From Chaetoderma sp. LZ-2023a (Eukaryota; Mollusca; Caudofoveata; Chaetodermatida; Chaetodermatidae), in assembly GCA_034401795.1 (NCBI GenBank), contig CM067371.1:77971333-78035332 (forward strand): a DNA stretch of 64,000 bases, written 5' to 3'. Below the pieces are notes generated by a model that was given only the letters and a program-made list of their open reading frames with translations, was not told where the DNA came from and did not search any database. Positions 1 through 64,000 of this stretch are shown in pieces. Each line of letters opens with the position of its first letter. Position 1 is the first letter of the stretch. The translations under genes were made by a program, and so were the position numbers.

Positions 1-815
1 TCATCTGGAAACCATTTTCAAGATGGCCACCATGGGCTGGTGGCCATCTTGGTTTCTTCCTCGGACCTAGTCCAACCACTCTGTTACCGTTTATCGCATC
101 GCCTTAAAACTTCAAGAGTTATCATCCGGAAACCAATTTTCAAGATGGCCACCGGTGGCTGGCAGGCATCTTGGATTTCGAATCATTGTCAATCTAGATA
201 GGGTGGTTCGACTACCTCTGGTGAAGAAACCTATGAAGTTTCATAGCGATCCGATAAACGATAATGGAGTTATCATCTGGAAACCATTTTCAAGATGGCC
301 ACCAGTGGTTGGTGGCCATCTTGGATTTCGGATCATTGTCGATTTCGATAGCTTTCTTTCTCAGACCTAGTCCAAGCACTCTATAAAGTTTCAATGTGAT
401 CCAATAAACGGTAACAGAGGTATGATCCGGAAACCAATTTTCAAGATGGTCACCTGTGGCTGGCGGCCATCTTGGATTTCGGATCATCATCAATTTCGAT
501 AGGTTTCTTCCGCAGACTAGTCCAACCACTCTATTAAGTTTCAATGTGATACGCCAAACGGTAACGGAGTTATCATCCAGAAACCAATTTTTAAGATGGC
601 TGGCGGCCATCTTGGATTTCGGATCATCGTCGATTTCGATAGGTTTCTTCCCAAGACCTAGTCCAAGCACCCTATGAAGTTTCAATGCGATCCGACAAAC
701 GGTAACGGAGATATCATCCGGAAACCACTGCCGTCCGCACACCTGCCTGCCCAGACGGACGGACGACATTACATAACACCCCGCCAAACTTTTTGGCATG
801 GTATAAAAAGGAGAC
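1..815. repeat. Array cassette with about 150-bp units and closing hairpin
   Basis: Five to six diverged units follow one another. Each carries TATCATCCGGAAACCA, then TCAAGATGGCC, GGCCATCTTGGATTTCGGAT and a CCTAGTCCAA word. Unit starts lie near 119, 269, 420, 569 and 711, giving a period of about 150 bp. The array ends in GACGGACGGACG near 755 and a hairpin around ACCCCGCCAAA/TTTGGC at 779-810. Related copies lie at 14888-15475 and 29440-30015. Reading frames here are open only because the repeat is short and lacks stops; I see no gene. The left end lies outside the window. Confidence 0.8.
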
Positions 816-830
816 ATTAAACCCTGGAGA

Positions 831-1475
831 CCTTGTCATGGGCAGCATACCATGCTAAGAGGCAGCCAGATAACATTGGCTCTGTCTCACAAATTGAACT
901 TATGCCTCTATTTGTAGAGCCAGCAAACACAGTAGCAATGATATTACACACAATGAAGCTCTAGGACAAAGCTACTCAGAATTTACACCCATGTCAAATT
1001 CCTGTAATCGCTATGGATCAACCATTGTTTTCCATTGCCAAGAAGATCGATGGACATGGACAGATATCTTTGGTGAGAACAAATTTGTGGTTTTGTCATT
1101 CTACTATATGACCGAACTAGTGAGTGCAACCAGGTAAAGCAGGCAAGAAAACCTATTTGCAAAGGGAAGGCAGCTAGATCACATACCCCCAACTAAGGCT
1201 GCGCTTGCTGAGCATATCAGATCCGCGTATAAGGACACTGTTTGGCACAGGCACTAAGGCTCAACAGCAGTTACCAAACACGTGATTGGGGATGGACAAA
1301 GGATGCAAATGAACACTGGGTACCTTACTGGTCAGCCCTTCCAGAGGCTGCAGTCTTGCAAAGAATTAATCAAATGTGACTGCAAAAAAGATTGTAAGCC
1401 CCCTTGTAAATGCATTAATTCTTCCCTTTCATGCACTGAACTTTGCACTTGTGGTGGCTCATGCTATAGCTAGTG
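831..1475 (+). pseudogene. Relic of PIN/CXC-type repeat-encoded gene, internally deleted
   Basis: Translating across several frames gives blocks of the protein family seen intact-like at 21.7-26.3 kb. The first reads ETLSWAAYHAKRQPDNIGS and continues to a TAG near 963. The next holds QIPVIAMDQPLFSIAKKI near 1000-1050, then a frameshift to GENKFVV. From about 1190 it jumps to the family's C-terminal region (PPTKAALAEHIRSAYKD). It ends in a cysteine-rich CXC tail at 1353-1473 with SCKELIKCDCKKDCKPPCKC and CTELCTCGGSC. The middle of the protein, including the nuclease region, is missing, so this is a deleted, frameshifted copy. Family membership rests on remembered invertebrate proteins and on the copy in this window. 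Confidence 0.65.
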
Positions 1476-1673
1476 GGATTAATACACAACGAGTTCCCAG
1501 ATCAATTGAAATATGTGATCCCGCCAATGAAATTCAAAATATAACAATTTCGTTGTAAATTCTACTTTTTGCTTGTGCCATATAGAATATTGATATAAGG
1601 AAATAAGCTATGTATTCGTAAATAATCACATCAGCTTCTTTGGATAGTAAAACACAGTCACATTATTCATCTA

Positions 1674-3275
1674 TACACTGCTGGTAAAAAAAAATGAGGC
1701 AAACATGATTTATCATATTTTTTATGATTACTCTCTTTCATGTTAATAAATACAGGTGAAATAGTGATAATTTTACATAATATCGTATGCATTGTCTGTG
1801 TGCAAGGTACCTTTTTAGTATGGGATAGCTTTCCCCTTGTTTTTCTTCAGAAATCTCAGCCGTTTGAGCAAGCTGTCTGAAAGCCTTTTACAGTGTACTG
1901 CATCAATGCTGTTCCATTCATGTCTGACTGCTTCCCACAACTGGCCAGTGCTCCCAAATTTTCTGCCAACCAGTTTGGCCTTGATATGCGCCCATATATT
2001 CTCTATGGGGTTAAGATCTGGTGACTGTCCAGGCCATAACATCACCAACAAAGAATGCCGCTCAAACTATGACTTTGTTGTTTTTGCTGTGTGTGCCGGG
2101 GCATTATCTTGTTGAAAAATAGCTTTTTGTCTTTTATTTCCACTACACAACTTGTTCAGGCTTGGAAGCAACCCCTGTTTTGATACTCCTTTGCATTAAT
2201 GGACTTTTCACATTGCACAAGCTCACCAACACCAGATGCAGAAAACACACCCATACCATAATTCCACCTCCATGTTTCACAGTGGTGGAGAGGCATTCTG
2301 GGTTATATTTTTCACCTGACCTTCGAAGACAGCGCTCTGGAGCATCTGTACACAGCTTAAAACGTGACTCATCACTCCAGAGAACACGCTCAAACCAGAG
2401 AATCATGGTCACGATAAAGTGCCAAGAGTCTGTCTACAACGTTCTTTGTGGACAGGAATGGTTTCTTAGCACACCGCTTCGATGAAAAACCAGCTTCCTT
2501 GAGCCTCCTTGCAATTGTTCTTCTTGAAACAGCCTTATTTTGTGAATTTTTTAATTCTTCTGCTAATTTGGTTTGAGTCTTCTTACGATTGTTCTGAACA
2601 GTCATATTCAGCTTTCTTTCATCTCAACATGTCACTAGCTCATCCAGAACCTCAGACGTTAGAATTTTCTTAATCTCAGGATATGACTTTCCAACTTGAC
2701 GAAGACCTGCGATCCGGCTTTTGACTTCAACAGGTACATGGAATTTAGACTTTTTTTAAGACATGTTGAATCAAAAATAACAACTTCACTCTTCAGGCAC
2801 AGTGTGGTAATACACAGAGATTACAGAAACGGCTAATGTCTTGTCACCTCGGTCAGCGTAACTCAACTAGCTTGCTAGTTTGGTTAGTTAATTCACTTTA
2901 AATCCTGAACACAGACGCACTATTTGTCTTTTGTGTATGCATGTAGGTCTAATATAGAACAAGAATCCATTCAGTAGATAGCTTTTGATATGCAAATTAG
3001 TTCACTCAGCAGTGGAAAGCAGTCAGACATGAATGGACCAGCATTGACGCAGCACAATGCAAAAAGCTTTCAGACAGCTTGCCCAAATGGGTGAGTTTTG
3101 AGACAAAAAAAATAAGGGAAAAGACTATCCCATAATAAGAGGTACCATGCACACAGACAATGCATACAATATTATGTAAAATTGTCACTTATTTCACCTG
3201 TATTTATTAACATGAGAGTAATTATAAAAAATATGATAAATCATGTTTGCCTCATTTTTTTTGCCCAGCAGTGTA
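1674..3275 (-). mobile_element. Tc1-like DNA transposon, decayed, with long inverted arms
   Basis: The ends are CACTGCTGG at 1676-1684 and its complement CCAGCAGTG at 3265-3273, each next to TA (1674-1675 and 3274-3275), as expected of Tc1/mariner insertion at TA. The inverted similarity does not stop at the tips: roughly 1676-1950 matches the complement of 3010-3273, including the last part of the transposase coding sequence. The interior holds a broken DD34E transposase on the minus strand. The extended arms suggest a rearranged, fold-back-like copy. Confidence 0.85.
1815..2764 (-). pseudogene. Tc1-like DD34E transposase, inactivated
   Basis: Reading on the minus strand from the ATG at 2762-2764, the N-terminal helix-turn-helix (KFHVPVEVKSRIAGLRQVGK) is followed by RRTIARRLKEAGF. 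Then come the first catalytic aspartate in LWSDESRF, the second in QQDNAPAHTA, and PGQSPDLNPIENIW with the glutamate. Thirty-four residues separate the second aspartate from the glutamate, the Tc1 spacing. It is broken by a stop at codon 3, at least one frameshift near 2400, another between the catalytic blocks, and a TAG near 2085. In an active copy the protein would cut and rejoin DNA at TA sites. This copy cannot be active as read. Confidence 0.85.
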
Positions 3276-3856
3276 TATGTGTCAAAGAAGGTAGGGTATT
3301 ATATAAATAAGTTTTGAAAGCAGCCATGATGAAATTCAAAATGGCGGCTAAAATATGTGTATGATCGTGTGTGTCCAGCTGTTATTGGATAGAGCATACA
3401 AAAATCTATAAGTAAGCCAATTTTCATGCTTGTTTCACATTTTGAACACTTTCTCAGTTTTCGACTTAACCTACTAGACTACTACTTTTTCAGAAACATC
3501 AAAGATTTGATGGACAGACTGACCTATAAAGCAACTGTTTAGTTGCAACAAAACACGAGCAATGACAGCGATGATATCATTCTTTGTCATATTGTAAAAG
3601 GTTTTCAGGTATTCACAATTTTTACGTATTTTCTGGGTCATGCCCACAGTTGTGGAATCTTGTGTACGGGCACACCCTTTCTGGTGTAACTACTTGTAAG
3701 CCAATTCGAACCAGCAGTTTCAGAGATATAAAAAAATTCAGAATTTGAGTTGATCCAGAACAGGGATCTTTTAGCCGGATCACAGCCAAAGTTTGGAAAT
3801 CATTGTCTATGCTAAGCTCCTTTGCTGTATTAAGGTTTGAGTGAAATTGCATCAGT
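3276..3856. other. Non-coding stretch, nothing recognised
   Basis: I see no open coding region with gene-like composition, no RNA gene and no clear repeat. Short ATGGCGGC words near 3340 suggest an old repeat fragment. Confidence 0.5.
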
Positions 3857-3861
3857 ACACA

Positions 3862-3905
<44 letters not shown>

Positions 3906-3910
3906 CACAC
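3857..3910. repeat. Microsatellite (ACGC)n followed by (AC)n
   Basis: A run of ACGC units passes directly into AC units. The poly-VRAC reading frames over it are artefacts of this repeat. Confidence 0.95.
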
Positions 3911-4077
3911 CTTGGGATGTGCAAATATTTCTGTACAAACCACAGAAATCTTAATTTCCAAACAATGAACATGGAAATCTTTAAAGAAAAAATGAAAATT
4001 TAGGCCAGAAATGAAAGAAATTTTGATCCGATGCAAAATATTCATACCAACTGACCACAAGATCGGCAAACCGTTTA

Positions 4078-4672
4078 ACCGACATTTTCGAAAATGGCAA
4101 ATTTGAAGTCAAAAACCTATATAAAAGCAATTTCGGCTACAAAATCCATCAAATAAAAATATCCACTATGGCCGACAAACATGCTACATTTTGATTGGTC
4201 CATGGCGGTGATGTTCTTTTTTACACATTAACTTCCTTAAACAAACTTTAATGGTCCTTAGTCCCTAATCATATCTGCTAAATTATGGCCCGATCCTTTC
4301 AGCGGTTCTGGAGTAGTCATTTTCGCTAAAACTAGGTCAACCAAGATGGCCACCGAACCATTTGACCAATTAAGTTCGCTTGAACAAACTTGGTTCAGCT
4401 CTTGCCATAGATCATATTTCATGAGGTTTGCATTAATCCCACAAGCGGGTTCAGAGAAAAAGATTTTTAAAGACATCTAAAAATCAGCAAAAATCCAAGA
4501 TGGCCGATCGGCTCAGTTTGAACCCTATGCCCTAAGGATGCTTGCTGCCAAATATAATTGAAATCGTCCCAGTGGTTCTTGAGAGGAAGTCATTTAAAGG
4601 AAAAGTTGATGGACGACAGACGGATGGTCACCATGGCATAAGCTCCCTTGGCCATTCATGCCAGGTGAGCTA
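4078..4672 (+). repeat. ATGGCC cassette, copy 1, closing with GTGAGCT hairpin
   Basis: This short copy holds the words CATCAAATAAAAATATCCA, ATTTTGATTGGTCCA, CTAGGTCAACCAAGATGGCC and ATGCCCTAAGGATGCTTGCT in the order seen in the longer copies at 6076-8149 and 42005-43796. It ends in GACGACAGACGGATGG and the hairpin AGCTCCCTTGGCC/CCAGGTGAGCT (about 4641-4671) followed by AA. No protein is encoded. The right boundary is clear and the left is approximate. Confidence 0.8.
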
Positions 4673-4918
4673 ATAATATTACCAGATTAGATACAGTTTA
4701 ATCGATGTCAAGTGACAGAATGGCCAAATCATCATGTCACTTGGTGTCCTATCACATGTTGCTGATGTGTGAAGGCGTTTTATCTCATTAAAACATGAAA
4801 GGATATTCACTCTTGAAATTATGGCCGAGAGGGAGGGGGAGGCGGAAGGAGAAAAACATGCTATCAGTACATATCAGTATTTCTATATTTATTTACAATA
4901 TATACACATATTTACAAG

Positions 4919-4923
<5 letters not shown>

Positions 4924-4959
<36 letters not shown>
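4924..4959. repeat. Microsatellite (TA)n
   Basis: An uninterrupted TA run lies in an AT-rich stretch (4860-4960). Confidence 0.95.
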
Positions 4960-4962
<3 letters not shown>

Positions 4963-6075
4963 GGCTTCAAAGATTTCCATATTGTCCGGACATGACCGAG
5001 AATTGTCTTCGATGACCGGTAAATGTGATGTCCAGTCGGACAGCAATGTATGTATTTTGTTAAATCATTGTAAATAAAAAAATTCTGCCGGCAATTTCCG
5101 GCTTATATTCTATGTAATATTTGTAAATCTTACGTCTATCATTCTTATGTGATGATATAGAACTCAAACTGACAAGTCATTGTACATGTATTGTCGTAAA
5201 CCAACATAAAATCACCCAAAACAATGTAAGCAATAAAATAAGGTTAGATCCCTTCTTAAGTTGGACGAGCAAATTAAAGCGCTTTTGTGATTGGAGGCAT
5301 TCTACTGAACTTTATCTGGACTGGGAGGAGACCTCCCAAATAAAAATCGATTTTGCAACGCCGAAATGCCAATATTGCAAATTAATAAAAAATATATACG
5401 GGAGATGTTTTTAAAACAATTTGAGCAATAAATTCACTATTACCTAATCAGTAAATGTAGTGAGCAGTATATTTACTGTCGAGATTTTTGTTCACTTGGG
5501 CGATTTCGTCCCGACCGACTTGGTTACATTACATTCTACCGAGTATTAATCAGGCATAGGACGAGTTTATGCCATCAGTCTCGTAGCTACTCGAAGCTCC
5601 CCTCCTATTGATGTGAATTGCGCAAGTCTCTAAGCGGGTACTACTATTAGCGTCTTCGCGCTACTCGGGTAACAGCTTAAACTTGTCCTATAGCGGAAGC
5701 TATCATGTGATTTCTGTTTTTTATCGGCACCATTTTATGTCAAACTTTGGATTAGTTTTGATGAATTAAACAATGTTTATTAAAATATATGCAATATTTA
5801 GGCAGTCCCAATTAATAATTTCACTCCCGCAGATCTAAGGCATACATTAAGCATAGGCATAAGATGGTAAGAATTTCTAGCGTGAAAAATTTAATGTGTT
5901 CTAATTTTGTGTTATTTTTTTGATGCATTTTTTTCAATTTTTTCTTGAAATATACCTAATAGAAGTCAGCACACTTTCTCGGAGGTTTGGATTTAAAGAA
6001 TTTACAGCCCTTGTCCTATTAGAAACCGCAGTTACTTCACTCACACATACACCCTTCCCGAAGTGGCATGTCCGG
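4960..6075. other. Non-coding stretch, nothing recognised
   Basis: No coding, RNA or clear repeat signal was seen on either strand. Confidence 0.45.
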
Positions 6076-8149
6076 GAATTGTTGGTGGGTGGTTTAGGAG
6101 TAGTCTTCTAAATGAGTGTGGACATTTTTGCAAGTCCAATATGGCCGCCAAACGCGCTACATTTTGATTGGTCCAGTGCAGTCATGTTTCCGACGCAGCG
6201 CCTTCCCTTGAAAAAACTTTGACGGCACTCAGTGCCTAATCACATCTCCCAAATTTCGGCCCAATCTGCTCAGTGGTTCTGGAGTCATTTTGGCAAAAAT
6301 TAGGTTATCCAAGATGGCCACCAAACCATTTGGCCAATCAAGTTCCCTTGAAACAAACTTGGTGCAGCTCTTGCCCTAGATGATATTTCATGCGTTTCGA
6401 ATTGATCCCCCAAGCGGTTTTGGAGATTTTTAAAGCGGCCATTTTTTTTTATGGATCAACTCTTGAAGAAACTTTAATGGCCCTTAATCATATATCACAA
6501 ATTTCGGCCTGATCGCTTCAGCGGTTCTGGGGAAGAATTTATTTTTGCGAAAATGACGCCATCCTAGATGGCCGCTGAACCATTTAGTCAATCAAGTTCC
6601 CTTGAACAAACTTGGGTCCGCTCTTACCATAGATCATATTTCATGAGGTCTGAATTGATCCCTCAAACGGTTTTGGAGAAGACTTACATTTCTAAAAATC
6701 AGTCGAAATCCAAGATGGCCACCGACCAAATTGGTTGATCGGCTTCGTTTGAACAAAATGAAATCTCTATGCCCTAAGGATGCTTCCTGCCAAATATAAT
6801 TGAAATCGGCCCATGAGTTCTCGAGAAGACATTAAAAATTTCCCATTGCTTTAGTAGGGGGAGCGTTTGGTGGGAAGATGATCCAAGATGGATCCCAAAC
6901 CATTTATCCGATAGTTTCGAAAATTGCAAATTTGAGATCAGAATACCCAAAAGCCTATATAAAACCAATTTCGACCTCGAAATCCATCAAATAAAAAAAT
7001 CCAAAATGGTCGCCCAACACGCTATATTTTGATTGGCCCACTGCGCCCATGTTTTTTGATGCATTAACTTCTCTTGAACAAACATTAATGGCCCTTAGTC
7101 CCTAATTATATATCACAAATTTCGGCCTGATTGCTTCAGCGGTTCTGGGGAAGAAGTCGTTTTTGCGAAAACTAGGTCATCCAAGATGGCCACTGAACCA
7201 CTTGGTCAATCAAGTTCCCTTGAACAAATTTGGTTCAGCTCTTAGCCTAGATCATATTTCGTGAGTTCTGAATCGATCCCTCAAATGGTTTTGGAGAGGA
7301 AGATTTTTAAATACATTTCTAAAAATCGGCCGAAATCCAAATTGGCCGATCGGGTTCGTTTGAACAAACTTGAATCTCTATCTCTTAAGGATGCTTCCTG
7401 CCAGATATTATTGAAATCGGCTCAGTAGTTCTCGAAAAGATCATTTTTAATTTCCCATTGCTTTAGTATGGGAGCTTTTGGCGGGAAAATGATCTAAGAT
7501 GGCCACCAAACCATTTATCCGACAGTTTCGAAAGTTGCAAATTTCAAATCAGAATACCCAAAAACCTATATAAAACAATTTCAGCCTCAAAGTCCATCAA
7601 ATAAAAAACCCAATATGGCCGCCAAACATGCAATATTTTGATTGGCCCACGGCGGCCATGCTTTTTGACGGATCAACTTCTCTTGAACAAACTTTACTGT
7701 CCCTTAGTCTCTAATCATATCTGCCAAATTTTGGCCTGATCCCTTCAGCGGTTCTGGGGAAGTCATTTTCGCTAAAACTAGATCAACCAAAATGGCCGCT
7801 GAACCATTTGACCAACCATGTTCCCCTGAAGAAACTTGGTTGAACTCTTGCCCTGGATCATATTTCTTGAGGCTTCCTTCAATCCCTCAAGCGGTTTCGG
7901 AGAAGATTTTTTGAAGACGTTTCTAAAAATCGGACAAAATCCAAGATGGCCGCCGGCCAAATTGGCCGATCGGCTTCCTTTGAACAAACTTGGATCCCTA
8001 TGCCCTAAGGATGCTTCCTGCCAAATATAATTGAAATCATCCCAGCGGTTCTTGAGAAGTTGTTTTAAAGGAAAAGTTGACGGACGGATGCACGACGGAT
8101 GGTCGCCACGACATAAGCTCACTTGGCCTTTCAGGCCAGGTGAGCTAAC
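6076..8149 (+). repeat. ATGGCC cassette, copy 2, with about 600-860 bp internal units
   Basis: The word GGCCGCCAAACGCGCTACAT and its variants recur near 6140, 7003 and 7613. Each is followed by ATTTTGATTGGCCCA, CAAGATGGCC and CCTAAGGATGCTTCCTGCCA, so the interior is a tandem of long, diverged units. The right end is GACGGACGGATGCACGACGG and a hairpin of AGCTCACTTGGCC and GGCCAGGTGAGCT (8115-8146). The left end (GGGTGGTTTAGGAGTAGTC) matches the start of the copy at about 42005. Short open frames inside are repeat artefacts. Confidence 0.85.
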
Positions 8150-8239
8150 AAGTGATGTGTATTATCAAGTAACTTACATTAACTGTTTCGCTGCTGCAAA
8201 ACACCAACCACTAATTTCAATTGGCAAAAATTCTTGACT

Positions 8240-8332
8240 TGCTGAATATTTTGAAAACAATTTGACTCAAAAATTATTTGTTGGTGTCTTAGAAACAACT
8301 TTCAGTCGAACCGTTTCCAAAATATTTAACAG
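8240..8332. repeat. Type-B hairpin repeat, copy 1
   Basis: The left arm CTGAATATTTTGAAAACAAT with TTTGACT pairs imperfectly with the right arm AGTCGAACCGTTTCCAAAAT. It belongs to the family based on AATATTTTGAAACTAATTTG. Confidence 0.7.
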
Positions 8333-9522
8333 GTCCAGAGATATAGCACTTGGAATGTCGTCTGCATAAACGCAGCAGTCTGACAGCTAAAGGTGTCCTG
8401 CAACCCTGTTTAAACTCTCACCCATTTTTAGTTTAAGGTATATATATTAAGTAGTTTAACACTAACCCTCAAATTTGTTCAAAAAGATTTTCTCACAGAA
8501 AATGTCCATTTGTTTCCATACTAGTACATTTACATGACATAAGCCTGGGCTTCTTAATATTTTACATGGTTACTTATAATGATGCTGGTAAGATGCCGAA
8601 ACTTGGGTGCATCCATAGTTATTGGCTTGGGGGGGGGGAAGGCACAAAAGAAGATCAGTGACCAGGACAGGCATAGCTTTTACAAACTATTAGCCAGTGG
8701 ACTTTTCCATTTGTAGCTATGCCCCGCCCATCTCTAGCTAAGCTCCACCCACACCTAGCTCGTGTTGGGATCGATCGATCTCTGAACTTTCTGACTATCA
8801 ATTTCCAGAAAACTATACAGGTAAGATGATGTCATATGTCGGATGATAGAGGGATACTCTGGAAAGCTGAATTGATTAGCCACCTAGGCTTTTTCTATGT
8901 CAAATCTGAACTATTTTAGCAATGGCTTTAACAAAATATCATAAGAATGTTTGTAATCATTCGTAACCAGTCAACCCTTTCAACTGTACACTACAGACTA
9001 GATACAAGATTTTGCTGCGCATTCCGATACTAATTTGTCAGGAAGATGCTGCGGACATTAGGAAACAACTGCTTCCAGTCAAACTAGTCTCAAAGTAATC
9101 ATCGTCTATATTACCCATTAGAGCGATGCATTAATTATCCATCAAAGTGATGTACATTTCATATCCAATGCAACGGTATTGACCTACAAACAATATATCA
9201 TCTTTCAGCGTGACAATCTTGTCAAATATGGCGACATGAACAGCAGATGAACATCACACAATACCATGGGAAGAAATCCTGTGACGTCATGCACTATGAT
9301 GTATTAACTCGATAAGCTAGAAAATAGAGTATTCTGTTTGCATTTTTAGATTTAGATTTCTAAAAAAATATTGTTTTATGTGACAAAATTTTACACATTG
9401 CTACATATTTTGGCTTTGGTGCACTACAAGTATATTGCAAATGAAAGGCTTCGCAGGTCACCTTTAACTGTCTCGCTGCTGCAAGCCACCGGACAATAGA
9501 TTAATGAGCAAAAACTCTTGAC

Positions 9523-9598
9523 TTGGTGAATATTTTGAAAATATTTTGACTGAAATTTCTAACAACTTTCAGTCAAATTGTTTTCAAAATATTTAGCA
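9523..9598. repeat. Type-B hairpin repeat, copy 2
   Basis: The arms GAATATTTTGAAAATATTTT and TCAAATTGTTTTCAAAATAT fold on each other around a short loop. Confidence 0.7.
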
Positions 9599-9695
9599 GG
9601 TCCAGAGAAATAACCCCTGGAATATGTCGTCTGCAAAAACAAAGCAGTCGGGCAGTTAAGATGGTACCTCAGTGTTTCATAATGTTAGATATAGT

Positions 9696-9765
9696 CTGTG
9701 ACTCCAGAGGACAGGACATCAACAATTCTAATTTAATAGGCAGACTGCAAAGGGACTTCAAAAGC
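9696..9765. repeat. Left direct repeat flanking the 150-bp array
   Basis: CTGTGACTCCAGAGG, then CATCAACAATTCTAATTTAA and GGGACTT, recur in the same order and orientation at 11264-11330, just beyond the far end of the array. The pair behaves like long direct repeats bounding one unit. Confidence 0.75.
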
Positions 9766-9789
9766 ACTTCAACAATGCTAACAAGAACG

Positions 9790-11240
9790 CCAATCAGAGA
9801 TTACTAAAGTATGCCCCCATTCCACCAAGCACAATCTTCACCCAAGATTGGTCACCGTGACCTTGACCGTTGGACACCAAGATCGATAGGGTTCTTCGAA
9901 ACACCAAGGACAACCTCCCACCCAAGATTAGTATTGAGCTCTTCAATCGATCTCGAGTTATCATCCAGAAACGCAATATTACATCATTAATTAGGTCACA
10001 GTGACCTTGACCTATGTCTTCAAAATTGTTAAGGTCTTTCGGAGCACCAAGGAAAAAGCTCCCATGTCAGATTGGTAACAATCCCTTCAATAGAACTTGA
10101 GTTATCAGCCGGAAACTCAATATTACATCATTAATTAGGTCACTTTTGACCGTTGACCCAAAAATCGATAGCGTTCTTCGGCCCACCCAGGACAAGCTCC
10201 CATGCCAGATTGGTAACGATCCCTTCACAAGAACTTGAGTTATCATGTCACTGACTTTGACCATTGACCCCAAAATCGATAGGGTTCTTCGGATCGGACC
10301 ACCAAGGAAAAAGCTCCCACGACAGATTGGTAATGATCCCTTCAATAGAACTCAAGCTATCATCCGGAAACGCAATATTACGTAATTAATTAGGTCACTG
10401 TTACCTTGACCATTGACCCCAAAATCAATAGGGTTCTTCGGACCGGACCACCAAGGAAAAAGCTCCCATGCCAGATTGGGAACTATTCCTTCAATAGAAC
10501 TCGAGTTATAATCCGGAAATGCAATATTACGTAATTAATTAGGTCAATGTGACCTTGACCGTTGATGCCAAAATTGATAGCGTTCTTCGGACCACCAAGG
10601 ACAAGCTCCCATGCCAGATTGGTAAAGATCCCTTATATAGAACTCGAGATATCATCCGGAAACGCAATATTACATAATTAGGTCATCGTGACCTTGACCG
10701 TTGATACCAAAATCGATAGGGTTCTTCGGACCACCAAGGAAAAAGCTCCCACGACAGATTGGTAACGATCCCGTCAATAGAACTCGAATTATCATCCGGA
10801 AACGCAATATTATGTAATTCATTAGGTCACTGTGACCTTGACTGTTTGACGCCAAAATCGATAGGATTCTTCGGACCCCCCCAAGGACAGGCTCCCATGC
10901 CATATTGGTAACGATCCATTTAATAGAACTCGAGTTATCATCTGGAAACACAATATTACGTAATTAATTAGGTCACCATGACCTTGATAGTTGACTGTAG
11001 CGTTGTTCGGACCACCAAGGACAAGCTCCCATGCCAGATTGGTAAAGATCCCTTATATAGAACTCGAGATATCATCCGGAAACGCAATATTACATAATTA
11101 ATTAGGTCATCATGACCTTGACCTTTGATACCAAAATCGATAGGCTTCTTCGGACCACCAAGCACAAGTTCCAATGCCATATTGGTAATGATCCCTTCTA
11201 TAGAACTCAAGTTATCATCTGGAAACGCAATATTTATAGG
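9790..11240. repeat. Satellite array with about 145-bp units
   Basis: About nine to ten units. Each carries TTAGGTCACNGTGACCTTGA, then AAAATCGATAGGGTTCTTCG, CACCAAGGAAAAAGCTCCCA, ATTGGTAACGATCCCTTCA and TATCATCCGGAAACGCAATA. Unit starts lie near 9992, 10136, 10250, 10395, 10540, 10680, 10826, 10970 and 11103. Some units are shortened. Open frames on the minus strand (for example 10067-10345) are repeats of one peptide and not genes. The array lies just beyond the 3' end of TAF3. Confidence 0.9.
9993..10007. promoter_or_regulatory. Perfect ERE-type palindrome in satellite unit
   Basis: AGGTCACAGTGACCT is the consensus inverted repeat with a three-base spacer bound by steroid-type nuclear receptors. 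It is one of several near-matches repeated with the array. The match is exact; function is not shown. Confidence 0.45.
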
Positions 11241-11263
11241 GGGGAGGGGTGCATAATTGAATA

Positions 11264-11330
11264 CTGTGACTCCAGAGGGGATGGGGCATCAACAATTATA
11301 ATTTAATAGGAGAATGGTATGGGACTTATC
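11264..11330. repeat. Right direct repeat flanking the 150-bp array
   Basis: This is the partner of 9696-9765: CTGTGACTCCAGAGG, CATCAACAATTATAATTTAA and GGGACTT in the same order. Confidence 0.75.
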
Positions 11331-11470
11331 CAGCTTTTCAAAAATGCAAATTTAATAGGGAGACTGCTAATGAGCAGCTCAGATTTGGTGAAACTTTCCA
11401 AATGGAATTTAACACTTCACAATCCAGATGAGGGTGGGTCTGAGGAGAATTATAATATACATGTAGTTCC

Positions 11471-11615
11471 TTAATATTTTTTCTTGCCTCTACCACGCCC
11501 CCGCCCTCGTTTTCCCCGTGTTTTAGTCCCTTTAAGCGCTGCTTGAGCTTTATAGCACTTGGGGCAGTACCATTCCTCATTTTCAGGAGGCTCCTCAGTA
11601 ATGTCAACACATGGC
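11471..11615 (-). CDS. TAF3: TAF3 last coding exon: end of PHD finger and basic tail
   Basis: The exon follows a TTTCAG acceptor and runs to TAA at 11471-11473 (145 bp, one leading base completing the tryptophan codon of the previous exon). It encodes PCVDITEEPPENEEWYCPKC, which supplies the last three cysteines of the PHD zinc finger, then a tail ending TRGKRGRGRGRGKKKY. In TAF3 this finger reads trimethylated lysine 4 of histone H3 and so helps bring TFIID to active promoters in the nucleus. The spacing and the YHW-PC join match vertebrate TAF3 as I remember it. A possible ATTAAA polyadenylation signal lies at 11351-11356. The displayed open frame at 11338-11643 is a different frame and is not real. 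Confidence 0.9.
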
Positions 11616-11740
11616 CTGAAATGAGATGGTAAAAAATTAACAACTCAACTTCTGAGTTCTGAGTTAAAATACATAATAAATTCTAATTAAAGTCCTTAAT
11701 GATTTAACCCTTGAATTTATTTAAGAAGAAAGTCATAGAC

Positions 11741-11853
11741 AATGTCCATTTGCAGACCAAGAGAAGACTATTTTTGAAAATTTACCACTGGAATGACTGG
11801 CTCAATTGTTAAATTTTCAAAAATAGTCTTCTCTTTGTCTGCAAATGGACATT
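11741..11853. repeat. Type-A hairpin MITE, copy A1
   Basis: AATGTCCATTTGCAGACCAA with GAGAAGACTATTTTTGAAAA pairs almost perfectly with TTTTCAAAAATAGTCTTCTC and TGTCTGCAAATGGACATT. The whole 113 bp is one palindrome with the TGACTGGCTCAATTG tip. Confidence 0.85.
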
Positions 11854-11925
11854 TCTCAAAACCACTGCAGAAGCCATTTTTGGCTAAACAAATTGTATGC
11901 CTTTACTATTGAAGAAACAGTCTGA

Positions 11926-12013
11926 TGAATATTTTGAAACTAATTTGACTGGGCGCTGTTGCTCTGATAGGCAGCAACAGAACCCAGTCAAATTTGTTTC
12001 AAAATATTCAACA
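11926..12013. repeat. Type-B hairpin repeat, copy 3
   Basis: GAATATTTTGAAACTAATTT plus GACTGGGCGCTGTTGCT pairs with AGCAACAGAACCCAGTC plus AAATTTGTTTCAAAATATTC. Stem pairing extends through almost the entire repeat. Confidence 0.85.
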
Positions 12014-12208
12014 ACTTACCACTATAGTTATCTTGATATTGGGATTCTGGGCATTCATGGTTCGATCAATCGCAACATGGGCAAAGCGCTGGTGGAGCTA
12101 GAGATAGAAATCGATCCCGCTATATCGTGTACACATAACAAGACAGAAGCATATGTTCCGGTGGTGAAGGTAATAAACAAAGTAATGGTCAATAACTTGT
12201 AAACTCAC

Positions 12209-12309
12209 CAATGGTACCAATCATCACATTTATCACAGCCTATCATTGCGCTGCCATCATCAGCCATCTTACACATGGGGCAGATCCATACCTTCTGACC
12301 AGACTCATC
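12209..12309 (-). CDS. TAF3: TAF3 exon: first half of PHD finger
   Basis: A 101-bp exon lies between a TATCAG acceptor and a TG/GTGAGT donor. It begins in phase 0 and ends two bases into a tryptophan codon completed by the next exon. It encodes DESGQKVWICPMCKMADDGS followed by AMIGCDKCDDWYHW. These residues supply the first four zinc cysteines, the histidine, and the DDW motif that forms part of the methyl-lysine pocket in TAF3 PHD fingers. The order with the exons at 27092-29075 and 11471-11615 reproduces the vertebrate TAF3 C-terminus, ETV...W-I-C-P...C-P-K-C. Confidence 0.9.
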
Positions 12310-12448
12310 CTGATAAATAAAGACACATTTACTCAAACATGACTTGAGTGACATTCACGGGCATTTTAGGGCCATGAGACTAAAACAATTTAACCCTTTC
12401 AATGAAAAATCCCTGAAAAAGTGCATTCCGTACAATTTATAGCATATT

Positions 12449-12583
12449 TGGTTGGATATTTTGAAACTAATATGACTGGAAGTTATTGCTGCCTAATGCA
12501 GCAGTGTCTTTCAGTCATATTAATTTCAAAATATCCAGCAATGGCTTTCAGTCATATTAATTTCAAAATATCCAACAACTTTC
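12449..12583. repeat. Type-B hairpin with duplicated right arm, copy 4
   Basis: TTGGATATTTTGAAACTAAT and ATGACTGGAAGTTATTGCTGC pair with GCAGCAGTG and CAGTCATATTAATTTCAAAA. The right arm then repeats once more (TTTCAGTCATATTAATTTCA at about 12542-12561), so one left arm faces two right arms. Confidence 0.8.
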
Positions 12584-12678
12584 TTGTTTGTTTGCCCTGA
12601 GATTGAGATATGGGGAATTTATCAGTAAACAGGCTAATGATCAGAAATGATCAAGAACATTTTTATTTTCTTATAAAA

Positions 12679-12756
12679 AATGTCCATTTGCAGAGCAAGT
12701 CAACCATTACAGTGGTGAGATTTCTACAAATATTCTCTTGATCTGCAAATGGACAA
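12679..12756. repeat. Type-A hairpin MITE, short copy A2
   Basis: AATGTCCATTTGCAGA pairs with TCTGCAAATGGACAAT, and the inner TTTACCACTG core has been largely lost. Confidence 0.7.
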
Positions 12757-12840
12757 TGCTCAAGTCAATTATTGAAGGTCACCGGAGAGGACATTTTTAG
12801 GCAATGTGACTATTAAACCTTCTTCTGCAGTGGTCTTGAG

Positions 12841-12973
12841 AAATGTCTATTTGCAGGCCAAGAAGACTATTTTTGAAAATTTACCACTGGTATGCCTGGC
12901 TCGATAACCGAGCCAGTCCTTCCAGTGGTAACATTTTTTTAAAAGTCATCTCTTGGCATGCAAATGGACATTA
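12841..12973. repeat. Type-A hairpin MITE, copy A3
   Basis: The arms AAATGTCTATTTGCAGGCCA and TGCAAATGGACATT enclose AATTTACCACTGGTATGCCT. The nested tip CTGGCTCGATAACCGAGCCAG is itself palindromic. CTGCAGTGGTCTTGAG stands to the left, as in other copies. Confidence 0.85.
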
Positions 12974-13102
12974 AATAAGCAAACATTTTGAATTTCCTGA
13001 CCAAATTTGACCATAAAAGAGTTAAAAGTTATATATACCACATGTTCAAGAGATAATATGCTTAAAGGAGAATCTCCTGGTGAATGAAAGAAAATCTGAG
13101 AA

Positions 13103-14331
13103 ACAAGAGGCCCAAGGGCCTGTGACGCTCACCTGGACCATTAGCATTTGAAGCATTTGCATTTAAAGACACATGGTTCATTACATTAAACAAGATGGGG
13201 AAAATGTTCACAGGAAAAATCCACCAATCAAAATTCTGAATGGAAATTCTGGTGCCTATGATCATAGAATCATTTTAGCAGTTTGGTTGAAATTGCTCAA
13301 AGTAGTAAGGAGAAGAAGCAATTTGACAATTTCCGGGAAATTTCTAATAAAATGTAAGATTTTCACCCAAAAAATTGGATGAATCAAATTTCTGTATGCA
13401 AGTTCTAGAGCCTATGATCATAGGATGCTTTTGGCCAAATTTGCTTGAAATCAGTTAAGTTGACAACTAGAAGCAATTTGACAATGTCCGGTAAATTTGT
13501 CATAAAATCTAAGATTTTCTACCAAAAAATTGAAGAATCAAAATTCCTAATGGACGTTCTGGAGCCTACCACCATAGAATCCATCTAACCAAATTTGGTT
13601 GAAATATGTCACGCTGCTATGGAGGAGTAGGATTTTGACTATTTCTGATAAATTTTTCATTAAAATCTCAGATTTTGACCCAAAAAATTGACGAATCAAA
13701 ATTATGTATGGAGGTTCTGGAGCCCATCACCACAGGATCCTTTCAGCCGAATTTTGTTGAAATCGCTCAGAATGGTAAGAAGGAATTTGACAACTTCCTG
13801 TACATTTTTCATAAAATCTAAGATTTTCACCCAGAAACTCGATGAATCAAAATTCCGAATGGCAGTTCTGGAGCCCATCACCACAGGATCCTTTCTGCCA
13901 AATTTGGTTGAAATCGCTCAGAATGGTAAGAAGAAGTTTGACAATTTCCGGCACATTTTTCATAAAATCTCAGATTTTCAACCAAAAAATTGATGAATCA
14001 AAATTCTGAATGGAAGTTCTAGAGTCTATGGTCATAGGATCCTTTTAGCTAACTTTGGTTGAAATCGGTCAGAATGGTAAGGAGACGTAGCAATTTGACA
14101 ATTTCCGGTACATTTCTCATAAAATCTAAGACTCACCCTAAAAATTGATGAATCAAAATTGTGAATGGACATTCTGGTGCCTCTGACCATAGGGTACTTC
14201 CAGCCAAATTTGGTTGATATCGCCCAAGCGGTTAATGAGGAGTAGTTTTAAACCAAAAGTTGATGGATGGACAGATGACAGACGGTCGTCATGGCATAAG
14301 CTCACTTGGCCCTTCGGACCAGGTGAGCTAA
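13103..14331 (+). repeat. ACAAGAG cassette with 153-bp tandem units
   Basis: The cassette starts ACAAGAGGCCCAAGGGCCTG, with GCTCACCTGGACC next, and ends GGACCAGGTGAGCTAA. The two ends are inverted copies of one another. The interior is a tandem array whose GATGAATCAAAATTCTGAAT word recurs near 13378, 13531, 13690, 13841, 13992 and 14146 (about 153 bp). The right end carries GATGGACAGATGACAGACGG and the hairpin CTCACTTGGCC/GGACCAGGTGAG. Open frames inside are repeat artefacts. This is probably a non-autonomous mobile element of unassigned class. Confidence 0.85.
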
Positions 14332-14339
14332 CAATAGCA

Positions 14340-14887
14340 TGTTCACACTTAGTATAAAACAAGAATTTCGCGGAATTAAATGTCTTGCCTGTCGTGTTTG
14401 TCACAGTGTCATTGACCTTGTGACCTCGTGTTATCACGCTGCTTCCTACCATTATAGGTAACCATGTATTCAAATTTTGTTCAAATAGGATTAACCAATC
14501 CTGAAATATAAATGATTTGCTGAATGGAAAATATTAGTTGAAAAAAACTGCGGTAAAATAGCAAGGTCAGAATGACATTGACCTTTAACTTGGTGACCTC
14601 TATGGCACCATCCGGTATCTACTTGGTATAAGTAACCATGTACCCAAGTTGTGTTCCGTTAGGGTTAAGCAATCCCGAAATATAACCTGATAAGTTTTGC
14701 TAAACCTAAAAAATTAACATTGAAAAATAACAGTTTTGTAGAGGTCAGAATTACATTGACCTTCATTGTTGTGACTTCAGTGTCAGCATGCTGCTTCCTA
14801 ACATTATATGTAACAATGTATCCAAGTTTCATTCCAATAGGATTAATTAAATCCTTAAAGATAAGCCGAGCAGTTTTGCTAAATACA
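14340..14887. repeat. Degenerate array units of the AGGTCA type
   Basis: Three worn units carry ATTGACCTTNNNTTGTGACC, CATGCTGCTTCCTA, ATGTATCCAAGTTT and AATCCTGAAATATAA, the words of the array at 15490-16425. They appear to be its outlying copies, separated from it by the cassette start at 14888. Confidence 0.7.
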
Positions 14888-15475
14888 ACAAGAGCTCCGC
14901 AAACGGCGCATAATACCCCGCCATGATGACAAACCAATGAATGAGAGCTATCAGAAAATATTTCTTCCTCAGACCCATCAGACCAGTCATCCTTATAAAG
15001 TGTCAAAGCGATTCATTAAACGGTCAAGGACGTATCGTCCGGAAACCAATTTTCAAGATGGCTGCCGCTGACTGGCAGCCATATTAGATTTTGGATTATC
15101 GTAAATTTTGTTAAGTTTCTTCACCAGACACATTCCAACGACCCTAGGAAGTGATCTGATAAATGGTAATGGAGATATCATCCAGAAACAAACTTTCAAG
15201 ATGGCATCCCATGCCTGGCAGCCATCTTTGAGTTCGGATCATCGTCAATTTCGATAGGTTTCTTCCCCAGACCTAGTCCAACCACTCCATGAAGTTTCAA
15301 AGCAATCCGATGAACGGTAATGGAGTTATCATCCGGAAACCAATTTTCAATATGGCCAACAGTGGCTGGCGGCCATCTTGGATTTCAGATCATCGTCAAT
15401 TTCTATTTCAAACCACCCTATGAAATTTCAATGCGATCCGACAAATGGTAACTGAGTTATCATCCGGAAACCCGC
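14888..15475 (+). repeat. ACAAGAG cassette start with ATGGCC/TTTCGGATC units
   Basis: It starts ACAAGAGCTCCGC followed by CATAATACCCCGCCA. Units like those at 1-815 follow (TATCATCCGGAAACCA, TCAAGATGGC, GGCCATCTTGG). It ends at ACCCGCATGCCCACCCG, where the AGGTCA array resumes. Confidence 0.7.
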
Positions 15476-15489
15476 ATGCCCACCCGAAA

Positions 15490-16425
15490 AAACCCATAAT
15501 TTTGTATCAAGGTCACAGTGACCGTGACCATATGACTTCAGTGTCATCATGCTGCTTCCTAACAGCATAGGCAACCACATAGCCAGGTTTAGTTGCAACA
15601 GGATTAACTGATCCTGAAATATAAGCTGAAAATTTTTTGCTAAAAGCAAAAACTGAATGTTGAAAAAGCAGAGTTCTGTATCAAGGTCACAGTGACTTTG
15701 ACCTTGTGAACCCAGTGTCATTGCGCTGCTTCCAAACATTATAGGTAATTATGTATCCAAGTTTAGTTGAAATAGGCTTAACCAATCCTGAAATATAAGC
15801 TGAAAAGTTTAGCTAAACGCAACAACTTAATGTTGAAAAAGTACAGTTCTGTATCAAGGTCACCTTGACCTTTGAGCTTGTGATCACAAAATCATCATGA
15901 TGCTTCCTAACATTATAGGTAACATGTATCCAAGTTCAGTTGCAACAGGCTTAACTAATCCAGAAATATAAGCCGAGAGGTTTTGCTAAATGCAAAAACT
16001 TAATGTTGAAATAACAGAGTTCTGTATCAAGGTCACAGTGACCTTGACCGTTGACCTTGTGCCCCCAATATCATCATGTTTCTTCCTATCATTATAGGTA
16101 ACCATGTATCCAAGTTTAGCTGCAATAAGCTTAACCAATCCTGAAATATAAGCCAAGAAGTTTTGCTAAACGCAAAAACTTAATGTTGAAATAACATAAT
16201 TCTGTATCAAGGTCACAGACCTTAGACCTTGCGACGCCAACATCATCATGCTGCTTCCAATCATTATAGGTAAACATGTATCCAAGTTTAGTTCCAATAG
16301 GCTTAACCAATCCTGAAATATAAGCTGTGAAGTCTTGCTAAACGCAGAACCTTAATGTTGACGCCGCCGCAGTCTCCATCGGAAAAGTGATACCTATGTC
16401 TCGCTTTCTGCTTCGCAGGCAAGAC
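15490..16425. repeat. Satellite array, 175-bp units, with nuclear-receptor motifs and closing hairpin
   Basis: The word TATCAAGGTCACAGTGACCT recurs near 15507, 15678, 15855, 16026 and 16205. Each is followed by CATGCTGCTTCCTAACATTA, ATGTATCCAAGTTTAGTTGC and CTGAAATATAAGC. The last unit runs into GACGCCGCCGC and GTGATACCTATGTCTCGC with a hairpin of TGTCTCGC and GCAAGACA (16400-16427). That is the same kind of closing end as in other cassettes, with a different sequence. Confidence 0.85.
16030..16044. promoter_or_regulatory. Perfect ERE-type palindrome in satellite unit
   Basis: AGGTCACAGTGACCT matches the inverted-repeat-3 consensus exactly, and TGACCGTTGACCTTG immediately after it adds further half sites. 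The site recurs with the array, so it may be inherited by descent and not by selection. Confidence 0.45.
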
Positions 16426-16429
16426 AATG

Positions 16430-16773
16430 AAGGTTTATATTTGTTAACATCATACCGAAAGCAATATTAGAACCAGAAATGTGGTTGTAATGCAACCATG
16501 AAGCTCGAATTATGACTGCAATGAACTATGAAGCTTGACTTCAAACATAAAATAAATATCGAAGGCGTATCAATACACTTATCAATGACCATGACCTCTG
16601 ACCCCCAAAGTAATTGTCTCATCCCCTATCATTAGCAAGTGTCCTCGTTTGGATGCAGTATAATTAACACAACATGAGACACGAACTCCTAAGTTGAGGC
16701 AAAAGCAAAATGTTAGTGTTGAGAAAAGTTGTATCTTTATCATACTGAACGTGACCTCTTGATGTCATGGTGA
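16430..16773. other. Non-coding spacer with worn array units
   Basis: ATGACCTCTGACCCC near 16587 and GTGACCTCTTGATGTCA near 16749 are single worn units of the array type. I see nothing else. Confidence 0.5.
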
Positions 16774-18850
16774 TTGTGTCATGTCATGTTATTATACGGA
16801 AGGATGTGTCTGAATGGGGAGAAAGATGACACCTTCACGCCGGTCTCCTCCGTAAGTACCAACTTTGTTGGGAAACTAAGTCATCAAGGATTGCGGGCCG
16901 ACATCAGCATACAGAGGCAACTCTGTGATTATGTCTATCCTTCTTCAAACAAAAAACTGTGCTCGACATCCAGCACCATAGGTGTTCTTAAAAACAACAA
17001 AACTAGGTATACTGACGACCCTCTAGTAGTAAAACTGTCAGCAGAGCAGAAAGCGTTACGGCTGCGCATCTATCAGTGGCCAAAATGAAGACCGAACCAA
17101 ACTACGCCGGGAGCGCAATATTATTCTGCGCCACATTAGCGACTCCCTAGCAGATGAAATCACTGCCACAGATGACTGTCACAAAATGTTTCTGGCAGCC
17201 CGAACCTTGAGAGTTCCTGACTACACACCACCACTCACTGTACACAACTCTGAAGAACACTTTATCGGGACTGACCAGGGATACTAGGTATACTGACGAT
17301 CCTCTAGTAGTAAAACTGTCAGCAGAGCAGAAAGTGTTACGGCTGCGCATCTATCAGTGGCCAAAATGAAGACCGAACCAAACTACGCCGGGAACGCAAT
17401 ATTATTCTGCGCCACATTAGCGACTCCCTAGCAGATGAAATCACTGCCACGGATGACTGTCACAAAATGTTTCGGGCAGCCCATTCCTTGAGAGTTACTG
17501 ACTACACACCACCACTCGCTGTACACAACTCTGAAGGACACTTTATCGGGACTGACCAGGGAAAAGCTGAGGCGACCCGAGAATGGTTCAAGGAACAGTT
17601 CACTGACAACGATGATGAGCCTTTGCACCCATTCTCAGGAGACCCCAGGCCATTACTAACACCAATTAAAACAGCAGACGTTGAGAAGGCACTTAAAGCC
17701 CTGACAAATGGACATGCATCTGGACCTGATGGCATGAGCAATGAACTACTCAAATATGCAAGTGACATTATCTCAAAACCCATCACGCACCTAATCAATT
17801 CAGCTTTTATGCACCACCTTCCCATCGACGCTGTAGGCCAAGGCACCCTTATCGCACTACCCAAGCCCAAGAAGCCACCTGGTCCCCCAGCCAATCTGCG
17901 GCCCATTGTGCTCCTCAACAGCACACGGAAAATCCTATCCAATATTACGCTATGCCGCATCCGAGACAAGATCGATTACTTCACCGGATCATGTCAGTGG
18001 CTTCAAACGTGGACGCAGCTGCACAAACATTGTATGGGCTCAACGTATGCTTGTGTCGGTGATCATGTCCAAACACTGGGACTTCCACAAAATGGGCATT
18101 GACATGTCACGAGCCTTTGACACAATTAAACGCTCAAAGATCCTAGATGTACTACGTCAGGCCAGTTACAATGAAGATGAGCTACGACTAGTGAGACTAC
18201 TGTTTGCAGACACCAAGCTGAGAGTAAGAGTCAAGTCAGTGAAGTCTGTAGAGTTTGAGACATCAATTGGCTTCCCACAGGGAGATGGTCTAATTCCGGT
18301 GCTTTTCACCCGCTACCTTGCTGCCACATTGAAATCTGTGCGGGAAAGTTCCACAAGACCAAACCCCCCAGTGCCAATACTGGGTATGCTGCTAGAGATG
18401 GAATATGCCGACAATGTGGACTTCATAGACGAGGAAAAGATACCTCTTGATGAACTTCTCCCAATAGCCGCAAGCAAACTAAAAATTGAGAATCTCTTTA
18501 TGAATGAATCCAAAACAGAGTTCACCCACATATACCTATCGACTATAGAAAATGATGACCCACAAGATGCGTAATACGTCGCCGCTGTCTGTAAAAGTCA
18601 CCCAGCAAAGATGGTCCATGTTTGGCTATGTACTAAGGATGCCCGAAGAGACACCAACACAGAGACCTGGAATTCGCCATACTCGGAGAGGATGTCATTG
18701 CATAAATCTGCTAAGCGTACTATGAGGTGACCTCAAGATAACAGGACTCGGTACAATCAAGTCAAGAATGGACCTGAGGAAGCTAAGGATTTCGGCTGAG
18801 GACACGACATAGTGGGCAAAAGCGAACTGATTGCAGCTGTAGGATGTTTC
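16774..18850 (+). pseudogene. Non-LTR retrotransposon reverse transcriptase, broken
   Basis: The upstream part reads KLSAEQKALRLRIYQ and RRERNIILRHISDSLADEIT in shifting frames. The RT domain begins with TNGHASGPDGMSNELLKYAS (about 17705-17765) and continues LRPIVLLNSTRKIL. A frameshift near 17990 leads to SGFKRGRSCTNIVWAQRML, KMGIDMSRAFDTIKRSKIL (palm motif A) and GFPQGDGLIPVLF. The catalytic box reads YADN where YADD is expected (about 18405-18420), so one metal-binding aspartate is lost. After a stop at 18572-18574 the frame WSMFGYVLRMPEETPTQRPG shows the worn C-terminal part. A 281-bp tandem duplication lies inside. No endonuclease domain is visible. The clade is not assigned. Confidence 0.85.
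17002..17563 (+). repeat. 281-bp tandem duplication inside the RT relic
   Basis: ACTAGGTATACTGACGA begins at 17002 and again at 17283. The two copies differ at only a few bases up to GGGACTGACCAGGGA. The duplication is young compared with the surrounding decay and breaks the frame. Confidence 0.9.
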
Positions 18851-18899
18851 TGCTGCTACAGCCACAGAATACAGTAATCATACATACATGTGTCTGAAT

Positions 18900-20440
18900 G
18901 TGGGCCACGTATGCATAAGATATAAACTCCTAAGTTGAGTTAAACTCAAAATGTTAGTTTTAGATAAAGACTAGGTTTTAGCAGGGAAACAGTGATCTTG
19001 ACCTTTGACATTTTGACTCCAAGGTCTCGTGTGCCATTCCCACTCATGATAAAGAAGCATGTGTCCGGTATGGCTAAGCAAACATGAGATATAAACAGTC
19101 GAGCTAAACACAAAACGTTACCGCTGAAAAAAAGGTTTTTCCTAAGATCACAATGACCTTGGACCTTTTGACCCCAAAGGATATTGTCATTATAAGGAAT
19201 CAAGTGTTTAAGTTTGGGATGATGAACCAATCATGAGATATGAACTACTAAGTTGAGCTAAACGCAAAATGTTAATGCTGAAAAAACAGTCATTTAACAA
19301 TATCAAAATAATATTGACCGTTGACCATGTAACCCAAAGGTCATTGTGTCATGCACTCTCCTTATAAAGAAGCATCTGTCCAAGTTTGTGTGCAGGAGGA
19401 TTAATCATACATGAGATATTAACTGCTGAGCTGAGCCAAACACAAAATGTTAATGGTGAAAAAAACCTTTTACGAATTTCACAATAACCTTGTCGTTTTG
19501 ACCCCAACATCATTGTGTGATGCCCTCCAATTATAAGGAAGTAATAGTATGTGTACATGGTTTGGTTCAGTATACTTAACCAAAGATGAAATATGAACTG
19601 CTATGTTGAGCTAATGGCAAAACGTTAATATTGAAAAAGCAAAGTTGACCAAGCGCCCTTGACCGTGGACCATTTGACCCATTATACGGAAGCATGTATC
19701 CAAGTTTGGGTATAATTAACCACAGTTCAAATATGAACTGTTAAGTCGAACTAAACGGAAAATGTTAATGTTGAAAATACAAAGTTTTACCAAGTTCACA
19801 ATGACCTTTCCCTTTGACCCCACAATTATTGTGTAATGCTCTGTCATTGTAAAGTAGCATGTGTCCAAGTTTAGGTCCAGTATGCTTAACCCAAGGTGAG
19901 ATATAAACTGCTAAGTTGGGCTAAATAGAAAATGTTAATGGAAAAAACCCCAAGGTTTTTTTTTACCAATGTCATAATGAACTTTGACCTTTTGACCCTG
20001 TCATTATATGATGCTGTGTCATTATAAGGAAGCATGTGTCCAAGTTTGGGTCCAGTGTCCTTAACCAAACATGAGACATAAAAAGAAAAGTTGAGCTAAA
20101 TGGAAAATGTTACTGTTGAACAAAACCAATGTTTTTACCAAGATCACAGTGACCTTGAGCTTTGACCTTAGCTCATTGTGTCATGCCAGGTCAATATAAG
20201 GAAGCATGCATCCAAGTTTGGGTCCAATATAATTAGCCAAACATGAGATATAAACAGAAAAGTTGAGCTAAATGGAAAATGTTAATGTTGAGATACCCAA
20301 GGTTTTTGCCAAGGTCACAGTGACGTTGACCTTTGACCTTTTGACACAATGCTCATCGTGTGATGCCATGTCATTATAACGAATGTGTCCAGTACGATTA
20401 ACCAAACATGAGATATAAATATAAAAGTTGAGCTAAATGC
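18900..20440. repeat. Satellite array, about 175-185 bp units, TGACCTTTTGACC type
   Basis: Seven to eight units carry AATGACCTTNNNCCTTTTGACC, ATTGTGTCATGCC, TATAAGGAAGCATGTGTCCA, AACCAAACATGAGATATAAA and AGTTGAGCTAAACGCAAAAT. The array is related to, yet distinct from, the one at 15490-16425. It ends near GACAACGCAGCTTGCAGCAC. Minus-strand frames over it are repeat artefacts. Confidence 0.85.
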
Positions 20441-20444
20441 AAAT

Positions 20445-20989
20445 TAGACAACGCAGCTTGCAGCACCACCGCTGCAGGACGACAACGTGCAGGGTATCAC
20501 AATAACTCATTTCACTTCATAAAATCGAGCTGAAAATGGTCAATAAAAACATTTACTAAGTATTAGTAATAAGGATAGATATTTAATGGTAAAGATATCT
20601 CAATAAAATTGAAATTATTTTTTGGGAAACAGAAGCTGCTAAACATCAGAAAAGAATGGCCTTTGAGATATCTCCTCAAAGTTCAGCTCATATATGCCAT
20701 ACATCACATTGAGGGTAAAATTAAGCATTTTCATCACACCAAATTGTGTAATAACACGGGAGCCAATTGCACAAAATGTATAGGTGTGCTAGAATTCTGA
20801 ATAGCTTCTTTCAAATCCCTGTAACCTTTAAGTCGCCCAAAAACAGCTTTTGTTGTGATCTTGAGAAATGTCCATTTGCAGACCAATGTATGATTAGTTT
20901 TGAAAATTTACCACAGGAAAAGCCTGACCAAAAATTGGGATGCTTCGCCCACAACCCATAATAACTGTATGCATGTAAAGTTTCACTAT
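20445..20989. other. Spacer with one half of a type-A hairpin
   Basis: TGTGATCTTGAGAAATGTCC, then ATTTGCAGACCAATG and TTGAAAATTTACCAC at about 20855-20913, form the left arm of a type-A MITE with no right arm before the large element at 20990. The MITE was probably cut by insertion or deletion. The remainder is unassigned. Confidence 0.55.
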
Positions 20990-21297
20990 AGTAGGGTTCA
21001 CTATGTATTTTCGTTCAGAATTTTTGTGGATTTGTAACACTATATATTTTTGGAAAGCATTTTATATGCCAGTTTCAAAAACCAATGTTTGCATTTGCAT
21101 AAATGCCTTCATGGCGGCCATCTTGAATTTTCAAAATGGCCACCATCTAAATCCTTCGAAATCCAATATATCTGCAACCATGTACCCTAAATTCACAATT
21201 TTGATGTCTATATCTAGGTTTTCTGGGTCAACGAATGCATTGGTAACATTTATAATAAACTTCAAGTGCCAGAAATAATGTTTTGGTTGATAAGTCC
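20990..21297 (+). repeat. Left terminal inverted repeat of the 5.7 kb element
   Basis: It pairs with 26416-26733, from AGGGTTCACTATGT at the outer edge to ATGTTTTGGTTGATAAGTCC at the inner edge. It holds a nested ATGGCGGCCATCTTGAA / TTTTCAAAATGGCCACCAT palindrome. Confidence 0.85.
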
Positions 21298-21723
21298 CAA
21301 AATAATAAGCAATTCTCACACAACATCTGCAAATGTCGCACCTTTTATCTAAATCAATATTTGTTACAATATTTAACGGTAACAGTAGCCCATAGTAATC
21401 CTATAGAGGGGATAGAATTACGATATAGCCCAATGGCCTGTTATCTACGTAATCACATTGTCATCATGTTTATTAATAAACATATTATGACAGAGTATGT
21501 ATATGGTGAGCGGCGTGTCACAATTTTACAATAATGGATGGCCCAGGGTAATTTTCAAATTCACCAGCAAAAGTAAACTGAAAGCAAATTTTTGCAGAAA
21601 AGTTGTTCAAATGATTATCTGCTCATAGATTTGCAATAAGCATAATCAGACAGCAATAATCTTCAGGATTATCGTTTGTAATCTTGCAATAAGCATTGAT
21701 CAAATATATTTTGTCATCAAATC

Positions 21724-24700
21724 ATGAGCGATGTACAGCTTGATGCAACACAGGAGTTAACAAACTGGAAGCTATTCATTTTATGCCAGACAGATGCTAC
21801 TGTTAAAGGACCAATGGTGCAGCATCCAAGAATAGACTCATTTACCAATTTGTTAACAGTCTAAGAGAGTGCAACATTGAAAGATGGTTCATACATTGAA
21901 ATTCAGAAAAGACTTAGACTTTGCACATATGGTGACCTATCTCACATAAAGCGGGTTGGCATCGCAGTTGTTACTCTACTGCCACTAACAAAGAAGAAAT
22001 ACAACGTGCACGAAATCGTATAGAGGATGCACTATCTAGTGGGTCTTACATTACTAAGAAACGTGGGATAAAGAGGAAAAATGCTATTGATGAGGCATCG
22101 ACATCAACTTCAGTATTTACACGTTCCTCGACAATTCCACTGTGTAAGGAACTGTGTTTCTTCTGCCAGACAGACGATCATAATCAGCAGTTGTTCAAAT
22201 TACGAACTCATAATGCTGGTAAAGCCCTAAGAGATGACATAGAAATAACATATATAAACATGTTTGACCGTAAATCCTTGGACAATCATTCACCTACATT
22301 TAGTAGGCAGTGGCTGAAAGAGAAAATCCTTTCTGAGCTAAATCATGTAAGATCTGTCCTTCAAAAGGACAGGCGCAAGTGTGCCGTTCTGTACTCGCTA
22401 GAAGCATGTGAGGAAGAAATGGTTCATTCTGCGATGTGTGAAGATGATGGTATGGAAGGCATGAAGGCAATCTATATGGCAGCACAGATTGTTCGAAAAA
22501 GCATCACAACATTCACTAAGAATGATGGTGAACCTGGTTCAGTCCTTGTTTCCAGCAATATGGATGACATCCCATGTGAACTATACACACTGATACGATG
22601 GATAATGGTTGGACCTGTAGATAGTTTGGATAGCAAAACCAGAGAGTGTCTCGTTGATAGAGCAGTGCTTACATCTTGTCAAACCCTCATGTTTGGACTT
22701 AAATCGGATAGGCAAGTGATGCATAAACCTAAAGCTGCCTCTTCTGAAAAATTCAAATCCCAGCAAAAGAGAAAATTCTCAGGTTCTAGGATTGGCATTG
22801 TCTGTGCATCACGACACCAGGAATAAGAAGATTGTGAATCTTCTTCATGCACAGAACTGTTGCATATCCTACCACCGTACCATGCTTCTAGAAACAGCAA
22901 TAGCTAACTCGGTTGTCGAAAACATGAGACAATTCAATAATCTGTATGTACCACCATTTCTAAAGAAAGGGACATTTGTTTTCTTTGCTGTGGACAACAC
23001 CGATTTTGCTGAGGATACCATTGATGGTAAAGGTACTACACATGGAACAATTGTTGCAGTCTATCAAAAAGCTTCTGCACCTGGGGAATCCATTGCACCA
23101 CCTTTAAACATTGGTGATGCAAAGAGCTTATCCATTACACCTCAACACACATCTATGTTGCCATGCGTCAAACCAAAGGCTCAACCTGGAATGCAAAGTA
23201 ATTTTGTGTTGAGTAAAACCGGTGTTGCAGACTCTTATCAGCTGACCCATATGGGTTGGGTCATAGCATCTGTTGTTACGAGGATGGATGAAAGGAAAGA
23301 GATGTGTTTGGTTCCTGGGTGGGCTGGGTATAATTCACTCCTGTCATCAAGTAGATCTCTAACCAATGTTTGTGCATTGCCTCTTCTCCCAGAGCTGGCT
23401 CATGAATGGTCAACGCTAATGACTGTAATTAAACAAGCACAAACATTGAAGGAGATGGCTGTTGGTAAAGACCATCTAACAGTCATTACTTTTGACATGG
23501 CCCTGTATGAGAAAGCAGTGCAGCTTGTAGATGTCAACGCCAATTTAAAGAGTGGTGTTATCCCAAGACTTGGTGAACTCCATGTCGTCATGGCTGCATT
23601 GAGAGCTCTCTGTACTTCTATTGAGAATTCCGGAATAGACGATGCATGGATCGAGGCTGATGTCTTTAGCTCTACCACAACGACACAAATCCTGAAATGC
23701 AAGCACTACTCACGTTCTCTTCATGCTCATATCTACTCTTACATCGCATTGTATGAACTGGTCTTTGACGAATTCTTCAAAGAGTATCCAAATCTAAGGG
23801 ATGCATGCATATCAGCTACAGATGACATAGAAGAGGCATGCAGTAAATCAAACCAAGCCAGCCAGGCAGAATCAGTGATGCCGGCTCATCGCAATCTTCT
23901 CCAAGTGCTGTCTAATACTGATATGCTGAATCTCTTTCAGACATGGGTGACAAAGAGGTCCCAACATGCGATGTTCAAGTCATTAATGAACTATCTGCAC
24001 CGTGTGGAAACAATCCTTTTCTTTGTCGCAGCATCCTGAAATACTGATCTGACCCTTCATCTTGAAGCTGGAGAAGCACTGAGCAAGTTATTCTTTGCTT
24101 TTGATAGAATCAAATACAAACGTCTTTGGCCAAGATACATAGCAGATATGTATGCACTCAAGCAGAATCATCCAGACACATGGCAAGAATTTGAAACTGA
24201 AAACATTGCAGTGACTAAGAATGACATTCCATTCACTTCAACTGGTGCGGATCATGCATGTGAGCATCTGAACAAAATGATGAAAGTGCACTCAGGACTA
24301 ATTGGAATATCTAACAATGCAAATGCGAGACAGCGATTTTTCCTCGCTGCTCCAGAATTGGCACGGTTATCCCGGGAATTCAAGTGTCAATTTGATTTGC
24401 AAGAAGACAAGGTCAGAGATCACCATGGCATTGGAGCAAGTGCTGTTAAACATGAACACACCACAATCGACAAGATAAAGGCTGCCATACTGACTCATGG
24501 TAATCCTTTCGCTGCTGAAGGTGACATGATCTACAACATTATCTCACTTGCTTATGTATCACAAGAGTCGGTACCACAAATCCTGGATGTAGACGAAAGA
24601 GGACAGACATTATATGAAGAGTATGTGAAAGAGCGCATTAATGGAGAGGTAAGCCTTTGGGCACCAGTGAAGCGTGAGAAAAACAAGATGTATACATCTG

Positions 24701-26258
24701 GAAACAAAAAGACAACAGTACGTATTCGTGACAAAGCTGTTGATCTCAAGGAAACTAAAGAGCTATATGCTAGGCTGATGATTCTCGCAAAGACGAGTCG
24801 AGACATTTATTTGAAGTATTCGATCGGCAACTTTGAATTCACACTGACACTGAGGGCGCTGTTTGCTCCGTGTGGCTCTGTCCTACAGTGCACCGACAAG
24901 TCGAAGTTAATCAAGCTCCTGACTGACCTACCACAAACCGAGAGCACAGAGGATTCACTCTTATTAGGTGCAACAGAAGCAACTGCCGTCACAACTAAGG
25001 AATCTAGTAGGAGAATCGCAGTTGTGGATGGAATGGTTCTTGTCCAGAAGCTGGCAAAGAAACCAGCAACTATTGTGACAGTCAACGACCATAGTAAAAG
25101 TTTTAATGACAGGTTAATGAGTCTGACAGCAGGATATGATGAGATCATTCTTGTATTTGATACATATCAAGCAGATTCCCTGAAAAACACGACCAGAGAG
25201 AAACGACGACATGGGAATGATCCAATTAGATATCAAGTTAAAGATGATACCAGTATCAAGCATATCCCTATGACAAGATTTTTGTCTCATGACCAAACAA
25301 AGCATGACCTTGCGCAGTATCTGGCAGAGAAGACTATTGAGTACAATAAAGACTCATCTACCTTGGGCATAGCATCAGGCCAGATGATAAGTAATAGAAG
25401 CCTACATTTTGAGAACAACAATCATGAGGAAGCTGATACATTAATGATCTATCATGCCATATGTGCAACACAGCGAAATCTTGATACATCAGACACTGAT
25501 GTCTTAGTGCTGGCAATAGCATATTATGACAATCTACCTAAGAATACGTCTATCTCAATGGTTTCTGGTACCATTAAGCTATGGCCTATATGGAAAACTC
25601 TAGGCATGGAGAAAGTAAGAGCATTACCCGCATTCTATGCCTTTACTGGAGCAGACAATATTGGCAGGTTCGCTAGGATAGGTAAATCAACATGGTTAAA
25701 GCTTTTCCTAAAGGCAGACAGCGATGTAATCGACGCTCTGATAAATTTATCGAGAAGCACTGAGGTCACAGATGAGCTACTTTCAACTCTGGCAAAATTT
25801 GTGTGTGCTGAATACTGTCCAAAGTCTATTAGAATCGAGAACATCCCAGAGTTACGTTGGCATTTATTCTGTAAGCAGCTTGCTGATAGTGAGTCTACCG
25901 CCTACTATTGGTGCTTTGAAACAGCATGTCCTTAGAGTACAAGTCCAGGCAAATGTGTGGGGTCAGGCAGACATTTCACATCATGTGTTTCTGGATCCAC
26001 TACAGAATGGATACTATGAGGAGACAGGTGGCCAACCAAAGGCAAAAACAACAGATGTTTTACCAGCTCCAGTCTCTCATTGAGATGGTTAGGTGTCAAT
26101 GCAAATCGAATTGTTCCTCTCATCGATGCTCGTGCAAATCCAAAGACTTACCATGCACTGAGCTTTGTCAATGCAGCGCAGAGTGTGAAAATGATGATGA
26201 CTCAATCGTTGATGTCTCTATATCAGATGATGAAGATGACGCCAATGTTGCTAGGTAG
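21724..26258 (+). pseudogene. Multidomain PIN/FEN-like nuclease plus CXC protein, frameshifted
   Basis: The reading starts at ATG 21724 (MSDVQLDATQELTNWKLFIL, with a CxxTD element) and soon meets TAA near 21862. N-terminal text GWHRSCYSTATNKEEIQRA and CKELCFFCQTDDHNQQLFKL shows paired Cys/His zinc-type motifs. Then follow three long blocks: 22191-22826, 22792-24039 (VPPFLKKGTFVFFAVDNTDF, ITFDMALYEKAVQLVD, PRLGELHVVMAAL) and 24148-25935. In the last, DGMVL, DEIILVFDTY, NNHEEADTLM, SDTDVLVLA and AFTGADN resemble the acidic-residue order of PIN/FEN-fold nucleases. A final frame holds LPPTIGALKQHVLRVQ and the tail VRCQCKSNCSSHRCSCKSKD with CTELCQC (tesmin/CXC-like, 26087-26190). At least five frame breaks exist (about 21862, 21960, 22800, 24030, 25930). 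The family is abundant in invertebrates to my memory, without an assigned function. A link to transposition is inferred from the inverted repeats. Confidence 0.7.
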
Positions 26259-26415
26259 ACAGCAACTGATGCAGCACATTGATTGTTGCTTGAATACTTA
26301 GATTAAATTCGTGAGATAACTCTGTTATATGCCAAATAAAATTTATCATTGCAACATTATCACAAAAAGTTACAAATTTGCAGATGCTGTCTGTAAATTA
26401 CATATTAAGTCAGGA

Positions 26416-26733
26416 CTTATCTACCAAAACATGATTTCTGTTATTTGAAGTTTATTATAAATGTTACCAATGCATTCACTGACCCAGAAAACATAGATAT
26501 AGACATCAAAATTATTAATCTAGGTCATATGGTTGCAGATATATTGGATTTCAAAGATTTTCGATGGCGGCCATTTTGAAATTCAAGATGGCCGCCATGA
26601 AGACTTTTGTGCAAATGCAAACATTGGTTTTTGAAATTGACACATTAAAAGCTTTCCGAAAATATATAGTTTTACAAATCCCCAAAAATTCTGAATGGAA
26701 AAAATATTTTTTACACTGACCCTGACTACTAAT
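26416..26733 (-). repeat. Right terminal inverted repeat of the 5.7 kb element
   Basis: This is the complement of 20990-21297. The match runs from GGACTTATCTACCAAAACAT at the inner edge to CACTGACCCT at the outer edge. Confidence 0.85.
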
Positions 26734-27091
26734 TCAGGAGTCGAAATAAGGTCTTTTCACATACACAATGTAAGGTAAAAATTGGCTGATGCAGGTACAT
26801 TTGTGATTCTGGGTGCACAGGGTGCATGCACATTGCTGGCTAATGTGCTATTATGTGGAATTATGTTCAAGAAAATCTTGTGTTGTGAGGGTAAAATTCC
26901 AATGTTAGATGCACTGAGTGGATGTAGAACAAATTTCCTATTTCTACCCCTGTAATGGCTAAGGAAAACTTAAATTATTGAAGAAAAACTAAATTACCCG
27001 AGGACCCAAGTTACTGCGCCACCAGTCTTCCCTTTAAGTAATCTATGTATGTAACTAACAAAATAATAATTATAATTTTAACAATACTCAC
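26734..27091. other. Intron sequence, nothing recognised
   Basis: The stretch runs from the 5.7 kb element to the GTGAGT donor of the large TAF3 exon. I see no repeat or coding signal. Confidence 0.5.
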
Positions 27092-29075
27092 TATAAATGT
27101 TCCAACTGTTTCCACGAACACAGCCCTCTCAATAGCCTTGGGCCTGGATGGTGGAGGCGGTGGAGGTAGATAATCAGCAGATGCAGGTGGAGATTGAGGA
27201 CTCGGGGATTCCCCTTCTGATCTAGCAGGTGATGATTCGTGTGATGGCCGGGATGGAGATGTGTGTGGTGAAATAGATGCATCTTTAGTTGAGCCAGATT
27301 GAGACCGAGATTTGGATTGTTGGACTGGGGAGTCTTTCTGATCACCACCGCCAGATGGAGATGGAGATGGCGATGACTGCTCTGCTGCTTTTTCAGGAGA
27401 TGCAGGTTCTGAATCACCTTCATCTTCATTCATATTTTCAGTTCCTTCTTCTGAGTCTAAAGACACAGAGGATATTTTGGAAGAAAGAGTCTCAACAATT
27501 ACACTCTGTGTACTGTCTCTGGATGGTTCAAATGCCCCTGAATTGCTGCTCACAGATGGAACCTTTCTTGGTCGCCCTCTAGGGGAGCCGCGACCTCTGC
27601 CACGAGCCCTACTACGAGGACTGCCACGTGGACTGCCACGCCCACGACCACGTGGACTGCTACGCCCACGACCACGAGGACTGCCACGACTCCGGCCACG
27701 CGGACGACCACGAGGAGCCTTTGTTGGAGACAATGTAACTGGACTTTCATATGGCGGTGACTGTGGCCGAATAGATGATGGAGGAGGTGTAACTGGGGAG
27801 GAAGGTGCTGTTTTGTCATCATCTGGTGATTCAGTTCGTGACCTTGGTGATCCTGGTGGTGAGGTTTCTGATGCTGCTGGTGACTTCGGCGATGCTGCTT
27901 GTGATTTTAGTGATGCAACTTCTAACTTTGGTGATGGAGGTGCTGACTTTATTGATACTGTTGGTGACTTTGGCAATGTATCCGGTGACTTTGGCGATGC
28001 AGGTGGTGACGTTGGTGATGCTGGTGATGCTGGTGCTGATTTGAGTGTTTCTGTCGGTGGTGGAGAAGCTAAGAAACCTGGCCGTGGCATTATTGGTTCT
28101 ATTTTTATTCCGGGAAGATTAGGAAGCTGTTTTAGTGAGGCCTTTGTTGGTGGGAATGGCCTAGATGGTGACATTGTGCTTGTAGTGGTGGTCTCCGAAC
28201 CAAATGTCCATGCGGGTGACTTTGGACTGGCCACAGCAAGGCGACGACTTGGGGAAATAGGAGATGGTACACCTGAAGCAGTAGTAGTAGTAGTCGCTGT
28301 CATAGTTGAGATGAAAGATCGTGGAGGTGTGACAGCCTTAGCCCATATGTCAGAAGTTACAGATGGAGGGATTGGTGTACCGGGTGCAGAAGTAATAGTT
28401 GCTGAAGCAACAGTAGCAAGTGGAGATGGAGTTGGTGATTTCTGAAGAGTTGGGGTTGCTGGCAGCTCTCTGTTAGGTGATGGAGTTGGTGACACACTCT
28501 GTGGTCGCGGGGCTGGAGATGGACTTGCAGAGGAAGAGTGTGTTGGTGTTGAGCGTGACGGTGACGCCGGTGGTGATGAAAATGAAGGGGTGACAGGTGC
28601 ACTACTAGATTCCTCCTCTTTAATTTGTGCAGCTTTTAGTTCCATATATAACTCTCTCTTCAGGTTAGAAGTCACCAGCTCATGGTTTTCTGGTTCTGAC
28701 TCTACCTTTACTTCACCCTGTAAAGAAGGGGGTAGTCGATCACTCAAAGGTGAAGTAACTCCCCTAATCGGTGACACAGAGGGCAGCTTCTTGGTACGCA
28801 CTGCAAGACATGCCAGGGGACTAGGCACCGGACTATCGGATGCAACAGTGATGGGATGGGGTGTAGCATAGGGGGAACCTCGAGGACTGGATTTGTGTAC
28901 AGGACTAGCTTCAGATAACAATGTTGTAGCGGGACTCAGAGTAGGAGGGCTTACGGGCGGTACACTGACAGATATAAATTTTGATTTTGATTTTGATTTG
29001 TTCTTGGAAGACTTAGATGACTTTGATGAGACTTGATCACCATCCTGTGATAGCGGAGGCATGGGTTTTATCACT
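27092..29075 (-). CDS. TAF3: TAF3 large internal exon, Pro/Ser-rich with RG-rich segment
   Basis: A 1984-bp exon lies between a TTTCAG acceptor (29076-29081) and an ATA/GTGAGT donor. One leading base completes a codon of the exon at 44021-44193, giving PKLVIKPMPPLSQDGDQ at the join. It opens with a KSSKSSKNKSKSKSK stretch, then long Ser-Pro/Lys repeats of the ASPKSP kind, an RGRPRGRSRGSPRGRGR segment (about 27580-27720), and acidic and Ser/Pro runs. The last residues, RAVFVETVGTFI, correspond to the conserved segment just before the TAF3 PHD finger. The middle is disordered and low in complexity, as in TAF3 of other animals, though human TAF3 is lysine-rich there. Large frames on the plus strand (27477-28445) are shadows. 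Confidence 0.85.
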
Positions 29076-29439
29076 CTGAAATAAGACCAGTAAAATTAGA
29101 ACGATAAACATAAAGAAGCATAACCATGTCAATCAGCCTCTTAAAGCTAAAACATCATTCTAAACCAAAACTCAATATTAACTGTTAAATGTAAAATAGT
29201 GCTACCTGTATGTTTCCAATTCTGCTAACTCTTATGAGGTCAGGTATTGATACATTACGATTAAGCATTTCATGGCCAGTTTGTTATAATAAATGGCCCA
29301 CAGGCCATAGTGCTCACCTAGCTGATGAGGAACTGGTAACATGTTTAGATTAATTAATGCACAACAAGCATCATTGGTCCATCAGGCAACCATAACTGTT
29401 GCCATAGACAGATCATTATTGACCATGACCCGCTACACA
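29076..29439. other. Intron sequence, nothing recognised
   Basis: Only a short GGCCATAGTGCTCACCTAGC word near 29303 recalls a cassette end. Confidence 0.4.
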
Positions 29440-30015
29440 GTCATAGAGTTATTGTCGGTGGATGGCGGCCAAATTGGATTTCGGATCATCTACAATAACA
29501 ATAAGTTTTTTTCCTCAGACCTAGTCCTGTCATCCCATGAAGTTTCAAATCGATCCGCTAAACAGAAATGGAGAAATCAATTTTCAAGATGGCCACCAGT
29601 GGTTGGGGGCCATCTTGGATTTAGGATCATAATCGACTTCTATAGTTTCTTTCTCCAGAGCTAGTCCAACAGCCGGGCTATTAAGTTTCAAAGGAATCTG
29701 ATTAAAGATAATGGAGTTATCATCTGGAAATCAATTTTCAAGATGGACACTCTTGGCTGGCAGCCATCATGGATTTTGGAATATCATCGATTTCAATGAG
29801 TTTTTTCTTCAGACCTAGTCCAACCACCATATTATACTGGTGGCTGGTGACCATCTTGGATTTCGGATCATTGTCAATTTCGAAAGATTTTTTTCTACAG
29901 ACCTAGGCCAAACAACCTATGAAGTTTAAAGTGATCCGATAATCGGTAACAGAGTTTTCATCCGGAAACCACTCTATCGCCTGTCCGGATGGCACCATCA
30001 CATAATATCCCGCAA
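29440..30015 (+). repeat. ATGGCC/TTTCGGATC cassette copy
   Basis: Units like those at 1-815 (GGCGGCCAAATTGGATTTCG, AGACCTAGTCC, TCAAGATGGCCACCAGTGGT) are repeated three to four times. The end is TCACATAATATCCCGCAAAA near 30000, matching the CATAATACCCCGC end of related cassettes. Confidence 0.75.
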
Positions 30016-30905
30016 AAATATTGGTGTCCTCGACACCATTGACCAATTGGAAAGTACCATTGACCAATTGGGAAGCCATCCCCGACATCATTGACTCAGC
30101 AGATGACATTCAAAGGATTTCTGCCAACAAGCTGCTATCCCGTGTTTTATTGGCTCCTTATATTTATTTAAACTATTTATCCAGAAAAAATACATCATCA
30201 TTGATAAAACTGTTCGTAATATTAAATATGTCTTGGTTATTTTGTGATACACCGTATCGTTTTAAATATGCATATTTTGTCATTAATTCTCGGTAATTTC
30301 CGGCATTGACGTCATCTTAGAGGCATATTTCGTACGTGAAATGGTCGGTGTTGTTTCTGAATAAATAACTATTTCCGTAATCAGTTTTGTTGAAATACGA
30401 ACGGTTAGTGGCATACTCTGCCGCATGTGGATGTTTAAACAGATTGAAAGGTTCAATCATTAGCTTATTTTGTTTTCCTACGGACGAATCGGTACGCAAA
30501 GTGTGGATTACAGCGTATTAGGGGAGGTAATGTCTGTTGTTTACAAACAGAAAACTCAAAACTTAGCCCGAACACGGATTGAGAAGTCGCTACACTTTAT
30601 CTTACTATGATTACTGCAATATAGATATACTGGAACCATACGCAGGTTCAAGACAAGATGCTATCCCGACGATTTTCGTGGCTAAAACGGACAAATTAAC
30701 TGTGCCATCTCTAATAAATTATCATAATCATCATCGACGAGGCATAAGACATTGGCTTGTTATTGCCTCGGTGGATTGTGTCATCTTGTTGCTTTATATT
30801 TGTTACCATGCTGTGTCACTGTGATAATAAAATTACAATCTACATTAACACGTAGGCCTACATACCAGATATAAGAATTTTTCTGATGCATAATAACTAA
30901 AATTA
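30016..30905. other. Intron sequence, mostly unassigned
   Basis: At 30020-30110, ATTGACCAATTGG, AAGCCATCCCCGACATCATT and CAGCAGATGACATT match single units of the array at 41035-41700. No coding or RNA signal is seen from 30110 to 30905. Confidence 0.5.
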
Positions 30906-31004
30906 TATTCTGTTGAAAAAGTTGAAAATAACTTGACTGGAAGCCATTGATGCCTTACACAGCAATGACTTCCCGTCAAACTATTTTCAAAATATTCAAC
31001 AGGT
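30906..31004. repeat. Type-B hairpin repeat, copy 5
   Basis: GTTGAAAATAACTTGACTGG and AAGCCATTG pair with CAATGACTT and CCCGTCAAACTATTTTCAAA, ending AATATTCAACA. Confidence 0.8.
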
Positions 31005-31159
31005 TGCCTACATAATTGACCTAAGATTGCGATACATGTAGCAATGGCGTTGAAGCGATAATCTACTCAAGTCCGGGCCAAGATGGGCTTCTGAAGTGGC
31101 CCAGAGGAATAGATTACCTGGGGTGAAAATTAGGTAACCTATTTTTTAGGCTACCCAAA

Positions 31160-31500
31160 TTTGTCTAATTTTAGGGTCTGCATCATCATTGTTGCTATCA
31201 TCAGGGTCAGCATAAATTTGTAACCATCGTAATCACCATCATTATTGCTATCATTGTCTGCCGTCTTTGTTAGTGCCAGCATTATCAATGTTACTGCAAT
31301 CATGGTCACCATAAAATTATCACTGTCATCATCCATCACCATGATTGTCACCATCACCATTGTTACTGCCACCATTATCACCACGGTACCAATGACAACA
31401 GTGACATGATGAGAGTAACAATTATGGCGCTTAAAATTTTGATTGTGACTGATAATGACAGTAAAAATGATGGCAGTAAAAATTCTGGAGGAGATAATGG
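31160..31500. repeat. CAT/CAC-rich imperfect trinucleotide tract
   Basis: CATCATCATTG, CACCATCACCATTGTTACTG and similar words fill about 340 bp. The 132-residue minus-strand frame over it is a composition artefact. Confidence 0.75.
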
Positions 31501-31611
31501 TGGGAGTACCAATAATATAGGGCCACATTTCTAGCTGTGACCTATCCATTTTTAGCCCGTATTGGAATCGATTGAACCCTGAATTCCCAGAATACCATTA
31601 TCACGGTAACC

Positions 31612-31685
31612 TGTTGAATATTTAGAAACTAATTTGACTGAGTGTTGTTGCTGCCATATTCAAATTAGTTTCAAAATTTTCAATC
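31612..31685. repeat. Type-B hairpin repeat, copy 6
   Basis: GTTGAATATTTAGAAACTAA and TTTGACTGAG face CAAATTAGTTTCAAAATTTT. The loop holds TGTTGTTGCTGCC. Confidence 0.75.
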
Positions 31686-31814
31686 GAATCATCAGAATGA
31701 TTATTAAGTAGTACATCCATCAAAGACACAATTTGTACACTTGACAGACTGTTCCTGGTTCATGGCGCCAAATTTCTTAATTATGGATGTGACATCAGCC
31801 TACATGTGATGACT

Positions 31815-32570
31815 GATGTAATTATCCCCCCACCCTCCACTTTAACAAAAGGCGGAGGATTATGTTTTCGCTTATGTCTGTCCGTGCGTGCATCCGTCAC
31901 ACACACACAGGTCTTCTTTCGATAAATTTATTTTTGCTTGGGATATTGTGACAACACTTCATGGGAAGGTTGGCTATGGTAGTAAGCAAATGCACCTTAG
32001 TTTGAGGGTCAGTCAGCCTGTCTCTCTGTCCGTGCATCCCTTTGTCTCTGAGTTTGTGTCCGTCCATCCATGCAAATTTTGGGTTTTCGTACAATAACGT
32101 TATCTTTGCTCGGAGTATTGTGAGGAAACTAGATGGGAACATTGGCTACGGTACTAGGGAAATGTACATTATTTTGTGGTTCAGTCAGCCCGTCCCTCCA
32201 TCCCTTTGTCTTTGAATTTGTGTCTGTCCGTCCGTGCAAATTTGGGGTTTTCATTCAATAACGTTATCTTTACTTGGAGTATTGTGACGAAACGTCATGG
32301 GAACATTGGCTATGGTACTAGGGAAATGTACCTTATTTTGTGCGCCAGTCAGCCCATCCCTACATCAATCCATCTCTTTGTCTCTGAATTTGTGTCCCTC
32401 CGTCCATGCAAATTTTGGGCTTTCATTCAATAACTTTTTTTGCTTGGAGTATTGTGATGAAACTTCATGGAAACATTGGCTATGTTTCTAGGGAAATGTA
32501 CATTATTTTGTGGGTCAGTCAGCTCGTCCCTCCATCCGTCCGTCCATACCTTTGTCTCTGAATTTGTGTC
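31815..32570 (+). repeat. GTCTGTCC array, forward copy, about 180-bp units
   Basis: Four units carry TTTGCTTGGAGTATTGTGA, GAAACTTCATGG, AACATTGGCTATGGTACTAG, GGAAATGTACATTATTTTGT, CAGTCAGCCCGTCCCTCC and TTTGTCTCTGAATTTGTGTC. It begins with CCACCCTCCACTTTAACAAA and AGGCGGAGGATTATG, a small palindrome. An inverted set of the same repeat lies at 37620-38470. Confidence 0.8.
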
Positions 32571-33214
32571 TGTCTGTCTTGTACTGCCGACTTCTTTTAT
32601 TTTCTCAAGTATTGAGCCCAATGAGGAGATATTACTGTTGTGGCATGTTTTGTCATACTTAGAGCTATTGACTTCACGCTTGGTGAGTGAGTATCTCTGG
32701 GCAAAAGCTACCATCCATATAATTACTATGTCAGTCTGATTACTTTTTGGATAATATAGGTGGCTAAGTAAAGTTGGTGTGGTATATTTCAATGACTTCA
32801 TCACAACTTGACATTTTAAATCCAGAGTGATGTGAAATAATGATGTCGGAAACATGATGACTCAAGAAACAATGCAACAATGACCTAGAATACGCACATA
32901 GAACATAGTTCTTACTTTCTATTTCCTGGGAATAATCAGTTTCAAATTGAAAGGAATTAAGACACAGGAAGCTTATATCAAGGAAATATTCAGCATTTAT
33001 TCATGTAATTCTTTGTCATATGTTTATGCATTTCATGTTTCGTCATATTTCAGAGTGATAAATTGTACAAGTTATGGATAACGACAAGATGCAATGTATA
33101 ATCAAAGATAAATTATAAGGCCATGATGTTAGGCCTATAATAAAGTAAAGCTGAACTAGATAGCATGGATTAGCACAGATTTGACAATGTTTGACGCACC
33201 ATTAAAAATTTAAT
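32571..33214. other. Non-coding stretch, nothing recognised
   Basis: No clear feature is seen on either strand. Confidence 0.4.
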
Positions 33215-33886
33215 ATGTATATTTGCAAACCAATACGACTATTTTTGAAAATGTACCAATGAAATGACGGGTTCAGTAATCTAACCAGTCATTTCAGTGG
33301 TAAAATTTTCAAAAATAGTCTTCTAGGTTTGCAAATGGACATTTATCAAGAGGACTACAGAAACACTAATGGAAATATTGCAACATCTCTTAGCATATTC
33401 ACTCACGCTACTGAGAGCAATACTTGGAGTGTCAGAGTGAACTGAGTTATACAGTGTACATTGCTGACCAAGATTCCTAAAGAAGACTGAAAATGGACCA
33501 CTGGAATGACTGGTTTGGTAATCTCACCAGTCATTCCATTGATAAATTTTCAAAAATAGTTAGTTGGTCTGCAAATGGACATTATAAAGACAACTACAGA
33601 CATGACAGAAGTCCTAATGATGGAATGGTAACATCTTTTTATACATTTATTCACCTGATTGAGAACATTATATACTTGGGTGAGCGAACTGAGGTTTAAA
33701 TAGTGTATCAGTATGTCCATTTGCTGACAAAGACTCCAAAAGATTATTTTTGAAAATTTACCACTGGAACGACTAGTTTGGTAATCTAACCTGTCATTCC
33801 AGTATTAAATTTCCAAAATAGTCTAGTTTGTCTGCAAATGGACATTATAAAGACAACTACAGACAATACAGAAGGCCTAATATATA
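33215..33886. repeat. Tandem array of type-A hairpins, left part
   Basis: Three hairpins (about 33215-33343, 33455-33582 and 33710-33846) each end GCAAATGGACATT and are joined by similar spacers (ACAACTACAGACA, CTTGGGTGAGCGAACTGAG, AGTGTACA). The unit is about 250 bp. The array is interrupted at 33887 by the Tc1 element and resumes at 35546. Confidence 0.8.
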
Positions 33887-33888
33887 TA

Positions 33889-35545
33889 CACCTGTGCAAA
33901 AGTTAAGCACCACCCTATTTTTACGCACATGCGAGGGTATATTCATGTGCTATGAAGAAAGCAATAGCATAAACATTTATGTACCCATCCATCTTAGTGC
34001 AAGAGGTAATAATGCAACTAGAGGAATGCTGATCATGATGGTGGGGAAACACTGTATGTTTTTGTTTGAACTTGAAAACGAGGCCTGAATATGGTTACGT
34101 TGACACAACTGACAACTATTGCCCTACAGTTGACACACGTGGCTAGATTGTCATTAATGGTGTCTGAAAACGAAGTTTAACATCTGTGCACGAGTTTGAG
34201 ACTGTCATTATTAATACCGGGTATATCCACCTTGTGCCTGGATGACGGCCTGGACACGACGTCTCATGCTGGTCACCAACCGACTGATACGCCATTGTGG
34301 TATTCGTTGCCATTCAAGATGGAGTGCGTCTGTTAATTCCTGTAGGTTCTGCACAGGAGGATCCCTCCTTCTCACCATGTTTCCCAGAATGTCCCAGATA
34401 TGCTCAATAGGGTTCATGTCAGGGCTCCTTGCTGGCCATGGTAGAGTTTCGATGGCATTCTGGCGGAGGTATTCATGCACAGCTCTAGCACGATGTGGTC
34501 GGGCGTTGTCATCCATGAATATAGGGTGGGTTCCAGGTGCATGATTTACAAAATGAGGGACCACAACTCTATCCAGTATGGAATCTTGATATCTTTGTCC
34601 ATTTAGTGTTCCAGGTACAGTCAACAGATCCAGCTTACAATCAAATGAGATGCACCCCCATATCATAACGGAACCTCCACCAAATGGAACTTCTTCCATG
34701 ATGTTACGTTGGTCGTATGCCGTGCGTCTGGACCTCCATACACGAGTTCGACCATCTGTGGCATGAAGCAGGAACCGACTTTCATCGGACCAGTGTACCC
34801 GTCTCCAGGATCTCATGTTCCAGTGTCTTCTTTCGTTGCACCACCTCAGACGCTCCTCTTTGTGGTGTGCAGTGAGGAGAGGACGTCTGACAGGTCTCCT
34901 AGCTTTCATGCCAGCAGCATACAGTCTCCTTTTGACGGTAGACATTGACACTCTATTGCGCGTTTCCCATTGCTGGCTGAGAACTCTGCTGTTGGTGAAT
35001 GGAGATCTCCTAACAAGGCGTACTAGGGCCCGATCATCACGGGCAGTAGTCTTCTTCGGTCTTCCAGATCTAGGCCTGTCCTTCACCTCGTTAGTTTTCC
35101 CATGTTTTGCAATCAAACGACTGATTACAGTATGGTTAATGTTCAGCTGTCTGCCAATCTCTCTGCATGACATACCAGTGGTATGCATGCCTATGATTTG
35201 CCATTTCACACGATCACTTAACCTTCGTCTTGCCATAGCGGTTCACAATCAAGAGCTAATTCTCTCTGTACAAATAAACCACGGTCATGAACACAAAATT
35301 CCTAATCTTGTCGCCTAAATCTGTATGTAATGTTCTACACCTCAAACTGGACTTTTACATAACTGAACACGTGTGCTGTTTCCCGCCACGCACGGACATC
35401 AAGTGGCGTGAAGTCATGCATGCATGTGCATTTCGTACTTGGAACTATGTCAGCTAACGCGGGGACAAAAAGTATGGCAGCCTAGTTGTACCATCATGTT
35501 TCTACGTTCTATTGTTGTTGCTGGTGCTTAACTTTTGCACAGGTG
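33889..35545 (-). mobile_element. Tc1-like DNA transposon with intact transposase
   Basis: Inverted ends CACCTGTGCAAAAGTTAAGC at 33889 and the complement GCTTAACTTTTGCACAGGTG ending at 35545 stand next to TA on both sides (33887-33888, 35546-35547). The length is 1657 bp, typical of Tc1. It carries one uninterrupted transposase on the minus strand. The flanks join up as one spacer of the hairpin array when the element is removed (compare TTATATACTTGGGTGAGCGA at 33669), which shows a clean insertion at TA. Confidence 0.92.
34211..35236 (-). CDS. Tc1-family transposase, full length, DD34E
   Basis: 341 residues start at ATG 35234-35236 and end at TAA near the left terminal repeat. An N-terminal paired-type helix-turn-helix region (residues about 8-45, CREIGRQLNINHTVISRLIA) is followed by a GRPK-type hook (RPRSGRPKKT, 54-63) and a second helix-turn-helix (about 67-112). 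The catalytic domain shows Asp151 in VHWSDESRF, Asp243 in MDDNARPHRA and Glu278 in SPDMNPIEHIW, with 34 residues between the last two. No stop or shift is seen and the length fits the family. The enzyme would bind the terminal repeats in the nucleus, excise the element and insert it at TA. It may be active or recently active. Confidence 0.93.
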   Translation of the reverse strand: MARRRLSDRVKWQIIGMHTTGMSCREIGRQLNINHTVISRLIAKHGKTNEVKDRPRSGRPKKTTARDDRALVRLVRRSPFTNSRVLSQQWETRNRVSMSTVKRRLYAAGMKARRPVRRPLLTAHHKEERLRWCNERRHWNMRSWRRVHWSDESRFLLHATDGRTRVWRSRRTAYDQRNIMEEVPFGGGSVMIWGCISFDCKLDLLTVPGTLNGQRYQDSILDRVVVPHFVNHAPGTHPIFMDDNARPHRARAVHEYLRQNAIETLPWPARSPDMNPIEHIWDILGNMVRRRDPPVQNLQELTDALHLEWQRIPQWRISRLVTSMRRRVQAVIQAQGGYTRY

Positions 35546-36005
35546 TATATATTGGGGTGAGTGAACTGAGCTTTAAACAGTGTACCGGTACATTCATTTG
35601 CTGACCAAGACTCCAAGAGATTTTTTTTTAATTTACCGCTGGAGTGACCGGTTTTGTAACCCAACCAGTCATTCCAGTGGGAAATTTTCAAAATTTGCCT
35701 TCTGCTGATTTGTAAATGGATATTTATCAGGACCACTGCAGAAGCGCTAATGGTAGAAAGACCAGCATCGCGTATATTTATTCATCATGAGGCAATGAGC
35801 ACAATACACTAATTAATACATATATTGGGATGCGTAAAATGAAGTAAATTTAAAAAAAAAATTTCATAACACATTGTTTGTCAATTTAGGGACCAGATTC
35901 AGATGACCATTTCTGAACATTTACCACCGTAATGATTGGTTCGGTAATCTAGCCAGTTATTTCAGTGGTAAATAATCTGGTCTGCACAAAGACATTGCTC
36001 AAGAT
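35546..36005. repeat. Tandem array of type-A hairpins, right part
   Basis: Two more hairpins lie at about 35580-35729 and 35880-36000. The first continues the array split by the Tc1 element. The second is worn (GACCAGATTCAGATGACCAT facing AATAATCTGGTC). Confidence 0.7.
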
Positions 36006-36175
36006 CACTGCAGATGACGTCATTGACTGCGTTGACCACTAAAGGGTTTAGATATTAATTAATATTAGCCCACCAAGGTGTGGTCAGTCATAAATTCTAC
36101 TTAACACTTGTCAATTTGTAGTAGCCTTGGGCTAACAGTGGTTTCTGTGCATGACACATGCAGGTAAAATTTTTC

Positions 36176-36248
36176 TCACTTTGTGACAAAGTATGTGCCA
36201 GATCCACCTTGTAAATCTCCAGTAGGCATTGTACTGTCCCTGTAGGTT
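36176..36248 (-). CDS. Last exon of an unrecognised gene nested in the TAF3 intron
   Basis: A TTTTTCAG acceptor is followed by 73 bp in frame with the exon at 38741-38957. The join gives HK-TYRDSTMPTGDLQGGSGT-YFVTK and a TGA stop at 36176-36178. The phase is right: one base completes the lysine codon begun upstream. I do not recognise the protein. The exon rests on the splice signals, the phase match and the absence of stops. Confidence 0.5.
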
Positions 36249-36371
36249 CTGAAAAATAAAATATCTAACGTAGTCTTGTACTTGGAAATAGATTCTCAGT
36301 TTCTGAGACTTAGTCGTTTAAAAACTGATGGCTATTAACACTTTACCACTCATCAGCCAAAAATGGCTTCA

Positions 36372-36495
36372 CCAGTGGTCTTGAGAAAACTATTTTTGGA
36401 AATTTACTACTGGAATGACTGGCTCGATAAACAAGCCAGTCAATCCAGTGGTAAATTTTCAAAAACAGTCTTATCTTGGTCTGCAAATCAACATT
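36372..36495. repeat. Type-A hairpin MITE, copy A10
   Basis: CAGTGGTCTTGAGAAAACTA and GGAAATTTACTACTGGAATG pair with CAATCCAGTGGTAAATTTTC and AAAAACAGTC. The tip CTGGCTCGATAAACAAGCCAG is a nested stem. Confidence 0.8.
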
Positions 36496-37089
36496 TTCAA
36501 TGAGAAAATTGAAATTTTCTTGAACAAATTCGAGGGTTAGAGGGTTAATAAGTATGAAAATGCATGTAACTTGAGTGTAGATTGTACAGCTTAACCACTT
36601 TCAATCAACTCATATTGCCATGATTGTTGTGGAAATGAAAAGATAAGATGGATAATTTTTGTTGAAAGCAGGCCATTGATTAAAGAATACCGTTTTTAAA
36701 TGGTTCCGGAAAGTTTTCAGAAAATCTTAGAAATAGCTGCCAAAACATTAACCTAACAAAATTCTGAATAGATTTTCGCCTCAGCAGTTAATGAGTAGCA
36801 TTTTAAATGAATTCATATTTTTCATAAAAATCCCAGACGGGCACCCAAAAAATTCAAGCAGTCAAAATCTTTGATACAAGTTCTGAAGTGTTGAACACTT
36901 AGTATTGACAGTAATTGATGACTGACTAATCCTGTCATGCAAGACTGGGTCATAGGAGGACCATGCAATCATCTGACTTAAGCATGTTAATTAACCAGCA
37001 CCATTTGGCCCACACAAGAATTGATAATAGCAAATGAGATGCGTTGACCTTTTAACTCTTTACTCTGTCAAAATATTAAATTATGAATT
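36496..37089. other. Non-coding stretch with MITE flanks
   Basis: TTCGAGGGTTAGAGGGTTAA near 36528-36547 is the right end of the preceding MITE. Beyond it, 36820-36880 holds a worn unit of the 13103-14331 type. Nothing else is seen. Confidence 0.45.
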
Positions 37090-37165
37090 GGTGTTTAGTT
37101 TTCAACAAATTCATTGGAAGATGTTGCTGTCTTAAACATCATCCACCAAATTTGTTGAAAACTGT
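37090..37165. repeat. Type-B-like hairpin, copy 7
   Basis: AGTTTTCAACAAATTCATTG and GAAGATGTTGCTGTC face CATCATCCACCAAATTTGTT, ending GAAAACT. Confidence 0.65.
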
Positions 37166-37267
37166 ACATCAGTTTCTTTGCTATTGATACAGTAAAATGT
37201 AGAACATTGACATCAGAGTACGGGTTAATGGTTAAATTTGGTAAAGAAAATTTCTATTTCTTCATAG

Positions 37268-37375
37268 AAATGTCCATTTTCAGACCAAGGGATTATTTTT
37301 TTTAACTTTACCACTAGAATGACAGGCTCAGTGCTAATTGACAAAAACTTTCTCTTAGCTTGCAAATGGATATTC
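37268..37375. repeat. Type-A hairpin MITE, copy A11, worn
   Basis: AAATGTCCATTTTCAGACCA and AACTTTACCACTAGAATGAC are followed by CTTTCTCTTAGCTTGCAAAT and GGATATT. Part of the right arm is missing. Confidence 0.65.
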
Positions 37376-37619
37376 ACAATCAATGCAGATGGTATATCAG
37401 CAAGATCAACGCATAGGATAGGACGTTTCTAGCAAACTTGACCATTAAAAAGTTAGCCCATCCCATCTGCGTTTAGTGATCCCTTTTTGATTAATTGATG
37501 GCCTATATGGTACGTTTAAACTAGATGATATAAATCAAATAATCCCTCCCCCACCCCGCCCCCGCAACACCAGCCATGTGCGTGGGATGTAACTATGTCT
37601 GAAATAATTGAGGGAGGGG

Positions 37620-38470
37620 AGGTAAAGTTATTGAACGAAAATCCAAAATTTATAAGAAGTTCTGTCATGATACACCAAGGAAAAATAAAATTATTGAACG
37701 AAAAATCCAAAACTTAAATGGATGAACAGATATTCAGAGACAAATGTATAGACGGAAAGGCTGAATGAAATACAAAATAATGTACATTTCCCTAGTACCA
37801 TAGCCAACTTTCCCATGAAGTTTCGTTACAATACTCCAAGCAAAAATAAAGTTATTGAACGAAAACCCAAAATTTGCACGGACGGACAGACACAAATTCA
37901 GAGACAAAGGTATAGACGGACGGAGGGACGAGCTGATTGACCCACAAAATAATGTACATTTCCCTAGAAACATAGCCAATGCCCCCATGAAGTTTTGCGA
38001 TAACACTATAAGAAAAAATATAGTTATTGAACAAAAGCCCAAAATTTGCATGGACGGACGTACACAAATTCAGAGACAAAGGGATGGATGGATGGAGGGA
38101 TGGGCTGACTGACCCACAAAATAATGTACATTTCCCTAGTACCAAAATCAATGTTTCCATGAAGTTTCGTCACAATACTCCAAGCAAAAAGAGTTATTGA
38201 ACGAAAACCCAAAATTTGCACGGACAGACGGACACAAATTCAGAGACAAAGGGAGGGATGGATGGACGGAGGGACGGGCTGACTGACCCTCAAACTAAGG
38301 TGCGTTTGCCTACTATCATAGCCAACCTTCCCATGAAGTGTTGTCACAATATTCGAAGCAAAGTAGCTATCGAAAGAAAACCTGTGTGTGTGTGACAGAC
38401 GCATGCACGGACAGAAGCTAAAACAGAATCCCCCAACTTTTTGCTAAAGCGGGAGGGGGGGGGGGTGGTG
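37620..38470 (-). repeat. GTCTGTCC array, inverted copy
   Basis: Four to five units are the complement of those at 31815-32570: TTATTGAACGAAAACCCAAA, ATTTGCACGGACGGACAGAC, CACAAATTCAGAGACAAAGG, CACAAAATAATGTACATTTC, CCTAGTACCATAGCCAA. It ends at 38380-38460 in CCTGTGTGTGTGTGACAGAC and AAAGCGGGAGGGGGG, the mirror of the start at 31850-31910. Poly-G at 38454-38465. Confidence 0.8.
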
Positions 38471-38740
38471 GTGAAAATAAACAGGTCAAATGTGCATAGG
38501 TCATGTCTTCTTGTGTGAATCAACCCTCAACAGATAGTCATAATCTATAAATAAGGCCACATTTGATAGACATCTGTGACATGGCTTTACGTTGTGTGTA
38601 TCTGATTAATGGGCTTCTATTGCAGGTTGTATAAGTGCATAATGGAGATTTTGCATCCCTCTGAGAATCAAAATAAATTATTACTGTCAAAGCAGGACAG
38701 GTGTCAGGGTGTTATCTATACGCTTCAGAAATATACATAC

Positions 38741-38957
38741 TTATGTGGCGGTTCATTGTCATCCAGTGGCCCTTCATCATAGACAAATTCAAATACGGAG
38801 ACCTCTAGATGACGGTTTAGACGGTTGCCTATAAATCCCTCAAGCCCTGTGATGCTCTGATGCCTCTCTTCTAGTCTTTTCTCGCACCAAGCATATCCCC
38901 AGACAGCACACAGACCCATGTCCTGTAGTGATTGCCCGACAGTTTCCACATGAACAC
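38741..38957 (-). CDS. Internal exon of an unrecognised gene nested in the TAF3 intron
   Basis: A 217-bp exon lies between a TTTTTAG acceptor and an AA/GTATGT donor. It reads GVHVETVGQSLQDMGLCAVW, then GYAWCEKRLEERHQSITGLE, GFIGNRLNRHLEVSVFEFVY and DEGPLDDNEPPHK. Composition and even use of charged residues look like a real globular protein. It cannot be part of TAF3: it starts two bases into a codon, whereas the TAF3 exon at 44021-44193 needs one base next, which the exon at 27092-29075 supplies. It joins in phase to 36176-36248. I do not recognise the family. Confidence 0.55.
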
Positions 38958-39355
38958 CTAAAAATAAGTTGCAGATGATAAGTAAATATAGCCATTAATA
39001 TTGCAAGCTCTCAGACATATAGGGACAATTTTGAAAAAATAATTTCCCCATTTGTAGTTTAAATGGCAAATGTACATTGATTTGAACTATCCTTGGTGGT
39101 ATTCAATAGCTAAGAACATTCTTATTCCTGGACAGAGGCTAGCCACTCTGTTAATCATAGAACTTATGAAAATCAATGCTAAATTGCAATCGCATAAAAA
39201 TTTTGCATAGCAGATACAGCTATGCATGATGCAGAATGTATAGCAGTGGCCTAAATATGTGTAGCAAATTGAGATGCGATACCCGATAAATTATGCCCTG
39301 ATTTCCTAGAACAATACACATAAATTACACTGTACATTACATAGAACAATACATG

Positions 39356-39582
39356 TTAACTCTTTAATGATCAAATTTAGTTAAGAAAATCAAAATATTT
39401 CATTAGTGAATGTCCATTTTCACGTTAAGAGCACCTTTTGAAAATTTACCACTGGAATGGCTGGCGCGGTTACCGAGCCAGTCATTCCAGTGCTAAGTTC
39501 TCAAAGATAGTCATCTATTGGCCTCAAAATGGACATTTATCAAGATCATTGCAGAGGCCGGTTTTGCCCCTAAAGGGTTAAC
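39356..39582. repeat. Complete type-A MITE with TTAACYCTTTA ends, copy A12
   Basis: The outer ends TTAACTCTTTAATGATCAAA and CCTAAAGGGTTAA are inverted. The inner palindrome runs from GAATGTCCATTTTCACG to CCTCAAAATGGACATTT. Arm changes on one side are matched on the other: TTTTCA replaces the usual TTTGCA, and TGAAAA-like AAAATGG faces it. Confidence 0.8.
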
Positions 39583-39584
39583 AA

Positions 39585-39820
39585 TTAACCCTTTCACTCA
39601 TATCAGCCAAAAACGGATTCTGCAGTGGCCCTGAGAAATGTCCATTTGCAGACGAAGAAGTCTATTTTTAAAAATTTACCACTGGAATAACTAGCTCGAT
39701 AACCGCGCCAGTCATTCCATTGGTAAATTTTCAAAAACAGTCTTCTCTTGGTCTGCAAATGGACATTTTCTATGAGAAAATGGAAATTTTCTTCAACAAA
39801 TTCGAGGGTTAAAGGGTTAA
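39585..39820. repeat. Complete type-A MITE with TTAACCCTTTC ends, copy A13
   Basis: It starts TTAACCCTTTCACTCATATC and ends TTCGAGGGTTAAAGGGTTAA. The inner palindrome runs from AATGTCCATTTGCAGACGAA to TTGGTCTGCAAATGGACATT. It lies directly beside copy A12. Confidence 0.85.
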
Positions 39821-40557
39821 CTATGACAGCAACTGCAGATAATGGTAATTCTGCCGCTGTGTTGTGGTTGTTACTTTGGTTTTCTTAATTGGATGGAATG
39901 CAGAATGGGTGGGGTGGGTTGTCCAGCATCATTATTACTATCCCCATTACCTAGGCTCAGTATGCAGTGGCGTCAGCAGGAAAATGTTTATTTAGGGTGG
40001 GTGGGCAGGGAGGCAGGTTTGTTCCAGGGAGAAGTTCTTTTGGAAGGTGTGGCAACCTAAAATAAAGTGGGGTGGGTGAATGCCCCCCTCATCCCCCACC
40101 CACCCATACACCCGGAACATTTAAATTAGATACTCTAAGCTGTTTCCTTATGCTTTCTAAATATAAAATAACCATAGGCCTATATGAAATATTTTCATGC
40201 ACATTTTTCATTCTTGGAATTGTATTGTCAGTGTGATTGACAGCAAAAAAAAATATTTCGAATGCATTTAAGGGTAGGGCTTTCTTTTTGGAGTTTAGCT
40301 TCTATTGTCAATCTTTGCGCAAGTTGATAGATCACATTTACTGCATAAAAACACTGTTAGGATTACTGACGCCATTCTTATACTCTCATTATATAGTTTA
40401 TTTACTATCACGAAAACAGGTGCATTCTCAATAATTTACACGTGCAACGTTTTTTTGCTTCGTGTACTGAATTTCAATACTAATATCTAAATCTCGGGAA
40501 TGTTTTAAAAAAGAAAAGTAAAGTTTGGATAATGTAACAGTTAAATAGTTTCCTTAC
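39821..40557. other. Intron/spacer, nothing recognised
   Basis: GGGTGGG-rich words fill 39900-40110 and AT-rich sequence follows. Short open frames here lack gene-like content. Confidence 0.45.
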
Positions 40558-40725
40558 CATTCGACGTGTCCGCTGTATTCTACAATGAATGAACGACAGA
40601 TATCGTAGCCATCAGATCCTCCTCTGAATACGCCTCGTCATCGCTTTTCACGTCAATATCGGGTCTATTATGGGTTCTAACTGATCCTACGGTGTTATAT
40701 AAGTAACAAACTCCTCGTCAGACAT
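40558..40725 (-). CDS. Possible first exon of the nested gene, frame uncertain
   Basis: The ATG at 40723-40725 reads MSDEEFVTYITP and then meets TAG. In the +1 frame the text GSVRTHNRPDIDVKSDDEAY and SEEDLMATISVVHSL follows, stops at TAG, and continues NTADTSN to an ATG/GTAAGG donor at 40557. The donor phase fits the exon at 38741-38957 exactly. The acidic, coding-like text in two frames with two breaks could mean a pseudogene, base errors, or a mostly untranslated exon with initiation at MGLC in the next exon. Kept as a candidate only. Confidence 0.3.
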
Positions 40726-41034
40726 TGCCTTTCTGTACAACGACAAGGCAGACACGCCGGGAAAAGGTATGAAAATTAGCAAATGTCAACTAGTCAGCTG
40801 TAATCAGCTGGTAATGGCAAATTTCGCTTCCTCTAAGACGACGTCACGCCGACCACATAGCTAATTAAAGTTCGGATTTATTCGTGAAGAGTAAATAGAT
40901 TGCCAACTATTACGTTATAAAATTGTTAATATTTAACCAGTTGGTTAAATTTAGTCAAATATAAATGCAGAGAAGTGAATACTACTAGTATATAGCAATA
41001 TTTTCACCAGAGTTCATTGTTGGCAGAAATCCTT

Positions 41035-41700
41035 TAAACAAATTGGATGAGGAAATGCCAGAATATTGGTGTCTGATTACCATATTGAACAAGGGGAAAA
41101 TACGATTGATCAATGGGCCATACATCCCTGACATTATTGACCCAGCAGATGACATTTACCAACGAGACAATGGTCACAGCAAACAAATTGGATGAGGAAA
41201 TGCCAGAATATTGGTGTCTGATTACCATTATTGAACAAGGGGAAAGGTACGATTGATCAATGGGCAAGACATCCCTGACATTATTGACCCAGCAGATGAC
41301 ATTTACCAATGAGACAATGGTCACAGCAAACAAATTGTATGAGGAAATGCAAGAATATTGGTGTCTAATTGACATTATAGACCAATGGGAAAGATACGAT
41401 TGATCAATGAGGCAGCCATTCCTAACATTGTTGACCTAGCAGATGACATTTACTGATGGGTCAATGGTCACGGTATAAAATGTGAATGAAGAAATGCACG
41501 AGTATTGGTGCCAAAGACATTATTGACCAACGGGAAACGTACCATTGATTAATGGGACAGCCATCACAGACACTATTGATCAATAGTTCAATTATCACAA
41601 CACGGTCATTTACCAAAAGGTGAGGTCACAGTAACAAATTTGAATGGGGAAATGCAAGAATATTGGCATGATTGACCAACAGGAAGAGTACCCTGACATC
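41035..41700. repeat. Array of about 148-bp units, TATTGGTGTCTGATT type
   Basis: ACAAATTGGATGAGGAAATG, CCAGAATATTGGTGTCTGAT, TACGATTGATCAATGGG and CATCCCTGACATTATTGACC are followed by CAGCAGATGACATTTACCAA. Units start near 41038, 41188, 41333, 41478 and 41633. The first three are near-identical and later ones are worn. Minus-strand frames are artefacts. Confidence 0.85.
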
Positions 41701-41893
41701 ATGTAGATGTGCCAATGTTTTGAGAGAACTGCCAATATTTGCATATGTTGGACCTAGACTATGTTGAAGTAACTGTGTCCTCTTTTAAAGTGATTCTGAC
41801 AGCTTCGTGTAAATCTGCAAATATCTATTATGAGATATACGTGTATGGTCACTTTCTAATGTCATCCAAGAGCCTCTGCAATGGATTTGGTCA

Positions 41894-41990
41894 ATGTCCA
41901 TTTGCAGGCAAAGAAAAGACCAATTTGAAAAGCTACCACTAAAGTACTTGGTAATCAAGCAAGCCATTTCAATGGTAATTTTAAACAAGA
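41894..41990. repeat. Type-A hairpin MITE, worn copy A14
   Basis: CAATGTCCATTTGCAGGCAA and TTTGAAAAGCTACCACTAAA face CATTTCAATGGTAATTTTAA. The right outer arm is replaced by the poly-G start of the next cassette. Confidence 0.6.
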
Positions 41991-42004
41991 GGGGGGGGGG
42001 GGGG

Positions 42005-43796
42005 GGGGTGTTTGGCGGGTGGTTTAGTAGTCTTTTAAATGAGATTTGCATGTCCAATATGGCCGCCAAACATGCTACATTTTGATTGGTCCACTGCGGC
42101 CATGTTTCTGACGTAGCTCCTTCCCTTGAACAAACTTTAATGGCACTCAGTGCCTAATCATGTCTCCTAAATTGCGGCCCAATCCGTTCAGTGGTTCTAG
42201 AGTTATTTTGGCAAAAAAATAGGTTATCCAAGATGGCCGCCAAACCATTTAGCCAATCAAGTTCCCTTAAACAAACTTGGTGCATCTCTTGCCCTAGATG
42301 ATATTTCATGCATTTTGCATTGATCCCTCAAGCAGTTTCGGAGATTTTTCTAAAAATCGACCAAAATCCAAGATGGCCGACAACCAAATTGGCCGATGGC
42401 TTTGTTTGAACAAACATGGACCTTTATGCCCTAAGAATGCTTCCTGCCAAATATACTTGAAATCGGTCCAGCGGTTCTCGAGAGGACATCTTAAATTTCC
42501 CATTGCTTTAGTATGGGAGTTTTTGGCAGGAAAAAGATCCAAGATGGCTGCTAAACCGTTTATCCGACAGTTTTAAAAACGACAAATATGAAATCAGAAT
42601 ATCCACAAACATATCTAAAACCAATTTCAGCCTCAAAATCCATCAAATAAAAAATCCACTATGGCTGCCAAACACGCTACATTTTGATTGGCCCATGACG
42701 GACATGTTTTTTGACGGATTAAATTCCCTTGAACAAAGTTTAATGGCGCGTAGTCCCTAATCATATCTCTCAAATTTCGGCCTGATCCCTTCAGTGGTTC
42801 TGTAGACGAGATCATTTTCGGGAAAATTAGGTCAGCCAAGATGGACGCTGAACCTTTCAGTAAATAAAGTCTTCTTGAACAAATTTGGCTTATGTCTTTC
42901 CATAGATGAGGTTTCATGAGTTTTGAACCGATTCCCCAAGGGGTTTCGGAGAAGATTTTTAAAGATGTTTCCTAAAATCTACCGAAATCCAAGATGGCCA
43001 CCGGCCAAATTGGCCGATCGGCTTCATTTGAAGAAACTTGGACCCCTATGCCCTAAGGATGCTTCCTACCAAATATAATTGAAATTGGCCTAGTAGTTAT
43101 CCAGATGAAGACATTTTAAATTTCTCATTGCTTTAGTATGGGCGCCTTTGGCGGGAAAATAATCCAAGATGGCCACCAAACCGTTTATCTGACAGTTTCA
43201 AAAATGGCAAATTTGAGCTCACAATACCCAAAAATATATACAGAACCAATTTTGGCCTCAAACTCCATCAAATAAAAAAATCCAATATGGCTACCAAACA
43301 CCCTACATTTTGATTGGAACACGGCGGCCAAGTTTTTTGACGAATCAACTTTCCTTGAATAAACTTTAATGGCCCTTAGGTCCTAATCATAAGTACCAAA
43401 TTTCGGCCCGTTCCCGTTAGCGGTTCTGGAGAAGTCATTATCGGGAAAACTACGTCATCCATGATGGCCGCCGAACCATTTGGTCAATCAAGTCTTCTTG
43501 AACAAACTTGGCTTACCGCTTTCCCTAGAGTTTTGAATCGATTCCTCAACCGGTTTTGGAGAAGATTTTTAAAGACGTTTCCTAAAATCGGCTGAAATCC
43601 AAGATGGCCACCGGCCAATCGGCTTTATTTGAACAAACTTGGATCCCTATGCCCTAAGGATGCTTCCTGCCAAATATAATTTAAATTGGCCCAGTGGTTC
43701 TTGAGAAGTCGTTTAAAGGAAAAGTTGACGGACGACGGATGGATGGACAGTCGCCATAGCATAAGCTCACCTTGCCTTTCAGGCCAGGTGAGCTAA
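42005..43796 (+). repeat. ATGGCC cassette, copy 3
   Basis: The organisation matches 6076-8149. GGCCGCCAAACATGCTACAT recurs near 42060, 42665 and 43290, with units of about 600-630 bp. The right end carries GACGGACGACGGATGGATGG and the hairpin AGCTCACCTTGCC/GGCCAGGTGAGCT (43763-43793). A run of about 20 G stands just left (41991-42008), after AACAAGAG. Confidence 0.85.
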
Positions 43797-44020
43797 AAAT
43801 AGTCCTCTCTTAGCCTAATGACTTTCTTGACCAATCTTGATCATTAAACATGTTAGAATGTTAAATGGTTTTCATGAACTATGTTCAAGATGGTTGGACA
43901 AACGAAAGTCTGAAATTTCTTTTCGCAAGCCGAAGCAAAAATATTTTAGGGTTCTTAGCTATGTGAACACTACACAAATACTAAGGTAGCAGTGGATGTT
44001 TTAACACTTTTATGACTTAC

Positions 44021-44193
44021 AATTTAGGAATTTCTGGCCTTGAGATTGAAGGTGGTTCTTTAGGTGAAGCCGGGGTGCTTGGTCTTGGTGGTGTGGAGAT
44101 TTCACCCTTCAATGGCGTAATAGATGCACCGCCTAGCTTGAGCTTGAGTTTTGGAACAAAAAGTCCTGACCTTGCTGGCGTTGTTTCCATGGT
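44021..44193 (-). CDS. TAF3: TAF3 exon upstream of the large exon
   Basis: A 173-bp exon lies between a TTTGCAG acceptor and an AAATT/GTAAGTC donor. It begins in phase 0 and ends two bases into a codon, as the exon at 27092-29075 requires. It reads TMETTPARSGLFVPKLKLKL, GGASITPLKGEISTPPRP and STPASPKEPPSISRPEIPK. The VPKLKLKL stretch resembles the IPRLTLRV-type segment that precedes the C-terminal region in vertebrate TAF3. Exons for the N-terminal histone-fold domain were not found and probably lie beyond the window or are too short to see. Confidence 0.75.
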
Positions 44194-44257
44194 CTGCAAA
44201 GACAAGTACACGTGTCAGTATTTATACAGTTCACTATTGGAGAGATGACCTACATGT

Positions 44258-44350
44258 ACATTTCGTCATGTTTGTGAAGACTATATTTAAAATTTTACCA
44301 CTAAAATGACTACCTCATTTATTGAGCCAGACATTCCAGTACAAAATTAA
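44258..44350. repeat. Type-A hairpin MITE, worn copy A15
   Basis: GTACATTTCGTCATG and AAAATTTTACCACTAAAATG face GACATTCCAGTACAAAATTA. The nested tip CTACCTCATTTATTGAGCCAG is still visible. Confidence 0.6.
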
Positions 44351-44419
44351 AACTAGATGGACTGCGTCCCACGTGTCAAGCTCTTTAGTTATTCCACATA
44401 TCACACATGTGTGGCAGTG

Positions 44420-45170
44420 TCACAAAATAAGGACTTCTTAAAATAGTATACCCTTGATAAATCAAATGTCTTTTTAAAAACTTCTAATTCTTGAAAAGGA
44501 GACAAATTACAAAGAAATAAACTAAATGTAAACCATGTAACACGATGGAAAAATTCTTTTAAATCGTTTTAATTTTGCTTCAAACTGAATGCAATGATGA
44601 TATATAGAACAAATCTGTAAAGTTTGTTGGGATCAGATAAGTCCATGTTAAATTAAAGGATTGAAAAACTTTAACATTCTTCTAATTCTTGGTCTGTAAT
44701 AGACTAAGTCCAACACACATACAAATTTCTTCATTACTATGGCATCTGGATGCAATGATGGCATAGAACAGATCTTGAACGTTTTATTGAGATCGGATAA
44801 GCCATTGATGAATTAAATGTCATCTGAAAAACTTTTCTTCTATATTCTTGATGCAAATCCAGTAAAAATATGGAAACAATTTGAAAATCATTTCAATTAT
44901 GATATAGACTCGATGCAATGATGGTATAGATCAAAGGTGTTTACTAAGATCGGATAGGGCCTAGGTCCAATGAAAAACTTATACATAATTCTTGATGCAA
45001 AATAAGCCAAGTCCAAACCCAGTAAAAATATAGAAAAAATTTGAAAATCATTTCACTTATGATGAAGTTTAGATGTAATGATGGTAAAGATCAAATCTGT
45101 AGTTTTATTAAGATCTGGTAAGTCCTTGATGAATTATATATCCATTGAAAAACTTTAACCATTACTTAAT
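44420..45170. repeat. Array of about 160-bp units, GATGCAATGATGG type
   Basis: GATGCAATGATGGTATAGA, TTATTGAGATCGGATAAG, GATGAATTAAATGTCA and GAAAAACTTTAACATTCTTC recur near 44590, 44749, 44911 and 45071. No coding signal. Confidence 0.75.
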
Positions 45171-46197
45171 TCTTGGGGCACACCAGATGCCCCATATCGG
45201 ACGTCATTTGGATTGCTATGCCGAGATCCTCCGCTTCGCGCTGGGCTCGACAACAAAGTCATCTCTTGGTCTCCAAATAGACATTTCTTAAGAGCACAAT
45301 AAAAGCCATTTTTGGTCAGTTTGCCCATTAAAGCCATAAGGTAGTTATTCAGAGCCTTGATCACATGACATGCATAAAATTTTCTCAGACTTGATTCAAT
45401 GGACGTGTCCAAGTTTATCCATCCATCATATGATGCCTTATGATGTCATAATCAACCATGAGACGTGTAAGATGACATCATAATCATGACATCATGAATG
45501 ACTAGCCCGTCTTTAAGGCTTAGTAGTCAGACATTTTGTATGAATTGTATGTCTTTACCATTTAATATATATTCTAGCGCCCAGTCAAATTAGTTTCAAA
45601 ATGTTTAACAGCTTACCCAGGTACAGTTTTCTAGAAATTGATAGTTAGTTCATAGATCGATCAATCCCAACACGAGCGATGTGTGGTTGGGTGGAGCTTA
45701 GATAGATACAATGTATGTGTGGGGCATAGCTAAAACTGGAAAGGTCCATTTGACAGTTTCATAAATTTATCCAGAAGATTATGAACAAGTAACATAAATC
45801 ATATGATTATCATTGCTGCACACACGTGCAATATTCTTATTATGCTATTGCGGATGAATTCTGAACTACTTATCCGATTCGGTACCTACATTATATAACT
45901 TCATGCTACATGAATTTAAACTGTCTAGACTGTGATCATGCATAATTAAGGTGCATTTTTGTCACCAATTATTTTGCCATCACCAGGCAATGCCAGAACT
46001 CGTGATAGCTAATCAGAAGATTAAATAAACATTTTTAACCATTTACTAGAGGGTTTAACATTTGTCTGCGCAAAGCATACATCTACATCAATATATGCAA
46101 CAACTATTTGTGCGGATGGATTGAAATTAAACACCGACAAATTTGTACAATACCCGCATCGTTGATGTATTTTTTAGTTGGGCCGTCGAAAGATCAA
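45171..46197. other. Non-coding stretch with repeat fragments
   Basis: It holds a half type-A arm near 45250-45300, a half type-B arm near 45582-45610 (CAGTCAAATTAGTTTCAAAA), and a tract at 45640-45740 that is the complement of text near 8680-8780 (CCCAACACGAGCGATG with TGGGTGGAGCTTAGATAGAT). No gene is seen. Confidence 0.45.
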
Positions 46198-46497
46198 GTG
46201 TCTATTTTGGTAATAATATTGCTGAACGCTGTTACATTTTAGTTTTGGCTGTAAAATTGGCATTTGGGACCCTACAGATACACAGCAACTCAAATTCGGA
46301 AAATATTGCTCCATTAGATTTATTTTAAAATGCTTCAAAAATGTCTATTTTGAAAACAATGTTGCTAAAAGGTGTTGCTGTTGCGTTTTAGCCTTTGGCC
46401 ATACAATTGTCAGACATGTTTGGGACCACACGGGCAAGGTTCCACACAAGTTTGGAGAAAATTGCACCAGCAGAACCAGAAGTAATGAAGAATGTGT
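46198..46497. repeat. Array of about 150-bp units, left of the LINE
   Basis: Two units carry TGTTGCTGTTGCGTTTTAG, TTGGGACCACACGGGCAAG and AGAAAATTGCACCAGCAGAA. Two more stand at 48925-49240, so the LINE entered one array. Confidence 0.8.
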
Positions 46498-48911
46498 TAG
46501 AAAAGAGCAAAAGGAAAGAACAGACACCAACACTCACGATGCAATGAAAGTTGACATTACTTTAGCAGAACTGAAGAAGGCTGTCTGCCAATTGAAGAAG
46601 AAGAAATCTCCCGGGCCAGATGGCATTACGAATGAAATGATCCAACACCTTGGTAATGCATCTTTCCGCAAGTTTCTAGACATCTTTAATCTCAGTTGGA
46701 CCAATGGAGAGGTTCCTCAGTGCTGGAAAGAAACCAGAATGACTCCTATTCTGAAAAGAGGGAAGAACAAGACGAAAATGCTGAGCTACCGTCTTATCAG
46801 TCTTACAAGCTGCATATGCAAGACCATGGAGCGCATCATCAACCAGCGGTTGCAGTGGTACCTGGAGTCGGAGAACATTATAGTTTCAGAGCAGGCCGGC
46901 TTCAGAAGATACAGGAGCACAGAAGATCAAACAACACATCTTGCACAGGTCATAGAGGACACTTTTCAAGCCAAGAAGGTGATGCTAGCTGCCTTTATCG
47001 ATCTGCAGAAGGCATTTGACAAGGTGTGGAAGGATGGCCTCCTCGTGAAGCTCCGGCGCACAGGCATCGGTGGCAACATGTTTCGATGGACCAAGTCATA
47101 CCTACACAATCGCAGAGCTAGGGTGCTGGTGGATGGACAATCTGGACAGAATGTATTGCTGAGACACAAGGCGGAGTATTATCACCAACTCTGTTCATAC
47201 TCTTCATTAATGACATTGTAGCAGAGCTGCTCAATGGGATCCAAGCAGCCCTCTATGCAGATGACCTCATACTCTGGTGCACCGAGGAGTACACAACGAC
47301 TGCCACGTACAGAATGCAGCTCGCCTTGGACAGAATTACAGCTTGGGCCAATCGCTGGTGTATTACCATCAACAAAGAAAAATCATCAGCCATGCTATTC
47401 TCACTGTCCACCAAAACCAAGGTTGGCAATCTGACAATGGGCGGTACTCCACTCGAGTACGAGGACCATCAGACATACCTGGGAGTCACCTATGACAGAA
47501 GATTAACATGGAAGGAGCACATCCAGAATGCAGAGGCAAAGGCCAGAAGAAAGCTAAACATCATGAGGAAGCTGGCAGGCACAAAGTGGGGTGCGAATGA
47601 AAGGATCCTCAAGACCATCTACCTAGGTGCTGTACGACCACACCTTGAGTATGGATCCAGCTCATGGATGACAGCAGCTAAATCTCATCAACAGAACCTC
47701 GACAGAGTACAAAACCAGGCACTGCACATCATCACTGGTGGAATGAGATCAACACCAATAGAAAAAATGGAGCAGACAGCAGGCATCCCCCCACTTAGCA
47801 AAGGAAGGGATTGCAAAGCACTGATCCAAGCTGCAAAGTTCAAATCGTTCAACAACCACCCGATGAAGATCAGGCAAGCACAGATGTCATCAGGAAGACT
47901 TAAAAGATCAAGTTTTGTGAAAGAGACAAAAGCACTTCAAAGGAAACACCAAGAAATGTTGCCAGCACAAATAGAAGACCCAAACCACACCCTTGATCCT
48001 CCACCCTGGCAAAAAAACAAACTAGAGAGCATAGCTATTCGCACCACAGTACCTCATCTCACAACCAAAGATGAACACAGTGATGTGAGCAAGAAGGCCC
48101 TGACCCTAGCCATGCTGGAAGAAATGTACCCTCAGGAGACATGGATAAGGATCTACACAGATGGATCAGCCAAAGATGCAATTAGGAGTGGAGGTGCTGG
48201 ACTGCACATACAGTATCCAAACGGACAACATGAGTCAGCTGCAATACCGACAGGCAAACACTGCACAAACTACAGAGCTGAAGTCGAAGCACTGGTTCAT
48301 GCAGCTAATACCATCAGCAGAACAGCAGACCCTATTGCACAGATTGTCTTTTTATCTGATGCCCGCTCCGTCCTCGAGGTAAGATGCCACAACTTGAAGA
48401 AGCACTACAAACCATCAAATGCTTTCGGATAGCACTGCAGTGGATCCCCTCACACTGTGGAGTCCAAGGAAATGAGGAAGCAGACAAGATGGCAAAGGTG
48501 GGTGCAGAAGAGAATCAGACAGAAAACATGGTTACCCATACAGAGATGAAGACTATCATCAAGTCACTCTATAGAACACCTCAATCAGAAGATGCCTACC
48601 ATCATCTCTCGAGGCCAGAGCAAGTGACCATTTTTCGTCTTAGAACTGGACACAACAGACTAAACAAACACATGTACAGGCGGTTCCACCTTACGACATC
48701 ACCCGCTTGTCCTTGTGGAGAAGCAGAACAGACCACAGAGCACATACTTCAATGTTGCAGTACGTATCAGCTGCTGAGAGAAGAGATCTGGCCTTTGTCA
48801 ACCTCTTTTCTTGAAAAACTGTATGGGCCTGTGGAAGAACCGCAGAAAACCACAGATTTCATCTTGAGAACGGCTCTCCAAGTGTGATACCAGCGATCGA
48901 AAAGAAGAAGA
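46498..48911 (+). mobile_element. 5'-truncated LINE (RT plus RNase H) with 13-bp target duplication
   Basis: ATGAAGAATGTGT stands at 46485-46497 and again at 48912-48924, an exact 13-bp target duplication. The element begins without an endonuclease region and ends CGAAAAGAAGAAG. Insertion by target-primed reverse transcription with 5' truncation fits all of this. The flanks belong to one satellite array. Confidence 0.9.
46544..48887 (+). pseudogene. LINE ORF2 fragment: reverse transcriptase and RNase H
   Basis: RT motifs run from KKKKSPGPDGITNEMIQHLG through AAFIDLQKAFDKVWKDG (motif A). A frameshift near 47160 leads to GGVLSPTLFILFINDI, then LYADDLILW with the intact YADD box at 47254-47265, and DHQTYLGVTYDRRLTWKEHI. 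An RNase H domain follows at about 48140-48500: WIRIYTDGSAKD, YRAEVEALVHAA, FLSDARSVLE, a second frameshift near 48380, then LQWIPSHCGVQGNEEADKMA. A Cys-rich CPCGEAEQTTEHILQC lies near 48710-48760, and the stop is at 48885-48887. RT followed by RNase H points to the I/Jockey side of non-LTR elements; the clade is not certain. Only two frame breaks, so the insertion is fairly young. Confidence 0.9.
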
Positions 48912-48924
48912 TGAAGAATGTGTA

Positions 48925-49240
48925 AAATGTTTATTCTGTTAATTGTTGCTAAAAAGCTGTTGTTGTTGTGTCTTCGCCGCCAAAATTGGCATATGTGCTT
49001 GGGATTACATGGACAAGCTTCTAACCATGTTTGGGGAAGATTGCACCAGTAGAACCAGCGTTATTCAAGAATGCATAAATATGGCTTTTATGAAAACTAT
49101 TACTACAAGCTGTTGCTGTTGCGTTTTAGACCCCAAAATTGGCATGTCTGCTCGGGACCACACGGGCATGCGTCCTTCAAATTTGGCAAACATCCTTCCA
49201 GTTGAACCAGAGTTATTAAAAAATGTTTTAAGAACAACAA
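48925..49240. repeat. Array of about 150-bp units, right of the LINE
   Basis: This is the continuation of 46198-46497: GCTGTTGTTGTTGTGTCTTC, CAAAATTGGCATATGTGCTT, GGGGAAGATTGCACCAGTAG, and a second unit from about 49085. Confidence 0.8.
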
Positions 49241-49280
49241 GAAGCATGCTATGCTCGTGTAGCGCTGATCTGCCTGACAG

Positions 49281-49381
49281 GTATAGACCATCCCAGCTCA
49301 GCTGGGCACGGGATGACCGTTCCGGGTACGTTCCAAGCACGCCCCCTGAGTAGGATAGTATGCGTGTATAAAGCCATATGA
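49281..49381. repeat. Dispersed 100-bp repeat, copy 1
   Basis: GACCATCCCAGCTCAGCTGG, TTCCGGGTACGTTCCAAGCA and CGTGTATAAAG match 62622-62725 in the same orientation at about 90 percent by eye. CCCAGCTCAGCTGGG is palindromic. Confidence 0.8.
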
Positions 49382-50226
49382 GATACCTTAGGGCCTCTTA
49401 TTATATTGAGTGATTGTCTCTTTCTACGCTCCTCCAGCCGCAAGGCTTATTAATTGTCTGGAACTCCCATCGACACGTTGGCATGATCCGACTTGGGAAA
49501 CTATTGGGGTTTCCAAGCGGTGAAGACCAGCGTGTCGATTTCACATACAGCCCCCTCTATATCTTCGGATACCAGTTAGCATAGATAACCCCGTCAAAGT
49601 AGGAAGCACTGCGAAAAGATACTATTTCTAACCAGCCAGCAGTGCATCTCTGGGCATCCTGGAACTTAACCCTAATGACAGGCAAATGTTAGCTTGCGGA
49701 GCTGGATCTCGAAATGATCCGCCTCAGACACACCGGGTGACGGATGGGACGCAGATAGCCATCTAACTCCGTACAACGACTGGGTGTGGTCTTGGAACCC
49801 AACACGCCCTTACGGGAAAGTCACTAGAGATGGATATCTGCCTCTTACTCCCGACCATAAACTTTTAAGCACTTTTCAAATTGCTTGTGTAATATTGACT
49901 TGTCCTAGTGATGTTATATATGGTTGCTGTGTGATATGTAACTGGATCGTTATGATTCTGAAACTGCCACTCCGTTAAATGTCCACTCGCTGCCTTTCTG
50001 AGGGTGATGCTCCGGAAGGTGACCGTAGGGAAACCGAGCATCTTCGCCAGTCAGGCTCATGTGTTAAAGATAGGTAGAAATTCCTGCCACTTGCGGCCAA
50101 AGATAGGCTATAAATCTAACACCTAACCAGTAGTTTAAGATTTAGCAGGACCGCATTTTTAAAGTGGCAACTACCAATACAGTATCTTGGACTTACATAA
50201 GATGCTGGTGCTGAATTCTATGGAAA
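49382..50226. other. Higher-GC stretch, nothing recognised
   Basis: Composition is closer to 48 percent GC than its surroundings. It may be the outer part of the LTR element or another repeat. No coding or tRNA structure could be supported. Confidence 0.4.
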
Positions 50227-50373
50227 TCATCCACCCCCATCTTCACATAAAACAGCGTGCATCACATTAACTATAATTTCACTAATTTGACTCACACTAC
50301 ACTTAGCATATGTTTGAACAAGAGAGTGATCCTTTTTGCCAGCTCTCTTCCTCCGCTTCAGCATTGAAGGCAT
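50227..50373 (-). CDS. Small basic ORF of 48 residues, unassigned
   Basis: ATG at 50371-50373, TGA at 50227-50229. It reads MPSMLKRRKRAGKKDHSLVQ, then TYAKCSVSQISEIIVNVM and HAVLCEDGGG. The codon choice looks plausible and the start is basic. There are no neighbours in frame and no family is recognised. It could be a chance frame or an exon end. Confidence 0.2.
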   Translation of the reverse strand: MPSMLKRRKRAGKKDHSLVQTYAKCSVSQISEIIVNVMHAVLCEDGGG

Positions 50374-50482
50374 TTTCCAGTGACGGAGGCCCGCGTGAGG
50401 CACTTTCCTCTCGCAACAATAATATTTTTGTTAGGGGTATAATGGTTTATGTTAAACTACATAAGTGACCTCGTTAGGATGC

Positions 50483-50538
50483 TCCCTTTCAGGGATACCT
50501 CACGGATATATCCCTTTCAGGGATACCTCACAGATATG
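50483..50538. repeat. Two 28-bp direct repeats
   Basis: TCCCTTTCAGGGATACCTCA followed by CGGATATA or CAGATATG stands twice in tandem. CCCTTTCAGGG within it is palindromic. Confidence 0.8.
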
Positions 50539-50956
50539 TAAGGATCGGTGAGATACCTCTGGCGAATCCACGTTAACAAGACACCAACTTAGTTCTATGT
50601 ACTGTACATTTTCTCTCTCATGCTAACAAATGAGTACCATTGTTTGTGTAGTATATATTTTTCTTAATTATCATGTCTGAGCTCCTAAATTGAGTCTTGG
50701 ATCGTCATACCGGTGACACTAATAGTTGGGACGAGACAGTGAGGTTCAATCTCTGCGGCAATGGTCGCACGGCCCCACTGAACCGTTATCATTCCATCGG
50801 CTCTAGAAGTCGGTCTTTGTACTTTTCGGAGATTCGCGATACGGGATCTGTAACCCCGAGAACCGTAGCTAACCAGCCTTTCCGCGCATCCTGTACATAC
50901 GGTGCAACGGAGCGGAGCAGTAGGATGGACCAGTGTGTACCCCCGCAAGCTACAAG

Positions 50957-51022
50957 TGACGCCTGATGTGGGCCTCAAACCCACGACCCCGAGATTAAGA
51001 GTCTCGCGCTCTACTGGCTGAG
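50957..51022 (-). promoter_or_regulatory. Antisense tRNA-Lys(CTT)-like sequence at the primer-binding position
   Basis: Read on the minus strand: D-stem GCTC/GAGC, anticodon arm CGAGA-CTCTTAA-TCTCG with anticodon CTT, and T-arm GTGGG-TTTGAGG-CCCAC, all paired. The 3' acceptor side ATCAGGC is present but its 5' partner is not. So this is not a working tRNA gene. It stands where a retroelement keeps its primer-binding site, and TGACGCCTGATGTGGG on the plus strand resembles a tRNA-Lys primer site. Confidence 0.6.
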
Positions 51023-51072
51023 CCAGAAATTTCCCTGGTGCGGAACAACCAGCACCGATTCAACACAAGTAT

Positions 51073-52150
51073 TTGTCAATCAGCGAGGGGACCTTCCGCA
51101 TTGCCTCGCAGGTGGGTACTCAATACGTCACATTGCGTATAGCCGCGATAGGCACCCAACACCTTTGCCAGATCGCGGTCGACCACAACAAAGACCCCTA
51201 CAGGGGCATGCCAATTCTTCACAACCGTTCACCCATATCATCAGGTGAGCAATGGCCTGTCCCTCATGCACCATGTCCCACATATCTTCCTCTCAGAACG
51301 TCGTCGCCTTATTATCTATCTGTACCACAACATGAATTGGGGGATGCGGAACATCCTTTTCAGTATTATACCAGAAGAAACACCTCATCACACGGCACGC
51401 ACCATCCCGGCCCATCTCCTGGACCACCTCTGTACGAAGAGCACCCGTCACAGCGACCTACGGAACATCTGCATCACATACACGGAACCCCTCCACTAGT
51501 TTATAGACCAACACCCATCTATAGACCCACATCAGGGCGGTATTCAGCGGAATCCACTTATTGCACACATCATCATCAGGAATCACCTTCACAGACGCGA
51601 TATCAACAGTGGGAACAACCACCAACACCACCACCAACACGCAGACCCGCATCTGCGTTTACACCCTTCTCCCAAGCACCGCCACCTGGATTCGCGCCTT
51701 TAGTATCATATCATGGCAATGGCCGGGTCATTCTCCCTCCTGAATTCAGTAGGGAGAATGACTGGGCCAATTGCAAGTGCCAGTTTGAGATCATTAGCCG
51801 CACAAACCGTTGGACGGATCAACAAATGGGAGAGTATCTGGCTGCAACAACAGCCCCGGATGCAGAAACCAGCACAACAATCGACAAAGCATGCACGATA
51901 GGTTGGAAGAGATAATTAAACAGATCTCCGCACTCACTAATTTGGTCACCACCCTCAGCACCACCATCACGACACAATCAACTACATGACCAGCTACAAG
52001 TATGGTAACACATACACAGCCACCAAACACATGTTATGGATGTGGTCAGACAGGCCATTGGAAAGAACGATGCCCAAATCGGCCTCCATCAACAACTCCA
52101 ACAGCTGACTGACGTACACCGCAACCGGAGTTCTCGTTAAACTAGAACGG
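51073..52150 (+). pseudogene. Gypsy gag with CCHC zinc knuckle
   Basis: A Pro/His/Thr-rich N-terminal part (51240-51650) is followed by GFAPLVSYHGNGRVILPPEF and a capsid-like WANCKCQFEIISRTNRW stretch. After a frame change near 51900 a zinc knuckle CYGCGQTGHWKERC (CX2CX4HX4C) stands at 52033-52074. Gag would package the element RNA. The frame is broken, and much of a normal capsid domain seems to be missing between 51900 and 52030. Confidence 0.75.
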
Positions 52151-52657
52151 GTATCGATTATAGTCACTTTGGTGCCCACTCTCACAACCCGGCTCAACTA
52201 CGGCCTCCAGACAACGTCAGGTGGCGAACCTTACAACGCAAAATACTACTTATGCGACAGTACACAACCACACCCACCTGGCTTCACCTGAGTCGGTGCC
52301 GACCATGTGCACTGGATCCGCGGCACCGCCAACATCTCCCTCTGCAAGAGGTTGTGACCCCGCAACCGCAGCATCTCATAAACCTTCTTTCCTATGTAAA
52401 ACGGCAGTGGTTGGTTCTAGCACCTCCACTGAAACAACGTTTATACAAGCACCACGACCCGCCGCCAAAGCACTTAACACATGGTGCCTCTTGGTGGTAT
52501 GCAATTCACAACATCACCCACCGCATCTAGCAGCAGTAACAGTGACACGGACAGCGATCGGCATTCGGCATCATAGATCCGCAAGAAGAAGCATCATCCT
52601 AAGAACGGCAAACCGCAGCGTCGTCACTGCTTCTTTTGCGCATCCACTAAACACCTC

Positions 52658-53368
52658 ATGATGCATTGTCAAAAGTGGCTAACACAGCTGGCTCTTATCC
52701 ACGACCTCACAAGTCCTTTCCAGACTGCTGAAACAAATTCACGATACAGCACACCAGCATCAACACCACCATTGCTACCCCCAGCTCTGTCATTGCCTAA
52801 GCAATCACAGCAGCAGCGACGACGAGTATGTCCCTTCCTCACTCAGCCACTGATTGCACTCACGGAAGCTATCCAAAAGCAAACAGACTACATACAGGAT
52901 GATACTGCACCAAAAGCAATCCCTCAGGCAGTATCATTGGAAACTCTTCCACAAGCACACCGCAAAGTAATATACAAGTGTGCTTGCCTGTTTAGTGGCA
53001 TTTCGACCAGTGCCACCATAGACACTGGAGCTTCCATCATCGTTTTTAACAAGCGCTTGTATGAGAGCATCCCACCTCATAAAAAGCCACCCTTTAGGCC
53101 TAGAAACATATTTTTACAAACAGCTACCGGAGCCGATGTTCCGGTGGTTGGTACGGTAAACCTCGTAATACAGATAGCGGAAATGCAATTCATACAGCGA
53201 GTTGTAATTGCCTCTATTCAAAACTATGCCCTGCTAGGTTCTGACTTCCTCAGTGCCAGCGAAGCCATCATCCATTGCAGACACCGGGAATTAGACCTTA
53301 CCCCTTGGACCGGAATCATCACTGTACGATACTTGTGCAGTGATTTTGGCATCTACGGCCAGAGTTGA
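52658..53368 (+). pseudogene. Gypsy protease region
   Basis: ATIDTGASIIVFNKRLYESI carries the aspartic protease active-site triad motif DTGA (53021-53032). IQNYALLGSDFLSASEAIIH is the usual second block. The upstream 52151-52657 is Thr/Pro/His-rich text of unknown role in changing frames. Confidence 0.8.
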
Positions 53369-54230
53369 GCCGGGACAAGAGGAAATATTATGGGCCACCG
53401 CACCACAGTTAGGAAGCAACACACACACAGCCATGCTGGAACATGACCCCGATTATATGATCGCCTCACAATGCACAAGTCCCTGGATGATTGTGGACAC
53501 CACCAACAAAGATCATATACCATTCAGAGTATTCAATGGCACAGCGGACCCAATAACACTAGTACTCGGAGTTCATTGTGGCCATCTGGTGGATGTGAAA
53601 TCACTGGAGACACCCACTACAGCACCTACACCTTCTGAGGATGATTTACCAGAACATCTGCATGACATTTATTTGCGCGCCACAGTTGGTTTAACTCAAT
53701 CTCACAAATGTCAACAAGTAAATGACATGTTGCGGACAGGCATCATAGAGCCCTCGGCATCCCCATGGGCTAGTCCCATTGTACTAGCATGCAAGAAGGA
53801 TGGATCTTTGTGGTTTTGCATTGACTACCGCCGCCTTAATGATCTTAGCGTCAAAGACACGTATCTGTTACCGCGGATCGATCAGGCCATAGATTCCTTG
53901 TCCAGAGCCAAGTAGTTTTGTACCCTTGACCTTGCTAGTGGGTACTGGCAGTGGCAGGTAGCCATGGATGAGGCTGATCAGGAGAAGACCGCATTCGTAT
54001 GCAGACGGTCTTTTCCAATTCCGCAAGATGCCCTATGGGTTGTGCAATGCTCCTGGAATGTCTTTGGCTCTTCGTTTGAGCAGACCCTGTTCAACTTGGA
54101 CAAGGTCCTAATGCGTTTTCGTACCGCCAACCTCAAGCTCAAACCCAAGAAGCATCATCTTTTTAGACAAAGTGTCGAGTTCCTGGTACACATCATATCT
54201 GGTGATGGAGTAGCTACTTAACCGCCAAAA
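53340..54230 (+). pseudogene. Gypsy reverse transcriptase, with deletions
   Basis: MLRTGIIEPSASPWASPIVL, KKDGSLWFCIDYRRLNDLSV and PRIDQAIDSLS mark the fingers and palm. A stop at 53913-53915 is followed by TLDLASGYWQ in frame. From about 54030 the text passes from the MPYGLCNAP region straight to SFEQTLFNLDKVLMRFR. The block that should hold the catalytic Y-x-D-D box is not visible, so the enzyme is dead. Confidence 0.85.
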
Positions 54231-54426
54231 ACTAAAACAGTAGCGGAGTGCAAACCCCCACTTCAGTCACTGACACCATGAGTTTCCTCGGTCACTGCTA
54301 ATACCATTGTCAATACATCTGTCACTTTAGTGAGATTGCTTCCCCGTTATTCCAAATCACGAAAAGGATCGGCCATTCGAGTGGACGAGTGAGTGTGAAG
54401 GTTCCCTCAGGGCGCTGAAGGAACAT

Positions 54427-55116
54427 TTGACAATGGCACCAATTCTTGCTCATCCTAACCCTAACCTCGATTTCATCTTAGACACTGATACATCTGCTTA
54501 TGCAATAGGTGCAGTTCTATCTCAGGTCACAGTAGACGGAACACAGCAGGTACTGGGTTATGGTTCGCGTACTCTGAATAAGACAGAGAAACGTTATGCA
54601 ACCACTAAGAGGGAATTGTTAGCTGCGGTATATTTTGTCAAATATTACAAGAACTTTCTGTACGGGCACCAATTTACACTCTGTACAGATCACGCCTCAC
54701 TATGCTGGCTCAGAAACCTAAAAAATCTGGAGGGCCAGGTAGCGAGGTGGCAGGAATCCCTGCTGGCCTTTAATTTTAATGTTGTTCATAGACCCGGCAA
54801 ACTGCATGGAAATGCTGATGCCTTGAGCAAAATCAGACTCGAGGATGAACAAGAAGTGGCCACCACCGTGACACACACAGCACAGCCATCTCCCGTGCTC
54901 CCCAAACTGCGGTGCGCAGAGTGGGATCTGGAGACAGTCGCTCACGAACAAGCAACATATGCGCAAACATACAATATATACGTGTGGATCCATGAAGGGG
55001 TACGTCCCCCTAAGGAATCTGTTACCTCACTTGCCGCAATGGCTAAATATTACTATCAAAGGTTTGGAGAATGTCATATACAAGGTGGCATCCTCTCTAC
55101 ATCAATAACCGGATAG
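54427..55116 (+). pseudogene. Gypsy RNase H and linker
   Basis: DFILDTDTSAYAIGAVLSQ, KRYATTKRELLAAVYFVKYY and FTLCTDHASLCWLRN carry the acidic residues of the RNase H fold. VVHRPGKLHGNADALSK closes the domain. The frame is open through the domain, then runs to a stop before integrase. Confidence 0.85.
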
Positions 55117-55137
55117 TAATTCCTGAGCGCTACAGTC

Positions 55138-55902
55138 ATGATTTTAGAACAACTCCACGAGAACGCTGGACATTTAGCCATAGAGCGTACAGCGGATCGT
55201 ATCAAACAGAGATTCCAATGGATCAGGGTACACGATAGTGTGAAGGCATGGGTCGCCAAATGTGTCCCATGCCAAGGACGCGCTGTTGACCAGCACCATT
55301 ACGCACCCCTACAAGTTAAAATTGTTAGTGCACCGTGGGAGTGAGTGGCTATTGATGTGCTTGGACCCTTGAATATGACGGATGAAGGAAACAAGGACAT
55401 CCTCGTATTGCAAGATTATTTTATGAAGTGGCTAGAAGCATTCGCTTTGCCGGACGAAGAGGCATCCACAGTAGCGGAGTTCCTGTCTAGCAATGTGTTA
55501 TGCCGCTTCGGTATGCCCTATGAACTGCACTCCGACCAAGGAAGTAATTTTTAGAGCCGGCTGTTCTCCGAGCTCTGCAAATTGTTTCATATAGTCAAAA
55601 CGCGCACAATGCCCTACCATCCGCGAAGTGATGGGATGGTAGAGATGTTCAACAGAAGCCTGGCAGAGATGCTGACAAAGGAAACACATCTTGATTGTCG
55701 CGATTGGGATTTACGACTCCCATACATGCTCATGGCATACCGCACTTCGACACATTCCAGCATGTGTTATACCCCTGCTCGGTTAATGCTAGGCCGTGAA
55801 TTAGCCTTACTCCTGGACCTGGCCATGCCCAGGATTCCAGGAGAAAAATTCACCATCTCTCTATGTAGAGCTCACGCGCCAATGGATAGAACAGGCCCAT
55901 GA
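55138..55902 (+). pseudogene. Gypsy integrase, two stops
   Basis: The HHCC finger is seen as HENAGHLAIERT ... CVPCQ. The catalytic core shows AIDVLGPL (first Asp), HSDQGSNF (second Asp) and GMVEMFNRSL (Glu). TGA at 55342-55344 and TAG at 55552-55554 interrupt one otherwise steady frame. A frame change follows near 55870. Confidence 0.88.
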
Positions 55903-56039
55903 GCTAGTGAGAGAATCATTATCCACTGCCTATCAGCGTCAGAAAACGTGGCATGACTGCCGAGTCCATGGAGACCCGTATGAGGCAGGAAAAATGGTTT
56001 GCCTTCACGATTCACAACATTCTGCAAACGTGCTGAGTA

Positions 56040-56519
56040 AACTGAGTTACCAGTGGAAAAGGCCCCTATGTGGTAGTAGGTAAGAAGTCAGACGTGACCT
56101 ACCAGATCCGTGCCTCAGATGGCCTGACCTCAGTCATCCACTTCAATCGACTTAAACCGTGTGTTAGTGATGTCGCAGTGCCAGAGCGTCGACTGGCCGT
56201 TCCACGTAACACCAGTACACAGACAGATGTCTCTACTGAGACATGTATTCCTGACGTTAGTCCGGAGCACCGCGGTGCCAGTCTGACCCCTCTCCTACCA
56301 AGCCAGGAGTCTGGCGAATATATGACTAATGCTGAGGATGATGACAAGCTACGTACTCACCCTCTCCCTCCTCAGAGCGGGTCTACACGATCTGGGAAGT
56401 CATATATGAAAACTTGTTCATTTGTGCTGTCCAAGGGGAAGAACGGAAGTTGTTCCGCCAACCTCATATCTGAAGACTTTCTCGTTTGTTCCTATCACAC
56501 TCCACTCGTCATCTGTTGA
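56040..56519 (+). pseudogene. C-terminal end of Gypsy pol
   Basis: A GPYVVVGKKSDVTYQI-type segment and IHFNRLKPC at about 56060-56160 are typical of the region after integrase. The rest is Ser/Pro-rich. It ends at TGA 56517-56519. Confidence 0.7.
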
Positions 56520-57337
56520 TTGTCAATCTTCAGATATGAGAGAGGCAGCGGTTTCAGAGGAGGTGGCATCCCGCACCACAGTCCACCACCCCCCCCCCCC
56601 AATCCACCCCCCACCCCCCGACTGATGGTGGGCAGGGAAGCAGCCTGTTCAGCAGACTCTCGGCTTGAATATTCCCAGTACTTAAAAAACTATGACAGAG
56701 TACCACCCGTCATGTAACGGGAGATGTCCATCTCATCCAAAGGGCATCCCAACCACCACCACCCTACCAGGGCCCCCCATTGTGAGCAGTCAGAACATCA
56801 CACCAAGACACAGGAAGGCAGGAGCATAAAGAACACATGTGCCCTCAACGCTGGATACATCAATTCTTCGTCGCACGAACACTACATACATACCCGATTA
56901 TATAGAAAGTATAACGGAGACATTCAACACCATTAACAACATGAATAGCGTGCACCTAACTTTTATAACAGACAAAGTTAGACACCTTTTTCCGCAACAT
57001 TCCCTACCGCACAAATGCAGTGAATTCGTGACCCACCGCAACCCGACTTTACGCAACAGCAACAAAATCGGCATTCCCCAGCTTGGGAAAACTGGATCTG
57101 CTCACTTCACATTATGCTAGCGTCATACAGCAGCCCTGACTTCCCTACAACAGAACACTACCACCATCAGCATGAGTCAACATTTTTCGCAAGCACCCCT
57201 ATCTAGTAATACGGAAAAACTGATCACATGGTAAGGAGGAAAAGCATTGCCGTCATCTACAGTACGCATTACAAGGGATTTCCCCTGTCCCCCTTGGAAA
57301 CTTTGTACGTAAACAGCTAAAGAAAGACAGCTTAATC
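56520..57337. other. Poly-C tract and unassigned sequence right of the Gypsy element
   Basis: 56585-56622 is C-rich (CCCCCCCCCCAATCCACCCC). From 56720 on, His/Thr/Asn-coding frames are open without a family match. It may be the remains of the 3' end of the LTR element; no LTR copy was confirmed. Confidence 0.4.
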
Positions 57338-57349
57338 ACACGTAATAAC

Positions 57350-57586
57350 CTGCCCTGTAGGTGGGGCTTAGAATACACCTTCCGTATCCTCTGCATGTCG
57401 TAAGAGGTGACTAAAAGAGGTAAGGGTGAGGTAACCCTGACAGAAACCGTGAGTGCTGAAGACGGAGGTTCCAGGTCGCACGGCGCACTCTAATAAACCA
57501 TGGATCCACGCACTTAACGCATATGATCATGTCGATAGTCACTTACAGGACTGGCGGTATGATCAGTGAACGAAAAGAAGAAGAAG
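57350..57586 (+). mobile_element. SINE-like insertion with 12-bp target duplication
   Basis: ACACGTAATAAC stands at 57338-57349 and 57587-57598, an exact 12-bp duplication around 237 bp. The body holds CTGCATGTCGTAAGAGGTGA and CTAAAAGAGG, words I recall from dispersed invertebrate repeats, and it ends GAACGAAAAGAAGAAGAAG. The LINE at 46498-48911 ends in the same CGAAAAGAAGAAG. A shared tail is how SINEs borrow LINE enzymes. It encodes no protein. Confidence 0.8.
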
Positions 57587-57598
57587 ACACGTAATAAC

Positions 57599-58620
57599 AG
57601 CCAACATTATTAAGAGAGCAAGATGACCGCAATCTGCCATCGGTAGATAGTATGACATAGGCACAGAAAGTGAAATATGATAATGGTCTGATTCAAGTAT
57701 GACATCATGGTCATCCGCGCTCTAAAATAACTCTGTCCCGTTCTAAAAGGACTCGGCCATTACAGAGTGAAATACATCAGGTCCAATAACATTGACACCA
57801 CAATCACTGCAGTGCCCCTCACCCAACTGCAACAAAAACTTTCACACTTCACGACAGCGCCAGATTCATTCACAGATAAGCAGCCACGCGTATCAATCAA
57901 ATTTACCAACATAACAGAGACACAGACACTCCGGATGACCGTTTCACAATCTCCATACGATGGTATTGTAAATTGTCAACTGTGGAACGCCCTTTCCGAG
58001 CTGTACCATAATAATTAGGTTTGGTCTAGGTGAGGTGAGACTAGTCCTACCCATAGAGGAGGATGCTTGGCAGTCCGCCCACCCGGAAAATACATTCCAG
58101 CTTGGTGGAGTCAGTAGACTTAGAATCCGCAACACATGGATCTGTTTAAACCAAACAATAAATTAACGTCAGCTATACTGTCCTAATTTTGATTAAGAAC
58201 ACCACTGTTCTACCATGTATACAAATCATTAGCGCACGGGCTGATGAAGCAGCATCAAAACTTAGACAGTATAACACCGTAGAGAATTTCAAATATTCTC
58301 TTACCTACAAATTCCAGCCGACAATCAACACGAGCTGGAATATATACACCATACACAGGAGGAGGCGCATGTTCAAGATCACGCGCATAAAAGGGACGCT
58401 GTACTAAGGAACAGAGAAATTAAAACATGTTCAAATTTAGCGCATCAAATACGTACAGTCAACAGCATCAATCTCCACCTATATACAAATTGTCTAAGTT
58501 TCCGATCAACCACGTGCTTTCAAAACAAGAATCACGTGATCATCACTTCTATTTTCCAGTAAATTGTATCAAAGGCGATAAACAAAAGAGCCGCTCCCCC
58601 ACAACGCTATCACAACGTGA
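57599..58620. other. Unassigned stretch with short open frames
   Basis: Open frames at 57767-58018 and 58189-58407 have coding-like residues (Thr/Gln/Asn-rich, and a basic end) but no recognisable motif. No RNA gene is seen. Confidence 0.35.
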
Positions 58621-58773
58621 TGGAGGAGGCTAGAGGTGGTGGGGTCCGGGTGAAGGGAATATATAATCGGACTCCAGGAGAACGAAAATTAAATAAACCT
58701 GTACATGGAGTGACCGACTCACTCTGGAACTTTCGGGCATGGTCTTCCACCCTCCTGTGACATCACCAAAAAG

Positions 58774-58780
58774 TATAAAA
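58774..58780 (+). promoter_or_regulatory. TATA box (TATAAAA) upstream of the zinc-finger ORF
   Basis: AAAGTATAAAAGGAGGAAAG is a strong TATA element with a start expected near 58805. It lies 240 bp before the ATG at 59016, within a compact stretch that looks like an LTR or retroelement promoter. Confidence 0.5.
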
Positions 58781-58880
58781 GGAGGAAAGCGCGCACCGAA
58801 ACTTCATCTTCCCTTCAAACTCGACACCAGGGAAGATCAGGCATTAGGCCATTTTTGTGTCGCAAACCAAATTATGCTGT

Positions 58881-58908
58881 TTTCTTCTTCTTATTATTAT
58901 TATTATTA
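58881..58908. repeat. Microsatellite (TTC)n(TTA)n
   Basis: TTCTTCTTC passes into a run of TTA units. Confidence 0.9.
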
Positions 58909-59015
58909 ATTTCATGTTATAATTGGCCAGGAAAGTATTATGAAGAGTTAGGAAAGTTAGGAAAAGTTTAGTTAGGTGCATGCAGTTCCGCATATAACAA
59001 TCATGCGGGAGTAGT

Positions 59016-59405
59016 ATGTCACTTGCGGAAGATCTCGCATTGTCCGACAACTCGGAAGAATCGGCACCTGTGAACACTGGCAAGAAATATCCGTGTACCT
59101 CAACTTCGTACGACGGACAACCATGCAAGCGAGCATTTTCCAGAAATTCGGACTTGAAACTTCACGTCAATCATGACCATCTACTTCAGAGGGCATACTG
59201 TGCGGACTGCAAATACTTATATTCCGCCATGCAGTACGGTGCTACACATGCATTATCTTTCAAACATCGTGTGTTGATCATAACTTTAAAACCTGGTGAA
59301 CAAAGTGAGGATATAGACGTCATCGCTCCATGCTTCAAAAGTAGACTTCCAATTGAATTAATTCTGATCAGGAAGATGGCCAAAACTAAATGCACAAAGA
59401 CATGA
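59016..59405 (+). CDS. Zinc-finger ORF of 129 residues, probably of a mobile element
   Basis: It begins MSLAEDLALSDNSEESAPVN, an acidic start. Residues 24-55 read KKYPCTSTSYDGQPCKRAFS and RNSDLKLHVNHDH. This is C2H2-like: the second Cys is 12 residues before the first His, but nine residues separate the two cysteines, far more than the usual two to four. A second CADCKYLYSAMQYGATH pattern follows. It ends KMAKTKCTKT before TGA 59403-59405. It could be the gag-like first ORF of a retroelement or a host DNA-binding protein. No family name can be given. Confidence 0.45.
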   Translation: MSLAEDLALSDNSEESAPVNTGKKYPCTSTSYDGQPCKRAFSRNSDLKLHVNHDHLLQRAYCADCKYLYSAMQYGATHALSFKHRVLIITLKPGEQSEDIDVIAPCFKSRLPIELILIRKMAKTKCTKT

Positions 59406-59439
59406 CAACCTGACTTTCCGTAAATAGCTTCAGCATCCG

Positions 59440-60340
59440 CATCAGCAACACAGTAAGCTGGCACCAGCACTCCAGCAACCAATACCACAACACCAGCAGC
59501 ACCTGTAAGATCAACACTGGCAGCTCCTGCAACATCCGCACCAGCAGCACCTGCAGTAACCACACCGGTAGCACTCATCACCGCAACAACATCTGCATCC
59601 GTGATCGGACAGCCATTTTCGGTAGTGATAACCACCCCTGTGACAATTAATGATCCAGTATTACAGGACACTTCGGACAGTTCTATATCTCCTATCAGTT
59701 TAGTTATCGACAAGGAGATAGGTCTCACGGAAACCACCATCACCACTTCCGCACCGCATACCAGCATTCTGACATCCACGCGCAGCACCATTGTGTCAGT
59801 AGATCCTGCCAACCGAAAAGTTACCACGCCGGACAGACCGCACTCGGGTAAATGTCGCTTAGCTCACAAACCTGAGATCCGAGCAGTACCTAGAACTACC
59901 TAGAACATCCGCGAGTAGACTTATTAAGGCTGTAAAAATTAGAAAATTATCCGCACCCACTGAAGCAACATCGCAGTGCAACATTTCCGCGACACCCAGC
60001 AAACCACGCGAAAGCACCACTACCACCACCACACAGTGATGACAGCAACCTCGGAATCAGCCACCATCAGGACTCCACATGTAATCGTCACCACCACAAC
60101 AAGTGCATTAACCAACTTATTCGCAACTTCATCACACATGAGCACAGAGAACATTAACATAGACAATGTAATATCAGCACCAAGTAGATCACCCTCCGCG
60201 ACCGTCATGTTCGGATCACGGAACTCAGACTCGCTGGGCCTACTTTTCAGCAGACACTTGTGGCCATTATTGCCGTGGATGCAGCAGAATGTTTATGTAG
60301 GTGTGCGGAAAAAGGAACTATTATATTTTTATTTTTGAAA
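59440..60340 (+). other. Thr/Ala/Pro/Ser-rich coding-like stretch
   Basis: Frames of low complexity (TPAAPVRSTLAAPATSAPAA and similar) run behind the zinc-finger ORF with stops between. This may be the worn continuation of that gene. The 213-residue minus-strand frame across it is its mirror and not a gene. Confidence 0.35.
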
Positions 60341-60920
60341 TATTTTTCTTATTATATATGTTTTTAAAATTGAAATCCCGCCCCTTGGCTGACAACGATC
60401 ATCCTACACAGCTATGCAAATTACTGCAAAGCTGTGTCTCAGCAAAATAGTCGCTGCAGATTCCTGTGTTGTAAACACACCATGTATGGTGTAAGTACAC
60501 AACACACAGGTGCAAATATGCCTTATATTCCCATCATGTCATCCCAGCTATTGCTGGGGCTGCCTGATGAACCAGTCTTTATTATTATATACTATTTTTC
60601 TTATTATTTTTCTTCTCGCGTTAGTATGACGCGATGGATTTGGGATGGCGAGAGCCATCTGTGCGGACCCACCCGGGGGGATATAATTGACATGCATATG
60701 TAATTACTGTATTCATCATCCTGTGATATGTATAAAATATATATACATATATACTGTATTTCTATAACTGTTTTCATATATATATCTGAATTTGGGTACG
60801 TTGGAGCTTGGGCGTTCTCGGCAGAAATTTAATTCTCCGTCACCAAGAAAAGGCCATGCGAGCTATAGTTTAGTTGAATCATGATAATAAACAAAATAAA
60901 AGAGCATGCACTGCAACATC
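60341..60920. other. Non-coding stretch, nothing recognised
   Basis: An AT-rich tract lies at 60715-60790. TCCCAGCTATTGCTGGGGCT near 60543 is a small palindrome. Confidence 0.4.
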
Positions 60921-62363
60921 AAACAAGAGTTTTAGTGAAACTCAACATACGCCCGCAGGCATACTTGTTTGAGGAATGCGAAATTATGTGAAGTTTGTCT
61001 TTGATAATTCTCTAAGAAAAGGGGGGATTTCTATTAGGTATACATTTGGAATTCACTGCAATGACATCACTAAAAATCTTGAAAGTCTTAACAGCTGCAT
61101 TGATCATCACAATTACAAGACAATTTTGATGAATTTTAATCTTTCAAGGAAGATAACTCTGGCAAATATGGGTGGATTTTGCCGAAACGAAATTATGACA
61201 CTTCGTCTATCCCTAAAACATCTGATGAACAAAAAATTGTGAGTGAAGGTTCAAAACTGTTCGAGATCTGGACCGGACAAGAAAATGTTGACAAATTTTA
61301 ATCTTTCAAGAAAGATAACTTTGGCAAATATGAGCAGATTTTGCTCTTCATCTATCCATATTAGATCCAATGAACACAATGGAAACAAGAAAACTTTGAC
61401 AAATTTTGTATTTCAAGGGAGATAACTCTGGCAATTATGGGGGGATTTTGCAGAAAGGAAATCATGAAACTTCGTCTATACCTAACACATCTGCTGGAAA
61501 AAATATTGCAAATGTATAGGTTCAAGTGTTCGAGATCTGCCTCGGACAAGAAAATTTTGATGAATTTTAATCTTTCAAGTGAGATAACGCTCACGAATAT
61601 GGGAGGATTTTGTGGAAAAGAAATCATGAGACTTCGTCTATACCAAACACATCTGCCGGAAAAAAAAGTGGGAGTGTACATGTAGGTTCAAAACTCTTCG
61701 AGATCTGGCCAGGAAATATACGAGGATTTTGCCGAAATGAAATTATGACTCCCGCGAATCATGACACTTCGGCTATACGTACCACATCTTTTGAAAAAAA
61801 ATTTGTGAGTGTGTGTTCAAAACTCTTCGAGATTTGGATCATGACTCCCGCGAATATGGGCGGATCATGACAAAAAATATTCATGACACCTCGACCATAT
61901 GTACCACATCTTTTGAAAAACAATTTGTGAGTGTGGGTTCAAAACTCTTCGAGATTTAGCCTGGACAAGACAATTTCGACTATTTTAATCTTTCAAGGGA
62001 GATAACTCTGGCGAATATGGGCAGATCTTGCCGAACCGAAATCATGACACTTCGCCTATACATAACACATCTTCTGGAAAAAAAATTGTGAGTGTAGGTT
62101 CAAAACTCTTCGAGATCTGTTTTGGACAAGAAAATTTTGACAAATTTTAAGCTTTCAAGGAAGATAACTCTAAGGAATATGGGACAATTTTGCCGAATCG
62201 AAATCATGACACTTCGTCTATAAGTAATATATCTGATGAAAAAGATTTGTGAGTGGAGGTTCAAAACTCTTCGAGATCTGCTCCGGACAAAAATCAGACA
62301 GATGCACGGATGGACGGACGGTGAGCGCCATCACATAATACCCCGCTTTGCGCGGGCGTATAA
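60921..62363 (+). repeat. ACAAGAG cassette with about 155-bp units and inverted ends
   Basis: It starts ACAAGAGTTTTAGTGAAACT (a small stem), then ATACGCCCGC at 60947-60956. It ends with ATACCCCGCTTTGCGCGGGC and GTAT; GCGGGCGTAT at 62352-62361 is the exact complement of the start word. Inside, TTCAAAACTNTTCGAGATCT, GGACAAGAAAATTTTGACAA, TTTCAAGGAAGATAACTCTG, CGAAATCATGACACTTCGTC and ACACATCTGCTGGAAAAAA repeat about eight times. GACGGACGG precedes the end (62318-62326). Confidence 0.85.
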
Positions 62364-62621
62364 AAAAGAAAAGGCCTGGAAAAATAAATACCAGGCCAAA
62401 AATCAAAAACAAAGTATGCCTCCCTACCCAACTCTTTCGCACTTCTATGTGCTCTTCTCTGATAAACTACGCGTCTCTCGCCTCACTACTCTTGGCTACG
62501 CGCCTACTCGAGAAGTCTATAATTCTCGCCTAGCGTGCTCCCATCCTTTGATCCACGATGCGGTATCGTTTGCCACGGGTGTCAAACTAGGCGGGGGTGG
62601 TGTAGCGCGGATCGGCCAGAT
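62364..62621. other. Spacer with a short perfect stem-loop
   Basis: GGCCTGG and CCAGGCC (62374-62398) flank an 11-base AT loop. No further feature is seen. Confidence 0.5.
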
Positions 62622-62725
62622 GGGTACGGACCATCCCAGCTCAGCTGGGTATGGGACGACCATTCCGGGTACGTTCCAAGCACGTCCCCTGAGTAAGATA
62701 GTACGCGTGTATAAAGCGATATGAG
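62622..62725. repeat. Dispersed 100-bp repeat, copy 2
   Basis: This is the partner of 49281-49381, with GACCATCCCAGCTCAGCTGG and TTCCGGGTACGTTCCAAGCA. Confidence 0.8.
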
Positions 62726-62740
62726 AGATGTTTCTGAGAA

Positions 62741-63001
62741 ACTAAGAAAATTTACCAAATTTTTTTTTCACGAGTGAGATGACATACTTACCTCCTTAAC
62801 ACTCTTGATATAATAGTATATTGGCTCTAAGTTCAATAACATTCAGAATTATAAAAAGTTAGGTGCCCCTAATGGGCAGGTGGATGTACACAGTCATGCA
62901 CATGACAGACCCCACCTACTGGGTGGAGAGGCCGGGATCCTGTTAGGGAGGTAAGTATGTCACCTCACTCGTGAAAAAGAAATTTGGTAAATTTTCTTAT
63001 T
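62741..63001. repeat. 60-bp inverted repeat pair
   Basis: 62741-62800 and 62942-63001 are inverted copies with only about four differences: AAGAAAATTTACCAAATTT, CACGAGTGAG and GACATACTTACCTCC against GGAGGTAAGTATGTC, CTCACTCGTG and AAATTTGGTAAATTTTCTT. A further partial copy of the ACATACTTAC...CTAACACTCTTGATA text lies directly right (63015-63044). Confidence 0.85.
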
Positions 63002-63044
63002 TCACATCATGAGAACATACTTACATCCCTAACACTCTTGATAA

Positions 63045-63610
63045 AAGCCAGAATTTGAAAGTAAATTTGGCGGGAGGGAGGCAAGGTCCTGAAAACCAGC
63101 ACACCCTCGAAGAGACTAGCTCTTTGAATTTTCAAGAGATTTAAAACATCTGAAATTGTGTCTAAAACACAACCAGGAATAGAATTTTGCATCGGATAAT
63201 CGACCGATGAAGAGAGATTGATCAAAAGGCAAATGCGCTCACCCCTGCCCCCTCTTTCTGAGGAAGGTTAGGAAAAAAACGCTGCTCTAAATGACAAGCA
63301 CGTTCTCTAATAATTGATGAAAAGTATTACTAGACAATGGAAAAAGAAGAATTGCTTCATTTTCAAAAAACTCTCTGAAAGAACCACAATTAAGAGACAT
63401 TAACCATCACCATATTAAGTAAAAATGACACCATCACCAAGACAAAAAACAAAATGGTCACATATACTGACCTCTGATGTCTTGGGCACGGAAATCATCT
63501 CTTCCCCCACCAGATGAAGAGAATGATACCAGAAAAAGTAGGGATTCCCTACCAACAAATGTGATATTTGTAAATAGCAGAAGAGGAAAACTAATTACAA
63601 ATATATACCT
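63045..63610. other. Unassigned sequence near the recombinase relic
   Basis: A 72-residue minus-strand frame (63007-63225) has no recognisable motif. This is possibly the 3' part of the element that carries the recombinase. Confidence 0.4.
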
Positions 63611-63615
63611 CTACA

Positions 63616-64000
63616 TTATTTTCTGAGGACTGAGACGGCGAGCGGGTTGGAAGTGTCACGGAGGTAATGGTCGGTAAAACTTGATTCACTTTGCCACTTG
63701 GCTACTGACATCATGTCTTCAATAGAAACACCATTAAATAATGCGGCAGAAGTTACCACACCATGGAGACTATGAGCGTTGGCTCTATCTACTTGAATTC
63801 CAGTGGCTGTCTTATGACAGAACTGAATGCATTCTACTATCCATCTGGAAATAGTGTCTCTTGACACCCTACCATGGGGTTCAATATATGACAACCATAG
63901 GGAGCATGGGTCTGTCCGCCAAACCTGAGTACTTCTCTTGTACTTATTTAAAGCATGGACAGGACATTATGCTGTAGCACCAGGATCATATCTGGTTAAG
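63616..64000 (-). pseudogene. Tyrosine recombinase C-terminal domain (DIRS/Crypton-like), partial
   Basis: On the minus strand the text enters from the window edge, meets a TAA near 63968, then reads NKYKRSTQVWRTDPCSLWLS, EPHGRVSRDTISRWIVECIQ and ANAHSLHGVVTSAALFNGVS. EDMMSVAKWQSESSFTDHYL follows, with the presumed catalytic Tyr in DHYLRD. The family's His-x-x-Arg box appears as AHSLHG, so the arginine is replaced by histidine. With the upstream stop this points to a dead copy. The domain order and the SRWI/ALFNGVS wording recall the tyrosine recombinases of DIRS-type retroelements common in bivalves. Confidence 0.7.

Follow-up and report, generated by a model that had tools for sequence, protein, structure and literature searches.

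The window, by which we mean the whole stretch of DNA analysed here (64,000 nucleotides; C13:77971333-78035332 of the 2.44-Gb host genome), contains a copy of a young, mobile cut-and-paste DNA transposon whose protein combines a DDE transposase domain, an XPG/FEN-type nuclease domain and a CXC-like tail. Matched by published descriptions, the element is most likely (about 0.82) a new family within AcademX, a lineage of the Academ superfamily. The window copy is one transposon of 5740 bp (20989-26728, with the true termini taken from the comparison of copies) and has the following layout:

20986-20988, no strand: target-site duplication, left copy (CTA), the same three bases as those past the right end
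20989-21334, plus strand: left terminal inverted repeat, starting TAGTAGGGTTCAC (blastn; terminus common to other copies)
21724-22244, plus strand: gene start (ATG at 21724) and N-terminal Cys/His region, frameshifted and followed by a deletion (tblastn pieces 21751-21945 and 21942-22244)
22191-24264, plus strand: DDE (RNase H-like) transposase domain region with the stretch preceding it, interrupted in the window copy (AlphaFold model of relative P0149, fold matches, conservation)
22993-22995, 23494-23496 and 24262-24264, plus strand: candidate DDE catalytic residues D, D and E (conservation; codons checked)
24148-25935, plus strand: longest open piece, 595 aa, with the end of the DDE domain, the linker and most of the nuclease (open reading frame; homologues)
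25012-25960, plus strand: XPG/FEN-type (PIN-like) nuclease domain, limits approximate, frameshift near 25894
25027-25029, plus strand: first acidic residue of the nuclease domain
26082-26195, plus strand: CXC (tesmin/TSO1-like) cysteine-rich tail (PF03638 matches below the cut-off; conserved cysteine columns)
26376-26728, minus strand: right terminal inverted repeat, ending CCCTGACTA (blastn; arm present across loci)
26729-26731, no strand: target-site duplication, right copy (CTA)

An earlier, sequence-only reading had placed two inverted arms of about 300 bp around a single gene at 20990-26733. The element is there, and its outer limits were off by 1 and 5 bases. The arms are real: two-sequence blastn aligned 21008-21334 with 26376-26701 at 87% identity over 327 bp (E 2e-113). 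Including the true termini (TAGT...ACTA), the arms extend from 20989 to about 21334 and from about 26376 to 26728, that is, about 350 bp each; a slightly longer alignment had 307 of 356 columns identical, and overall the arms are 86-87% alike. One gene does fill the space between them, as tblastn with the 1612-aa relative P0131 detected homology from 21751 to 26234. This homology is split into six pieces in three frames and residues 182-248 of P0131 are absent, which identifies the window copy as a broken, dead member of its family.

The ends of the element were defined by comparing the left end of 20 other copies and the right end of 30 loci, the window included. Of the 20 copies with a fetched left-end region, 19 have the left arm, placed 3.29-3.44 kb ahead of the protein match; in the window copy, where a deletion has occurred, the distance is 3.16 kb. 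The arm was not found in L042 (copy L013), only part of it is present in L035, and in L041 its outer bases are gone. The left terminus is the same in 18 of the 20 and lost in L012 and L013. The right arm was found at all 30 loci, although it is partial in L029, lacks its end in L002 and is 91% identical in L016. Identity to the arms of the window copy was 93-98% for left arms and 91-99% for right arms, whereas the left and right arms of a copy diverge by 12-19%, mostly by about 14%, and this recurs copy by copy. Because the divergence between left and right recurs while left arms resemble left arms, and right arms right arms, more closely from copy to copy, the divergence predates the copies; the difference of about 14% is a property of the element and no measure of its age. 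Immediately outside the arms the sequences of the copies are unlike, save for short stretches of dispersed repeats. The possibility, raised in the sequence-only reading, that the arms are unrelated dispersed repeats was rejected, since they accompany the gene in copy after copy (right arm at 30 of 30 loci, left arm in 19 of 20 copies).

That reading had also proposed aligning the copies with their flanks and searching for empty sites, and both analyses were informative. Among 21 copies examined, the window included, three were left out of the duplication count because the right end (L002) or the left end (L012 and L013) was lost. An exact 3-bp target duplication was present in 17 of the 18 copies with both ends readable, the sole failure being L015, whose last bases are altered. 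The 17 duplicated triplets are of 14 kinds; in 10,000 shufflings of the flank partners, matching triplets averaged 1.4 out of 18 and never exceeded 7. When the flanks were joined with one triplet removed and searched for in the window and the fetched loci, related empty sites were found for two of the 17 sequences. The joined flanks of L014 aligned straight over the junction with four places, and the best of these alignments has 80% identity across 128 columns and a single copy of the triplet. One of the four places, window 39700-39793, has TAT in place of TAA. The joined flanks of L019 matched window 60084-60359 with 70% identity in an alignment of 295 columns and a single-base difference in the triplet (CAG for CAA). 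These matches are related empty sites, and the two insertions went into older dispersed repeats. At least 74 protein matches, one of them that of the window itself, were scored in the host genome; this is a lower bound, scored from 9357 first-look candidates, and a few pairs of matches lie on contigs that resemble duplicates of one place (C868/C2067, C11/C797). The 39-base left end, with up to 2 mismatches, occurs 221 times in the genome (113 forward, 108 reverse), and a reversed-pattern control gave 0. In a check for shortened copies, all eight left-end loci examined among these 221 continued straight into the gene. The arms, the ends and the 3-bp duplications thus accompany the gene, and the element is a mobile DNA transposon, as had been claimed.

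The family is young and results from a recent burst. Thirty copies of a 1.8-kb core are 96.7-100% identical in pairwise comparisons (median 97.7%), which led to the rejection of a decayed old family, and they are 98.3-99.7% identical to the column majority in a star-like pattern. The pair with 100% identity, L024 and L025, lies on two contigs that resemble duplicates. Departures from the majority numbered 209/17836, 206/17836 and 200/17837 at the three codon positions, and such equal change is as expected for neutral decay of copies after a burst. Long uninterrupted frames exist, of 1611 aa in L002 and of 1604 aa without a stop in L022; L002, despite its long frame, has no right terminus, and the L022 locus contains 373 N.

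Searches for related proteins, three in number and each scoring just 8000 (or 7999) candidates that shared most words, revealed 143 homologues in one set of 8000 scored proteins, and the search with divergent members gave more relatives, many of them with DUF6589. Relatives were not found in the viral contig or genome contig collections searched. In alignments A1 and A2, full-length relatives with as little as 25% identity have the DDE, XPG and CXC parts together and in that order. The motifs VVDGM, LVFDTY, HEEADT, DTDVLVLA and TGADN and the cysteine-rich tail are all present in the window. The suspected PIN/FEN-like region was confirmed, as the family has an XPG/FEN-type nuclease fold in which all seven acidic positions are kept across relatives. 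The tail described as tesmin-type is indeed CXC-like: PF03638 matched at E 0.035 in the window copy and at E 0.00064 in relative P0141, both below the Pfam cut-off, it is precomputed for relative P0155, and the cysteine columns of the tail are conserved in the alignment. The N-terminal region of relatives contains CxxC...WHRxCY and CFFCQ...YHxxCW, with conserved Cys/His columns in alignment A1, and these motifs probably correspond to two zinc-binding units.

The sequence-only reading had seen no DDE transposase. Contrary to this, the AlphaFold model of relative P0149 contains a DDE domain of RNase H-like fold, and this domain precedes the nuclease within one protein. VIA structure matches of this part were to P-element, Hermes, ISCth4 and RAG1, the P-element fold being the closest; Foldseek on the same part returned no match at E <= 0.001. 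The D, D and E residues are conserved in 38/38, 38/39 and 38/38 non-gap alignment rows. The only Pfam name for this part, obtained in some relatives, is DUF6589, and no transposase name came from Pfam. In five relatives chosen because a precomputed table already listed DUF6589, three scored above the cut-off, one exactly at it and one below; the domain was not found in four window protein pieces, and it was below the cut-off or absent in six further relatives. A PDB sequence search with alignment A2 gave chance-level matches only. No helicase match above the Pfam cut-off was obtained in the window pieces or in relatives (Helicase_C in P0148, E 0.15, is at chance level), and the precomputed Pfam entries of the relatives from the divergent-member search included no helicase domain that could have linked the family to AcademH. 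Relatives in fish, cnidarian and sea-spider gene sets are named 'hypothetical', 'uncharacterized' or 'CXC domain'. Relatives so named, or scored as DUF6589, are probably transposases and not host genes, a reading of unnamed proteins in these gene sets that follows from the element.

The ends, the 3-bp duplication, the empty sites and the burst are established for the family, in which both candidate active sites are present and conserved, and a mechanism can be proposed on this basis. One protein of about 1610 aa would bind the ends of about 350 bp, probably via the N-terminal zinc-binding units and the CXC tail. The DDE domain would almost certainly free the 3′ ends and join them to the target strands with a 3-bp stagger, a catalytic role suggested by its fold and residues. 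The XPG/FEN domain might, with roughly even odds, act at excision by removing the non-transferred 5′ strand, or at new junctions by trimming 5′ flaps. Because the family is young, has about 200 left ends in a single genome and exact termini, and keeps long frames in some of its copies, the role of the nuclease is open to assay.

A different division of labour had been put forward in the sequence-only reading, according to which the nuclease-like fold does the cutting and the element represents a new class with the PIN/FEN nuclease itself as transposase. The retention of all seven acidic positions across relatives and a fold match that far exceeds the one obtained for the DDE part favour this proposal. 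The same protein, however, contains a conserved DDE domain whose fold is P-element/hAT/RAG-like, so that no transposase role is required of the nuclease, and a duplication of fixed 3-bp length is the usual trace of DDE strand transfer; we consider the proposal extremely improbable. The XPG-CXC part could also have come from the host and ride on the DDE transposase as a fused passenger unneeded for movement, as FEN/EXO1-like nucleases are host repair enzymes. The constant order of DDE, XPG and CXC in full-length relatives to 25% identity and the strict conservation of the nuclease residues argue instead for a long-standing role of the nuclease, and such a composite origin is very unlikely.

A DDE transposase accompanied by a nuclease leads to Academ. 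Academ encodes an XPG-type nuclease, and its proteins have a Cys-rich finger; the AcademX lineage of Academ is said to have been described by Kapitonov and Jurka in 2010 and by Kojima in 2020. According to a more recent paper, AcademH has duplications of 9 or 10 bp and AcademX of 3 or 4 bp, and this length seems related to whether a helicase or a nuclease is encoded (Kojima, 2023; PMC10045372). Academ is counted among the DDD/E superfamilies in Repbase (PMC9587614). In their passages on Academ, other papers cite Kapitonov and Jurka 2010 as the source (PMC4455052), treat AcademH helicases only (PMC10799480) or just list the name (PMC5753468; PMC9783078). The element has a DDD/E transposase, an encoded nuclease and, in 17 of the 18 copies readable at both ends, a 3-bp duplication; this combination, taken for a new class in the sequence-only reading, is already described as AcademX (PMC10045372). 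It could nevertheless represent a separate superfamily of DDE, XPG and CXC transposons that resembles AcademX merely in duplication length and nuclease, since the DDE part is known to Pfam just as DUF6589, a name not found in the open-licence literature searched, and since the comparison with Academ is one of published descriptions, which offer few marks to match. Against this, the DDE transposase, the nuclease, the 3-bp duplication and the size all fit the descriptions of Academ and AcademX, and a lineage as numerous as Academ is in bivalves (PMC10294476) would hardly have stayed unclassified. A separate superfamily is therefore unlikely, and it is just as doubtful that a superfamily distinct from Academ has a built-in flap nuclease handling the second strand during excision. 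We know of no other DDE transposon in which a flap nuclease within the transposase has this function. Searches of the open-licence literature, several of them confined to top-ranked papers and all with Repbase outside their scope, found no description of the element; the search on Academ with XPG found nothing related, and the titles and abstract starts of the best 12 of 27 papers on XPG, CXC, transposon and superfamily contained no such element.

The assignment to AcademX can be set against the other known systems. P elements have an 8-bp duplication and a GTP-binding insertion, and the element differs from the Drosophila P-element transposase in its 3-bp duplication and its added XPG domain; the P superfamily was rejected on duplication length despite the closest fold. 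The hAT superfamily, with an 8-bp target duplication, was rejected on the same ground. EnSpm/CACTA elements have a 3-bp duplication, which fits, but their termini are CACTA or CACTG, and they were rejected on the termini TAGT...ACTA. Transib/RAG, with a 5-bp duplication and CAC-type termini, was rejected on both the 3 bp and the TAGT termini. The element shares with the FEN1/EXO1/XPG flap nucleases a FEN-like fold and clustered acidic residues, at about 11-12% identity; here, however, the nuclease forms part of a mobile element's transposase, whereas those are host repair enzymes. AcademH belongs to the same superfamily if the element is Academ, but it has a helicase and duplications of 9-10 bp (PMC10045372), and membership was rejected because the element has a 3-bp duplication and no helicase match above the cut-off. 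In the features compared, nothing separated the element from AcademX. The two have in common the DDE transposase, the encoded nuclease and the duplication of 3 (or 4) bp, and the 5740 bp of the element compare with a mean of 5565 bp for 100 curated elements of Academ, which is amplified in bivalves according to PMC10294476.

Window 1177-1464 holds a diverged remnant of a further protein of the type encoded by the main transposon (DDE, XPG/FEN and CXC parts); the remnant corresponds to the C-terminal end. It aligns with residues 1490-1590 of the 1612-aa full-length relative P0131 (31% identity, E 2e-8) and carries an LPPT-like motif and a CXC tail in a frame interrupted by stops. Another lineage of elements of the main-transposon type was probably once present in the same genome. 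A short distance to the left of the main transposon, a unit of approximately 170 bp is repeated in tandem two to three times (window 20001-20443), with runs such as CAAGGTCACAGTGACGTTGACCTTTGACCTT.

Other mobile and repeated sequences in the window, and the dispersed repeat into which the transposon copy at locus L014 of the same host genome inserted, are as follows.

Window 17467-18574: LINE-type reverse-transcriptase-like frame, read by eye
Window 46544-48887: LINE-type reverse-transcriptase-like frame with an RNase H-like part, read by eye
Window 50968-51025, minus: tRNA match, directly upstream of the Gypsy-like frames
Window 51073-55116: Gypsy-type LTR element-like frames; protease, reverse transcriptase and RNase H motifs read by eye
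Window 34211-35236, minus: Tc1/mariner-like transposase frame, 341 aa, uninterrupted; motifs read by eye
Window 12905-13003: copy of the dispersed repeat that received the L014 insertion elsewhere
Window 39700-39793: another copy of this repeat
Locus L029, 4130-4256: another copy of this repeat
Locus L030, 530-624: another copy of this repeat

The frames at 51073-55116 resemble, by eye, a Gypsy-type LTR element. The 341-aa frame, in which the motifs WSDES, MDDNARPH and SPDMNPIEH were recognised, looks like a Tc1/mariner transposase.

In the alignments of the transposon protein family (A3 and A4) and in the relatives P0175, P0184 and P0186, the Pfam domain DUF6589, annotated there as 'unknown function', overlaps part of the DDE transposase region. 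Because of this coverage, DUF6589 proteins are probably transposases.
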